The notes beneath the pieces are model-generated. The model worked only from the letters and a program-made list of their open reading frames with translations, did no database searches and had not been told where the DNA came from. This document shows, in pieces, positions 1 to 64,000 of a stretch of 64,000 nucleotides of DNA (position 1 is the first letter of the stretch; every line of letters starts with the position of its first letter). The position numbers and the translations under genes were made by a program. Location: positions 2,356,001 through 2,420,000 of the forward strand of contig CP021221.1 of the NCBI GenBank assembly GCA_003999685.1, written 5' to 3'. This DNA comes from Taiwanofungus camphoratus (taxonomy: Eukaryota > Basidiomycota > Agaricomycetes > Polyporales > Taiwanofungaceae).

Positions 1-416
1 CGTGAGTGCTAAGCGCGTTATTTTACAGCCCAAGCTCAGTCTCAGATAAGAGATCACTACAAGACACCGAAATTAGCGCCCAACTACCTCCTGGTTCTCT
101 GCTCATGTTTCATAGCCACCGTTCCGCGGCATGTTGTTTCGTAAAACTCATGGCTATGTAGTATGATGTTCTGGTAACTCTGTGTGCAGAAAGTCCCTGA
201 TAGGTCCTTTCGTGCCCGTGCTGACCGATCCAAGTCTCGGAAGGAGAGAGGATTATGGCAGGTACGACGCTCATTGGCTCGGTCTACTTACATACAATAC
301 ACAACCTCACGCCTGCAGTACCTCTTACTGGAACGATTAGATCCGTTCACCACCGTGCGAGTTTCATCAGGAGCCGGGCACTAGGGCAGTGGAAGAAGAA
401 ACAATAAGCGGCGCTG

Positions 417-423
417 TATAAAA
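417..423 (+). promoter_or_regulatory. TATA box of the cupin gene
   Basis: A TATAAAA hexamer-plus lies 84 nt before the cupin start codon, at normal fungal spacing. Between it and the ATG the + strand is pyrimidine-rich, as is usual around fungal transcription starts. The role is inferred from position only. Confidence 0.5.
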
Positions 424-506
424 CGCGGCCTGTCCCCACTTCCCTTCGTGGCCCTCGACTTTCTCATCTTTTTGTAACTCCTTGAATCCGTATTAGCATC
501 CTTATA

Positions 507-1825
507 ATGCTCTTGTCGGTGGTTTCTTTGGCTCTCGGCGTGGCGGGTGTTCTCGCACAATCATCGTCGTTGAGCCCGGCACAACAGGTGGCGGAGTTGA
601 AGCAAGCACCATCGCATGCCGACCGCGTCGCGCTCCTATCCGATTCGGATGTGAGTAGAGCATCGCATATCTTGAATTCTCACTGAATCTGTCTCTAGTT
701 TGTCTTTGACTTCTTTGATCCGCCCGCGGCAGGCGTTGTGGAAGGCGCGGGAGGTCATCTTGTTCTAGCTGCCGTCGCCGATTTCCCAGCGCTACTGGGC
801 AATGGCCTCGCTATTGCGGTTGGATTCCTAGGCCCTTGTGGAATGAATACACCCCACACTCATCCTCGAGCTGCCGAGTTTTTGTATCAAGTCAATGGTT
901 CGATTCAGAGTGGGATGCTGACAGAGACCGGCTCTCGCTTCATTCTCAACAATGTCACTGCAGGACACGGGATGATCCTCCCTAAGGTGTGAAGTCGTAT
1001 TCTTCCTGGCGTGTTGAGGTGACATTGACACTGCGACCAGGGTTCTGTCCACTTCCAGTTCAACGATAATTGCGAGCCTGCGCAATTTGTTTGTATGTCC
1101 TATTCGTTGACCCTTTTCATGACCCTTGGAGCTGATTGGTTGAGCAGCTGCACTGAGCTCTGACGACCCGGGCACATTACTGGTTGCTCAAGGCTGTAAG
1201 TGCGGCCCGCCGTCGGTCACAGGATCTGTTGTTCACACGTCTCTCCAGACTTTGGTATGCCCCCCGCCATCGTGGCCGCATCCCTGGGGCAAATAGGTGT
1301 TGAGGAGGTTGCCAGCCTCGCCGCCAAGGTATGCGTACAGTGTCATTGTCATCGAGCAGCATCGCGCTGACTTCTTGACTCTATCTGCAGATCCCAGACG
1401 ACGTCGCGTTTGGCTCCCAGGAGTGCCTGCAGCGCTGTGGCATCCAGGTCGGCACTCAGCCGACAAACGAGCAGGTCCCCCGCGTCTCCGGGAACGCGCT
1501 CCCCGGCGCGTCCGGCTCCGCGTCCGGCGCCCAGCCCACGTCGACGAACCGCAGTCGCAGCACGCAGACGTCGCTCCTCGGCGCTGTCGCCGGCCCCGCA
1601 TCCAGTCCGGCCAAATCGACCATCCAGCCCGCCACGATTGCGCTGATCGTCGTCGTGTGTGTCATGGGCCTGGGGTACCTTGTCCTGGGCGGGCTCTTCC
1701 TCACGGGGCGCTTCCGCGGCAATGGCAAGGGCAAGGGCAGGTCGTATATCCGCCCCGACATGACCGGTCGCACACAGGTCCCGACCGTCGAGAAGTACGA
1801 CATGATTGGCCCGACGTCTTCATGA
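507..1825 (+). CDS. Germin/spherulin-like cupin, secreted with C-terminal membrane anchor
   Basis: Six traced exons (507-650, 699-986, 1041-1092, 1148-1195, 1249-1328, 1391-1825) give 348 residues. Residues 1-17 form a signal peptide (MLLSVVSLALGVAGVLA). The cupin domain follows, with the first metal motif visible as G-(x)-NTPHTHPRAAEF: two His and a Glu, as in germin and spherulin folds. After a Ser/Ala/Pro-rich linker a single hydrophobic segment (ATIALIVVVCVMGLGYLVLG) is followed by a basic, Gly/Lys-rich cytosolic tail. Known family members are manganese-binding extracellular proteins (oxalate oxidase, superoxide dismutase or no known activity), so the reaction here is unknown. The membrane tail suggests attachment at the cell surface. 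All introns are GT-AG and the frame stays open to the TGA, so the gene looks intact. Confidence 0.85.
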
Positions 1826-2313
1826 GCGAAAGCGGCTCGCAAGCATGACTGGTCTAGCTAGTCTGACGATGTCTGAGATGGACCATGCTCGAGATGACTG
1901 TATTGTAGATTTTCATCCTCTGCTGTAGACGGACAATTCGCGACCAGTGCCTTACGGCCGACAATATATGCTGCAGACTGACCGGCACCGTCGCAGTGGG
2001 TGTCGATCGTCTCTACTAAACATACTACCCATGATTTCTGTATCACTCATATTAAGAGACAACACCATGAGATCATTATTCGACCAAGACTGAACATTGA
2101 CTTCAACTAGCTATACCGGCGTCCGGGACGTAAGTGCGAATGTACGTATATAGAGTCTGTATGTAGTAGGTATGTGATGCAATGTACACCTGAGAGTGCA
2201 AACACCGAGCAAAAGTCCCTGTGTGAGGCGGAAGAAAAAAAAAGGGAGCAGTGGAGACATGGCTGGACTTAGGACAATAAAGATTGGGCTAGCTGTAGGC
2301 ATGATGGTCAACA

Positions 2314-2360
2314 GACAGACACAGACACAGACACAGACATGGGCACAGACACGGGCACAA
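2314..2360. repeat. CAGACA hexanucleotide microsatellite
   Basis: Tandem CAGACA units degrade into CAGACACGGGCA variants. The tract lies downstream of the stop codon of the large minus-strand gene, so it probably falls in its 3' UTR or the spacer. A pure G run of about ten bases lies 100 bp further on, near 2451. Confidence 0.7.
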
Positions 2361-2592
2361 AACGAGCAAGGAGCGGTCGGCGCACGGCGGCGCGGACGGG
2401 ATTAGCGAGTAGGACTCGGCACACGAGAGTCTAGACAGAGTAGAGGCGCCGGGGGGGGGGGACACGGTGGTGCATTTACACACACGCGGGATCCCGAGGA
2501 GTCCACGTCCGTCATGCGACGACGGGGGACAGCGCAGCAAGAAAAGAGGAGGGGGGGCCGGCATGCCACCAGCAGGCAGCAGGGCACGGGCG

Positions 2593-2816
2593 TCACGAGA
2601 TCACCGTCTGCCTGCGCCCCGCCCCCGCCCCCGTCCCCGCCTGCGGCCGGCTGAGGATCTGGAAGCCCGACGGCGGGCGCGCCCACGAGCCGCGCGGCTC
2701 CCGCAGGACGACGATCGGCGGGGCGCCGCCCACCTCACGCGCAGGCGCAGGCGCAGGCGCGGGGAGCGACGCCGAGTGGTGCGGCGCGGGCCGCGCGGAC
2801 GCGGGGCCCCGGCGGT

Positions 2817-2855
<39 letters not shown>

Positions 2856-5800
2856 TCTTGTCCCTATCCCTATCCCTATCCTTATCCCTATCCCGGTCCC
2901 GGTCCCGGTCTCGGTCTCGGTCCCTGTCGCCACCGCGGTCGGACGGGCTGCGCGGCGCCACCAGCGGCGAGTGGTGCGGGTGCTGGTGCTGGTGCTGGTG
3001 CAGCCGGTGCAGGTCAACGTCCGCGCTCGAGCGGCGGTGGTGGGTGTAATCGGGGCGCGCGGTGCGGTTCGAGGAGCGCGGGGGCGGGGGCGGGGGCGCG
3101 GGGCGCGCTTTGGTCGGCGACGAGCTGTGGGCGCGCTGCTGCTGCTGCTGGTGTGGCTGCTGGTGCGCGCGTTGCTGCTGCTGCTGCTGGTAAAGTTGTT
3201 GTTGCGCGTGGGCCTGCGGGCTGCTGCGAAGATGGCCGGCGTGCGGCGGCGTGGGCGACGAGCTGTGCGCGCGGCGCTGGGCGGGCTGCGGGCTGTGGTC
3301 GCGGCTCGAGTGCTGGCTGTGGTGGCTCCCCCGCGAGGGCGGGCGGTACCCGAACTGCTGCATCACGAACGGCGGCGTCGGCGGCAGCAGCGGCTCCATG
3401 CCCATGCCCATCCCACCCATCCCACCCATCCCGCCCATCCCGCCCAAGTTCATGCCCATGTTCATGTTCATCCCGTACGCGGGCATCGGCACCGGCACGG
3501 GGACGGGGACGGGCACGCCCACCATCGGCACGCCCACACCCATCCCGCCCCACATCTGGTTCTGAGTCTGAGTGTGGTTCTGCCCGACACGGCTCCCCGT
3601 CGACGCCGAGCGATCCCGTGCCCCCGCCCCCGCGCCCTCCGACACCATGCTCGCGCGCCAGCTGCCCGCGCGCGCGCGCACGTCCGGCGCGGACGACGAG
3701 CGCGCGGCGGGGTCGAGCGTGGCAGGGTGCACCGACGCAGGGCGCGCAGCAGGCGACGCGCCGCGCTGGCTCCCGCTCGCCGACCCGCCCGAAGCGCTGC
3801 CCGACGCGACCATGCTCGCGGGGCGCGCCGCGGGCGACGCGTTCCGCACCGACGACGGTACTGGAGGTGCCCCCGAGCCCGAGCCCGAGCCCGAACCCGA
3901 ACCTGTGCGCGCGCGCGCGTCCTGGCTCGCACCGGGCACCGCAGGCGCGCTCGCGATCCTCCGCGAGTCATACACCGGACGCGCATACGTCGGCGTCTCC
4001 TCCCGGCCCCTCCGCTCGCGTCTTTCCTTCTCGCGCTCCCACTCCTCGCCCGGGCTCGCCGCTGCCGCGGCGGGCGGCACGAAGCGCATGCTCTCGCGCC
4101 GGCTCCGCGCGGCAGCCACCTCCTCCGCGTACAACCGCCGCCGCCGCTCCTCCTCCACTGCGCGGCGCTCCGCACGCAGCTGCTCCTCCTGCACGCGGCG
4201 CTGGCGCTCCTCCTGCGCCGCGCGCTGCTCGTCCTCGCGGGTGCGCCTGACCTCCTCCTGTGCGCGCCGGGCCTTCTCCGTGGCCAGGAAGCGCTGCTTC
4301 TCCGCGCGCTGCTTCTGGACGCGCAGCACGTACCCTAGCGGCACGTTGTCACGCTGTGCGTCCTGCGGCTCGACGAAGCGCACGGACTGCGGGCGCGGCT
4401 GGGCCTGCGCGTGGGATCGCGGGCGGAGCTGTGGCGGGTGCGATGCCGGTGGCGGCGGGGACGCAGACGACGAGGGCGACGCGGGGGGCGAGGGCGGCCG
4501 GGCTGTGATCGTGGCCGACGTCGCCGAGCTGGCGGTTGTCGGCGCGGGGGACGTTGATGCGCGGCCCGCTGGATATGGCGGCGACGGCAGGGACACCGGG
4601 GAGACGGGCGACGCAACGGGCGAGTACGGGTTCGGGAGGAGCGCGTGGTGCTCGATGCGCAGCGGGGACGGCGTCGCCTTGTACGGCGAGCTGCGCGCGG
4701 AGGCTGCGGGGCCGTGATCAGCAAGCAATACGCACGAAACGATCAGCGAACGAACGGCGCACCTGATGCGTGCTCAGCCTTGCTGTGCACGAGCGACGCT
4801 GCTGCGGTGGGCGACGGCGGCGTGGGGGGCGGGGACGAGGGCGTGGAGGGCAGCAGGGGCGTCATCATCGATGCTGGCGAGAGTGACAGCGGAGGGGGGG
4901 AAACGCGCATGTCGAGGTTCAGGTCAAAGCCCAGCTGCGAGCTCACGTCGCCCGTGGCCGCGGAGGCCCACGCCGACGCCGCGTGCCCACCCTGTATCCG
5001 CGCTTCGCGCAGATCCATCTGCGGCCCGTCTCCGTCTGCGGCAGTGTCCGCGTCCGGGTCGCACAGCAGCTCGAGCGCCTCGGAGAACTCGAGCGCGGCG
5101 ACGCCGAGGCCGGTACCCTGCACGCGTTCGCAGACCACCTCCTCCCCGTCCCTTCTCTCCCTCTGCGTTCCCTCTCTATGCACGGGCAAATACACGACCA
5201 TCCGGTCCTCGAAGCACGGACGTGCGGCCCACGCGCGCAGCCCTGCGCTCCACCGGGCTGCACTCAGCGCAGGCGGCAGCGCGGTGTCGTCGAGGCTGAG
5301 CTGTGGCCCCGGCCGTCTCTCTAGCGGGGCGGGGTGGCCCGCGTACGGCGCGAGCGCGCGCACGTCGGCATCTCCCAGCGGGCGGTCGAGCCTGCGGAGG
5401 AGGCGCGTGCGGAGGGTATATGCGCAGAGCGAGGTGGCGGCGGGGGACGGGGTGGGGTATGCTGCGGTGGGGTAGGGGGCGGCGGGGGTGGCGAGCGAGT
5501 GGGCGGGGTTGCAGGAGCGCGGGAAGAGCGGCGCGTGGGGAACGTGAAGGAGGGGCGGGGGGGAGAAGGGCGGGAGGAGCGCCGCGGCGGTGAGGGCACG
5601 GGCGTAGGCGAGAGGGGTAAGCGTCTCGGATTGCGCCTGCGCCTGTGTTGGTGCTGGCGACGCTGGCGCTGGCGAGCTGCGTGGGGGGCGCGCGGGAGAG
5701 TCGCCATCAGAGTCGTCATCCTCGGATATGTCCTCCTCTTCGTGCAGTGTAGTGCGGCGGGGCTGTTCGAGACGAGCGTGGGCGTGTACGGCAGCGGGTG

Positions 5801-6164
5801 CGCTAGGGACGAGCGGTGCGCGGTCGGGGAGCCAGGGAGGGAGCCAGGACTTGGGTGCGGGCGCGGCGGATGCGCGGACGAAGCTGCCGCGGTCGTCGTC
5901 GGGCGTGGAGGGCCCGCCTGACGACGATGAGGAGGAGGAGGGCGCGGGCGCGGGTGCGGTGATGACGGGGGTGGCTGGCGGGGGTGCGCGGCGGGAGAGG
6001 GAGCGGAAGAAGCGGGACTTTGGTTTTGGGAGGGGTTTGGGAGTGTCGACGGAGGCGTGTGCTGCGTCTGGATCAGTGCGGGCGTCGGGAGGGTCGTCTG
6101 TGCGGGAGGCAGAGTCGGACTTGTCGGTGCGCTTTGGGGCGAAGACGGCAGCGATGCGGCGCAT
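2593..6164 (-). CDS. Long disordered protein with charged coiled coil and RD repeats
   Basis: Two exons (6164-4763 and 4703-2593), joined by a 59-nt GT-AG intron in phase 1, encode 1170 residues. The family is not recognised. The N-terminus is basic (MRRIAAVFAPKRTDK) and Pro/Ser-rich. A more ordered part around residues 200-380 contains the segments RTRLLRRLDRPLGDADVRAL and AARPCFEDRMVVYLPV and looks like the conserved core. Near residue 600 comes a highly charged single helix or coiled coil of Arg/Glu/Gln. The C-terminal third is low complexity: GGM repeats, Gln and His runs, then a long Arg-Asp repeat. The GC content is far above that of the window, and other strands and frames are also open as a result. 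RD/RS-type repeats are known from nuclear RNA-processing proteins, but that role is only a guess here. Confidence 0.6.
2818..2930. repeat. TCCCTG hexanucleotide repeat encoding the Arg-Asp tract
   Basis: Perfect TCCCTG units drift into TCCCTA and TCCCGG versions. Read on the minus strand they encode alternating Arg and Asp (with occasional Lys and Asn) near the C-terminus of the large disordered protein. The sequence drift is mostly synonymous, so the amino-acid repeat is kept while the DNA repeat decays. Confidence 0.8.
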
Positions 6165-7900
6165 AGCGGATGGGAGACGAGGAGGAGGGATGCGAGTGCG
6201 ATTCAGACGGCTGAGACCATTTGAGACGGGGCAGCGCGTGATCGAGAGTGGCCCAGGCAGAGAAAGAGAGAGAGCGAGAGAGAGAGCGAGCGCAAGGACT
6301 GGTCATGCACGCTGACCCACTCCGCCCCCGGCCACCGGCTGTCCATCCCGGCCGGCCCTCGCGTACCTGTGCGTCTCTCGGTCGAACACCCTCCGACGGC
6401 ACACGCGACACGCGCCAGATGACGCCATCCGCGGCCTCTCCGTGTGCCCGGGCCTCTGTTGCTCGATCCGTCCCGATGACCGACGCGCGTCACCGTTGTC
6501 TAAATGTCTGTCTCGCCCGGCGCTACCCTCCGTCCGCCCCATCGGCCTCGCCGAGCCCAGTCTCTGCCCGCCGCTCCACCTGCGTGCTCACGCTAGTCTC
6601 ACTCCTAGTCGCCTCGTGTCCATCCCACCATCCGGCCGCTGCCCGGCTGATCGCACCCACGTCCTTCACCTTTCGCCTCTCGCCATTCGCCACACGAGGG
6701 CTGGCGACGTTTCAGATTCCACCTCCCATCAGCATGCACCCAGGCCGCGTTCCCTTCCCACTGCCCAACGCGCACGAACAACAGTTCTCCCCTTCTCGCT
6801 CGTGACAGATCCTCTTCGCTGCAGATGCTCGCGTCCGCGTGCGTCTCTCACGTCTATTCCTGTCCAGCGCCCATCATGGCCCCCCACGTCTAACACGGTC
6901 ATACCCACACGCGCGACGCCATGCGGTCACATGCTCGCCCGGTTTCATGATCCAGCTGAAACACCCGCCACTGACCAGCAATGCCGCACGCTGCTGCACA
7001 CACGCGTCTCGCTTCGGCTTCTCCGCTACGCCTTCGCGAATCGCCCTGCCCAATCACTACCGGCCGTTCCCCACACCTTCCTCCCCTTCTCGCCATCCCG
7101 GCACCAATCGCCGTGTGCACTGCCCTCCCAGCCGTGCAGCCGCCCGCGCACACACCTGCCACCTGCCCCCGCATCTTATCGCCGTGAGCTCATCGGCTTC
7201 CCGCGCGCTTCCCTTGGCGGCCATCCCGGAGCCCGCCGCATCTCCGGCACACACACACGATCGATTGCGTCCGGATTATCGCATCCTGATCTCACCTCCA
7301 CGCACATGCTACATGCAGGACAGCGTCGAGATCGGCATAGGCGGGGGTCGAGCGAGTCCAAGGCGTCACAACGAAAGACTCTGCACGCAGAGCCCGCCCC
7401 CGCCGGGCACCGCGTCGCACTCACAGCCCGTGCCCGCTTCCGCCCCGCGCTTCGTGTCCTTTGCTCGCCGTCGGCCGGGTCTGCCTCTCCTGGACTGGTG
7501 GCGCCCGTGGTCAAGTCCCAGCCCCAGTTCCGGTAGCAGGCATACGTGCTGTACGGCGGTACGCCCCTCCCTATCTCTACTGTCCCAGCTCCTCCGCGAC
7601 GTGTGCGCTGTGACTTCCTGGTCTACGCGCGTGTGTGCGGGCCAGTGCCATGTCCCGCCTTGATCTCTGCGCAGGCCGCCGTGCGCCGCGCAGAGGGCCG
7701 GCTCTGCAACTAGGACAGCGCCCACCCTCGCGGCGGGCGGCAGGCAACGGCTCGCCGTGTGCGGCCTGGAGTGGTGCTCTTCGTCCGCCATCACGTCCAC
7801 AGGGTGCGTGTTCTAGCTGCTCTGTCGTGCCCCTGAGGTGCAGTGGTCAAGAACTTGGGATGTATGTACTGATGTCCTTACGTCCCTGTCCTTCCTGCTA
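6165..7900. other. GC-rich spacer without a convincing gene
   Basis: This 1.7-kb stretch is GC-rich and pyrimidine-biased on the + strand. Long frames are open on both strands simply because stops are rare. The longest possible product is rich in Pro, Arg, Ser, His and Cys, has no domain that I recognise and shows no clear splice pattern. It is probably the long upstream region of the minus-strand gene that starts at 6164. It begins with a GA-rich repeat and ends at a sharp drop in GC content near 7900. Confidence 0.5.
6258..6296. repeat. GA/CT microsatellite in the promoter of the large disordered-protein gene
   Basis: A run of AGAGAG units with a few AGAGCG interruptions lies about 100 bp upstream of the start at 6164. 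On the strand of that gene it reads as CT repeats, a common feature of fungal core promoters just before the transcription start. Confidence 0.6.
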
Positions 7901-8143
7901 TGCTGAGTGAGTAACAGGCTCAGATCGGGTCATTACTTTTTACATTGGCTAGTTGATGATGATAACAAATGACAAATTGTGCATGAAATAGGGTGCTAAC
8001 AAGGACAAATGGGGCAATTAAACAGGTGTATGGTTTTCTGCTGCACTCTTTCCAAGAAATGAACAATTAGAAGGAGTGTGCGTTGACAGTAGGTCAATGC
8101 TTACTTACCATGATAATCATTACTGTATGGTCCATTATAGAAT

Positions 8144-9806
8144 CTACAAAGTCTCTTCATCCTCTCGGTATCCATCTTCCAAAATATGAGGAGCTGATTC
8201 TGCTTCTTCATCCCTGTCTGTAGTTGTAAAGTGATAGAGGGGTGCTCCCATGTTGTCCACGATCCTGGCTGTGAACTGCAAACTGGCAGCCTCGTCCTGT
8301 GAAGTCTGCCAGTGGTTGGATTGCTCAACCTGTGTGGCTTCACTGCTCCCATATTGGAATTGACGAAGGTTGATGATAAAGTGGGAGATGAAAATCGAGG
8401 CAATGCTGCTGGATGTCAGAGCGAGTATCTTGTTGGAAGCTGATATGACGTACGGTGGAACAAAATAGATGATATAGCTAGCCCCAATCTGCAATGTTTG
8501 TCAGTTGACTGACAACAAAGACCGCTTGATGACCCACGTTCTGTTTTGAATTGTACAGCAGGATCTCTATGATCATTTGTATGACATTCAGCAGCAAAAG
8601 AGTTCTACCAAACTGATTATTGAACTCAAGCCGTGAGCATTGAAGGTGAGGGCATACATAAAGTAGAAAGTGCCTGTGAATGATTCATCACAATCGGCGT
8701 ATGTATACTGTAAGCTCACAAGACTGACCATCTCTCAGTATTATGGCACCCAAGGATGTCTTCATGTTTGCTGCTCTTGCACTTTTGTAAACAGTATACG
8801 TATGATACCAAGTCACAACCAGCACGATCATATCTGATATGACTGAACATATTCGTGTAACAATCACCACTAGTGACAAATAGTCAGTCCATGAAACAAG
8901 GCCAGAAGAGATAGACATCACAGCACATCTGAACAACAGCCGTGTCAGGTTCTATGGACAAAGGATAAACATCATGACATACATATTTCTCGTGGTTGGA
9001 GTGTAGTACACTGTTTCTGTGCATGAAGGCAGAGTGCCTACATAGATAACATATGCATATGACTCCCTGATGTCAATATACTGAGAGTCAAGCTCATTAG
9101 TACAAAACTTTGGACGAGAATAGATGAACGCACCAAATTGGTTCCAACAGGAACAATTCCTAGAATAAATACTATGATGGCATAGGCACGAAGAGCCGAA
9201 AAAGCTTTAGGCCAGTGTTGGTCAGCATTGGAGAGAATATCAACCGAGGCTTGTATGACCGACCTGCTGTTAAACAGTAGAGTAATATCTGTGTAATGTA
9301 GTAAAATAGCAGTGTAGCCTCACAGCTAGTCATGCAATAGTAGATCAGCATTTGCTATGAAATGACGCATGAAATCACAGAACCTCTAAGTCAAGATGAA
9401 GCCAGCTTGTCTACATCAGATAACACAAAAGAGCACATACCAATGAAGTTTTCCAGTCCAGTGTTCCAAGGATGACAGAAATCCCATATATTAAGAGTAT
9501 ATATCTATTGAGAAAGAACGTGACCGTGGCACCAGTCAATTTTCTGCCCCATATCAATTCAACCTCTTCTGACAGAGACGTGAGATATTCGTAAAATATC
9601 AAAGCTGATGTACATCCATTGATGTGCCGTCAGCCCAGAAACAACTCAGCGAAGGACTGTGAGACTCACTGGCAGCTGCAAGTTGACAGTAGGTGCTATT
9701 TATGCTGATTGATAGTCTCGTGGTAAGAACCAGCGGAGGACAAAGTTCTGAAAGTCACGCACACTGAATTATAGAAAAGATATACCTCTTGATTGAAACC
9801 CGACAT
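8144..9806 (-). CDS. DUF6533 multi-pass membrane protein
   Basis: About ten exons on the minus strand. The start ATG at 9806 opens a tiny first exon (MSGFNQE). A short exon then leads into the family hallmark: a Tyr-rich helix followed by LTSLSEEVELIWGRK and LTGATVTFFLNRYILL. Later exons give further membrane helices (FSALRAYAIIVFILGIVPVG, then SVISDMIVLVVTWYHTY), a loop with SARAANMKTSLGAIILRDG, and a hydrophilic tail ending in an acidic stretch. These match the DUF6533 family, which I know from Agaricomycetes, often in many copies; its function is unknown. The seven-helix-like layout has led to speculation about receptors. One junction near 8640-8690 could not be resolved cleanly, so a small defect there is possible. 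The gene is markedly AT-richer than its neighbours. Confidence 0.75.
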
Positions 9807-10694
9807 TTTGCGATGGGTAGCTAACAGAATGTGTGAAAGAGAAAGCGGGAGCAGTTTTTCAAAGGCTGCTCATGTACGGCATGAAGTCCAGATTTATTGT
9901 TCATATCGACAACACACCACGCATCATGATTTGATCGTAGATCATTATGATGAGCGCGGGGAGCTGCCGTACGAAAGCTGTGTTGCAGGTGCGCGGCAAG
10001 TTTACTGTTGACGTCTCGCGCACATCGGTCCAGGACGATCAATGATCGGCGGACGCAGTCACGGTGTAATTGACGAGGTTGCAGCACTTGTCTCACCCTC
10101 AAATTCCTGTGGCCTGAGAACCCAGGACACTTGGAATTAAACGTGCCCTAGCTGACGGGACATATAGCAATGAGTGGCGCCGTGTTAATGTCGCCATCAT
10201 GTTTCCAGAGTCCTCCCGATCGGAATCATCATTTTGACATATCGCAACAGGGCGCCCCTCGCAGACTCCTCAATACCGAACGGATTAGCGCAGTTCAGTG
10301 CTAACGGCGTTTAGATACGGTGTGCTTCTACATTCAATCTGCTCGCGCCCCTCAACGACTCTGACGGTAGTTTCAACATGCAAACTCAGTCAAGCCACCA
10401 TTGGTGGTATCGAGAATCACTAACATGGTAAATGCATGATTGCGAAACATGCAGTGGTCGACGAAGGCCCCAGACGTAAGACAGTCCGCCACGAACACGA
10501 AAAATGATTCACTGACGGGTCCGCTGCCCACTCTCGTAAAATTGCCCACCTCCAATGAATCGGGGCTGCAATATCCATGAGCCTAAACAATGCTGCGGTG
10601 AGTATATTAGAATTCTTCATATGCGTACGCCAAGCGCATCCGCATGCTACATGTTGTATAATAAGCCCAGAGATAACTACGAACGACGATACGC
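9807..10694. other. Intergenic region, no supported gene
   Basis: This 0.9-kb spacer holds the upstream region of the DUF6533 gene and the downstream region of the CENP-A gene. Small open frames exist on both strands but show no recognisable domain or splice pattern. I see nothing else in it. Confidence 0.5.
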
Positions 10695-11649
10695 TCAAGC
10701 CCACGAGCCCCGTATCCGTCGGGCCAGCTGGATGTCCCGCTGCATTATTGTTACCCGTTTCGCGTGAATAGCGCATAGATTCCTGCACAACCAAAGAGTT
10801 ACACAGCGCTCAGCCGAATGACTGGAGCTAGAGACAAGTACATAAGCTACTCACGCGTCTTCGAAGAGATGCACCAAGTATGCTTCTGTTGCCTCTTGCA
10901 GCGCTAGGATGGCGGAGCTTTGCCACCGCAGGCCGGTATCGCCATAGTCGTTCATGTCGGTCATCATGTCTAGCGCGATCTCGCGCACCTGTGCGTACAC
11001 GAAAGCATTCTTTCAGAACTCATCCCGAAGACGCGTGATATCATCCATAGGGATAGAACGTCATGCCTGTGTATGCAACAAATGGAATGCAACCAATAAA
11101 CGAACGAGGCGCAAATTGGGTTGCACCCATCGTGTTTAGACTCAAATGCACAAACATTACGGTGTGCATTCGTTACATTATAGACTGTAGCATACATAGT
11201 CATGACCTCCCAGTGGAAAAGCGAAATCGGTCGAGGAGGAGGACGCACCACGCGCGAAAAGGGCAGTTTGCGAATCAACAAGTCAGTGCTCTTCTGGTAT
11301 TTCCTAATCTCCCGCAACGCGACTGTCCCAGGCCTGAACCTCTTCTCTATATGCCCGCTCTATCAGTGCCCCCCCCACGCTACGATAAATTCAAATGACA
11401 GCAACACTTACTTCGTTGTACGTGTCCTCCGCCACCTGGACCACCCCCTCCACCGCCGCCGCCACCGCCGCCACCGCCGCCGCCGCCTCCGCCTCCACTT
11501 GAACGCCTACCACGAGGAGGTTGCCCACCTGTCGACTTACGCGCAGTAGCCGTGCGCTGTCTCTTGGGTGCGGGAGGAGGTGACGCGTCCGAGCTGTCTT
11601 GCTCGTGTGCAGGCTGCCTTCTCTTGCCTTTTTGTACTGTCTGCGCCAT
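10695..11649 (-). CDS. CSE4: Centromeric histone H3 variant CENP-A/Cse4
   Basis: Four exons (11649-11412, 11346-11249, 10988-10855, 10782-10695) with matching phases encode 185 residues. The histone fold begins at [20 protein letters not shown], near residue 80. CENP-A rather than canonical H3 is shown by the lengthened loop 1 ([15 protein letters not shown], with Trp in place of Phe), by [18 protein letters not shown] in helix 2, and by the short C-terminus RRIRGSWA. The protein replaces H3 in centromeric nucleosomes and marks the site of kinetochore assembly. The N-tail is unusual: a basic NLS-like PAPKRQRTA, then [13 protein letters not shown] resembling the H3 K9/S10 region, then a run of about 19 glycines. 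In the last helix region the usual PKD is QRD. Intron 2 is 260 nt, several times the local norm. A 409-bp spacer separates the gene from the divergent nuclease gene. Confidence 0.93.
11448..11503. repeat. CCG/CCA trinucleotide repeat encoding polyglycine in CENP-A
   Basis: Tandem GCC/ACC-type triplets on the + strand read as GGC/GGT glycine codons on the minus strand, within exon 1 of the CENP-A gene. The tract is impure but long and is likely to vary in length between strains. Confidence 0.8.
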
Positions 11650-12058
11650 CGGATGAGGACACGCGGATGGTCAAAGTTTGCTAGTGGGTACTTGGGGATG
11701 ACGAGAAAGGGTGCCAGCGAGCGTGTCTTTTCGTCGTATCGTCAGAGGTCGTAGATTCGGGATGTGCTATGTCAAAAGTAGGGGTAAGGACGCGCAACAG
11801 CAGGATTGATTGAAACGTGAGGGTATCGCAGGAGGTGAAAGAGTCAAGAAAATGGAGAACAAGGGCGTCACGATCTTTGTTCGAATTGATGCGTCGCCCA
11901 ATTTGGCAGTCGCGTGCAGTGCATGGCATCCCGCACGTCCCTCACAGCTTGGTTCAACCCTGCTCGCGAGTCCCCTCCCGTTTTCCTCTTTCGACGCGTT
12001 TTGACGCGCAGGTATACCTCTGTTACTGATTTTCACGGTTATCGTGCAGTGATACGCG
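11650..12058. promoter_or_regulatory. Shared divergent promoter of CENP-A and the Gfd2-like nuclease
   Basis: The start codons of the two divergent genes are 409 bp apart with no gene between them, so the spacer must carry both promoters. No clear TATA box was found. The role is inferred from layout. Confidence 0.4.
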
Positions 12059-13730
12059 ATGCCAACGGTGACGGGCTACTACAGATTCACGGATATCTCC
12101 TTCGAGTGGCACGTACAGTTTAACAAATTACGCTGCAGTGGTGATGACCGCGACGCCTATGCAGGCATCGATCGCTACCCAAGAAGGAAGACGTCCACCC
12201 GCTCAAAGCTTTGCTTGCGTTTGAGGCACTTGTCCATCCTGATCACCCGCTTCGAAAGCGGGGCGTCGATGGATTCGAGATGTACCTCGGTGAGTGTCTT
12301 CTTCTTGGGTCCTATCATCTCTATTGTGAACATCGATGAGCGGCCACTGACGTTTTTTCGGCTTGTCAGGCACGTTTTTGAACGGTGAGATGCGCCTGCT
12401 TCTTTCCTCGGCGCAAGTCGAGTACATGCGCTACTGGCTGCACGCGATGAAGCTCACGGAAGAGCCCATCCCAATACCGTCCTCCGACTACCTTATCCAA
12501 ATGAAGGATTTGACCAACTGCTCTCCATCGGCGGTATACAAGGAAGCAGCAGTGCTCAAAAAGGCAATCAAGGTAGGTGTTCCGCCTACCGCCTCTGCGT
12601 TGTCGATGGAATAGCATTTTACTTAATTTCGAGCCTGTACGCATATAACGCCTGTGATAACATACTGTATCTATCCGCAGACAATCGAGAAGAATAACAA
12701 ACGTCTCAAAGGGACTACTTCGCTCCTCACCTCACGCCGGCTTACATTCGAGAAGGTTCGCACCTTCTGGGCACAGCGCGTTGGCACCTGGTGTGCGGTT
12801 GATTTTGAGGCGTGGGACCGTGATCACACGGTGCTCACTGAATTTGGATGGAGTCTTGTACGTTGGGAGAACGAAGAGACGGTGGAAGAAATGGGGCATT
12901 TGATAGTGAAGGAGCATAAGGGGTTCACCAACACGTATGTGGACCAGCATCGAGATGTGAGTGCCTTACACCCGACACTAGCTGTCTCAATATTGAATTA
13001 AGACTGGATAGAACTACAACTTTGGAGAGAGTGAGGAAGTCAGCAAGAGAGAATTCAAGCGCAGAATCTGTGACCTCATTGCCAAACACCGTGCTACCGG
13101 CCCGCTCTTCCTTGTTTTTCATGATAATCACCAGGACATCAAGTATGACTTGGTGTTTCCTTTGATGAGAGCATATAATTGATGTTTATTCTTCTTTTGC
13201 GCAGATATCTGCGTTCGGATGCGCTTCAGGCGCTCTCTGACTTTGATTATATCTTGCCCGACTCTACGCCTTCCACAGGCGTGTACATTGTCGATACTGC
13301 AGGCATGTTTGCTGCTCTCGAGGGCGAGTCAGGCGGCAATCAGCGCGGACTTCAACAAGTATGTAGGCACTTGCAGGTCCCGACTGAATACTTGCACAAC
13401 GCAGGAAATGACGCGCATGTCAGTACTCTCCCTTGAGCTTGCGCTGCCCTCTGCATTTCCAACTTGCACCCAGTGCCTTCCATGCTGACTGTACCTGATC
13501 CTTGCTCACAGTACACTCTACTTGCGATGAAGTCGATGGCATCGGGAGACCCTGTTGACGCACAACGCGAGAAACGCTGGCCGAACCGCACGACAAGTAC
13601 GAATCCGAAGGTTGAGTTCAAGGTGTGGGAGGAGGATTCTGAGGCCTCAGACCTTGAGGGCGTTATGCCCATGGATGCAAATGCGCAGCATGGAGATGAA
13701 GATGAAACTTGGAATGGATTTGACCTCTAG
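12059..13730 (+). CDS. Gfd2/YDR514C-like DEDDh nuclease-fold protein
   Basis: Seven exons (12059-12112, 12184-12289, 12370-12572, 12681-12956, 13012-13142, 13205-13418, 13512-13730) sum to 1203 nt, or 400 residues. The C-terminal half is an RNase H-like exonuclease fold of the Gfd2/YDR514C type. The first acidic pair is in WCAVDFEAWD, a second acidic site is in FLVFHDNHQDIKYL, a Val-Asp-Thr follows in VYIVDTAGMF, and the last motif is LHNAGNDAHYTLLAMK, giving the His and Asp of a DEDDh active site. Yeast Gfd2 is a cytoplasmic factor linked genetically to mRNA export; the enzymatic activity of the family is not well defined. The N-terminal 130 residues (start MPTVTGYYRFTDISFEWH) are a separate family-specific region. 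The tail is acidic. All exon phases agree, so the gene looks intact. Confidence 0.8.
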
Positions 13731-14711
13731 GTGCTCTCAGTTGGGCTAGGTTTTGTGGCTAATACGGATAAGTGGCATTTTCTGTCTCTTGGCTCTATCG
13801 AGATTGTATCAGATTGACGCTGCTTGTGTACTCATTTACCCTGTACTATTTGTACTAATCATGTATGAAACGATCATAAATGTTGTACTCTTTTTGGCCG
13901 AGATTAGGGGGACAGCCTGGATCGAGATATTCAAAACTATCAGTGTGCGCAGCTCGTAACTGTAGTGCGACTTCCCAACAATCGCTAAGAAGTATATGTT
14001 CTATGCAAAGGAAAACGATGACATCCTACTACATCCTAGCTCAACAGTGAACGAATTAAGATCTACTTGGCTGCTTAATCTCCCTCGCTCGGCTCTGGTG
14101 AAGTTATAACGCACGAATCGGAACACGATGTTCCCGCTCCAGATTGCTTATAAGTTACCAGTGATCCCCTTCACCGCTCATAAACCACCTTATCAGTAAG
14201 TCTGCAGCCTACGGGCGGCATGCGATTACGGATACGACTTCATTCTTATCGCTGGAATGCATTGAACACTTCAGCAGATGCGACGCATTTGTAGCATACT
14301 TAATGCATATGGGGATCCACATGGGCATTCGCTCGATTCTCGTATCCTGCTTCTCTTCTGGCCTGCAGATTGTTGAAGCGCGCAACAGCGATTGCGTATT
14401 CCCAGCACTGCTGATGCAAAAATACTATCGATCCATGCGGCACTATGCCTACAGCGACCACGTATGGCCATGGGCTGACATACATACGAGCGGGAATTGG
14501 AACGCCTTGTCTAGTATCAATCAAAATAACCTACTGAGCCTGGAATTTTCGTCTTCTAGTCGACTGCGCTATATCCATATTTCAAACTGAAACGTACTGG
14601 GTTAGATGCTCCTTCGCTTTTCAGTCAGAACAGGCCTGTTTATCTTGGGGCTCCGTCTTGTGCTTTGAATGTATAAGTAAATGATGTCTCTGGCGCGGTA
14701 AATCGCGCCCA
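13731..14711. other. Intergenic region, no supported gene
   Basis: This is nearly 1 kb between the nuclease gene and the carboxypeptidase remnant. Small frames near 14300-14590 resemble nothing known. Any promoter or N-terminal exon of the carboxypeptidase should lie in the last part, but no signal peptide exon could be found, which fits a decayed gene. Confidence 0.45.
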
Positions 14712-16733
14712 GCGTAAAAAAGCCGTCTTGGAGTCTTCACGGGCCGAGTTCACTTCTCATTTCCAGAATGATACGAAGATCAGGTATGTGAGCAACTCCG
14801 GGTGTGCGAGACAATGCCAGGCGTGAAGCAGATAACTGGATACCTCGATGTGGGGACCCATATGTTTATGGTACGTAAGAAGATATGAGCTCTACCTCGC
14901 GGTACTCGCAGTACTTCTGTGTTACTTTGGAAGGTATTGACAGCGGTCTGCATCATGGTAGCTGGTTCTTCGAATCGCGAAATGACCCGGATACTGTACC
15001 CTTCACCCTTTGGTTAGGCAGTGTGGCTGTATTATATCGAAGATGGACTCGGATCCTGAAGTATCTTACGTCTAGGATGAATGGTGGCCCCGGATGTTCA
15101 TCTATGATTGGCCTTTTTCAAGGTGCAGGAATCTGGAGGGGTTGCAATGTCGAGATCATGAGATTTGTTATCTTTCGCAGAGAATGGTCCTTGCCATGTC
15201 ACTCCGGATGGGAACTCGACGTTCCTCAGTCCGTGTAGGTACGTACAGTCTCACCGAAGCCAAACTTATCGTCTTACCCCTTCGATAAAGTTGGAATAAT
15301 GTCACCAATAACACGGCCCGCCTAGACTTCACCCAGCACGGACATGCCGACACCGAATATTAAAGTAATGTATATTGACCAACCTGTCAGGACTAGCTTT
15401 TCGTACGGCACGATCGATGTGAATAGCACATTTGCCGCTGCCCCCGCTGTATGGCAAGCAATTCAGGTGTTGTTTGAGAGCGGACAATTCTCCGAGTACG
15501 AGAGTCGAGAGTATGTCTTTAAAACGAACCTCATCACTGAACAAAAATGAGCTCTAACAAGCAGACAATGTTGGGGTTGCTAGATTCATCTCTAGTGCCG
15601 AAAGTTACGGTGGACATTATAGCCTGGCTTTTGTTCCGTACTTCGGTGAGCAGAATGCGAGGATACTGAACGGGACACCTCAGGGCGAACAGACCCATGT
15701 CAGTGCCCTTATGATCAACAAGTACGCTCTTCGCCATTTTGGATTACAAGTTATCGCTTGTTCATCTGTGCTGAATAACGGCGGGTGGTATGATCCCCTT
15801 CTGCAAAACAAAGCTTATGTCCACTCCGTTACGTATGCGCCCGGATATGGGCAGTTACAAAACGATACGGCCATCGCGTTTAATGAGGCACTTTACGGCT
15901 CAGGAGGATGCCAAGATCAGGAGATGGACTACTATGCTGCAGGTGAGCCTGAGAGCAGCAACAAAAACTGCCTGCCGTGGGCGATCATGACCCGGATGAT
16001 CTCCATCAAAATCCATCCTTCCTGTTCCCGCATGAATACTATGTCACATACCTTTAGAACCCCACTGTCGCCGCTCAGATTGGTGCACAAGTGCGTCCTT
16101 TGCCGTCCGGCATATCTTGTATATTGACTCCGTCTCTGGTCAGATGCAATATCAGGAATGCTCGAATCCTGCGGATTATGATTGCTCCAAGACAGGGGAC
16201 GATGCGCGCACACTTACCCCAGTTGTCGGCGTTGGCGAATTCGGGTCTCAAGGTGCTAATTTGGGTATGTACAAGGCGCGTACAGCATGTGTCATCGACT
16301 AATTTTATTATATCCAGGCTGGGGACGCAGATATCAAGTGCGCTTCCATTCCCTCCGTATCTCGAGTATGTTTCTCACAGCGCCGGATTTAGCTGCAATT
16401 GGCTCGGCGGGCATGCCTCTGTGCTTGCCATGGACTGGTACAGCAATGAGACGTTACACAATACGCCATTCATAAACATGACTATTGGTGGAAGGCCTGT
16501 CGCTGCTGTCCAGAACGTGGGCAATTTCACATTTGCGTGGGTTACACTGATTCATGTTGCCTACAATTGAGTTATTTGGTATCTGCAAAAGAGTATGCGA
16601 GGCTGGTCACGAAGTGGTACGTGAGTTTGCGTATATAATAATCATGCTTAGCTGATCAGCCATTTGCGAACAGCCTGCTTTCCAGCCGCAAGTACCTCTG
16701 GAAATATTTTCTCAGATCATACGGAAGGAGTAG
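14712..16733 (+). pseudogene. Serine carboxypeptidase (peptidase S10), decayed copy
   Basis: Pieces line up in order with fungal secreted S10 carboxypeptidases: SSRAEFTSHFQNDTKIRYVS, then [55 protein letters not shown], the nucleophile region AESYGGHY, the Asp region AGDADI with CNWLGGHASVLAMDW, and the His region CEAGHEV, ending PLEIFSQIIRKE. Several breaks prevent a normal product. The frame changes near 14810, before VCET. Near 15975 about a dozen residues are lost and the frame shifts before AVGDHDPDDL. A conserved Gln codon has become TAG at 16055-16057. The frame shifts again near 16215. The signal peptide exon was not found, and the usual Gly after IDQPV is Arg. The intact catalytic motifs suggest fairly recent loss. 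Sequencing error could explain one break but hardly all. Confidence 0.8.
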
Positions 16734-17021
16734 CTGCATTCGGTCCCTCTCAAGGGACATCGTTTAGCGTATGCATGTGAAGGTGCATTATTGGTCATAT
16801 TACATCTGAACCTTCAAGGCTCCATCCCTTGAGCTTCTCTGGCCGTCTATGTTTCCACATGTATCACCACCGACGACTCATAGGTACATGCATTGGAAGT
16901 GAAGGCGAAACCGCTTGATAAGTGTTACCAAGTTGCGGATAAATTATACCAGAAGGTATCTAAGTGTAGACTGATCGTTTTGCTCGTTACGCATCATCCA
17001 TCCTAGTGAGCTGTACGAGCC

Positions 17022-18761
17022 CTAATCCTTCTTGTCGGATGTGCCATCCCGGTCCGACCCGTCATCCTCATCGTCCGACCGAGTGTCATCCACCTTCGCC
17101 TTGTCGTTCTCCATCACCGCCCTATCAACCACATACAAATCAATACACGCACATGTGACGACCTGTCAAATGCATGAATGTACTCACCGCTTGGCGATGC
17201 GCAGGATCAGGAAGTACCAGAAGAGATTGAGGAACTGCAGGAGGAGGATCGGCATGAAGATCTGGTACTTCATCCACCACTCCATCCACAGTCCCTCGAA
17301 GGGTTTGAGGCGTTTGGAGCTCTCGCTGCAGGAGATTGTCAGGCAAGGACGGAGATGAACTAATAAGTGGAGAATGCATACGGTATGAGGTCGAACTGAG
17401 TCCAGACCGAGTATAGGATAACAATATTCTGCCAATGCCGGAAGTAACTGCAATGCGAGGTGTATGAAATACGAGATGGGGATGGACAGAACAGAATACG
17501 CACGTCCATACCACAAATAAGGCCATAAACGCGACGATCTTAGCATTGTCGTATTGGATGTAATTCAGCAGTTTAGAGAACTGTACGGGGTAGCGTGAAC
17601 ATTATACTTGGAGGCCGAAATAGCATTGCGTACGGCGAGGAAGGTGTCTGGGATATCCATGCTAACATACACGGCGTTCCCAATCAATGTCAAGTTGACC
17701 AGGTAACTCCAGCTGACAGCAAGAATCAACGGATGTTCATCCCGCGCGGATCTACAGATAGCTCACCCAATGAGCCAGAGAGTTACGAGATGGTGTGCGA
17801 CGAGTTCGTTGAAGTCCTTTCGCGGTTTTTCGAGTTTCATTACAAGCACAATAAGTTGCTGACACCAATATGCAGCTTGCATTAGGTAGTAGCTCTTAAG
17901 GTCCGATCTCATCTCCCAATGTGGATAGTCTGGAAATAGACGTGTTAGATGAAGAGGTGTTTCTGAGACAGCACCACGGACCTATCCAGAAGTACTCTGT
18001 GCGATACCACCATGTCGGCAACTTTGACATGATATGCTGGACGCGCAAAGTCAGCGTCGATGGGGTCATTTCAGTTGAGGTGACTTACGACACCCCATAG
18101 GCCCATGAAGGCGAAGTACACCAACGCGTATCCCTGCTCACCAAATCTGGCTAGCTTAGCTTCCCTCTTGATGCCGAAATACCGTGCAACAGGTCGGCAC
18201 AAGCGGAGTGTGATAATTTGTCGAACGAAAGACCAAACGACGATGTAGTATGCAATGAAGACGAAATCGAGGTAGCCCTTACGGTAGCGCGGGTCGTCGT
18301 CTGGCCAGCCGGGGAGGCGGTGTGAGATGAAGAGGAGCGGGGCGAAAGGGTTCGGCAGCCCCTTCGCTACATAGGGCGCTAGTACCTCCCAGTTGGCCCA
18401 CAAGACGATGGGAATGAGAAGGAGTTTAAAGGAAGACGCTTGCAGCATTGAGGATGCTATCAGACACCGAGTAGTCAAAGAGGCGCGGACGTACATGGTA
18501 CTACCACCCATCGTGCAGACTTGATATCTGCCCAGAGTCCATGCGAAGATGTCGACCAGGGGCCTTCTTTCCCAGTATCCTTGCCCATGGACTTTCCATC
18601 TACGCCGTATGTTACCGGCGACGAGGGCTCGGAAAAAGTAGAGTTAAGGGGCCTTGACGATTACTTGGGATTTCAGAGATTGTGGAGTAGGATGGTGTGA
18701 CGTACGTTTGTGGTCTGAAAGGACCGGCTAAGTGGTGAGCGGAATCTGTCCTGTCAAACAT
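17022..18761 (-). CDS. LAG1: Ceramide synthase (LAG1/LAC1, TLC domain)
   Basis: This is a multi-exon minus-strand gene for a multi-pass ER membrane enzyme that joins a fatty acyl-CoA to a sphingoid base. The start at 18761 (MFDRTDSAHHLAGPF) joins, through a GT-AG intron, to a Ser/Pro-rich N-terminal exon and then to SARWVVVP and SSFKLLLIPIVLWANWE. The TLC domain carries the Lag1 motif with the double His: DFNELVAHHLVTLWLIG, then YVSMDIPDTFLAVRNA. Further helices and WMEWWMKYQIFMPILLLQFL precede a cytosolic acidic tail (VDDTRSDDEDDGSD) ending in a Lys-rich SDKKD. Such a tail could be phosphorylated by CK2, as is known for yeast Lag1/Lac1, and the terminal lysines could act in ER retrieval. The gene is divergent from the REX3-like gene, with 347 bp between starts. 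Confidence 0.9.
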
Positions 18762-19108
18762 CGCGCTGCGAGTCAGTCAAAATCGATATTCTTTTACGAG
18801 ATATGCGTACTCGATGTTGTTGAGAGACTTCTGGAGCGTGTTGCCCCGAGTGCGAAGAGTTGGACGGACATTGGGAGGAGACATGGCGGGACGGAAAGAC
18901 GAGTCTGGGTTTCCGCTGGCCAGCAGTTCTTCCTGAACGCGCCAAGCCTAGGATTACTTGTTATATAAGTGGCCGAAGAATGGTAACGGCTGGCGGGTAA
19001 GAACGATACAGCCGCGGCACCGGCCAAGCGCCCGCCGTGAGCGCGTCTGCGTCGCGTCTTCGATCGGGCTTCTGTCTGTCCTCTCGGTACCGCACCACGA
19101 GCTCACCC

Positions 19109-21063
19109 ATGTTCTCCTCCCTGGGCTTGTTCGACAATTTGCCATGCCCCAACAGGCAGAATTGCAGCAGAGTAAATTGTCTCTTCAGTCACCGTCCAGG
19201 ACTCACAGAGCCACCGACGGCACACATTCCCGTCGATGTGCCCAAGCAGTCGTCTGCACCGGTAGCATCGACTTCCAAGGCGCTGCCAGCACAGCAAACG
19301 GCCGCATCCATACCCGCCAAACGACCCATCTCGCTGCAATCTCGAGCTGCAGGGGGCAGCAATGAAACGCCAACCAGCGAGCCCCCTAGAAAACTTCAGA
19401 AGGTCGGCCCAGTAAAGAGACCGGTCGCTCTGCCTACAGCAACGCAGACATCTGTGAGTACGCTCTTGATGCTCTTGTGCAACCTCATCCTCTGATATTC
19501 AGGCGAAAGAATGGAGTCCCCGTTATCCGCGTCAGTCCTGCTCAGTCTCAAGTCGCGATCCCTGTTCGCCAGGTTCGTCATTTTTCCCCATGTATCCCGT
19601 TCGTACAATCATGCAGTAAATGTCAAGGCGATGGTGAAATCGCTGTACGACCACTTCGTGGTGCTCTATGAGAGAATCCTCCCTACAAACCCGACACTAG
19701 CATCCGAACATGCTCTGCGGCAGGAAGAGGAAGTCTACAAAAAGTCCAACAAGCTTACTTACCGCAATGTACGGCATCTCGGTTGCCTGATTGGAAGAGC
19801 AGCCTGACGACTACTTGTCAGGCCGTGATCTCCTCTATAGCGTCCCTGAAACGGCGTCCGTTCCCCGATTCAACATCGCATCCTTCTGTCGGCACCGAGT
19901 CAGACATCGCTACGCGCGAAGAGGCACGAAAGAAGATAGATGCCCTCAGGCTCACTGCATCCCATTTGGAACATCATGTGCTGTCTGTGGATGATATGAA
20001 GAAGTGGGGATACATCGTGGAGATCCCGTCAGGCGTTGGAGGTGACAGGCCCAGTGAGGAAGGCTCGGTCAAGACGTGTGAGCGATGCGGGCAGCCGTTC
20101 AAGGTCAAGCGACGCGAAGAAGCAGACCAGTGCTTATACCACTGGGGCAAACCGTTTTCTACCAAAGCGAATGGTCCGTCTTCTCCCCTGTGCCTGTCTA
20201 ATGACACTCCTTAAAGCTTGGAATGGCTTTCTAGGAGAAAAGAGACGCGTCTATAGCTGTTGTTCGCGATCAACCGACGACGAGGGGTGTGAACGAGGGC
20301 CCCACGTTTTCTACGACTCAATGCCTGAAGATCTCCACCTCCGGCATGCATTTTCGTTCACGCGACCGCCATCATCACAGCAGTCGAATGATAATAGCGA
20401 GAGCGCGACAGCTTCCGAAACCGCGCTAGACGTGGTAGCCCTGGATTGTGAGATGATATACACCACGGGGGGCATGCGTGTTGCCCGAGTCTCTGTAGTC
20501 GACGCGACTGGCAAAGAAGTGTTTGACGAGCTAGTGCGGATGGACGACGGGGTGGAAGTCATGTACGTTTAGCCCGCTTCTGGCTTACCGTGCTCTTAGC
20601 TCATGTGCCCCCAGCGACTTCAACACCCGCTTTTCTGGCATCACGCCTGAAGCGTACAAGGACGCGCTCCTGCCCCTCTCTTCCATGCGCAAGACGCTCG
20701 ACGCCTTCATCAGTGCCAATACGATCATCATCGGGCACGGACTCGAGAATGACTTGAAGACCCTGCGGATGGTGCACCACCGGTGTGTCGATACAGCCAT
20801 CATGTTCCCGCATTCAGCGGGTCCGCCTTACCGGCGTGCACTCAGAGCCCTGTGAGTAAACTGTTCATTGAAGGGCCGCTGACGTTGATGTTGTTGTGTG
20901 CAGGGTGAAGGAGTATCTCGGGAAGACTATCCAGTCCGGTGGAGGTACGACCGGCCATAGCTCGGTGGAGGACTCGATTGCGACGCTCGACTTGGTGCGG
21001 TGGCACGTCCTGAACCATCCGAGGCCGAAGCCAAAAGCATCAGAGACTCCATCTGTGAAATAA
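19109..21063 (+). CDS. REX3: REX3-like RNA exonuclease (DEDDh)
   Basis: The protein starts MFSSLGLFDNLPCPNRQNCS, with a Cys/His zinc-finger-like segment (CPNRQNCSRVNCLFSH), followed by a disordered Ser/Thr/Pro region. A helical domain comes next (NGVPVIRVSPAQSQVAIPVRQ and SLYDHFVVLYERIL). Near the middle is a second zinc-type motif, CERCGQPFKVKRR...CLYHWG. The C-terminal third is the 3'-5' exonuclease: Exo I VVALDCEMIYTTGG, Exo II IIGHGLENDLKTL, and Exo III HSSVEDSIATLDLV, giving all four acidic residues and the His. Members of this group trim 3' ends of stable RNAs such as RNase MRP RNA, snRNAs and rRNA. An in-frame ATG 72 nt upstream exists, but the chosen ATG begins the family's usual N-terminus. 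Family placement is firm; REX3 rather than REX1/REX4 is inferred from the zinc motifs. Confidence 0.85.
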
Positions 21064-21218
21064 ACTTGACGGCAAGACTGTTGTCAATGTGTTTGAGTCG
21101 GGCAATGTCTAGCATGCTATATAGGTTACTCTCTGAGCACTAAAAGGACGCTGTACAGGAAATAGTAGATACCAATACGCATACAGATGACCAATGTCCA
21201 CTAGCACTACATGCATGA

Positions 21219-22034
21219 TTACTTGCCTCTTGAGCCAAGGCTGCCTAACCGCGCCATTGTGTCCTCGCTGTTCTCTTGCTCTTCGATACTATCCGACTGT
21301 GTGACCTAGAGCCGAGGACAAGATTTGTATGTTGCTATATGAGCCGGGCTGAGGACTCACCACCCGCAGTACTGATTTCTTCGATGATTCTTGCAGCTCT
21401 CCCGCAATGATGAGTTCATCAAGGATCTTAGAGCACAACTGAGAACAACTATCGCAATGGAGGCAGGTAACTCACAGCATATGCTTTCTGGAAGTTGAAG
21501 ATCCTGGAAAATGTATGGCTCAGTTCTATCTGAAAGGAAACACCGACAATGTTCTCACAGATCTAGCTCGCACACCTGAACGCCGGAAGATGTGAGAAGA
21601 TGAGTGCAACTAGGGGTTGATGTCACTTACGTTCCCGAAGTAGCGGTCCAGCACTTCGACATATCTGTGAATGATCTCCAGCGTGACCAACTCGTTGTCC
21701 CCTGAGGCAATGCCGCAGACGAAGAACAATGAAGCATAACGGCGGTAGACAACCTTGGTGTCTGCATCATGTTGATTTCACCGGTACAATCGTAGATAGC
21801 ACAAGATCGGCACACCCTTATATTCCAAGACATTACACATGCGTGTCCGGCGGGCAAGGACGAGCTGCGTGACGTCTTTGACAATCTTGGCCTTGGTCTT
21901 TTGCGGCATCGTTGTGAACCATTTCGCCAGACGGACTTTGCCTGAGCAACAATGATGCATAGTTAGGTTTATGCATAATTTAGAATAAACACGAAAAAAC
22001 CTTGACGAGATACAAGGAGGATGTAGGTAATCAT
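21219..22034 (-). CDS. APS1: AP-1 clathrin adaptor complex sigma subunit
   Basis: This is the small sigma chain of the AP-1 adaptor, which works in clathrin transport between the trans-Golgi and endosomes. The first exon starts [11 protein letters not shown]; after an intron the signature [20 protein letters not shown] marks AP-1 rather than AP-2 or AP-3. The rest runs through [16 protein letters not shown], then [38 protein letters not shown] and [16 protein letters not shown], to a short tail [12 protein letters not shown]. Length (about 160 residues) and the longin fold fit the family. Introns are short and GT-AG. It is divergent from the gene at 22252, sharing a 217-bp spacer. Confidence 0.93.
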
Positions 22035-22251
22035 GGTCTCGTCGATCGTCTGCGGTGACAGTACAGCGCGAAGCGTTGATTGCCTTTCCTGTAAATTTGC
22101 AAACAGATGTACACAAAACCTGACTTGTGATTGCGCCGTCGGCACCACCCCGCGATCATCCTGCGGCCATTAGAGGTCAAATTCATAGCTCACAGACTGG
22201 GCTCTTCCCCCCCTTGCTTCTGCGCTCTCAAACCTGTCAAACTGTATAGAA
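22035..22251. promoter_or_regulatory. Shared divergent promoter of AP-1 sigma and the unknown gene at 22252
   Basis: Only 217 bp lie between two divergent start codons, so both promoters must be here. A pyrimidine-rich stretch ending in CTTCCCCCCCTTGC near 22203 may mark the + strand start region. Inferred from position. Confidence 0.4.
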
Positions 22252-24012
22252 ATGGCCGATTCTTCTTCATCGACAGCGAAGATACCTCTTCCTGCGTTTC
22301 TGAAGATACTCACGAGCAATAACGTACCGGCGTCCAAAGCGATGGCCGTCGCATCGAAGATGTCAGTATTCCTATCACACATGCCCTTGTGTTTCCGTTA
22401 AACACGCCCATCAGTTACAAGACATACAATACTCCTTCCCTGCTTGGACAGTTAACCGACTTGCAGCTGAAGGCAGCAGGGGTGGATGACAAGGAAGTCC
22501 GGAAGCTCGTGCTTGCAGCCCTCCGAAAATCAGGCTACAAAGGAAAGGCAGCTCAGGCCAGTATCACCACGACTAGCTCCGCGCAAAGCACGCCAAGTGC
22601 TGCAGGTCCCAGCACTCCCCCAGGGTCATCTCGAGCCGAGGTGAGTCCATGACCCCATAATCCATGACGTGCTTACATAAAATGGTTGTCGTCACGCCTT
22701 CCTTACCTCTTCTGCTCTGGCAGACTCAGCGGCCCAGGAAGAAACGTAAGCGAGATGATGACCTCAATGAGTTCTTCCCGGACAGGCCCCTTGATGAGGG
22801 AGAGATGTATGGCAGTCTCGAATTTAATGAAATACTGGATGAAGAGGTGTGTGTAGCGCTTGGCTCCCGCGCTGGAAGACAGCCTACGTTGCATGTATGG
22901 AGCCTATACAGACTCCCTGCATGCAGTATAGACTGTGATTTTTCGGTCAGGGTCTCTAACACAAGGCTGGTTGGCTGTGTACGGTACTCAGGTACTCAAG
23001 ACAAAGTTCACGGTAGTGAACCGAGCCCCTATAATGATGGCATGGGCGTTCGTCGTGGCCGAAAGGCTGGGCTTCCAGCGAGAAGAAGCCCTCAGCATAG
23101 GTATTGCATTTCAATATGCGCACAGCCTCGATGCTGTGCCATATGCATCGCCGCTCATATTCGTCCACCAGCTAGCGTGTACACGGAGATGAATGCCGTT
23201 ACGAAGGGCGCTTCACTCGGGATCTTCGACGAGACGAGGAAGAAAGGCATGGAGGCCAGTCAGAGCGGCTCCCAGCCATATGTAGACCTCATGGGGCGAC
23301 GGTCAGTGAAATGACATTTCCACCTGCGACTCCCGCAGAGAACTAATGTATGCGTCCTGTTCCGCATGGTATCGCGGACCAAACGTATACACAATTCGCC
23401 TCCAGAGTGTACGTACATTCCTTCTGAAAAAATTCCCAGGTGACCACCACCTCGCTGCTCCACCATGCTCACTGCGTTCCACCATCCACTTCCTCCCCCT
23501 CTAGTCCACTATACCAAACTGCCTCCTCCCACTGGCGAGCTTTATCGGCTGGCGCCCCGGTCGCGCCAACGGCTGCTTTCTCCTACATGACCCGTTCACT
23601 GCGGCAGACAGCGCCACATGTTATTGGCGCCCTGCGGCTCCTTGCGGCCAGCTACACGCCTGCAGAGCTGAACAAGATAGGCTTTTCGCTCTATGCGGAC
23701 TTCCGACCGAGCGTGGACGGGTGGGGGAAGCATGGCGAGGTGAGGTGCTCAACGATCTTGAGTCTGAGGAAACTGGGTGCGAAGATCGAGGCAGGGGCTG
23801 TGGAGGGTACCGGCGCTTCTGTAGAGTCGATCGTGAAAGTCGAATCAGCCGACGGAGATGTGGTGGTTGGCCAACAGGCTGTATTTGAACCCCAAAAGAC
23901 AGAGCCTAATCAGAAGAAACGACGCGGTATGACATTTGAAGAATACGAGGCGACATTCGACGAAGACATTACATTTGACAATATTGACGTTAACCTCGAC
24001 GACTTGCCTTAA
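22252..24012 (+). CDS. Conserved fungal protein of unknown function
   Basis: The start MADSSSSTAKIPLPAFLKIL leads through a GT-AG intron to a helical region (LLGQLTDLQLKAAGVDDKEV) and a Ser/Thr-rich linker. A basic cluster RPRKKRKRDDDLNEFFPD is probably a nuclear signal. Well-ordered segments follow that look strongly conserved: VNRAPIMMAWAFVVAERLGF, EALSIASVYTEMNAVTKGAS, QPYVDLMGRR, PHVIGALRLLAASYTPAELN and SLYADFRPSVDGWGKHGEVR. The C-terminus is acidic (FDEDITFDNIDVNLDDLP). I recall similar proteins in many fungi but no assigned function. The acidic tail and basic cluster would suit a chromatin or transcription protein; that is inference. The frame is open across all exons. Confidence 0.75.
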
Positions 24013-24224
24013 CAAGAAATACATTCAGCTCCCAGACGATTTGTTCTTACCAAAGCCAACGCTGTTCGAGGTCGGGTATCACAAGGCATCGCAGTGCGTT
24101 AGGGTCATCGTGTAATGTATTTACATTAATCAACCGTAACAGTCTAGATAAATGACAGTCATTGTTCCTGCTAGCTCACCCATGCAATCCCCACCCCGCT
24201 TCCCGTCCGTAGGGAAGGATGTGT

Positions 24225-25891
24225 CTAATTCAGGTTTTTGATGACGGCAGCGGTGAACTCGGAAGTGGTTGCAGAGCCTGGGGGAATGACGATACATCAG
24301 CCACAAAGGTAGGGCTTGCGACAGTGCAAATTGAGCTTACCACCCATGTCGGCGGTGCGAACTTTGCCGGCGTTAATCACGTCGAAAGTCGCGCTTGCAA
24401 TGTTATTGGCAAGGCCATCGAGGCTATCACATAGAAACCATGGTAAGAACGCCACCACAGGACGGAAAAGAATAGAGGGATACCCAAGGTGTCTGAGCAT
24501 CATGGTCGCGCTGAGGATCATTGCGGCGGGGTTGGCACGGTTAGTACCCATGATATCCTTGGCGACGTGACGGCAACCAGGCTCAAAGAGCGCGTATTCC
24601 TTGTGACGTCAATGTTAGGGTCCTGAAGATATGAGAGGAATTGCTGTATTTACACGACCAACATTGCAACCGGGGACGATACCCGGACCGCCGACGAGGG
24701 CAGCGCCAATGTTTGAGACGATCGCACCGTACAAGTTCGGCATGACCATCACGTCAAATTGTGTCGGTCGCGCGACCAACTGCATTGACCTGTATTCTGT
24801 CGTGTCAAAACACGATCAGGCCCATAAACGTGAATGCATACGTGTTGTCAACAATCATGTCGTTGTACTCGACTCCGGCGCCCTTGTACTCCTCAGCAAT
24901 ACGGCGGAAAGTATTCAGGAAGAGGCCATCGCCGAGCTTCATGATGTTGGCCTTGTGCACGCACGTGACTTTCTGTATGCGAGAGCAGTCGAAAGTGAAG
25001 AGATCGTGAAACCATTGAGACCGAGTCACACATATGATTTCACCGTTCTGTGCGCACCTTGCGGTCGTTCTTCAACGCAAAGTCAAACGCAAAGCGGATG
25101 ATGCGCTCCGCCTTCGCGCGGGTGGACACTTTCAAGCTCTCGACGACGCCGGGGTAGCTCTGGTGCTCCAGGCCGGAGTACTCACCCTCCGTGTTCTCAC
25201 GGATGATAGCAAAGTCGACATTGTCGTGTCGGGTGGGGAAGCCTGGGAGGGATTTGCAGAGGACGACAGACGCGTAGATGTCGAGCTGCTGGCGCATGGC
25301 GACGTTCCATGAGACGTGGCCGGAGGGGGAGATGGGGGTGAAGAGAATGCCTGGGTTGGTGGGAGCGTGAGTCAAAAAACACTTGCGCGTGAGATCATTA
25401 GCAACCAACCCTTGAGACCGACCCGATTGCGCCTCAAGCTCTCCACAGCCTGCTTGAAGAGCTCCTCTCCGGAGGAGGACATGCCAGACACGTTGTACTG
25501 TTCCCACTCAATGGGAGCGTTGATGTATTCAAAGATCTCCTTGACAGAGTCAGTAATCTCGTTACCGATACCGTCTCCCGGAATCAAGGTAACCTATATC
25601 CGACTTGACACTGAACGCGTGCAGGCTGCTTCCAATAAACTATATACGCACGGTGTAGACGCCACCATACTTCGTCGGTAGCTGATAAAGGGGATCATCA
25701 ATCGATACTCCAGGAGATAATCCAAGGGTGCGCACTCTCTGAGAAACCCTGGGGAAACCAGCGGAGAGGGTAGTGGCAGTTCTCTGACGGAGATGAGGTT
25801 GTGAGTTGTGTCAGAACACTGAGAAACTCGAATCAAAACATACAGCATGAAGGGCGGGGCGGGTGGCCGCTGCGAGGGCGTTGCGGAGCAT
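24225..25891 (-). CDS. IDH1: NAD+-isocitrate dehydrogenase subunit 1, mitochondrial
   Basis: A subunit of the heteromeric NAD-dependent isocitrate dehydrogenase of the TCA cycle. The start [16 protein letters not shown] is a mitochondrial presequence. The isopropylmalate/isocitrate dehydrogenase fold then runs [97 protein letters not shown] and [20 protein letters not shown], ending [10 protein letters not shown]. The residues around SPSGHVSWN resemble yeast Idh1 (regulatory) more than Idh2 (catalytic), so subunit 1 is preferred. The gene converges with the unknown gene at 22252, with about 210 bp between stop codons. Introns are short. Confidence 0.9.
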
Positions 25892-26293
25892 GGCGGGCTA
25901 GACCAGAAATGAAGACAACCAGGTCGGATGCTCGACCTTCACTTTTGAAGACAGCGTTGAAAAAGTGATGTCGGCCGAAGCAGGACATTTCCCCTGCTAA
26001 CACCAGGTCACATGACCACATCGTCATGTCCGCTCTGGCCCGGCACCGTAAGCGCCCATTGCACATGGCTGGCAGGCGCCGATCACCGACTGGTCCGCGT
26101 CGACGCCATCACCAATCGTCCGACTTGTGTGAATCCTCGGTCAAGGCGTCGCTCGTTCCGCCTTATAATAGTACATATTTACTCTCTCCTCGCCCACACT
26201 CGCTCCCTAGGCTCTCGTCTCAACATACTTTGAAAATTCATGACATTCTGACGCACGCGACATATACCCACAAAAAGCGCGGCAGAATATCAC
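25892..26293. promoter_or_regulatory. Shared divergent promoter of IDH1 and the alpha/beta hydrolase
   Basis: About 400 bp separates the two divergent starts. A TATAATA-like stretch at 26163, followed by a CT-rich run, would suit the + strand hydrolase. The role is inferred from position. Confidence 0.4.
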
Positions 26294-28394
26294 ATGGATC
26301 CAAAACAAGGAAAGAAGGCTCTCGCAGACCTGTCAGAGCAACTGCACCCTCCCCGCCAGCGCGACCTGTCCTTTTACATCGTCCTCTTCGTCGCTGTCAT
26401 TCCGCTGTGGTCCATAGTTCCTCTCTCCTGGGTGTTTGTCGTCTATGCCCTCCGATCAGGCCAAATCTGGACGTTTGCTTGGCGTGGGCGGGCTGTATTT
26501 GCTGCTGCGCTCTGCGAGGTCAGAACCGATGTCCGCGTTCGGTCAATCTTGCCTGCGCTTACCAGTCTATCATGATATGTGTGAAATAGGTTTTCTTCAG
26601 CGTGTACCACTACAACCTTGCAAGGTTCATCGCGGGCCCGCACTCCCTTCCTCCCAGTAACCTCATCGAGCTCCAGGCCGCGTTCAAGCGCGTGTTGCAA
26701 GCCGGCCTAGCCAACCTGCCTGAGGAAGGATTCGACGAGGAGTCTTTGGATGTCGACAGGCCTGGCAGTCCCGACGAGACGATCACGACGCTCCAGTATG
26801 ATGATCCCAGAGCGGTGGACTTCCGCAATTACCTGAGAACCTGGTACGCGTAGCTTTTGCCCATGTCCTCTTGAGAGATCCAGACATGCTGCCTGCCAGG
26901 TTTGGCAAAGTCCCTTGGTCTTCGATTCACAAGCAAGAGATGTGCGCATGGCTATACTGGTCCATCTACAGTGCGCCTTTCACCTCTTTCGAGGCGCTTC
27001 CCCCATCGCACCAGAAGGTCCTCAAAGAGGTCCTGCAGATGGTCGAGCGTCGCTCGGGTTCGACCGTTCCCGAGGGCTCTAACCCCGCTGTCAAGGTGCT
27101 ATTACTCACTTTGGATCCTGTGAGCGTCGTGTGGCGGCCTCTTGTATGGTACGTCGGAGTCGCAGTTAGCAATCTCATAGTGCGCAGGCGGCTCGTGCGC
27201 GACTGGGGCGTCACGGTCGGCACGTATAACGGTCTCGAGTGAGTCTCGCTTTCTCTGCCGCATGCCCTGTGGCGTCCGTTCACCTTCATCTGCGTCCACT
27301 CGATGCGCAGCTACATCCTGCGCGTGCCCGAGAACTGGAATGCGGCTACTGGTCCGCGCCCCATCGTCTTCCTGCACGGCCTTGGCCTCGGCGTGACGCA
27401 GTACAACCGATTTTTGTCGTACCTCATGCGCAGCACGCCTGAGCACCCCGTCCTCGTCCCGCTGCAGCCCCACGTCAGCCAGGAGATCTTGCACCCGCGG
27501 TTCCTGAAGCCCATGAGCAGGCACGACATGGCGAGGACCCTTGCGGGGCTGCTGGACGAGCTCGGCTGGGCGCGCTGGGAGGAGCGCGAGGCGGAGACGA
27601 GCCCCCAGACGGATGTGGTCCGGAAGTGTGCCAAGGCGGAAGAGAAACCTGCCCCCATGGGAGTGACGATGCTGAGCCATTCGAAGTAAGGAGTTTGGTC
27701 GTTTCCGTGGATGAGTTCCTGAGCGTGATGCGTGATGCAGTGGGTCGTTCGCACATGCGTGGATGCTGAAGGCCTATCCGGCGATGGTGACTCGCTCGTG
27801 CTTTATCGACCCCGTCACGTTCTGCTCTTGGGAAGGTGGTCAGTCCATCCTCTTTGTGCTTGCGTCCGGTCATTCACATAGTAACATCGACCCCGCGCAG
27901 ACCTCTGTTACAACTTCGTCTATCGCCCCTGCTCAACAGTACGTGTTACGAAAATTTGTGCTGGGTGTGGCGAGCAGGTGTTTACTTGCGTGATCTATTT
28001 TTACCTAGGGTGTCGAGCTTGTCATCAAATATTTCGTAGGCAGTGAGCTGGGCGTCGCCAACTTCTTGCAGCGCCACTTTGACTGGAATGCAAACTCGCT
28101 ATGGTACGAAGAGATCCCTAGCGCGCGGGACCCCACGAAGACGATGTTCTTCCTTGGAGGCAAGGACGATATTGTCAATGCAGGAGTGCGTCATGTGCTT
28201 GATCGTATCGTGGAACTGTGCAGCTGACACCTGCCTCGTGATTGCAGCGCGTCAAGCGGTACCTCACATCGCATGGGGTGAGGAAAGGCCTGTGGTTTGA
28301 CCCGCACGGTCGACATGGGCAGGCGATGTTGCCTGGTTCGCCTGGCCAAAGAGAAGTATTCCGGTGGCTGCTGCAGTCCGAGCAGCCCTCGTAG
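26294..28394 (+). CDS. Membrane-anchored alpha/beta hydrolase
   Basis: The start MDPKQGKKALADLSEQL is followed by a membrane helix (LSFYIVLFVAVIPLWSIVPL) and a second hydrophobic stretch, so the protein is probably an integral membrane enzyme. A conserved helical region (VPWSSIHKQEMCAWLYWSIY) precedes the hydrolase domain, which begins YILRVPENWNAATGPRPIVF. The oxyanion region is LHGLGLGVTQYNRFL. The nucleophile elbow is TMLSHSNGSFAHAWML, where SHSNGS takes the place of the usual GxSxG. A late Asp (FFLGGKDDIVNAG) and the final His (FDPHGRHGQAML) complete a plausible Ser-Asp-His triad. The substrate is unknown. Short introns, frame open throughout. Confidence 0.8.
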
Positions 28395-28588
28395 TAGAAG
28401 ACAATTTCTGCGTCCGAGTCCAATCGCACTTTACGTGTGGTGGTATACCTTCTCCGTTCTACGTTACAGATGGGCAGCTAATGATTTGCAGTGTTGTTGC
28501 TACCGCGAGATGGGATGTACGGAGTGTAATTAACAAAGTATAATCTACGGCTACAGCTCATTGACAGGAGTGGCCGTGATCGATTCCT

Positions 28589-29873
28589 TCAGAAGCTGTC
28601 TGACGGCCGGCCGGCCAATCTCGGCATGATTCGCAGCGCGTTTTGGCTCATGACGGCCTCCCACCGGGCCGAGTCTTCTCCATAGAAGGCGTCCGCGTTG
28701 TTGGTGTACCACTCGGCCATGTCCTTGCTGACAGCTAGTGCACGCCGCAAGAAACGTCAGTCGACGCTACACCGACAAGGGCCCAATATGTACCCGGGAG
28801 ATCAGTGCCAAACAGGATACGCCTGGGCCCAACGAACGCCTGCATGGCAGTGAGCGTCGTCTCCTGTGCACTCAGCGCCGTCTCGTAGTAGAAGCTCTTG
28901 AAGTCCTCGAGCATGGCCTCGGGCGTGAGCGTGCAGCCCATGTGCCGCGAGAGCACGGCGACGCGGGGGGCCAGGAAAGGCGTGCTGCCGCCGAGGTGCG
29001 CGAGGATGATCTTGACGTTGGCGAACCGCCGCTTCTTGCCAGTCACGACCAGATGCGCGGCTGCCTTGTACGTCTCGTTGGGCACCTTCCAGCGTGCATA
29101 CGGGGGTCAGTCTGGCCTTGACAATCAAACCATGTAAGCGCCGAACCTCTGTAATGGGCAGCCCCAAGAAGGGATGAGGATAGGGCGTTGAGGAGGGCGT
29201 TTGCGTTCCGTGCAGAAAGACGACCGCTCCCCGCCTGTCGAGCTCCTCCCAGACAGGATCATACTTATCGTCCCCGATGTAGGCTGCACCGCCGTCAAAG
29301 CGCGTCAAAAAGACAAGCGGCGTGTGTCGACTCACTCGCACAAGTGCCCGTTCCATACGACGACGAAACCGCTACCCCACATGCACCCAACTCGTCGCAG
29401 GCATACGCTATCTCTTCGACAGCAGCTGTGGTCACGGTTCAGTGAGCGCACCGGAATCAGATTCGTCGATACTACCATCAATGTCACTTAGAACCGGCAG
29501 CGACGCGAAGAACTGGAACCGTCCAGGGTGCGCCGCACATATGCGCGCAGCCTGCAGGTTGAACCGCCTTGCTGCAAGGCGATTTTCGGGGCCTGCAGGC
29601 CCGCAAGGGATGCCTGCGGGCAGCGAGAGTACAGCCGTGCCGATGCCCAGCGCGTCCATCGCCCGCAGGCTGACCTCTGGAGTCCACGGCAGATTCTCTG
29701 CAGGCGTGCGGAACCCGACGGCGGCGCTCTGTGCGGCCTTGTGCAGGCTGTCGGGGAATAGGTGGTGATGTACGTCGATTCGGGACGACCGCTTTGTCTG
29801 AGCACAGAAATGAGCACCGAAGAGCGACGATGGGGGTGAGTGTACTGACCTGGGGACGTTCAGATATCATCAT
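28589..29873 (-). CDS. ACMSD-type metal-dependent amidohydrolase/decarboxylase
   Basis: This belongs to the amidohydrolase 2 (ACMSD-like) family of TIM-barrel zinc enzymes that decarboxylate or hydrolyse aromatic acids. The metal site starts at SRIDVHHHLFPDSLH. Further expected ligands lie in GAVVFLHGTQTPSSTPYPHP, in VKIILAHLGGSTPFLAPRV (His) and in RRILFGTDLP (Asp). The start is uncertain: consecutive ATGs at 29873 and 29870 lead into ISERPQ, and a further in-frame ATG lies at 29903. The C-terminus, MSQNALRIMPRLAGRPSDSF, resembles the usual family ending. Known fungal relatives include 6-methylsalicylate decarboxylase, but there is no polyketide synthase nearby, so a catabolic or detoxifying role is as likely. 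Confidence 0.8.
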
Positions 29874-30246
29874 TCTTGTATCAAGGGGCACACAACTTGT
29901 CATTGGTATATATGAAGTCTCATCAACATTGCCAGGTTATATTACATGCACTTTCTTTCCTTCAAGACGAGAAAACTGTCAGCATATGAAGATAATTAGC
30001 TGCTTCCAGTGGCTTTCTAGAAATACCAAACAACTCAGTGCCAGGTAGATTCTGGATTTGTGGTCTTCTAACCCAGTTGTATAGCGTCAAACGTGCCACG
30101 CCCGTATCGAACTTGTAAAACACTCCACCTGGTCGAGACCTCAATCCCTCAAGTAATAACAAGTAATTTCTGCCATTCAACTCGCTTATGATAGGAATAA
30201 CTCATTTTCTAGAACAATGTATTGTGCAAGCACTCGCCTCCAACAT
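29874..30246. other. Intergenic region, no gene seen
   Basis: This AT-richer spacer lies upstream of the amidohydrolase and downstream of the SDR gene (both minus strand). I see no RNA gene or repeat in it. Confidence 0.5.
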
Positions 30247-31271
30247 TCACCTCCGAAACTCTCTGCACTCGTCTGCGTCCCACGATATAAATTGGCCGCT
30301 CATTGAGTCTGGCACGTTGACCGAGAGCGCGGCGATAACATGTGCGGGATCCTCGGGCTTCACGAGCGCCTTGTCGGCGTGCATCGTCGCGAACCTGTCG
30401 TAATCCTTCTGGTTCATCGTCGTTGCGCCCATCGCCCGCAGCTGTGTCTGCATCTGTGTGTCACAAGTCATGATACGTGATTCGATCAGCAATGATAAGA
30501 GGACGGAGGTAAAATACAAACTTCTGTATCGACGGCGCCTGGACGTACAGCAACGCATGTTACATCTGGCTCTTCCTCTGCCAAGGTTCTGTACATCGTA
30601 AATTGGTGGATCCACCGAGGCGCTAAGTCGCTATGTGCTACACTCACCTGCACAAACTGTTCATTGCCGCCTTACTGGCGTTGTAAGGAGCCATGGCTGA
30701 CGTCCCCTTGACCGCAGAGCCGGAGCTGACGAAGACCACTTTACCTCCTAGCTCGCTCTTGCGCAGCTCTGGAAGCGCCGCTCTGAGCGCTGTGACCAAG
30801 GAGAAGAAGTTGAGCTCAAAGAGCGACTTCCACTCGTCGAGCGGAACGTCGTTGTCGGCGATCTTCCCCATAGGGCTGATCGCGCCGGCGTTTAGGACGA
30901 GGCCGTCGAGATGTTGATACGTCTTGATGGTGGACTCAACAGCGTTAGGCACCACGTTTGTATCTGTGCTGCTCGTTGAAGGTTGTTGAGAAGAAGGTCA
31001 CTCCGGGGGACGCATTGCAGTCACTGACACATCGCCCTTGAGGATCAGAAGCGAGTCGCCGTGGGACTTGTGCAGATCCAGCAGTTCATGAGTCTCCGTG
31101 CGCGAAAGAGCAGCAACGTTGGCGTTGAAGTCGGTGAGCAGGATCTTGGCGACGGCGAGCCCGAGCCCTCTGGAGAAGCGAGAGAAACATTTCAGCCACT
31201 GCAGTTGAGGAGAGTCGATTGCAGATCCACTTGGACGCCCCGGTGATAAAAACCACTGGCTTTCTTGTCAT
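30247..31271 (-). CDS. Short-chain dehydrogenase/reductase (SDR)
   Basis: This is an NAD(P)-dependent oxidoreductase with a classical Rossmann fold. Exon 1 (MTRKPVVFITGASK) joins across an intron to GLGLAVAKILL, giving the TGxxxGxG cofactor loop. LDGLVLNAGAISPMGKIADN supplies the NAG motif, VVFVSSGSAVKGTSAMAPYN the catalytic Ser, and YNASK the Tyr and Lys. The C-terminal exon (MQTQLRAMGATTMNQKDYDR) carries a segment, VKPEDPAHVIAALSVN, as in fungal relatives of yeast YIR035C-type reductases. The substrate is unknown. It is divergent from the PDB1 gene with 270 bp between starts. Confidence 0.85.
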
Positions 31272-31541
31272 TGTACTATGCTGTTCCTGTCCGCTGTCGC
31301 GTCAAATAGTGTCGAGGAGGGTCGTGCGATAAATAGTGGGCAGAGTATGGACCTGAGTAGCGATATGGCACGAGGAGTATTTGACCGTATTTGTGATCGT
31401 CCCCAATGACCGTGCCGATGGCTCCCGTGCCCCCGCGCCAGCACACGAAAACTCGCTAGACGGCGTTCCTTGCCTTACGCATCTTCCCCTCGTCCCCTTC
31501 CTCCGTCTTCTCCACCGTCCTCCACGTTTTCCGAAAAATAA

Positions 31542-32996
31542 ATGGCCTCACGTTCTGCCTTCTCCCGCATCGCCCCCGCACTCGCCCACGCTCGTGCAGC
31601 GCCATCAGTCGCGGCCCGTCGGGCTGCACTCGCACGCGGATATGCGACCACGAGCGAGCATACGGTCAGTCGGCGTGCGTCTTGAAGCATTTGCACTACT
31701 CACTCATGTTGCGAATGTCCTAGATGACTGTCCGTGATGCCCTTAATTCCGCGTTGGAGGAGGAGATGTTGCGGGACGAGAAGGTGTTCATCATTGGCGA
31801 GGAGGTCGCGAAGTACAACGGTGCTTACAAAGTGCGTGTCGCCGAGCGTCATTATCTTCTTGGTATTAAGTCTCGTTATACCAGGTCACCAAAGGCCTGC
31901 TGGACAAGTTCGGCGAGAAGCGTGTCGTAGACACGCCCATTACCGAGATGGGCTTCGCAGGTCTCGCCACCGGTGCCGCGTTCGCTGGTCTGCGACCCGT
32001 GTGCGTCCATTTCAAAGCCACGCTCCGTTCATGTCACGCTTATCACATACATGGTCACCCAGCTGCGAGTTCATGACGTTCAACTTTGCGATGCAAGCTA
32101 TCGACCAGATCGTCAACTCGGCAGGGAAGACACTATACATGTCCGGCGGCGGCATGGGCTGCCCAATCGTCTTCCGTGGGCCTAATGGGGCGGCTGCCGG
32201 TGTTGCAGCACAGCACTCACAAGATTACGCAGCATGGTATGGCTCTATCCCCGGTCTGAAAGTCGTCAGCCCGTGGAATGCGGAGGACTGTAAGGGTCTG
32301 CTCAAGGTACACCCGTTCTTGTCGCCTCTTCCTCCTGGCGATGCTTACTATCCCCCATTAGGCTGCCATCCGTGACCCGAACCCAGTCGTGTTCCTCGAG
32401 AACGAGATGATGTACGGCGTCTCGTTCCCCGTGTCTGCCGAGGCGCTCTCGGACAACTTCATCCTGCCTATCGGTAAATGCAAGGTCGAGCGTGAGGGAA
32501 GCGATGTCACGATTGTCGCCCACAGCAAGATGGTCACGCACAGCCTCGAGGCAGCGGACGAACTCGCGAAAGAAGGCATCAAGGCGGAAGTCATCAACCT
32601 CCGCACCATCCGCCCGCTCGATATCGACACGATCAAAAAGTCGGTCAAGAAGACCAACAGGTGCGTAAACAGCTCTCCTGCTGCCTAGCGTATGCAACGA
32701 AACTCACTTGGAACGCAGACTCGTCCTTGTCGAGGGTGGCTTCCCTGCGTTCGGCGTCGGAAGTGAGATTTGTGCGCAGATCATCGAAAGCGAGGCCTTC
32801 GACTACCTAGACGCTCCCGTAGAGCGCGTCACTGGCGCCGATGTTCCTACACCTGTAAGCATTATGTCGTGGCCATACATCGGACCTTTTATCTGACTCC
32901 TTTCTTCAGTATGCATCCAACCTTGAGGCCCTCGCGTTCCCTGACAGCCCCCTCATTGCCAAGGTGGCCAAGCGTGCGCTGTACCGGAGCAATTAG
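31542..32996 (+). CDS. PDB1: Pyruvate dehydrogenase E1 beta subunit, mitochondrial
   Basis: The beta chain of the thiamine-dependent E1 component of the pyruvate dehydrogenase complex, which feeds acetyl-CoA to the TCA cycle in the matrix. A presequence rich in Arg, Ala and Ser ([20 protein letters not shown]) ends near RGYATTSE. The transketolase-like domain follows: [60 protein letters not shown] and [20 protein letters not shown]. The C-terminal transketolase domain has [20 protein letters not shown] and [20 protein letters not shown], ending AKRALYRSN. Five short introns are evident and the frame is clean. Confidence 0.95.
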
Positions 32997-33155
32997 ACTG
33001 TCCTTCCAGAGCTGGCTTTGGAGGGCCTGCACATGAGGGAGTGGCATCCGGTTTATTTTTGCTGTCTAGACTTTGTTATAATCTAGGGGACATCGCACTA
33101 CTCTACATTTCATTACAGATTCTGTTGTTTTGCACGCTAAGATCTCGCCTCCTTA

Positions 33156-35829
33156 TTATAGGGCCCGCAGGCGAACTCGTACCGCGTTAGCGTGTGCTTG
33201 CAGGCCTTCGCAGTCTGCTAGCGTCGCCACAACCGGACCTAGTTCCTTCAGCCCGTCCGCTGTCACTTCTTGCGAGGTGATGTGCTTTTGGAAAGAGTGT
33301 GTGTTGACGCCACTAAATTGGCGTGCATAGCCATTTGTTGGTAGGGTGTGGTTTGTACCCGAGGCATAATCACCGCAGCTGTTGGCGCCACTAGCTTAGT
33401 GAGCGCTCTGTAATGGACTAAAGCAAACAGACCTTTCCGGTGAGTACGGGCCAACGAACACGCTGCCAGCATTCTCCACCGATGGGATGATGTTCCCGGC
33501 GTCCTGCAGGTGGAGAATCAAGTGCTCCGGAGCGTAGTCATTGGAGAACTCTATCGCCTGCTCGGCAGATTGCGCTTTGACGATGATACTCTTTGAGATA
33601 GACTCGCGGACAATATCGACGCGTGGCAGTGCGCGCGCCTGCGAGTCAAGTTCTGCTTCGATCGCTGACAGCTTCTCATCTGAGAGGTTAACGGTGATAA
33701 GCACTACTTGCGAGTCGACGCCATGCTCAGCCTGCGACAGAAGATCCGCTGCTACAAATGCAGGACTGCATGTGTGATCGGCAATAACCTATAAGTCATA
33801 TAAGCCTTAATATGCACACCGCGGGGAAGCATGAACCTCGATCACTAACCAGAACTTCCGAGGGCCCAGCAGGCATATCGATCGACACCAGCGCATCCGT
33901 GTCGTTCTGCACCAGCATCTTCGCAGCAGTCACCCACTGATTTCCCGGCCCAAATATCTTGTCTACCTTGGGAACCGTCTGGGTACCGTATGCAAGTGCC
34001 GCAACCGCTTGCGCGCCTCCGGCCTTGAGGATTGCAGATGCCCCGACAAGATGGGCTACGTACATCACTTCCGGGGAGACACTCCCATCAGGCCGTGGTG
34101 GCGTTGCGAGGACGATCTCCTTGCAGCCTGCCACTTGCGCGGGGATGCCCAGCATCAGTGCGGTGGAAGGCAGTATCGCGGTGCCTCCGGGGACGTACAG
34201 GCCCACGCGCGCGATCGGCCGCGAGAAGCGCGAACAGACAACGCCCGGCATCGTCTCGACGACCATGCTGGACTGCTCGGCCTGCGCAGCGTGGAACTTG
34301 CGGATGTTCGCGTAGGCAACGTCGATCGCGTCCTTGACTGAAGCATCCAGTCGCATAGACTCGGGGGCGAAGGGCGGGCGGACGATCGTGGATGAGAGCT
34401 GCGCCTTGTCGAATTTCGCGGTGAGCTCGAGGAGGGCGGCATCGCCGCGTATGCGGACGTCGTCCACGATCGGCTTCACCTTGGAGATCATTTCGTCTGA
34501 CTTTAGCACGGGTCGGCGGAGGAGACTGGCCCGCTGGTCCGGCGTTGTGACAGAAAGATCAAAGCTGCGCATGCGAATCTGTGCATCCGCAGGCGCTTTT
34601 TTGGGCGACAAGGCGGGCTTGGGCGGTGGGAGTAACGACTCTGGCCTTGTCGATTGCGTTGTTTTGACCCATTGCGGTTTGGCATTGCCCGCGCGGCGAG
34701 TGATTTTCTTTGCCTTTTTGTCCAGCGATCGTTCAATATCGGCGATGCTGACACCGGCGGCGATACATCGAGTGAGCGCAAAGTAAAGAAGGTCCGCTGC
34801 TTCAAAGGCAACGTCTTCCTTCGTCTGCGCTCGACAGAGCTCGTCCGCCTCCTCCATGATCTTAGCGCGGAGAAGATCTGGATCTTGGAATAATCTACGA
34901 GTGTACGATCCTTCGGGCGCCGAGGACAGGCGAGATTGCAGAGTCCTCTCCAAGGCAGATAATCCCCTCGCCTCCCCGAAGCAGGATGATCGGTTTAAGT
35001 GACAGAATCCTGCACCATGCTGGACGACACTAAACTCGAGCGAGTCAGAGTCACAATCGAGACGGATGCTGACAATGTCCTGTGTTGCCCCAGATGTCTC
35101 GCCCTTGCGCCAAAGGCCATGCTTGCGCGACTGATACACTCCTTTCCCGGTGATGATGCTTTCTCTGATAGACTCAGCGGACGAGTACACGAGACCAAGC
35201 GACCGTCCTCCCTCCAGGTGAGAGGAGACCACTGTAGGGAAGAGTCCATCTGGGCGGTCTGAAGTGAGGGAGGAAAGGAATGCATCGGCTACATTGATCT
35301 GGCTATCCGAAGTAGCCGAAAGAGTGAGGAGGGGTGTGGGGAGGACCAAGATAGCACCCGCAGCAAGAAGCCCGCGGATGCTGAGCTGCGATGGGGGTGT
35401 GCTCGTGGCTGCGGGCAGAACGTGGACTGCGGACGAGTCGAAGAATCGAGATACTGATGAAATGAAGTCCACATCCAAAGTGGGGGCCTTGATGAGCACA
35501 CCTGATACACCGTTACGTATTTTGTCTGATACTGCGCTTACGTTTCCGACATCGAGGAGCAGGAGAAGACGGTCTGCGGGTACGACTCCAATAACGTCTT
35601 TGGCTTGGGCAAGGGAAAGAATAACTTTTTCGGCACCGTGGTCGAGTAAGGTTATCACCTCTTCCAAAGCCGCAGGTGAGTCATGGTCGAATAGCACATA
35701 GAGAATCGCATTGCTAGGAAGAGATATAACAGATTGCGAAGCTGGAACAATGATAGGTCCGATTCGAGCAAGTGACTCTACAAGGGCGGCATCCGTTGGG
35801 CCGTCGAGTAATGGCAGAAAGACAGACAT
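33156..35829 (-). CDS. HIS4: Trifunctional histidine biosynthesis protein HIS4
   Basis: One polypeptide carries three enzymes for steps 2, 3 and 10 of histidine synthesis. After an N-terminal region of about 190 residues ([20 protein letters not shown]) comes phosphoribosyl-AMP cyclohydrolase ([20 protein letters not shown] and [15 protein letters not shown]). Next is phosphoribosyl-ATP pyrophosphatase ([40 protein letters not shown]). The C-terminal half is histidinol dehydrogenase ([69 protein letters not shown]), ending near [12 protein letters not shown]. The first exon alone exceeds 2 kb, with a few short introns only near the 3' end. This is the usual fungal arrangement. The start codon lies 94 bp from the tRNA-Gln gene on the other strand. 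Confidence 0.95.
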
Positions 35830-35923
35830 CAAAGCAGACGCAGAGATCGTGCCGCGAAGCTCTGAAGAGCAATCTGAACACGAATAAAATATTCATAATA
35901 TTTACATAGTGATTAATACCAAT

Positions 35924-36006
35924 GGCCTTGTAGTGTAGCGGTTATCACTTGAGATTCTGATTTAAATCACCTTCTCAAAACCCAGGTTCGATTCCTGGCA
36001 AGGCCT
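35924..36006 (+). tRNA. tRNA-Gln (anticodon CTG), with 11-nt intron
   Basis: The sequence folds as a complete tRNA. The acceptor stem pairs GGCCTTG (35924-35930) with CAAGGCC (35999-36005), and the discriminator base is T. The D-arm is GTGTAGCGGTTATCAC. The anticodon stem is TGAGA/TCTCA, with anticodon CTG at 35957-35959 flanked by T33 and A37. The T-arm is CCAGG-TTCGATT-CCTGG. An 11-nt intron at 35961-35971 sits right after position 37, the canonical place. The D-arm and T-arm match eukaryotic tRNA-Gln, which supports glutamine. Shifting the stem by one pair would read TCT (Arg), but it leaves a shorter variable loop and G at position 37, so it is less likely. Discriminator base and CCA are as expected (CCA not encoded). 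Confidence 0.92.
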
Positions 36007-36021
36007 CGTATAAAATTTGTA

Positions 36022-36026
36022 TTTTT
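36022..36026 (+). terminator. RNA polymerase III terminator of tRNA-Gln
   Basis: A run of five T residues lies 16 nt after the mature 3' end, the standard Pol III stop signal. A weaker TTT lies just before it. Confidence 0.75.
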
Positions 36027-36695
36027 GCTCGTGCAGACTGTCGTCCACGCTTATCGTAGAGCAACATCCACGGTAAGGAATCGAGGCACCAACTTGGATG
36101 CCAGAATTCGTGCATTGAGACGGCATCTGCGTACAAACCTTGTAAAGTAAAAGGACCGTAATGTTGTCAGTCGCCTTCGCGACACAGCATGATCACAGGA
36201 TTGGCGAGCAAGCGCTGAGAGGTATTCACAATTGCATCCGTAGATGGGTATGTTCATGTCAGATCGACTGGTCTGCGAAAGGAAGATGGCTGCGGTTCAG
36301 CACGCTGAGACCTCATGCCGTCTGATGCTGTGCATTTGACCAGCAGACGTTGGGTTGCGACAAGACCAGGCCATCGCACTCAAGCGGCCGCTCTGGTTTG
36401 GACCGTCGACGGTCAAGGGGCCGGTGATGGGAAAGCAACGCGAGACGCGTCAACAAAGACCAACAAGTTGGATAAAGCGATCGAATTGTTCAACTTGAAC
36501 TGCGGCTGTGGCAGGCTGGTGGAGGCCTCTTGGACAAAGGAAGTGTCAGGGAACGGCAGAAGTCGAAGGGTCGCGTCACCTGCTCTGTTGCTTTGTGCCT
36601 CTTATAAAAACCTCCTTTCCACTCCCAATTCCCCAGTTTCCTTCTTCACCCTTCCATCCATTCAGGTTTCAATTCGTATCTGCATTCACGATAAC
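36027..36695. other. Spacer and promoter region upstream of Argonaute
   Basis: Small frames in this 0.67-kb spacer show no domain. The last 100 bp look like a core promoter: a TATA box at 36603 followed by a long CT-rich tract up to the start codon. Confidence 0.5.
36603..36609 (+). promoter_or_regulatory. TATA box of the Argonaute gene
   Basis: TATAAAA lies 93 nt before the Argonaute ATG, followed by a pyrimidine-rich tract (CCTCCTTTCCACTCCCAATT and beyond) typical of fungal transcription starts. Inferred from sequence and position. Confidence 0.6.
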
Positions 36696-39600
36696 AATGC
36701 CTCCCCGTGGCGCACCTAAGCCTGGTCGTGGTGGACCTCGCGGAAGGGGAGGTCCTCCGCAACGCGGTGGTGCTCCAGCTGGTGGCACCGCAGGCCTTCC
36801 TTCGTCTAGTGCTCACGTCACCACCATCGGCGTGAAGAGGGCGGCCTTCGGTACCAATGGCCGACAGATACCTGTCTTTACGAATCATTTCGCTGTGAAG
36901 ATACCTGAAGGTGTTATTCACCACTATGATGGTATGTCTCCTTGATGATAACATCATGTTGTCCTTTTGATCTCCCTCTTGCGTCAACGCTCCCGTAGTC
37001 GGTATGTAGTATGAATGTATACAGTTTCCTTGTGATCCAGAAGTTTTGCAGTCATTTCCGGCGATGAAAAGACGCTCCCAGCACGCCTCAATATGCAGCT
37101 TATCAAGCAGTTGCAGGAACATGTTGCTCCAAATATATTCACTCCGAAGGCCGTATATGATGGCCGTAAGAATATGTTTTCAGCAAGAGAATTACCCTTT
37201 GGGCCGACTGGGAGTCAGGAGGTATGCGGTGCGCACACAAATCATACCGTCTCTGATCCATGCATGCCATCCAGTTCGACGTGTCGCTCAACCCGAACCC
37301 CCCACCTACAGCGGGTGGACGCGGACCCAAAATCCACAAAGTACGCCTGACCCATGTCGCGCAGATCAATCCCGAGTACGCGCGATCTCCTTTTTTCATG
37401 GCTGCGGTATAGTGACGCGATGTGTTGCAGGGTTCTTGCTCGCTTCCTCGAGGGGAAGCAGTCCCATGACAATACGGTTTTGACTGCAATCACTGTGCGT
37501 GTTTTGTTCGTCTCTAGTAACCTGCACTTTGACCAATTGGCGGATATAGGCGTTGAATGTCGTCATCCGTATGGAACCGACGCTCAATTACCCTTTCAAT
37601 GTTCGATCGTTCTTTACTGATAGGGAGACGAAGGACATCGGATCGGGGATCGTCCTGTGGAGGGGCTACTTCCAATCTGTGCGTCCCGCCTTAGGAAGGA
37701 TGTTAATTAACGTCGATATCAGCACGGGTACGATGTACAAGCCCGGGCCTTTCATTGACCTCTGCCTCGACTTCCTGGGTAGGCAGGATCCTAATATCCT
37801 CGCCCCTTCACGCGGGTTCCCCGACCGCGAGCGCATCCGGCTCCAGCGTTTTCTATCTGGCGTAAGGGTCGTCACACGGCCTCCAAATCAGCCACAGCAA
37901 GCAGGACAGGGAGGACGAGGCAGACGTACGCCGCGAGTGGTAAAGAAGCTGACGAGTGCAGGCGCGAATGCACTGACGTTCACGTTGCGCGAGGGTGGGC
38001 AGATGACGGTCGCACAATACTTTCAGAGGACGTACAATTATAGATTGAGATATCCCGAGGTCATCTGTGCCGAGGTACCTTTCTCTGAGCTATGTGCGTT
38101 GATGTATCATTCACGTGTTGTGACAGGTGGGCAATGGTGCTCTGATCCCACTGGAGCTGTGTGAGGTGGAGCCCGGACAGATCATGAGGAAGCAGGTGCC
38201 ACCGGAGAAGACCAAGGATGTGCTCGACTTCGCGACCAAGAAGCCCCAAGATCGTTTGAGGAGCATTCACAACGGTCTCGGCGTGCGTCCACTCTGATCC
38301 TTCCTCGTGTCTGTGCCATTGAAATTGAAATCTTGCCTTGTTTCACAGGTATTGGCCTATGGACAGTCGGAGTATGTTCGGGTAACTTGATTCATGATGA
38401 CCTGTAAGTAGGGCGACCAGCTCATACTCTTGGTCGCAGGAATTCGGAATGCACGTAGACCCAAACGCGAGACCGCTTGGCTTTACTGCTCGCGTTTTGA
38501 ACCCGCCAACGCTCAAATATGGACCGGGTAGTAAGCAGGCTACTATCGTATGCTTTCTGTTCATGCTCTTGTCCTGTATTCATTCTGACTTGATCATCAA
38601 TACCAGGTCCCCCGAGACGGTGCATGGAACATGTATGTTTGTTCGTCTCGCATGTTCTTCCACTTGATGATCTTGATGACGTTCAGGATCGATAAACGCT
38701 TCTTTAAGCCTGCGGTAATCGAGCGCTGGGCTGTCGTTATCTACGAGCGACCGCAGCGCTTCCGCGATGACAACGTTCAAGACATGATACAGGGTCTTAT
38801 ATCTGCATGCAATGGCGTTGGTAAGAGACCGCATCATTCTGCCTGGCATTAGTCCTGCGCTAACGCGCCTGCAGGTATTGTTGTGAAAGAGAGAGATCCG
38901 ATTGTTAAATACGAGAACGGACAAGGCAATATCGCCGCTGTAAGTGTTTCGTTGTCTTGGATATGCACCCTCTCACGTTCCTGTAGCAATTGCGAGCGGC
39001 AGGATTGGCGTCCAACGAAAAGAACAAGGGCTTTCCGAACCTGATCGTTGTCGTTCTTCCCGAAGGCGGAACAGACATTTACACAGCAGTGAAGCAGTAT
39101 GTATTTCTCCAATGTACTATGGGATGTTCTCATTGATGTACCTTTAGTTTTGGGGATATTACTGTATGTATCATGTATGGATTGAGGCTCCGATCTAATC
39201 TTTCCGAGTAGACGGGCGTAGCTACTCAGTGTCTGAAGAGCTCGAAGTGCTCTCGGGCGAAGGCGCAGTACTACGCAAACGTCTGCCTCAAGTAGGCAGT
39301 GTTTCGCTTATATTTATTGAATGATATGCTGAATTGTGCATAGAATCAATGTTAAACTTGGTGGGATCAACACCATTCCCGACTCTCGCTCGGTCTCGAT
39401 CCTCACCGATCCACATAATCCGACGATCGTTATGGGGTATGCTACTTCCTTGAAAGACTAGTTCTCGTTCATTGACAATGTGGATCAGGGCGGACGTCAT
39501 CCATCCTGCCCCTGGTGCAGAAGGTCGTCCCTCGTTCACTGCCCTTGTGGCGAATGTTGACTCCGATACGGCGAAATACGTGGCTGACTGTCGTGTACAA

Positions 39601-40711
39601 ACCTCGAGGCAAGAGCTCATCGAGGATCTTGAGAAGATGTCAGAGGTGAGTCGGAGACGCAGTTGATCGTCGCTGATTGGTAGAATGTTTTTCTGTCGCA
39701 GCACATGTTGAATATGTACATGTCCTATCGCAAGAATGCAGAGAAGAAACCGAACGCGGCGCCTAAACGGATCATCTTCTATCGAGGTTAGTGTTTGTCT
39801 ACTTCCTGTGAGCCGTGTTTTCCTCACTGAATTATGAATCACACAGATGGAGTATCAGAAGGCCAGTTCAAGCAGGTGCTTGAGCAAGGTAGGCATGATC
39901 ATGTTCATATAGAATTACCCCTCACGTTCTGATGCGTGTGTGATCTCGCGTTCGTCAAGAGCTGCCACTCCTCAAAAGTGAGTATATTATTTGTCCACAA
40001 TCGAGTTGTACTGATATTTGGCGATATCAGAGGCATGCCAAAATCTCAAAATCAACCCCAGCATTACTGTGGTTGTAGTCGGCAAGCGCCACCACGTGCG
40101 ATTCTTCCCCCAGAACCCTAACGATAGTGACCGAAGCGGCAACTGTCCTGCGGGGACGGTAGTCGATCAAGAGGTTGTTCACCCTCTGGAGTTGGACTGG
40201 TATCTCCAGAGCCACAGTGGATAAGTCACTTTATTGCTTTACGATGATGACTGAGAGTCTAATTGTTTTTCATTATATACGCTGTTGGGCACTTCCCGCC
40301 CGGCCCATTACAGCGTTCTCTACGATGAGAACAACTTTACGTATGCGGATCGCTTTTCTCATGGGTGACCCATTCCTCATTATTTACCATAGGCCGGATG
40401 GGCTTCAGGCCTTGTCTTTTGCCTTATGTCATGTTTATGCTCGCTCTACGCGATCAGTATCCATTCCAGCTCCAGTTTACTGTGAGTGACCTTTTTGATG
40501 ATGGATGGAGGCACTTCACGAGTAGCATGTTCTAGATGCTGATATTGTTTGTGCTCGCGCGAAGAACCATTACGACCCTCAGGGTGGTCTGGAATTTTCC
40601 GATTCTGCGACTCAGCCTGAGGAGGGTGCGGCAGACAGTCGTCTTGAAACATTCAAGCGACAGTTTAAACCCCTGCACAACAATATGAAATACGTGATGT
40701 ATTTCTCGTAG
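36696..40711 (+). CDS. Argonaute, probably slicer-competent
   Basis: This is the RNA-interference effector that binds small RNAs and cuts matching transcripts. Many short introns break up a protein of roughly 900-plus residues. The N-terminus is an RGG-rich tail (MPPRGAPKPGRGGPRGRGGP). Next are the N domain (QIPVFTNHFAVKIPEGVIHH), linker 1 (LGRMLINVDISTGTMYKPGP), PAZ (EGGQMTVAQYFQRTYNYRLR and ELCEVEPGQIMRKQVPPEKT), linker 2 and MID, and PIWI. All four catalytic residues of the DEDH tetrad can be seen: Asp in IVMGADVIHPAPGA, the glutamate finger in TSRQELIEDLEKM, Asp in IIFYRDGVSEGQF, and His in CHVYARSTRSVSIPAPVYYA. A 16-nt microexon (39148-39163) and an apparent AT-AC intron (40221-40280) are unusual. 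No Dicer or RdRP gene lies in this window. Confidence 0.93.
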
Positions 40712-41800
40712 GCGCATACCGGTTTCTGTCCTGTTCCCACTTATGCTTGCTTTGTTGCAACTGTTGTCATGTATGCCCGATATCCTGTACTCAATGCCAT
40801 TGCCACGTCTCTGTTCCATGAACCATCCTGTGGGTAGCAGTGGGTCCACTAGCAGCGGACGTGCTAGCAGCAGCGACGTCATGAAAGCACAGCTAAAGCC
40901 AAGGGCACTAGAAATAAATGGTCGGCAACTTGCGAGCTGCATGGATTGTTTCATTCGGCTGGGCGTGACTTGTAACTTCCATGTACTCGTGCAATTTTTT
41001 GTTCATGCAGATCGAATGGAAAAGTCGATTGCATCTTGGGCAATAACCATCTGTTTGCCAGTATTCAATTGGATTGAGTATCGGTGTCGTACAATTGTGG
41101 TGGTATAGCAGATCCAATAAGTGCTCGAATAATTTTCATCGGACTAAATAGCAGTATCAAGTTCTTCTGCGCATGTCTCGTCCTGGCGCTGTGTCTGTGA
41201 CAACCGAAAGTCGTTTCCACTGCTTGGTTTAGCTAGGTGGGTGGGTAGGTAAGTGGTCTCTTGTTCGTATATCCGGAAATCACCAATGACCGACGCTTCT
41301 ATCCAGATCGCAGTCTTCAATTTCACGACCAAGCGCCCTTTGACAGACCTAGATCCTGTGTTCAAGGCTACCTCAAGCTGGTGAAGGCATCGTGCCTCGC
41401 TTATGGTAGCTTTCTACCGGCCTTGGGCACTCAGGGTCCCCTTTTTGAGATCAACTCGTGGAGGCGGTCAGGCGTAAGGCGCTCTCATGGCTACAGCCAT
41501 GGCTCGCGCGGTCCGTCGAGCACGTATCAAGACCACCTCAGGCCAGTAATGCTGAAGAGGGCATTCATCTCCGAGCTTGTTCTTCCGGATCTTCTCTCTT
41601 ACTTGGCTTGGCTATATGACCTGTAAGTAAAGCTGTTGGTTTGTAGAGATAAAACACCTTGAGGGTGCTCGAACTTCCTGCGCTCAGGCCACGCTCCGCT
41701 TACACTATTGCTTTGGCACCTGCTGGACATATTTAAGCCTGTGTCATTTGCGTCAGCCCACTCTACAGTGAACTGAGCTTAAACTGCTTGGTCGCCTACC
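40712..41800. other. Intergenic region, no supported gene
   Basis: About 1.1 kb separates Argonaute from the next + strand gene. Open frames of up to 121 codons exist but show no domain, no splice pattern and no conserved-looking segments. A TATTTAA at 41730 followed by pyrimidines is a candidate core promoter for the downstream gene. Confidence 0.45.
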
Positions 41801-42916
41801 ATGTCTTCTCAGCGAAAGATGGGCTGGAGGAAGCCTGTCCCAAAATTCATTCCCGAGCTGCCCTCATCGTCTACAGTGTTGAGTACTTCTTCATTTAAAC
41901 GACTTTCGTTCGCATCCACCAACAAGGATGTGCCGCCGGTACGTCATGATCGCGGCTTGCAAGTAACCGTTCAGAAATTGAATGCGTGCATGTAGTTGCC
42001 TGTCGACTGGCGAGAAACGATCGAACGGGCATTGAACAGTGATAAACGCAGCGCATTTTATCTACCTGTGGATACTGAGCCACACTGGACGGATGAAGCC
42101 CAAGACCATAATATCACTCCGATCAAAAGCAACGCTGCTGCAGGCCAGCGACAATCGGACGAGATGGTAGGTTGCCATAAATGTTTACTGCAGCCTGTTA
42201 TCCGCCTTTTGAAGCCTTTCACTCACTCTGTTCCTTCCATGATGGCCAGCATCAACAAGCCTCTATTGTAACAAATGTTGAACTGCATCAAAATCAAGAG
42301 CCCTCTATGCCTCGAGCTTTGAAGCGAGAACGCTCTTTACCTCAAGTACGTGTGACATTTGCCACGAACTTGCTATCTTCTAAAGAATCCTTCTCCAGAT
42401 CTACCGTCCCCCAACCCCCCCTCTTCCTGGACAACAAGAAAAACGCGATCTCGATGCTGACGTACGCAGTCTTCCTCCCTCACGATATCAACAAAACGTT
42501 GTACGTATTACCCTAAACATCACGGATACCACCATCTAATTGAAACCTACAAGGTATATCCTGATTTAAAAGCTTCTCGTGACCTTTCCGCAATCTCAAG
42601 AGATGCTTTGAATCACCCTAGCTACCCCGCGAGCTTTTCGCAGGATTTTTCAGTCACAGCAGCAGACTCCCTAGAAGATATCCACGGCGCTCAATCGTAC
42701 ATAGGTGAAGCGCCAGGGTTGTCCGCAACAAAATTGGGAAGCCTCCATAAGAAGTCTGCATCGTCTTCTCTGCACGACAATGACATGAATAGGAAGTCAA
42801 GACGGTGCTGTGACACATTCAGTAGTATTTGGGGGGATGTCCGAGGTTTTGGGGGCCACATTCGTGTCAAGTTTCGCCATCTCTTGAAAATGGAACATGC
42901 TCCGGTCACATACTAG
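41801..42916 (+). CDS. Hypothetical protein, unrecognised
   Basis: Five exons joined by GT-AG introns keep one frame open. The start is MSSQRKMGWRKPVPKFIPEL. After the first intron comes LPVDWRETIERALNSDKRSA, then a Gln-rich exon (HQQASIVTNVELHQNQEPSM), a basic segment ALKRERSLPQ, a Pro-rich exon starting IYRPPTPPLPGQQEKRDL, and a last exon starting VYPDLKASRDLSAISRDALN and ending RHLLKMEHAPVTY. No domain or signal peptide is seen; the composition is that of a mostly disordered soluble protein. A TATTTAA 71 nt upstream supports a real transcription unit. I cannot assign a function. Confidence 0.6.
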
Positions 42917-43286
42917 TGCTCATCTGGCTTCTATCATTATTTGCTGGGACATCTTGACTTTACTTCTCAACATTGTAGCCTATGATCACAGTATAATTGA
43001 TTATGACCTGTCGTGCACGTACTTAGGATATGTACATAATGCATTCTCGTGAGTGATTGAGTGTGGGCAGTCTATGAGCCAATCAACGCGTCGTAATTGT
43101 CGGGCTTGGAGACGACACGGATATATAACATAACTCAAATTATTTAGCGAACTCCACCACTACGCATTCTCCGCGTTCACCATAGCCATGTGCGTACACT
43201 GGAAAGTAGATCTCACGTACTGATCTACTACTTTACACTGTTCCCGACACCTTGAGTGGTCACACTCGGTGGTGTAATCATCACGA
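42917..43286. other. Intergenic region
   Basis: A 370-bp spacer between two + strand genes. I see no repeat or RNA gene in it. Confidence 0.5.
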
Positions 43287-45660
43287 ATGACTGTTCCGGA
43301 CGACCATCACCGTCCTTCCAGGCGTGAGGTCTATGAAGCTAGTCTCTCCGGCGCGCAGGATCGTCCATTCATCCCTCGACTTAGGTCAGACCCGCCGTCA
43401 CATCAGCAGATATCTCGTAGTCTCGTTGAATTCCGTGCACAAGAGCGGGCAGAAGACAAAGAGAGGCGGTTGCGGGACCTATGGTTGCGACTACCCAAAC
43501 GGAACCATGCTGAGGACATGGACGGGGATGCTGTCGCGCAGGCATACCCTGTGACAAGCGACGGTGCACTGACGGCGGAAAGCGCAAAGAAACTGGAAGA
43601 GATGTATGAAGACGAGCTTTTCGGTCGCTGTGGTGGACATACAAGAGGGTTCTGGCATAGAAATATCTCCTTGAAAGAGTTTGAGAATTATGCTGATGCG
43701 AAGGAAGCTGGTGTGTACTATGTATGCCATGTATGAGAACAATCATCGAGATATACTTCATTGCAGAACTATGGCATATATTTCATGACGAGCTCGACCT
43801 TGACGGGAACGGTCGTCTGGATGCAGAAGAGCTTGCGGTGTCTCTGGAACAGGCTGGTGAGCTACTCTTCGGTTCCTCTGTACCTGTGATGGCTGAGGTG
43901 GCTGCCCACCTAGGAATACAGCTATCTCCGTCCACACTGGCTGAGTTCATGACGTTTCTGACGGCTTCCCCACATTCACATGCCATAAGTTTCAAGGAGT
44001 TCCGAGACTTTCTACTATTGTTACCTCGCAAGGCATCTGCGGCCGAGATCTTCCGATACTATGAGGTGAAGAAGTTCAGAGGTGACGATGAGAGAGGAGC
44101 TGCTCGTGTCAATATGGAAGGTGAACAAACATCATTCTAGATTGTTGGATAGTCTAATATGCAAACTTTTGTAAGGCGATGTTAGTTTGAGTGCGGAGGA
44201 TATGTCCATCGACAGTCCTCCGACCGTCGTGAAGGAGGTACCCAATATACCCATAGAGCATGGAGATAATCTATCAGAGGAGGATCATGACACACAGGAC
44301 GATGACTTCATTGAGCAGCACCATAACTGGTTGGCGAGTTCTACAGCTTTGAAATTTCTCCTTGCAGGAGGTATAGCTGGAGCTGGTAAGCTTGGAATGG
44401 ACCATATATATGCTATACTTCATACTAAGACTCTTTAATTGCAGTCTCACGGACTTGCACGGCTCCCTTTGACCGCCTCAAAATATTCCTTATTACTCGA
44501 CCACCAGATCTAGGGGGTGTGTCATTAAACGCCCAGGCGCCAGTGCGAGGCGTCAAAGCGATCGCCAATGCTGTTGTGCGTATTTATGCTGAAGGGGGCG
44601 TTTTTGCATTTTGGACAGGGAACGGTCTCTCTGTAGCAAAGATTCTGCCGGAGTCAGCCATCAAGTTCCTGACCTACGAATCATCCGTCAGTCGCTCTCA
44701 TCCTGTTCAGCAAACTGATTCCACCGGTACTGTTATCAGAAACGTATGTTTGCAAGATATTGGGATAAAGTGGACGACCCCAGAGAGATAAGCGGTGTCA
44801 GTAGATTTCTTTCCGGAGGGATGGGAGGAATTACCAGTCAATTGAGTTAGTGATTAATCATTCTCGTCGCCCATGTCTATTCAACCCGAAATAAATCACA
44901 GGTATTTATCCTATAGAAACACTAAAAGTGGGTATGCGACAATTGACACCAACCCAAGCGATTCACGTCTTGTACAGACACAAATGATGAGTAGTACAGG
45001 ACAACAGAAGCGCACGTTACTGTCCGCTGCACGACGCGTATGGGGACTTGGGGGCTTCAGAGCATTTTACCGTGGCTTGACTGTGAGTCATTCTGAGAAA
45101 TCACTGTCATGTTGCTGATGCAGTCTTCCAGATTGGCCTCATTGGTGTTTTTCCGTAAGTCGCGCTGATCGAGTGTTTGAGATACCACTAACGGTCAAAT
45201 AGGTATTCCGCGATCGACATGAGCACATTTGAGGCACTCAAATTAGCTTACTGCCGATCTACTGGAAACGATGACCCTCCGGTGTACGCCTTACTAGCGT
45301 TTGGTGGTGTCTCCGGAAGCATCGGCGCTAGCAGTGTATACCCACTGAACCTCGTGCGGACGCGTTTGCAAGCCTCGGGATCCTCAGGTCATCCGGAAAG
45401 ATACGCAGGCATTCTTGATGTTGCCCAGAAAACCTACGCGCGAGATGGTTGGCGCGGTTTCTATCGTGGACTATTTCCAACGCTGGCGAAGGTACAGATC
45501 TCTGGCGTGGTCGAAAGCAGCGTTTCTGATAATGATTCACGCAGGTAGTTCCAGCAGTGTCCATATCTTACGTCGTGTATGAGTCAAGTAAGAGAAGGTG
45601 AGTACCACTGTAGCTTGACTGGTCAACATCGACTCACACGATCTCAGACTAGGAGTATAG
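43287..45660 (+). CDS. SAL1: Ca2+-regulated mitochondrial carrier (SCaMC/Sal1-type)
   Basis: This is a mitochondrial inner-membrane carrier with a regulatory EF-hand N-terminal half, as in ATP-Mg/phosphate carriers (yeast Sal1). The N-terminal part has a clear EF-hand loop (DLDGNGRLDAEEL) and more EF-hand-like helices around it (FLTASPHSHAISFKEFRDFL). After an acidic linker the three carrier repeats follow: FLLAGGIAGAVSRTCTAPFD, FLSGGMGGITSQLSIYPIET and YALLAFGGVSGSIGASSVYP, each with the Px[DE] signature (TAPFDRLK, IYPIETLK, VYPLNLVRTR, where the third has Asn for the acidic residue). The final exon is short and ends SKRRLGV. Calcium in the intermembrane space should gate transport; the substrate is inferred from the family. 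Confidence 0.9.
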
Positions 45661-45990
45661 TTACTATCGGCTTGCTGTTCCGTCACTCTTTATTTGTCCA
45701 AGCATATTTCTCTCTAGGCATCTTACAATGTATCTCAACGTGCAAACAGTACTAGGGCTCATACTAATGGTCAAAAATATTCTAAATCATGGACAGTCTG
45801 GGAACCCACTCTGACTTGAAGATGCGACATGTGATTTCGATGCATTGCTTAGCTAATATAGCTGGTCTGGAGTAGTTTGTAACTTGAAGCTGGAGATTGA
45901 AATTTGAAAGCTTGGACACCGAGATAGGAGACTCTAATGGAATACAGACCTCGTTACACGCAACCATTCACACTAGAGGAGGCTACACAG

Positions 45991-46466
45991 ATGGAAGTCT
46001 CTGTCATAACAGAAGGTTTCAGCATATTCCATGCCACGGCTTCCTTGAGCCTTAATGTAATCTTTCAGAAATTGCCCGACTCCAGAACTCTCTCCTGCAC
46101 TTAGGAAAGACGCAAGACGAGTTGCGAGAAGCGTCGGCATCCACACCTGATGCTGAGTTCACAAAAGCTATGGAAGAGAACGAAACTGTCATGTACGTCG
46201 TCATGTAGTATGTACATCATAGGGATTGAATTAGGCTTCACACTCCTTACAGCGGTTCTCAGGAAGAGAGGATCAGTATCCTACGCATGGCTTTGACTGA
46301 AAAGGGAGTTCGGATGGGCAGTCACTATGATGTTGCCGATATAAGAACGAATAGTCGCGATCGACTACCAGAGCAGTCCAGTCTCAGACAATTTGCGAGT
46401 ACGGTCAATCCAAATACTTCTAATGAAACCCGATCAACGGATGACGAAGATGGTATTCATTTGTGA
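45991..46466 (+). CDS. Small coiled-coil protein of 120 residues, unrecognised
   Basis: Three exons (45991-46015, 46069-46192, 46253-46466) sum to 363 nt, with GT-AG introns of 53 and 60 nt and agreeing phases. The product starts MEVSVITEEIARLQNSLLHL and forms a coiled coil (KTQDELREASASTPDAEF, AMEENETVIGSQEERISILR), then KGVRMGSHYDV and a polar tail rich in Ser, Asn and Asp ending DDEDGIHL. The heptad-like pattern and the matching splice sites argue for a real gene, though no exon is long. It lies 330 bp downstream of the carrier gene on the same strand and converges with the long coiled-coil gene. Function unknown. Confidence 0.65.
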
Positions 46467-46939
46467 TCGCAAATGCATCCGTTCATGACTGGAGGAAGGA
46501 CGTAGCGGAATCTCCAAAACGTGTACTATTACCCGAATATCTATCGATGCTCATTGAAAGCTCGGCATTCCCCTGAAAGGTACTTCAATGCATCAAATCC
46601 GGCAGATATGTAGTCAGCAGCACATCTGGCAGACATACTTGGAAAACTCTATGCATTGATGTATGCGAAATTGTCCAGGGTCTGGCAATTTACAAAAATG
46701 AGACAAGGACAAAATTGGAACACATACAGAGGTGCAACAGTATCAAACCGTAGACAAACGTAGGGGCGTTGTGGAAAATACTTTAAAGGGCCGATTTAAG
46801 GAGGGCATGGTCTTCGACTCACGATTCCAGATGGTCAACGTCGCTTCCGCGATCTAGTCTGAATAGCAGCATGTTCGGCAAGCTGTAACGTATCAGTATT
46901 TTCTCTATCGAGGAGGAAAAGTGAAGATGAGGTTAGGAA
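46467..46939. other. Spacer between convergent genes
   Basis: About 470 bp lies between the small + strand coiled-coil gene and the end of the long minus-strand one. Part may hold a final exon of the latter: an acceptor near 46870 would add a short C-terminal exon. Nothing else is seen. Confidence 0.4.
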
Positions 46940-49900
46940 TCATGACTGATATTTACCCTGGTTGTATTTGCCTCGATCTGCCGCTCGTTTGGCTTGCGCG
47001 TTGCTGCTCTCTGCGTTGCCCTCTGTTGAATTGAGCTCGGCTAGACTGCGACACGAACAACCTACCAAACGTTTGGACGGTCTTCGAGCACTCTGGTTTT
47101 CAGGGCTTTTGAGCGGAGAGCTCGTCTTATCCCTCTTACCAAGAGTCACCGTTTCATTTAATTGCTGACTTGTGTTTTCCTCGAAGTCGACGATTTCGTC
47201 GGATGAATTTCGAGCAAGTCTGCTAAATATTGGCTTGTTTGGGCCAGCAGACTGCGGTACGGTGCTGAGCAAGGCGGGGGCTGCTGAAGGAGTCTTAGGA
47301 GCAGCAGCAGGGGTCAATTTGGCGATTATGGTCTGAGTAGTTCGCAACAGTGCAGGAGGGGCCATACTGTGAGCCGGGGTTGGCGTTGGTTTGGCACTAA
47401 CGACAGGATCCACATTTGTCGACTTGTAGACATAATGTCCATAAAATCAGTATTGAGAATCGATGACCTGCTTACTGGTGCATCTCTATCCGGAGCCTGT
47501 GGGCCTGAAGCGGGCGGTGAGCTGCTTAGGTCCGATGACACCCATGATGCAGGATTTATCATCGACCGATTCTCCGCTCCCGCAGGATTCTTTGCCTTTG
47601 CCTGTTTGTCCTCTTCAGAGTATGTAAAGACGGAATCTCGCGAAACATACCTGTGAATGGAGATGTTTAGCAAGAGTAGACTCCAATAGGTGAATTTTAG
47701 AGCGTAGGTCTTTGATAGTATTATCGCGCTGGCAGCGGTCGTCAACTTAATTTGTGCGAGGAATCTACGGAAATTACAACTGACTCGACGTAATTCATTA
47801 CCTTTAGCAACCAATTCTTTCTCGTGGATTGCTTGTGATGTCTGAATAAGAGTATTGATAAATGCCTTCTCTTCGTCGATCTTTGGGATCCATGAGCCTC
47901 ATCCCTCGAAGTGTTGAGATAATACTGACTAAGTCTCCTTTTCTGTACCGCGAGTCAATCGTCTTCGCTCTCTCCGAGGAACTGTGTTTCTCCCCTTCTA
48001 ATGTTTTAATCTGGGATTTGAATGCATCTGTTTCTTCTTTATGAACGGTCAAAGTGGACTTCAGTTCCTGCAATTGTTCACGGAGATCCTGTGCCTGAGC
48101 AGAGGTAGCAGCAAGTTTTTCTCGTAGCGATTCAGTAAGAGAACGGGAGACTTCAAGGTCACATTCTGCCCGGTGCGCTCGCCTTTCTTCTGCTTCAAAC
48201 TTTGCAGTGTACATGTCCTCTTGGTGTTTTAGTTTGCTTTCGTAGTCTGTCTTGAGCGCCACTGCCGCTTCCTCCTGACGTTTCATAGCTGCTTCAACGT
48301 TGGCGGCCTGTGCCTGTAAGTAGGAGTTCTGCTCTTTCAACACCGCAATTTCGCAGTTGAGCTTGCCGGTCGTGGACTCCAGGTCTCTCTGTTGTTTGGT
48401 ATTAGTATGTCATGATCGTTACGAATGATAGGGGATCGCCTACAGCATAGGTGGCTTCGGCCGCGACCAGGCGATCCTGAAACATTGAAGAAGTGGGCGA
48501 AAACGTCAATGTAGCGCCATACAACCCACCTGCATGTCACCATTACTCTGTCTGCTCGCCCTGAGGGTCGCTACTTGATCATCGAAGCGTTCCTCGAGGA
48601 TCTAGATATGCAGAAAGTCAATCGCAGCTAAGGCAGCTAAGGGAATAGACATGCTTGACAACGCGAATCAGCTTGATGCAATCTATTGCGAATAAATAAT
48701 AAGGAGTAAAATAACCATTCCTGATATATTTGCCCACTTCTCTTGGCGAAATTCCGATTCTTTTCGCACTTCTTGAAGTTGACACCCAAGACTCCTTAGC
48801 TTTTCTTCCAATGAGCCATTAACAGAACTGTATCGTTCATTCTCTTTGAGCGCGGTCTGTTCGCGCATTTCACAAATCTTGAGACTCTCTTGTAACTTCC
48901 GCATCGTAACGCTTTCTTCTTCTAAACGAGTCTGTACTTGCGAGAACCTGCCAATGCGTTGATCGGCGAGAACAAGAATTGGAAAGATATGTGGCACCTG
49001 GCTTCAAGATCCGTAATTTTCCCTTCTTTTACCTCCAAGGACATCTTCAACGTTTGTATGATTTCCTCTCGGTTTCTTAAAGTTGTATACGCCTCGGCGA
49101 GTCTGATCAATTGTTCAAATGAGGGTTCCATGCAAGACGACTTTGGAATAAACTCACTCGTCCCTCACACTTTCCAGAGAGGAAACGCGCGCAGTCTGAT
49201 CGTCGAGCAAACATGCAAGTTTCACTTTCCTGCAGCGTCGATAAAGCTCCTCAGCCTCTGGTGCCACCTAGGAAGCAAAAGTACTTACTCTTGCTGAATA
49301 CCATGCAACTCTTCTAGCTCAGCATCCTTTCTGCCGACTAACTCATCCAACCGCTGAATTCTTGGTTCGAACAGCTATTTCAGTGACACTTCTTTGCTTC
49401 AGACGACGGGAAGACGCACCGTTCATTAGAGGCCTCGAGCTTCGCTTGTGCTTCCGCCGCCGTCGAAAGAACTTGGTAAAGTTCATGCTGCTGCTGCTTC
49501 AGGCGATCAGCCAATTCAGTGACTTGCTCACCTGGTCATTACGGGGAAGCATCAGCACCGGAATACATCAGGTCACAGATATCTGAAGACATACCCGTGC
49601 TTGATAGAGTACTTGAGGACGCACGGAGAGCTTCTCGATCCGCTGCTTGAGCTCCTTCGAGTTCTGCTACGCGACTCTTGGCATCGACAAGCTCCGACCC
49701 GACAGACTGAAGACGATCACGCAGGAGGTCCGCAACTTGTTCACCTACATGTGTGTCGGTGAGGTTGCAGTCAGTGAAGTGTCGGGTGCAGACTTCACTC
49801 ACTCTTGTTGCGTTCGAGCTCTAGGTTGTTGATTATGACCTTGGTCTCCGATGCCCTCTCAAAGTGACCACTTTCGTCCATGAGCGGTTCAATGCCTAGT

Positions 49901-51176
49901 GTCGATTAATTCGCACGTGAAGGTTAAGAATATTTGAAAACGCATACTCTTCATCGCCCCTGAGATCGTCTCCCGAAGTTCTCGCACGTCAGGTAACGAA
50001 TTACGTGCCTGGGCTAGCACCCGGAAAGACTCTTGTGATTGGGTCTTGAGATCGTTCAAAGTAGATTCCAGGTCATGCAGACTGCGCATATATGCGTCTT
50101 AGTAAAAAAAGTGAATTTCCTGACGTAGAAACGTGCCTCTTGGAGCTGGACTCCAGGCTCCGCTTAGCGGTCTCCTTGACTGCTTTCAGACGCTCCATCG
50201 CTTCGTCCTTCTCGTTTCTTAACGCCTCTAGCTGCACTTGAAGGAAAGAGATCTCTCGACGCTACCAAACCAATAGTCCAATACGCTAAACAATTGTGAC
50301 TCACGCAGAACTGACCTGTTCCTCTACCTCGAACTTGGTGTTCCTCAAATCAGTCGCTCCACGCATCATAATAGATGAAATGTCCTCATCATGTCGGCCA
50401 AAGATTGAGCTGACCACAGATGCGCTTCTGGAATGCGCAGGGGGCACCGGCTCGTTGCGAAATATACTCTGAGATGGATTTTGGCCAGCCATTTCTGGGG
50501 CCGTGAAAAGGGGCGAATGGTTTGCATGGTTTTGTGGTCTCTGGTGTAAAAGATGAAAAGGAGGAGAGTCTGTGCTCCGCTCATTTTCTTAAGTGAACCA
50601 GAGGTATATTAGTAGTGCAGAGGTAACTATAGGTGATCTTTACTCACCCCCGTCAATTCTCTGGTATATACTCTTTCCGAGCTTGTCTTGCAGAGAGACT
50701 CTACGAGCACCAGATATTTGTCGAGAAGGCACGCTGTGAGGATCAGCAAAACTCAATGATGGGGTTCGAGCAGCGCTCGCAGCAGTGGAAATATCCATCG
50801 TGTTTGCTTTGATACGTATAGGGATGTTTTCAGTTTCCGGATTTGATTCTACCTGAGGTGACGAGAATCTTGACCCCAAAATGAGACGACTTCGCCGAGA
50901 ATCAGCATGACGGGTGCATTGTATAGGATCTAGGTCCGTTGCTGCAGGCACCAAATTTTCATGCAATACCAAGCTTCCCGTAAGTGCATCCTCTCTAGGT
51001 GAATTTGCCCCAGTCGTATCAGAATTACTAGTGACATGGGCCTGGAGCTGAGACTCCAGACTAGACTTTGGTGTATTATGACGCTTGAATTTGAATATAG
51101 ACTTGGACTGGCTAACGGAGAGATTTCCTGTCGATTGAAAGAGAAAATTTGAGTTATGTGATGGATCATCCGCCAT
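46940..51176 (-). CDS. Long coiled-coil protein, function unknown
   Basis: Many short exons on the minus strand give roughly 1,100 residues. The start is MADDPSHNSNFLFQSTGNLS, followed by about 300 polar, Ser-rich residues with GRHDEDISSIMMRGATDLRN. A very long coiled coil comes next: SLHDLESTLNDLKTQSQESF, EQVADLLRDRLQSVGSELVD, QTRLEEESVTMRKLQESLKI, LNCEIAVLKEQNSYLQAQAA. Last is a Pro/Ala-rich and basic tail (KPTPTPAHSMAPPALLRTTQ, SARRPSKRLVG). The overall plan, long rod with disordered basic ends, resembles synaptonemal-complex transverse filaments, Golgi tethers and spindle-pole scaffolds, and cannot tell them apart. The exact C-terminal exon is uncertain: reading on past 46942 stops at once, whereas splicing would add a few residues. 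Exon borders were not all traced. Confidence 0.65.
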
Positions 51177-51549
51177 GTCGACTCCGACAACTTCAAGGAC
51201 AAGTATGCGTTCCACCTTTGGTGGATGATCAAGATCATATCAAAACGCGTACTAGTGCAGATGTCATGCAACGCGTCACGCTCACGTGCCCGACGGCGCA
51301 CAATGGAGAATCACGTTTAAGATTCTTTCCTCATACTTCTCTCTTTACATCTAATAGGCACTATCTGAAGCTCGTTGATATTGAGTCTCATACCACGTTA
51401 CCTGTCGCTCTGTTGGCTCTCCCATTATGCCAGCTTATACTCACTATTCTTCCAGCCTGTCACCATTTAATATGAACCAGGAAGCCCTTCTATACTGTTG
51501 GGTGTACTTTTTCCTCCTCTGCATACTGGAATACAACCAAATTCTACCC

Positions 51550-52384
51550 ATGGTAGAATGTCCCATCTTTGCAACACCTGCAAAGAAACTGGCAGAAGAT
51601 TCAGCTTTCTGTGAGGAACATAGACATCTGGAATATTATTGTGAAGATGGAAATGTTATCTTCTTGGTAATTATTAATGATCCTGCCTTATGACCTGTAT
51701 AAATATTCCTGCATCTCAGGTTGAGAACATGCTGTATAAACTTCATCACTCTATGCTTAACAGACATTTTGCAGTATTTTATGAGATATGGTCCTTGTCT
51801 TCTCCACAGGGTAGCATTGAGGGACTGAGTGATAACAAACTGATTATCCTCAAAGAAATCAAGACACTTGATTTCACCCACTTCCTTTTGATTCTCTATC
51901 CATCATATGTCTTGTTCATTTAATATGGTTATTGAATGATGTCATTTATTCAACTTGACTTAGTGTTCTTGGTGTCCACAAAACTGTAACAGCTGATGAA
52001 TGGTGATCTATTCTTGATCAAGCTGACTGGTGGCAAATAGATGACCTTCACTTCTTTGCAGTTGAGCAGCTGTGTAAACTCAACATGAATCCTATCACAA
52101 AAATAATGATCTGGGATTACTACAGTCTTGACTCTAATGACCTTGCTACTACATACTTTGTATTGTTGCTGTGCCCTCACTCACTTCCACTCAATGGAGC
52201 TCAGCAGATCTGCCTGGAAAAGTTTGTACAGATCAGTCATGGCTGTGAGAGAATGTACTGTGAAAGTCTCTGCCTTAATTGCTGCATCAGAAAAGTGAAA
52301 AATCAGGCTATTCTCTTTGAAAGAGAGGCACAGGTTCTCAAGATTGTCAAGGATATATTCAAGGTCCCCACTGTCAGAACATAG
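51550..52384 (+). CDS. BTB/POZ domain protein
   Basis: Three exons. The start MVECPIFATPAKKLAEDSAF leads to the fungal BTB opening YYCEDGNVIFLV; after an intron this continues VENMLYKLHHSMLNRHFAVF, then IEGLSDNKLIILKEI and FTHFLLILYPS. After a second intron come LGVHKTVTADEWWSILDQAD and the back helices (MNPITKIMIWDYYSLDSNDL). Agaricomycetes carry many such BTB proteins of unknown partner; BTB domains dimerise and often link to Cul3 ubiquitin ligases. The gene sits in an AT-rich patch unlike its flanks. The frame is open through all exons, so it may be functional. Confidence 0.8.
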
Positions 52385-52818
52385 GTTTGTTTGTGAATGC
52401 AGATTATTCTATCTATAATCTTTGTCATAACAAGTTGTGTGTAAATATTGTGAATTGCTACAGTATATATGTATGAGTTGGCCAAGAAGGAATTGACCAG
52501 TATAACATACATCAGAGGTTGACACTGGGCTAGTAGTACTTAATCCACTCTTCAGCTGATGGGTGGATTTGTTATGTTGGTGGTGCATTGGGAAATGTAG
52601 AACTTTGCTAACAGTTCTGAAGACTTCATTACAGAGTCCTATTGGGGACAAATACACCACTTACCTTAAATAGACCTTAATCGTTGAATAGATCTCCGCC
52701 CGATTCAAAATGGTCTTCGGCCTCGTGGCGGTCACCAGAGGAGCCACCAGACAAGGGCGAGGCAACAGCGACCGCCTCGGCCTCAAACTTCTTGTTTCTG
52801 ACGACCAATCGCACGATC
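52385..52818. other. Intergenic region across the AT-rich/GC-rich border
   Basis: The 5' part is AT-rich like the BTB gene; composition returns to normal near 52680, just before the CK2 beta gene. A minus-strand frame here has no support. Confidence 0.45.
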
Positions 52819-54451
52819 ATGTCGCGAAAACCACAGCAGGGTGTGGCCGACGCAGCGCAACAAGAACTTGAGGGGGAGGAGGTCATTAGTGGGACGGGTG
52901 AGGGTGACGAGCCGATGGAGGACGTCGAAGGGCAAGAAGAGGGCTATAGTACGTGTCTTGGTTTCGTGTACCTGACTTTATGCGCTCTCCGTGGCCCTAT
53001 TGCAATGCTGTTCAGGCGCATTAATCAGTGTCCGATATACTGACAGGCTCTTCGACACCAACTTCTACACTGACATGGATCAGCTGGTTTTGCTCCCTAC
53101 CGGGGCACGAATACTTTTGCGAGGTGTCAGATGATTTCATAGAAGATGACTTCAATCTGACGGGTCTGAATGCGATGGTACCATTTTGGAAGGAAGCTAT
53201 GGAGATGGTTCTAGATGTCGAACCAGGTATGTGCATTCATAGTTCGTGTGACATATCATTGGAATGACCTTATCTTGCGCGCGTGCAGACGAAGATGCCT
53301 CAAAAATCCCAGATGTCTCGATCGTAGAGGCATCAGCGGAGTTGCTGTATGGTCTTGTACATCAGCGTTTCATCCTGACGCGTGCTGGATTACAGGCAAT
53401 GGTATGATATGTAGCGCGTGCCTCTCGTCCTGATTCTCAACGGTATTATCTAGGTGGATAAGTACGAAGCAGGCATGTTTGGCTCATGCCCCCGCGTTTA
53501 CTGCAATGGATGCAACGTTGTTCCTTGTGGACGGTCTGATCTACCAGGCCTCGATACTGTGAAACTATTCTGTCCAAACTGCCTTGACATATATACACCA
53601 CCAAGCAGTCGCTTTCAAGGAGTCGATGGTTGGTTTTATTTTTTGACTCTTCATCTACTTGCCTTCATTACCCATTCTACTTACTCATCGCGCCTGTAAC
53701 TCTAGGTGCGTTTTTTGGGACGACTTTCGCACACCTATTCTTCCAAAGCTACCGAGAGCTCGCACCAGCTCCTTTCTGGAGGCCTCCAACGCCTTCCGGC
53801 TCCTCCCCCAACTCGTCTGGTAGCTCACCTTCCCGTACCTCTCCCTTCGTGAACCCTAATACCCATGGAGGCCAGAAGCGCGCTGCGGGGAGGATCTACG
53901 AGCCTAAAATATATGGATTCAAGGTTAGCGAGCGGGCGAAGAGTGGGCCACGGATGCAGTGGCTCCGGCTCAGGCCGTGGGAGTACGAGGAGCTGGATGA
54001 CGTCGACTGGAGGGGGCACTGGATCGAGGGGATCGACGACGACGAGTACGACCAGGAGGAGGACGAGGCGGATGAGGACAGGCCGATGGAGGACTTCGAT
54101 CCCGTGAGTTACACCGCTCATTGGCTGCCCCGAAGTGTTTCCGCGTTCTGAGCCTACATGTAGGATGCGGCGGAAGGGGACGACGACGACGACGATGAGG
54201 AGGAGGAGGATGAGGAAGAGCATCCTGCGGCGCCGAAGGGCAGGGCGGTGGCTGTCGATAGCTCGCTGCGCCCGCCTACGCCCGTGCGGCCATCATCGTC
54301 TCCCACGTCGAGCGTACCTCCACGTACCCCTCTGGACGACCTGCAGGCCGCTGCGGCCTCTGGGCTCCCTGCGCACCTTATTGGCCGCCCCGACTCGAAA
54401 GTGCGAGTTGTGCGGCAGTGGACGACGCGGGGGACGGCGCAAGCATGCTAG
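52819..54451 (+). CDS. CKB1: Casein kinase II regulatory beta subunit
   Basis: The regulatory subunit of the constitutive protein kinase CK2. After an acidic N-terminus ([20 protein letters not shown]) comes the family core: [20 protein letters not shown], then [20 protein letters not shown]. The zinc-binding dimer region reads [18 protein letters not shown] and [19 protein letters not shown], giving the four Cys of the CPxxxC...CPxxC pattern. It then continues [19 protein letters not shown] and [20 protein letters not shown]. The C-terminal extension is very acidic ([15 protein letters not shown]) and Pro/Ser-rich. An in-frame upstream ATG exists at 52684+, but the chosen ATG is nearest to the conserved start. 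Short introns separate the exons. Confidence 0.92.
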
Positions 54452-54767
54452 ATCGCTTACAGTTATATTTTTTTCTCGTTTGTCTACTGCATAATGGAGA
54501 CGCTTTCGCCTCCTTACGATACAATACTGTATCTACTCGGCATCCGGCATGTGCGATAATTCTAGACGGACTTCATTCCTGAGTTTCATTCACATCACCT
54601 GACAATCATGACGTCTGTCCGTGACAAATGAACTGTGGAAAGAGTGACTTGCCTTTTGTGACAGAACTGTACAGATGTAAGCCACAGCGGTTGAGCGTCA
54701 CGTGTAGCAAGAGACACTATCCCATCCTCGCTCGCAAGCGTCAAGGCTCCTCAAGACATCAAGAAAA

Positions 54768-55281
54768 ATGGCTCGCTCCAGTGTGTATCCATGCCGGATA
54801 TCTTTTGATTCAACAAACATTGACTTTTCAAACGAATTCGTTCGTTGTACCACTTAGATCTTCGACGTGGCCTGAACAAGGGTCACCCCACGACCCCCAT
54901 CCCGAAGACCGTCCGCCCGAGCCAGCGGAAGGGCATCCAGTCTCAGCGAACCAAATTTGTGCGCTCTGTTGTGCGGGAGGTTGCGGGATTCTCGCCATAT
55001 GAGCGTCGTGTGATGGAGTTGTTGAGGAACTCCAAGGTGCGCCCTCTTATATTGAATCAGAGTAGTACGGCCAAAATTGATCGTTTCTGGTTATGTGAAC
55101 AGGACAAGAAGGCGAGGAAGTTGACGAAAAAACGGGTATGTATCACCTATGTCATTCTTCGTGGGATACCAGATTCTCACTGCGCACTTGACATGTTCAG
55201 CTTGGTACACTTCTCCGCTCGAAGCGCAAGCTGGAGGAGCTGGGCACGATCATCCAGGAGAGCAGAAGGGCAGGTCACTAA
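54768..55281 (+). CDS. RPL36: 60S ribosomal protein L36 (eL36)
   Basis: Four exons (54768-54780, 54858-55036, 55103-55135, 55201-55281) give 101 residues, the usual length for eL36. The first exon codes only MARS plus one base, a pattern common in ribosomal protein genes. The body reads [71 protein letters not shown] and [20 protein letters not shown], ending SRRAGH. The protein is very basic and binds 25S rRNA near the exit side of the large subunit. All phases agree. Confidence 0.95.
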
Positions 55282-55886
55282 AGGTGTCATACGGGACGTC
55301 ACGCCGCTTTTACGGTTATTGCCCAAAGGGATTGGGTCGTTCGATTTCATGCTACTATGCATCAGCTGTAACTCTATGCGTTTCATTCAATGCCGATGCC
55401 ATGTTCTCTACGCTACGTTATTGAAAGGTCCAGTGAGTCAACAATCGATGGATGCGAGTCCGAAGCCCCTCAGGAGCAGGCGTTGCCATGCAAAAAACAC
55501 ATCGACAATACAATCGTGATGAACGATATTTCCGCCGAGTTCTGCAGGCCTCTACTTCTTTTGCTGATGGCCGGTGCAGGTGGCGACGAATGTGTTGGAA
55601 TGAGAGTGTGTTCGAAGACCGATGTGTGTCGGATACTTGCTGGAGTAGGCATAGACGCAGAACAGGCCGTGCGCTTCGAGTGCCCAAGGGGATGAATCAT
55701 GAGAGTGCACGGGACTGGAGACCGCTGTCATCTCGGAGACGTAAGCTGGATCCGAGCCGGGAGCAGCCGATGCCGCCGCTGGGCGGAATGAGGGTTACGT
55801 AATCCGAGCCGAGCAGGCTCAAAGGCCAGCCTCACTTGTCTCCCAGCCGCTCTCTTGAACCGTTGTCCTTGCGCCCACTGCCCTCC
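55282..55886. other. Intergenic region, no supported gene
   Basis: About 600 bp between eL36 and the TVP38-like gene, including the promoter of the latter. Frames of up to 116 codons show no domain. I see no RNA gene. Confidence 0.45.
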
Positions 55887-57407
55887 ATGGCCTCTCTGGC
55901 TCCTCCTCCTCCTCCAAACCGACACCGTGCTTCCTCTACTAATGTCTGTCCCCCCCTGACCCTCAGCACTCTGGGTTCCCGTCGCAGGTCCAACTCTCTG
56001 CTCGACCTACCCCCGCCTGCTCCCTCTCCCGTAGCCACCCCTCCGAATTCACCCCCAGTCGAAAGTATTCGTCCCTTGTCCTTGTCAATACCGCCCGTGC
56101 CACCAAGGTCGCTGCCACCACAGTCCATGTTTGAATCAATGCTTTCCCGATGTTTGCAGCTGCTACATATTGCTCCGAAACACAGTGCTCCCTCTACTCC
56201 ATCGTCCCCGCGACCTAGTCGTACGAGCATAGACTCGACTATCCTCCCCATGTCTGCCTCGCCAACGCAGACCGCGTTCAGCGACGCGTTTCCGGCTCCC
56301 GAGACACCGTTGCTCAAGTCGCGTTGGTTTTTGAAGGGGCCTCCCTCGGTACGTAATACTCCCCCTCGTGTGATCGGGTTTTCATCAGCTTCCCATCCTT
56401 CCAGGTGCATGCACCAGTACTATTTGTGCTCATGCTGTTTCCTCTATCGACTGCATTGGTAGTGTTCTGCATGTCTACTCTCCCGATCACCATGCAATGG
56501 CCGCGGAATACGACGGACCTCGCGCAACTCGGGCGCGAGCTCCAGGGCTACACTCAAAGTGGGCCAGGCTCGATGGCGCATGTCATTGGTGTCATTTCCA
56601 TTGCTGCAGTGTGGAAGCACGCTTGGTCAATACCCGGCAGTGTCATTTGGGTAAGCGCCATTGGTGGTAATCATATCACGTTTGCGTTCTTAACAATTTA
56701 CTCAGAACGTCCTCGCGGGCGCCCTCTTCTCGCCGGCATTCGCTACCGTCCTCTTGACTCTGCTTACTACAGTTGGATCTGTGTTTGCAACTCTCCTCGC
56801 TACACCACTAGCTCCTGTTCTTTCGCAATTCTTTCCCCGAGCTCTAGATCTCACACGATCAGCGCTCGAAGGTGGTTCCAGCACAGATGAGGCCTCGAGC
56901 CCAACGTCTGCAGCTTGGGTCCGGCTGTCCATCCTTCGACTTATCGCCATTGTCCCGTGGGCCGGGATTAACATCGCGTGTGGGGTATGTGGCGTCGCGA
57001 TCCAGGACTGCTTTCTGGGGTACTTCCTCGGCTCGCTACCCTGGACCGCGGTGACGTGCCAGGTCGGCGACATCCTGCAGACCGTCGCGACGAACCCGTC
57101 GCCCACGCCGCAGACCGTGCAGTCGCTCATCATGTCGCCCGCAATCCTCACGAAGCTCGCGGTCCTCTCCTTCCTCTCGCTCGCGCCAATCCTCGGCCGC
57201 AACCGCCTGCGCGCGTGGGTCGCGTTGTCCGCGTCGCAGATGGCGTCGCCTGTGGCGAGCGCCTTCGATGAGCGCACGCCGCGCTGGGCGTGGGTCCGGG
57301 AGTGGCAGAGCCGGATACGGGTGCCGTCGCGTTCCCGGGCGCGCGAGGCGTTCCGGAAGGAGCTGGAGGTGCTAGTGCGTGAGAAGGACGAGAGCCTCCC
57401 GCTGTGA
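55887..57407 (+). CDS. TVP38/TMEM64-family (VTT domain) membrane protein
   Basis: After a disordered Pro/Ser N-terminus (MASLAPPPPPNRHRASSTNV) of about 160 residues, a membrane region begins VHAPVLFVLMLFPLSTALVV. The VTT (DedA-like) core reads NVLAGALFSPAFATVLLTLL, TTVGSVFATLLATPLAP, LSILRLIAIVPWAGINIACG, VAIQDCFLGYFLGSLPWTAV and VGDILQTVATNPSP. The reentrant-loop pattern and an Arg-Pro-like turn fit the family, whose members act in Golgi and ER membranes (yeast Tvp38; mammalian TMEM41B is a lipid scramblase). The C-terminus is basic and cytosolic. Only a few introns, so the last exon is large. A scramblase role is inferred from the fold alone. Confidence 0.85.
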
Positions 57408-58343
57408 GGCCCCGTTTACCTGTTTGCCTGGATTACGCCGATCTGCTTTGCCTCACGGACACCATGACGTGTACGACCCCTATCATCGCCATATCATCAT
57501 CATTACCACCAACATCGAAAACACCCCCATATTCCCACGACGCGACGCTGCATGACTGTTGACATCCCTACCATTGCTACCCACTCATCTGCCTCTGTGC
57601 ATAGCGCCTGGGCTTAGGACTCTAACTGACACCCCTGTGCCCGCTCCGCACGACTCCAATAGACTTCGGCCTCGACTTTGACCTTCGCCTATTCGGGCTA
57701 GATGCCGCCTGCTTCATTTACGCTAGCAATTTAGCATGCTCCATTGCCCTTGGTCTCTGTGGCTGCCATCTAAGATAGCATGCACGGCCCTCCTAGAGAC
57801 TGCCGCCTTATACGATACGCTCCCCTTTATCTCGACGCCATCATGCCCCACATCCATTACAGCGATTACGATACGATACTCCGTGCTCTGCATATATATC
57901 CTAGTCCCCGATCACAGTGCTTATATTTATCGTTCCTTCGCTGACCAACGCCCGATCTTTTGAAACTTCACCCCGTGCCCCGTCGTTCATGCATGCTTTT
58001 TCCTTTACTTGGTTAATGCTGAGTGGTCTTATCTCTTCGTTTAACTTAGCCTCTCATCGTGGGGTGCGTCTTGAGGACGCGAGCGTCGGTTTGCTTGGTT
58101 TGAGCTCGTGTAGCATACGGAGCTCCCACATATTGTCAGAATGCAGTACGAGAGCAGTCCGGGTAACAATCCAATGGGAATAGTTTGAGGCTGGAGCGGT
58201 CAAATTGGTGTGAGCTTGGAAGTGTAATCTCAGGACCGGGTATGACTACGAAGCAACGGCAACCACATTATTTGACTATGATACACATACAGGGGAAATA
58301 AGAAAGGATGGAAAGCCCAACATGTATTACCGCTCAAGTGACG
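57408..58343. other. Spacer between convergent genes, no supported gene
   Basis: About 0.94 kb between the stop codons of the TVP38-like gene and the STIMATE-family gene. It should hold both 3' UTRs. No repeat, RNA gene or conserved frame was found. Confidence 0.5.
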
Positions 58344-59970
58344 TTATAGGACTGTACGCGGGATGCCAATGTGCGCTGAAAGCTGGCTCGCCCAGACACT
58401 GTCCACCTCCTCCTTCCTCGCCTCCATCCTCTTCCCCGTCCAGTCCTCCTCCCCCACACGCTCCGCCCAGTCATCCGTTCCCGTTCCCTCCCACGCAACC
58501 CACTCCTTCTCGTCCTGAATCTCGCCCATCTCGAACTCCGAGCCTGCACTCTGCCTGCGTGGAAGGGGGCCAGGCGCGGCAACAGACGCCGGCGCGTTCA
58601 CCGCCTCCGCAGGCGGTGTGTGGGGATGCAGCATGAGTGCCGGAGGCGGAGAGCGCCGTCTGCGCTTCGGTCTTGGGGACGCACTCTTGCTGCGGGAGGA
58701 GGGGACGGAGGAGGCCGGGGACATACTAGTGCTCGCGAAGCTGCTTGAGAGACTCGGTGGATACGCGTGGGCAGCCGCAGTGTGGCCGCCTACATCAATA
58801 TCGATCGCCTTGGGCACGGGAGTGTTCGAGCCGGACCCGGCAATAGTCGCTGTCCCGGAGCTGAGAGACTTCGGTTCGCCGATTGGCAAATCTTCGGTCA
58901 AGCCATCTCTGGAGTGCGACCTCGAACGCAGGCGGGGATTCTCGATGTCGTGTCTCGCGGGGAGTGAACCGCTATCGTCTTCGTCGTCTGAAGATGCACG
59001 GAAGAGGGGTTCGTTGTCGGGATCTAAGGAACATCGCCGGGAATCTGAGGGTAAGGCTACTGAGGCTACTGGGGAGGACTTGACGATGGAGTCAATCACC
59101 CAGAACTGGATGACGTTCATCATAATGGGAAACAATCCCATCGTACTGTTAATCGTAAAGGGAGATTAATCGTGTACAAAAGATACAAGAATCATCGTTC
59201 TTACAATATGACCTGCAGGGCATCACTTGGGCCTAAGAAGCCCAGTAGCCATTCACCCCACTTGAAGATCCCTGGCCAAGCGGCAAAGAGAGCTACAACC
59301 AGGAGCTTCATAGTCATCAGTGCGAAGACATATACGGCTGCTTGCCGAGCCCAATAACCGAAGGAGGGTGGGGAGCCATATTGCCCGGACTCGAAGCCCT
59401 TGAAGTGGCATTTCTCGGTGAATAACCAAGTTGAAAGATGAAGAATAAAATATATTACACCGACACCTGTGAAGGACACGGTTGAATGTATCAAACTGCG
59501 CAGAGTGAGAACGCGACCGACCAATCGTGGTGTCGATAAGTATGTTCAGGAAATAGAGCACACATGCATTGCTGAAAGATACATGGGCGACGACGTCTGA
59601 TATGAGCACGTTGACGCCGTGGACACATAGTTGTCCGACAATTTGCTTCGATACGTCGAACAACCTACACGGGTCCCAGCCAACGTATAGTCAGCATGGT
59701 CGTTTCGGTATTTGATGGCTAGCGAACACAGACCATATTCGCCACGGACGTTTCGGTGTCTCTCTGTGTCGCTTATAGATTAGGGAGGATATGACCAACA
59801 CACCCATGAGGCCTTGAGTAATCTGCGCATTTTGGTTGGAACTTCACGAAAAGTCGGCTATACTGGACGGAGGACGGAGGACGTACTAGAGCGGTGGGGC
59901 CCAGGAGCCGACACGAACGGCGGTCTACATCAGGATAGTCGTCAAAAAAGCCATCCGCCACGTCCTCCAT
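58344..59970 (-). CDS. STIMATE-family (TMEM110-like) multi-pass membrane protein
   Basis: The start MEDVADGFFDDYPDVDRRSC leads through an intron to ITQGLMGVLVISSLIYKRHR, then LFDVSKQIVGQLCVHGVNVL and NACVLYFLNILIDTT. A later helix run reads GVGVIYFILHLSTWLFTEKC, GYWARQAAVYVFALMTMKLL and VVALFAAWPGIFKWGEWLLG, then MGLFPIMMNVIQFWVIDSIV. These match the family of vertebrate STIMATE and fungal vacuolar membrane proteins such as YPL162C. The C-terminal third is a cytosolic disordered tail rich in Ser, Pro and Arg, ending with a Glu/Trp-rich segment. In animals the protein helps Ca2+ entry at ER-plasma membrane contacts; the fungal role is not established. Confidence 0.85.
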
Positions 59971-60466
59971 GACCACAGACGAAATAGAGGGTAAATGAGA
60001 GTATCCAGTTTGCCAGGCAGGCCGGCCTAGGGATGTAGCCTACGGCGTAGGGCTGTGGGAGCGGCGGTTCGGTGTGGATCTGAGCACATCCAACATCCAA
60101 GTTAGGAAGGTTTACCGCAGCCTCAGCGTGATCATAAGGCTGATTTCGTACTTCGGCCCTCTTCCAAGTTCCTTATATGCGCTACGAGACAGTGAGAAAT
60201 AAAATATGCTTTGCATTCTGGGAACTTATACGAGTGTATATATACTTCATGTCATATGGTCGTCCGGGAGCCCACAATGAGAAAAAAACAGTTGAAGGAG
60301 GAACATCAATGCGGGTGAGTCAAATTAGTGGAGTGATACAGAGACAGACAGAGCGAGAGTCACAGATGAACGGATTCGATGCTTGCGAAGATAAGCACTT
60401 GAAATAGGCAGAAGAAGACGAGATCACTCGAAGGCGATCTGGAAGCGACAGACACATCTTGTTCGG
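59971..60466. other. Intergenic region between two minus-strand genes
   Basis: About 500 bp with no conserved frame. It should carry the STIMATE-family promoter and the 3' UTR of the Uds1 gene. Nothing else seen. Confidence 0.5.
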
Positions 60467-63393
60467 TCACTTCTTTCGCAGCTGAGCACGGAGGTTGGCA
60501 TTCTCGGTTTGCATGGAATTCAACTCCTCCATAAGCGCCATCTGCTGCGTCTGTTGCGAGGTACGCATGTTCTCGATCTCCTCCTTAGCTCGCGCGAGCG
60601 ATGCATTGCACTCTGCTAGCTGAGTCTCCATCTGCTTCCGCACTGAATCCGATGCAGACGCAGCATCTGATGCCAAGGTCAATGCACGAGCACTGAGCGT
60701 ATTATTGGCATCGGTGAGCTGTCGGCACGTCTCCGCTTGTTCTGCAGCCTGTGTCTCGACTTCAAGCTTTTCGGCAAGTATGCGATCAACAGACTCTTGC
60801 AGGTGCTGTACCTCATCTTGTCTGTGGCAAAAATGGGGATCAGTCTAGGCAGCGATAAGAACTAGACCAGCCTAGAACACTCACAACGCGGCTTGTTTAG
60901 ATAAAAGAACTACGTTGCGATCCTCAAGCATCTTGACCTGCTTCTGATATGTTTCCAGAGCAGCGTTGCTCTCCTGTGCAAGCTTCTGCGCTCTCTCCGC
61001 GTTCTTTTTGAGCAGGTCATGCGCCTGCGCAAACCGGATGAGGCGCTCGATCAATGCACGGTCGTCTGCGATAATAGCTTGCACCCGTGCAGAGAATGCT
61101 TCGACCGAGAACGCGCCAATGTTCTGCGGCGGGCCTCTAGGATCATATAGCGTCTTAAGCGAACGCACATCCATTTCCGAGAGCGACGAATTACTTCGCG
61201 TCGGAATTGGGCTGCCAGTAGGTGAACTAGGCGACCCGGCTCGAAAGTTGCGTTGTCCTAATCTTGCTGCGCGAGCTTCTGGAGAGGGAAGAATAGCCCA
61301 CAGAGGTTGAAGAATGGCCACGATCTTACTTGCATCACCTGCGTATTCAACGGGAGTCTGAGATGCTTGAAGACTTGCGACGGCCATTGAGGCGATCGAT
61401 TGTTCCTGAGAGCGTAGAAGTGATGAGAGTTAGAACACGAAGATATATCAGGTAGATCCAGACAAACCCTGAGCTGGGCTTCCAAATCTCTAGCCTGCGC
61501 TCTCGCCTGATCCCTGGACCGCCGTGCTTCTTCGATCTCCTCGAACAAGGTTTCCCGTTTGTCCAAGCCGGTACGAATGTCTGCTTCGAGTTTCGTGCGG
61601 ATCATGACCCACTCTTCTTCAGCGTGAGCATGAGCATCTACTTTAGCATGTAGCTCCTCCAAGTGTTTGCCTACAGATGTGACCTGCCCAAGCAACGATG
61701 CATCCCGGGAGAACAGTAGTACTCCGTGAGTTTGCATTAGCTCCCGTAAGGCATCGGAAACTTCAGCAAGTTGTGTTTTGCTTTCTCCTCCATCCTGTAG
61801 TGTCGCCTTTTCCGCATCCCATGCAGCCCGGTCGGCCTCCCACCGCAGCCTCAGGGTTTCAAGCTCACTCTCCTTTGCCTCAATCCGCATCTGGCTCTCC
61901 TCCCGCTCCCTCGCATGCATGCTCTCCATCTCTGCAGTATTCTCACTATTGCTCTCCTCCAGAATCTCCAACCTCCGCTCAAGCGTGTCAACCTCTCTCC
62001 TTCGCTCCTCCAACTCTGCCCGCTCCTGAATCCACTCCTCTCTCCGTGTCTCTAATTCACGCAACTGCGTATCCAACTCCTCCATCTTCTCCGTCTGTCG
62101 CTCAAGCGTAGCGATCGTGTCTTCGGCTGATTGCAGGTCCATCCCCAGCGACGTTTCGACCTGCTCTTTCTCCAGCTTCAACATTGACAGCTCCCGTGCC
62201 ATTTCAGCCTGTTTCGCAGTGGCAGCCTCGAGAGCTGCGGTAGCCGCTCTGAGTTTTTCCTCCAGTCCTAGTACCTCTGCAAGCGTCGGGAGCGGCCGCG
62301 GCACTGGCGGGACGACGGTATCCAAGTGTCCCGCGAAGAAGTGCTCGAAACGTCCCTTGGACGATGATGTCTGTATGCTAGTGACGGACGACGTCGTGGG
62401 GCTCATCTGCGAGCTGCGGGCGGGCGTGTTGTACCCAGACGTGCTTGATTCCCCGCTTTCGGGGCTAATCTTTTTCTCAAGACCGCGCACGGAGTAGCTG
62501 AGCACGCCTGCGCGATGTTCAAGGAGCTTACGCTGGATCTCAGATGCACGCTCAGAGACGCGCCAAAGCTCCTTCTGCGCGAGGTCGACTTTGCGGTTTG
62601 CAGTCTCAACCTGCTCGGAGGTCTGCTTAGACACATTTTTATAAGAGGCGTTGGCTTTGGAGAGGGAGAGGGCGGCGTCACGGATCTTGGTCTCCAGCGA
62701 AAGCTTTTTAGACATGGCAACAAGTCGCGAGGAGAGCACCTGATGCTCCTGCGTACACAAACATCTAGCATCTTAGATAATTGCAATGTCGAATAGACTG
62801 ACCTTCTTCAACTCCTCTACCTCCTCTGCGCTGAGGATCTCACAACTGCGACTGTCCACTATTGCTTCACTGGCAAGTAGACTCATGAGCAGATCATCGC
62901 GAGTACTGTACACCCCTGAAGCACTCTTGAGTTCCATGCCCGCCCCATTGACTGGCTTCCTCGTAAGCTCAGAGACACGGCTTGGCATGGCCCGTGGAGA
63001 CGAAGGACCTGCAACGGGTGAGGAGAGGGGCGCCGACGAAGTCTGGCTCCGTGCGGGCGAGACCATACCATTTATGCCATTTGATTCACGAGAAGACTTT
63101 GAGGAATGGAGCGATACGCGACTTGCATCTTCCGATTCCGACCTGTTCGGGTTAGGTGGAGGCTTCTGTCGGTCCTTTCGTAGAAACAAGGCAGCAGTCG
63201 CCTTCGGACTCTCTGTCAGTTCAGTAGGACTTTGCAAAGGAGAAGGTGGCCATGATGCTTTTGCAGAAATATTGAGAGGTGCCGTAGATTGAACCGGTGA
63301 CTGCGCGGGAGGTGTCGATTGTGGGGGAGGAAACTGCTGGGAGGTGGGAGTGCTGCTGCCGCCGCCTGTAAGAAACCGCCGCACCCCGTTCAT
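60467..63393 (-). CDS. Uds1-domain septation protein with long coiled coil
   Basis: The start MNGVRRFLTGGGSSTPTSQQ opens a disordered Ser/Pro N-terminus. The Uds1 domain (up-regulated during septation) begins VYSTRDDLLMSLLASEAIVD and continues CEILSAEEVEELKK, across an intron into EHQVLSSRLVAMSKKLSLET and AALSLSKANASYKN. Very long coiled coils follow (ATLERQTEKMEELDTQLREL, AELEERRREVDTLERRLEIL), broken by a Ser-rich linker and by a globular-looking segment DASKIVAILQPLWAILPSPE and LKTLYDPRGPPQNIGAFSVE. The end is coiled coil (MEELNSMQTENANLRAQLRK). In fission yeast the family is induced at septation, and location at the division site or cortex is the likely role. Only a few short introns are present. 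Confidence 0.88.
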
Positions 63394-64000
63394 GGAAGGC
63401 TCAACAGAATATTACTATTGAGGGTATCTTGCCGTAGATCACAGCCAGCTGCAACTAGAGGAAATCCGGAGAAGACCACACGGGTCGGTTGCAACCAGTA
63501 ATCAAGAGAACCAGCTGCCAGCGACTAGAGCTCGAGGCGACAAGCTTGAAGGTGTATTAGATGTAACCGAACGTGAACGAAAGTGAAGAATGTAAGCCTT
63601 AATCATGTACGAGACGTTAACTTTATGAAGGTTGAGTAGAATTTGGAAGGCGGACGGACATGACTATAGGGCAGCGTCAAGACGAACAGGCTTCGATTTC
63701 GAGAAATCAGCATAACAACTCGGCGACTTTATTCTCAAAGTAAGATGAATGTATCTCTGTACAATGCTACATATCTAACAGCCATTTTTCATGCCCCAGG
63801 TAGCCAAGGCGAGTGACTGGGCACTCTGAGGCTGCGGAAAGCTTCTGTAGGCACCACACTGATCTGACATACAGGCAGATACAAATCCAGCGTACCTACC
63901 ATTCAATCAAGCAGGAACGTGAATATGCCTGGTGCGCTTTTGCATTCATCGAGCACAATCTTAACCCCTATGCGATTGGAACCACGGAAGCCCACCCCAA
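63394..64000. other. Upstream region of the Uds1 gene to window end
   Basis: About 600 bp with no supported coding region. Any gene beginning here would lie mostly outside the window. No TATA box was identified. Confidence 0.45.

Follow-up and report, generated by a model that had tools for sequence, protein, structure and literature searches.

Intron 20 of an Argonaute gene in Taiwanofungus camphoratus begins with AT and ends with AC, and it is very probably a U2-type AT-AC intron that is removed by the major spliceosome. We infer its splicing, the machine responsible and its origin from the sequence, the reading frame, homology, splice signals and nearby introns of paralogues, all of which are directly observed. 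The gene lies in the window, the 64,000-nt stretch of contig CP021221.1 that was analyzed (G000:C2:2356001-2420000), which is part of a 33.2-Mb genome in 15 contigs.

Structure of the Argonaute gene

The gene was modeled by hand, including the choice of a putative start codon (Table 1), and its frame contains no internal stop once the 22 introns are removed. The protein scores above the Pfam cut-off for six families, ArgoN, ArgoL1, PAZ, ArgoL2, ArgoMid and Piwi, with a Piwi score of 311.5 bits. In phmmer it matches human AGO1 at 488 bits, with human AGO1 and AGO2 chains at ~480-488 bits. GT-AG ends are present in 21 of the 22 introns, intron 20 being the exception. These 21 introns are 47-120 nt long with a median of 54, so that the 60 nt of intron 20 are, as originally predicted, an ordinary local length.

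Table 1. Features of the Argonaute gene around intron 20 (positions in the window)
Feature	Position	Strand	Description
Argonaute gene	36697..40711	+	start to stop codon, 23 exons, 22 introns, 910 aa, hand model
Exon 20	40031..40220	+	ends ...LQ SHS G (two of three bases of the codon)
Best in-frame GT-AG alternative	40217..40255	+	39 nt, donor GTGGAT, score 308; judged unlikely
Intron 20	40221..40280	+	60 nt, AT-AC, phase 2
5' splice site ATAAGT	40221..40226	+	+2 to +6 complementary to U1, 5/5
In-frame TAA if intron 20 is retained	40222..40224	+	straight read CAC AGT GGA TAA
Candidate branch site CTAAT	40259..40263	+	branch A 18 nt before intron end; from YTNAY scan, function inferred
3' splice site TAC	40278..40280	+	sequence
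Exon 21	40281..40340	+	starts with last base of Gly codon, then LLGTSRPAHY

A probable AT-AC intron within the PIWI motif

The AT-AC ends at 40221-40280 are confirmed. The intron reads ATAAGT...TTATATAC, and the letters at its two junctions are ...CAC AGT GG / ATAAGTCAC...TTATATAC / G CTG TTG GGC ACT TCC CGC CCG GCC CAT TAC. The original prediction, that the exon frame runs to CAC AGT GG and then meets TAA, holds: read straight through, the frame stops at once, and the model coordinates give a retention product of ~803 aa with a loss of 107 residues. Its further claim that excising 60 nt restores the PIWI motif exactly is also borne out, as removal of the intron yields HSGLLGTSRPAHY, which aligns gap-free with human AGO1 across the junction. 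The protein downstream of intron 20 is conserved as well as the protein upstream, with identity to human AGO1 of 39/63 past the junction vs 73/140 before it (ungapped, hand-chosen blocks).

The immediate stop on read-through and the non-standard AT and AC ends could also signify decay, in which the splice sites of intron 20 have been lost and the truncated ~803-aa protein is the only product of the gene. This is exceedingly unlikely, however, as GT-AG is kept in all 21 other introns, the downstream frame is intact for 107 codons, and random decay would seldom leave the sole pair of end bases known to work.

Alternative removals

To place the intron by homology, we enumerated every removal of 35-140 nt that begins within 40060-40299 and preserves an open frame (n = 1939), and scored each against the human AGO1 segment. 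The top score, 333, is shared by three adjacent 60-nt placements with AA-GC, TA-CG and AT-AC ends, all of which give the identical protein. Among these three, AT-AC is the sole recognized splice class; by base composition, the chance of finding AT..AC at one of three placements is ~0.01, and that of ATAAGT..AC is ~3e-5. Next-best removals were ranked among GT-AG, GC-AG, AT-AC, GA-AG, GT-AC and AT-AG pairs. One runner-up is a 72-nt AT-AC removal (40221-40292) that uses the same ATAAGT donor, deletes LLGT and scores 308, 25 raw units lower, and another is a 36-nt GA-AG removal (40220-40255) that scores 307.

The original prediction had left open a GT-AG alternative of about 39 nt that would insert eight residues. 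Such an intron can be drawn (Table 1): it keeps the frame without a stop, it is the top GT-AG choice of the enumeration, and its product still scores 303.0 bits against Piwi. The predicted insertion does not stand as described, because KSNCFSLYT would replace SG beside the GTSRP motif, nine residues for two and a net gain of seven. Use of this intron is very unlikely. Its Piwi score is 12.5 bits below the 315.5 bits of the AT-AC product (a protein truncated at HSG scores 222.9), its donor is poor, it is shorter than any of the 21 other introns, and it breaks a conserved motif that is unbroken in human AGO1 and at six other loci of the genome.

Errors of assembly or base calling might instead conceal a GT...AG intron at the same place as the AT-AC intron. 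Each end is one base from GT-AG, and AT-AC introns are rare in fungi. An error of this kind would nevertheless require two independent substitutions 59 bases apart that yield exactly A...C, and no single insertion or deletion restores a GT-AG intron together with the motif; we regard it as very improbable.

Splice signals of intron 20

The donor signals agree with an AT-AC intron of the U2 type. TAAGT at +2 to +6 matches the U1 complement at all five positions, which is equalled by one of the 21 other introns. The A at +4, G at +5 and T at +6 found in intron 20 are features that PMC2831892 names for U2-type AT-AC introns.

A scan for YTNAY finds three sites in intron 20, CTAAT at 18 nt, TTCAT at 8 nt and TTTAC at 39 nt from its end. 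The same scan detects a site 5-40 nt from the end in all but two of the 21 other introns, the exceptions being introns 1 and 6. CTAAT is thus a candidate branch site of the U2 type, and its distance from the intron end is usual.

U12-type introns are marked by the donor ATATCC(TT) and by a branch site resembling CCTTAAC close to the 3' end. Intron 20 has ATAAGT in place of ATATCC, and neither a reading of its sequence nor the YTNAY scan found a CCTTAAC-like site near its 3' end.

Two other accounts of intron 20 were rejected. The 60 nt have a single match in the genome at E<=1, namely themselves, in a search that passes over very common words, and an introner-like origin was dismissed on this single copy. 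An antisense GT-AG intron, which would read CT-AC, was excluded by inspection because the reverse complement of intron 20 has GT-AT ends.

Spliceosomal RNAs in the genome

Rfam models detect U6 (five matches), U2 (four matches) and U4 in the genome, and the U6 RNA contains ACAGAGA. No U12 or U6atac was found in the genome at E<=0.001, with the tool's controls giving no signal for either model, and no U11 at E<=1. The single U4atac match, at 25.9 bits against a cut-off of 53, is ordinary U4, which scores 77.9 bits. The Rfam model for U1 also matches nothing in the genome. U1 must be encoded there, and it may be divergent. Because the U1 model too finds nothing and the controls for U12 and U6atac were silent, the negative result for the minor spliceosome is weakened: the case that U12 and U6atac are absent is moderate, the related U2 and U6 RNAs having been detected, and for U11 it is weak.

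The AT-AC termini are shared with U12-type introns, but removal of intron 20 by the minor spliceosome is extremely improbable. Against it stand the donor, the lack of any U12-like branch site close to the 3' end (TTTAC being 39 nt away), the failure to find U12, U6atac and U11, and the loss of U12 introns reported for Basidiomycota (PMC10639083, PMC2846911). The original prediction of a U2-type rather than a U12 intron finds support in homology, in the donor and branch signals, in paralogue introns nearby and in the minor-spliceosome RNAs not found by the searches.

Introns in paralogous Argonaute loci

A Piwi search of the genome gave at least 22 exon matches, falling in at least seven loci, the window included. 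At all six other loci found, a GT-AG intron lies no more than 22 nt from the intron 20 site when introns are placed by hand so as to restore the PIWI motif, and an intron at this spot is accordingly expected. The offset after the LQ codons is 0 nt at the C7 locus and both C14 loci, 10 nt at C13 and 22 nt at both C3 loci; in the window it is 11 nt.

A small tree built from human AGO1 and six of these loci places the window together with the C3 pair (support 0.945) and unites C13, C7 and C14 (1.000). One C14 locus, L010, whose Piwi match contains an in-frame stop, was left out of the tree. The paralogue intron nearest to intron 20, that of C13, is a phase-1 GT-AG intron 1 nt away, and the introns of the closer C3 paralogues lie 11 nt downstream. 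Therefore no ancestral GT-AG intron is seen at the exact site, and none of the six other loci has a GT-AG intron precisely there. A one-base shift of the C13 intron through insertion of an A at the donor may also be considered, although it would call for additional changes at the acceptor.

Across the seven loci (L009-L014 and the window), introns thus occupy four positions, 0, 10, 11 and 22 nt after LQ, two in each paralogue group. Intron gain, loss or sliding would be frequent at this one spot beside the PIWI motif. In addition to its in-frame stop, L010 (G000:C14:1292500-1297800) has a RARARARPRP stretch in its Piwi match, and it may be a broken copy.

Proposed splicing and origin of intron 20

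For the U2-type AT-AC intron, splicing would proceed as follows. U1 would pair with TAAGT (+2 to +6) and with the last G of exon 20, the mismatch at +1 being tolerated, and U2 would select the CTAAT branch site. The donor would then pass to the ACAGAGA box of U6. At the second step, a contact between the intron's terminal A and C would stand in for the usual one between terminal G and G, and exons 20 and 21 would be joined within the Gly codon of the motif. The simplest origin would be a GT-AG intron in which the first base changed from G to A and the last from G to C.

Comparison with known AT-AC introns

AT-AC pairs make up 0.019% of annotated fungal splice-site pairs in 130 fungal genomes (PMC7072748), and intron 20 would add to this rare class, which is already known. 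As described in PMC2831892, intron 21 of human SCN4A and its relatives in other sodium-channel genes resemble intron 20 in their AT-AC ends, in the same donor bases at +4 to +6, and in having a donor other than ATATCC. These sodium-channel introns were derived from U12 introns according to the same source. Unlike them, intron 20 is a 60-nt intron of a compact Argonaute gene whose splicing is predicted, and for it an origin from GT-AG looks simpler.

Other parallels come from lineages that, by the accounts in PMC2846911 and PMC3033335, lack a minor spliceosome, such that the major spliceosome is the likely agent. The rust Phakopsora pachyrhizi has two non-U12 AT-AC introns vs ~560 GT-AG introns (PMC2846911), and in Caenorhabditis elegans 59 AT-AC introns were called, of which at least 42 are thought to be real (PMC3033335). 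Those introns are EST-supported or come from intron data sets, whereas intron 20 rests on homology. U12-type AT-AC introns share its terminal dinucleotides but differ in donor and branch site, and the RNAs of their spliceosome were not found in this genome. Literature searches returned no title on an AT-AC intron in a fungal Argonaute among the matches listed, and no paper when ATAAGT, AT-AC and intron were combined.

An ab initio survey of AT-AC introns covered 296,806 bases (the window, 200 kb of contig C14 and the stretches of six paralogues) and used mock end pairs for control. Its strict form returned one GT-AG and no AT-AC intron. Two loose forms returned 58 and 47 GT-AG and 22 and 13 AT-AC introns, with 11-41 and 6-37 for other end pairs, and missed intron 20. 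Neither the strict nor the loose results bear on AT-AC frequency in this genome. Searches for relatives in other species found none in genome_contigs (130 pattern matches) or viral_contigs (33), both of which are non-fungal collections.

Significance and other features of the gene

Intron 20 interrupts the PIWI motif of a gene that is intact elsewhere, in a genome where only ordinary spliceosomal RNAs were found. It would thus offer a clean natural case of how the major spliceosome accepts A...C intron ends. Gene finders limited to GT-AG would predict a truncated or distorted form of this Argonaute.

The AT-AC ends might also make splicing of intron 20 slow or conditional, so that it acts as a valve on RNA silencing, an idea that we consider unlikely. 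Spliced transcripts would then give the full slicer, whereas retained transcripts would either be destroyed or give the ~803-aa Argonaute, which ends 107 residues early and lacks the fourth catalytic position.

In exon 23, the alignment places an Asp in YYADIV (40536-40560) where human AGO1 has Arg. We take the catalytic His of AGO2 to lie at this site, which would give the window Argonaute a D-E-D-D set. The same set occurs in some other fungal Argonautes. The gene also contains microexons of 16 and 18 nt (39148-39163 and 39960-39977), and a tRNA-Arg with anticodon TCT (35924-36007) lies ~0.7 kb upstream of the start codon on the same strand.
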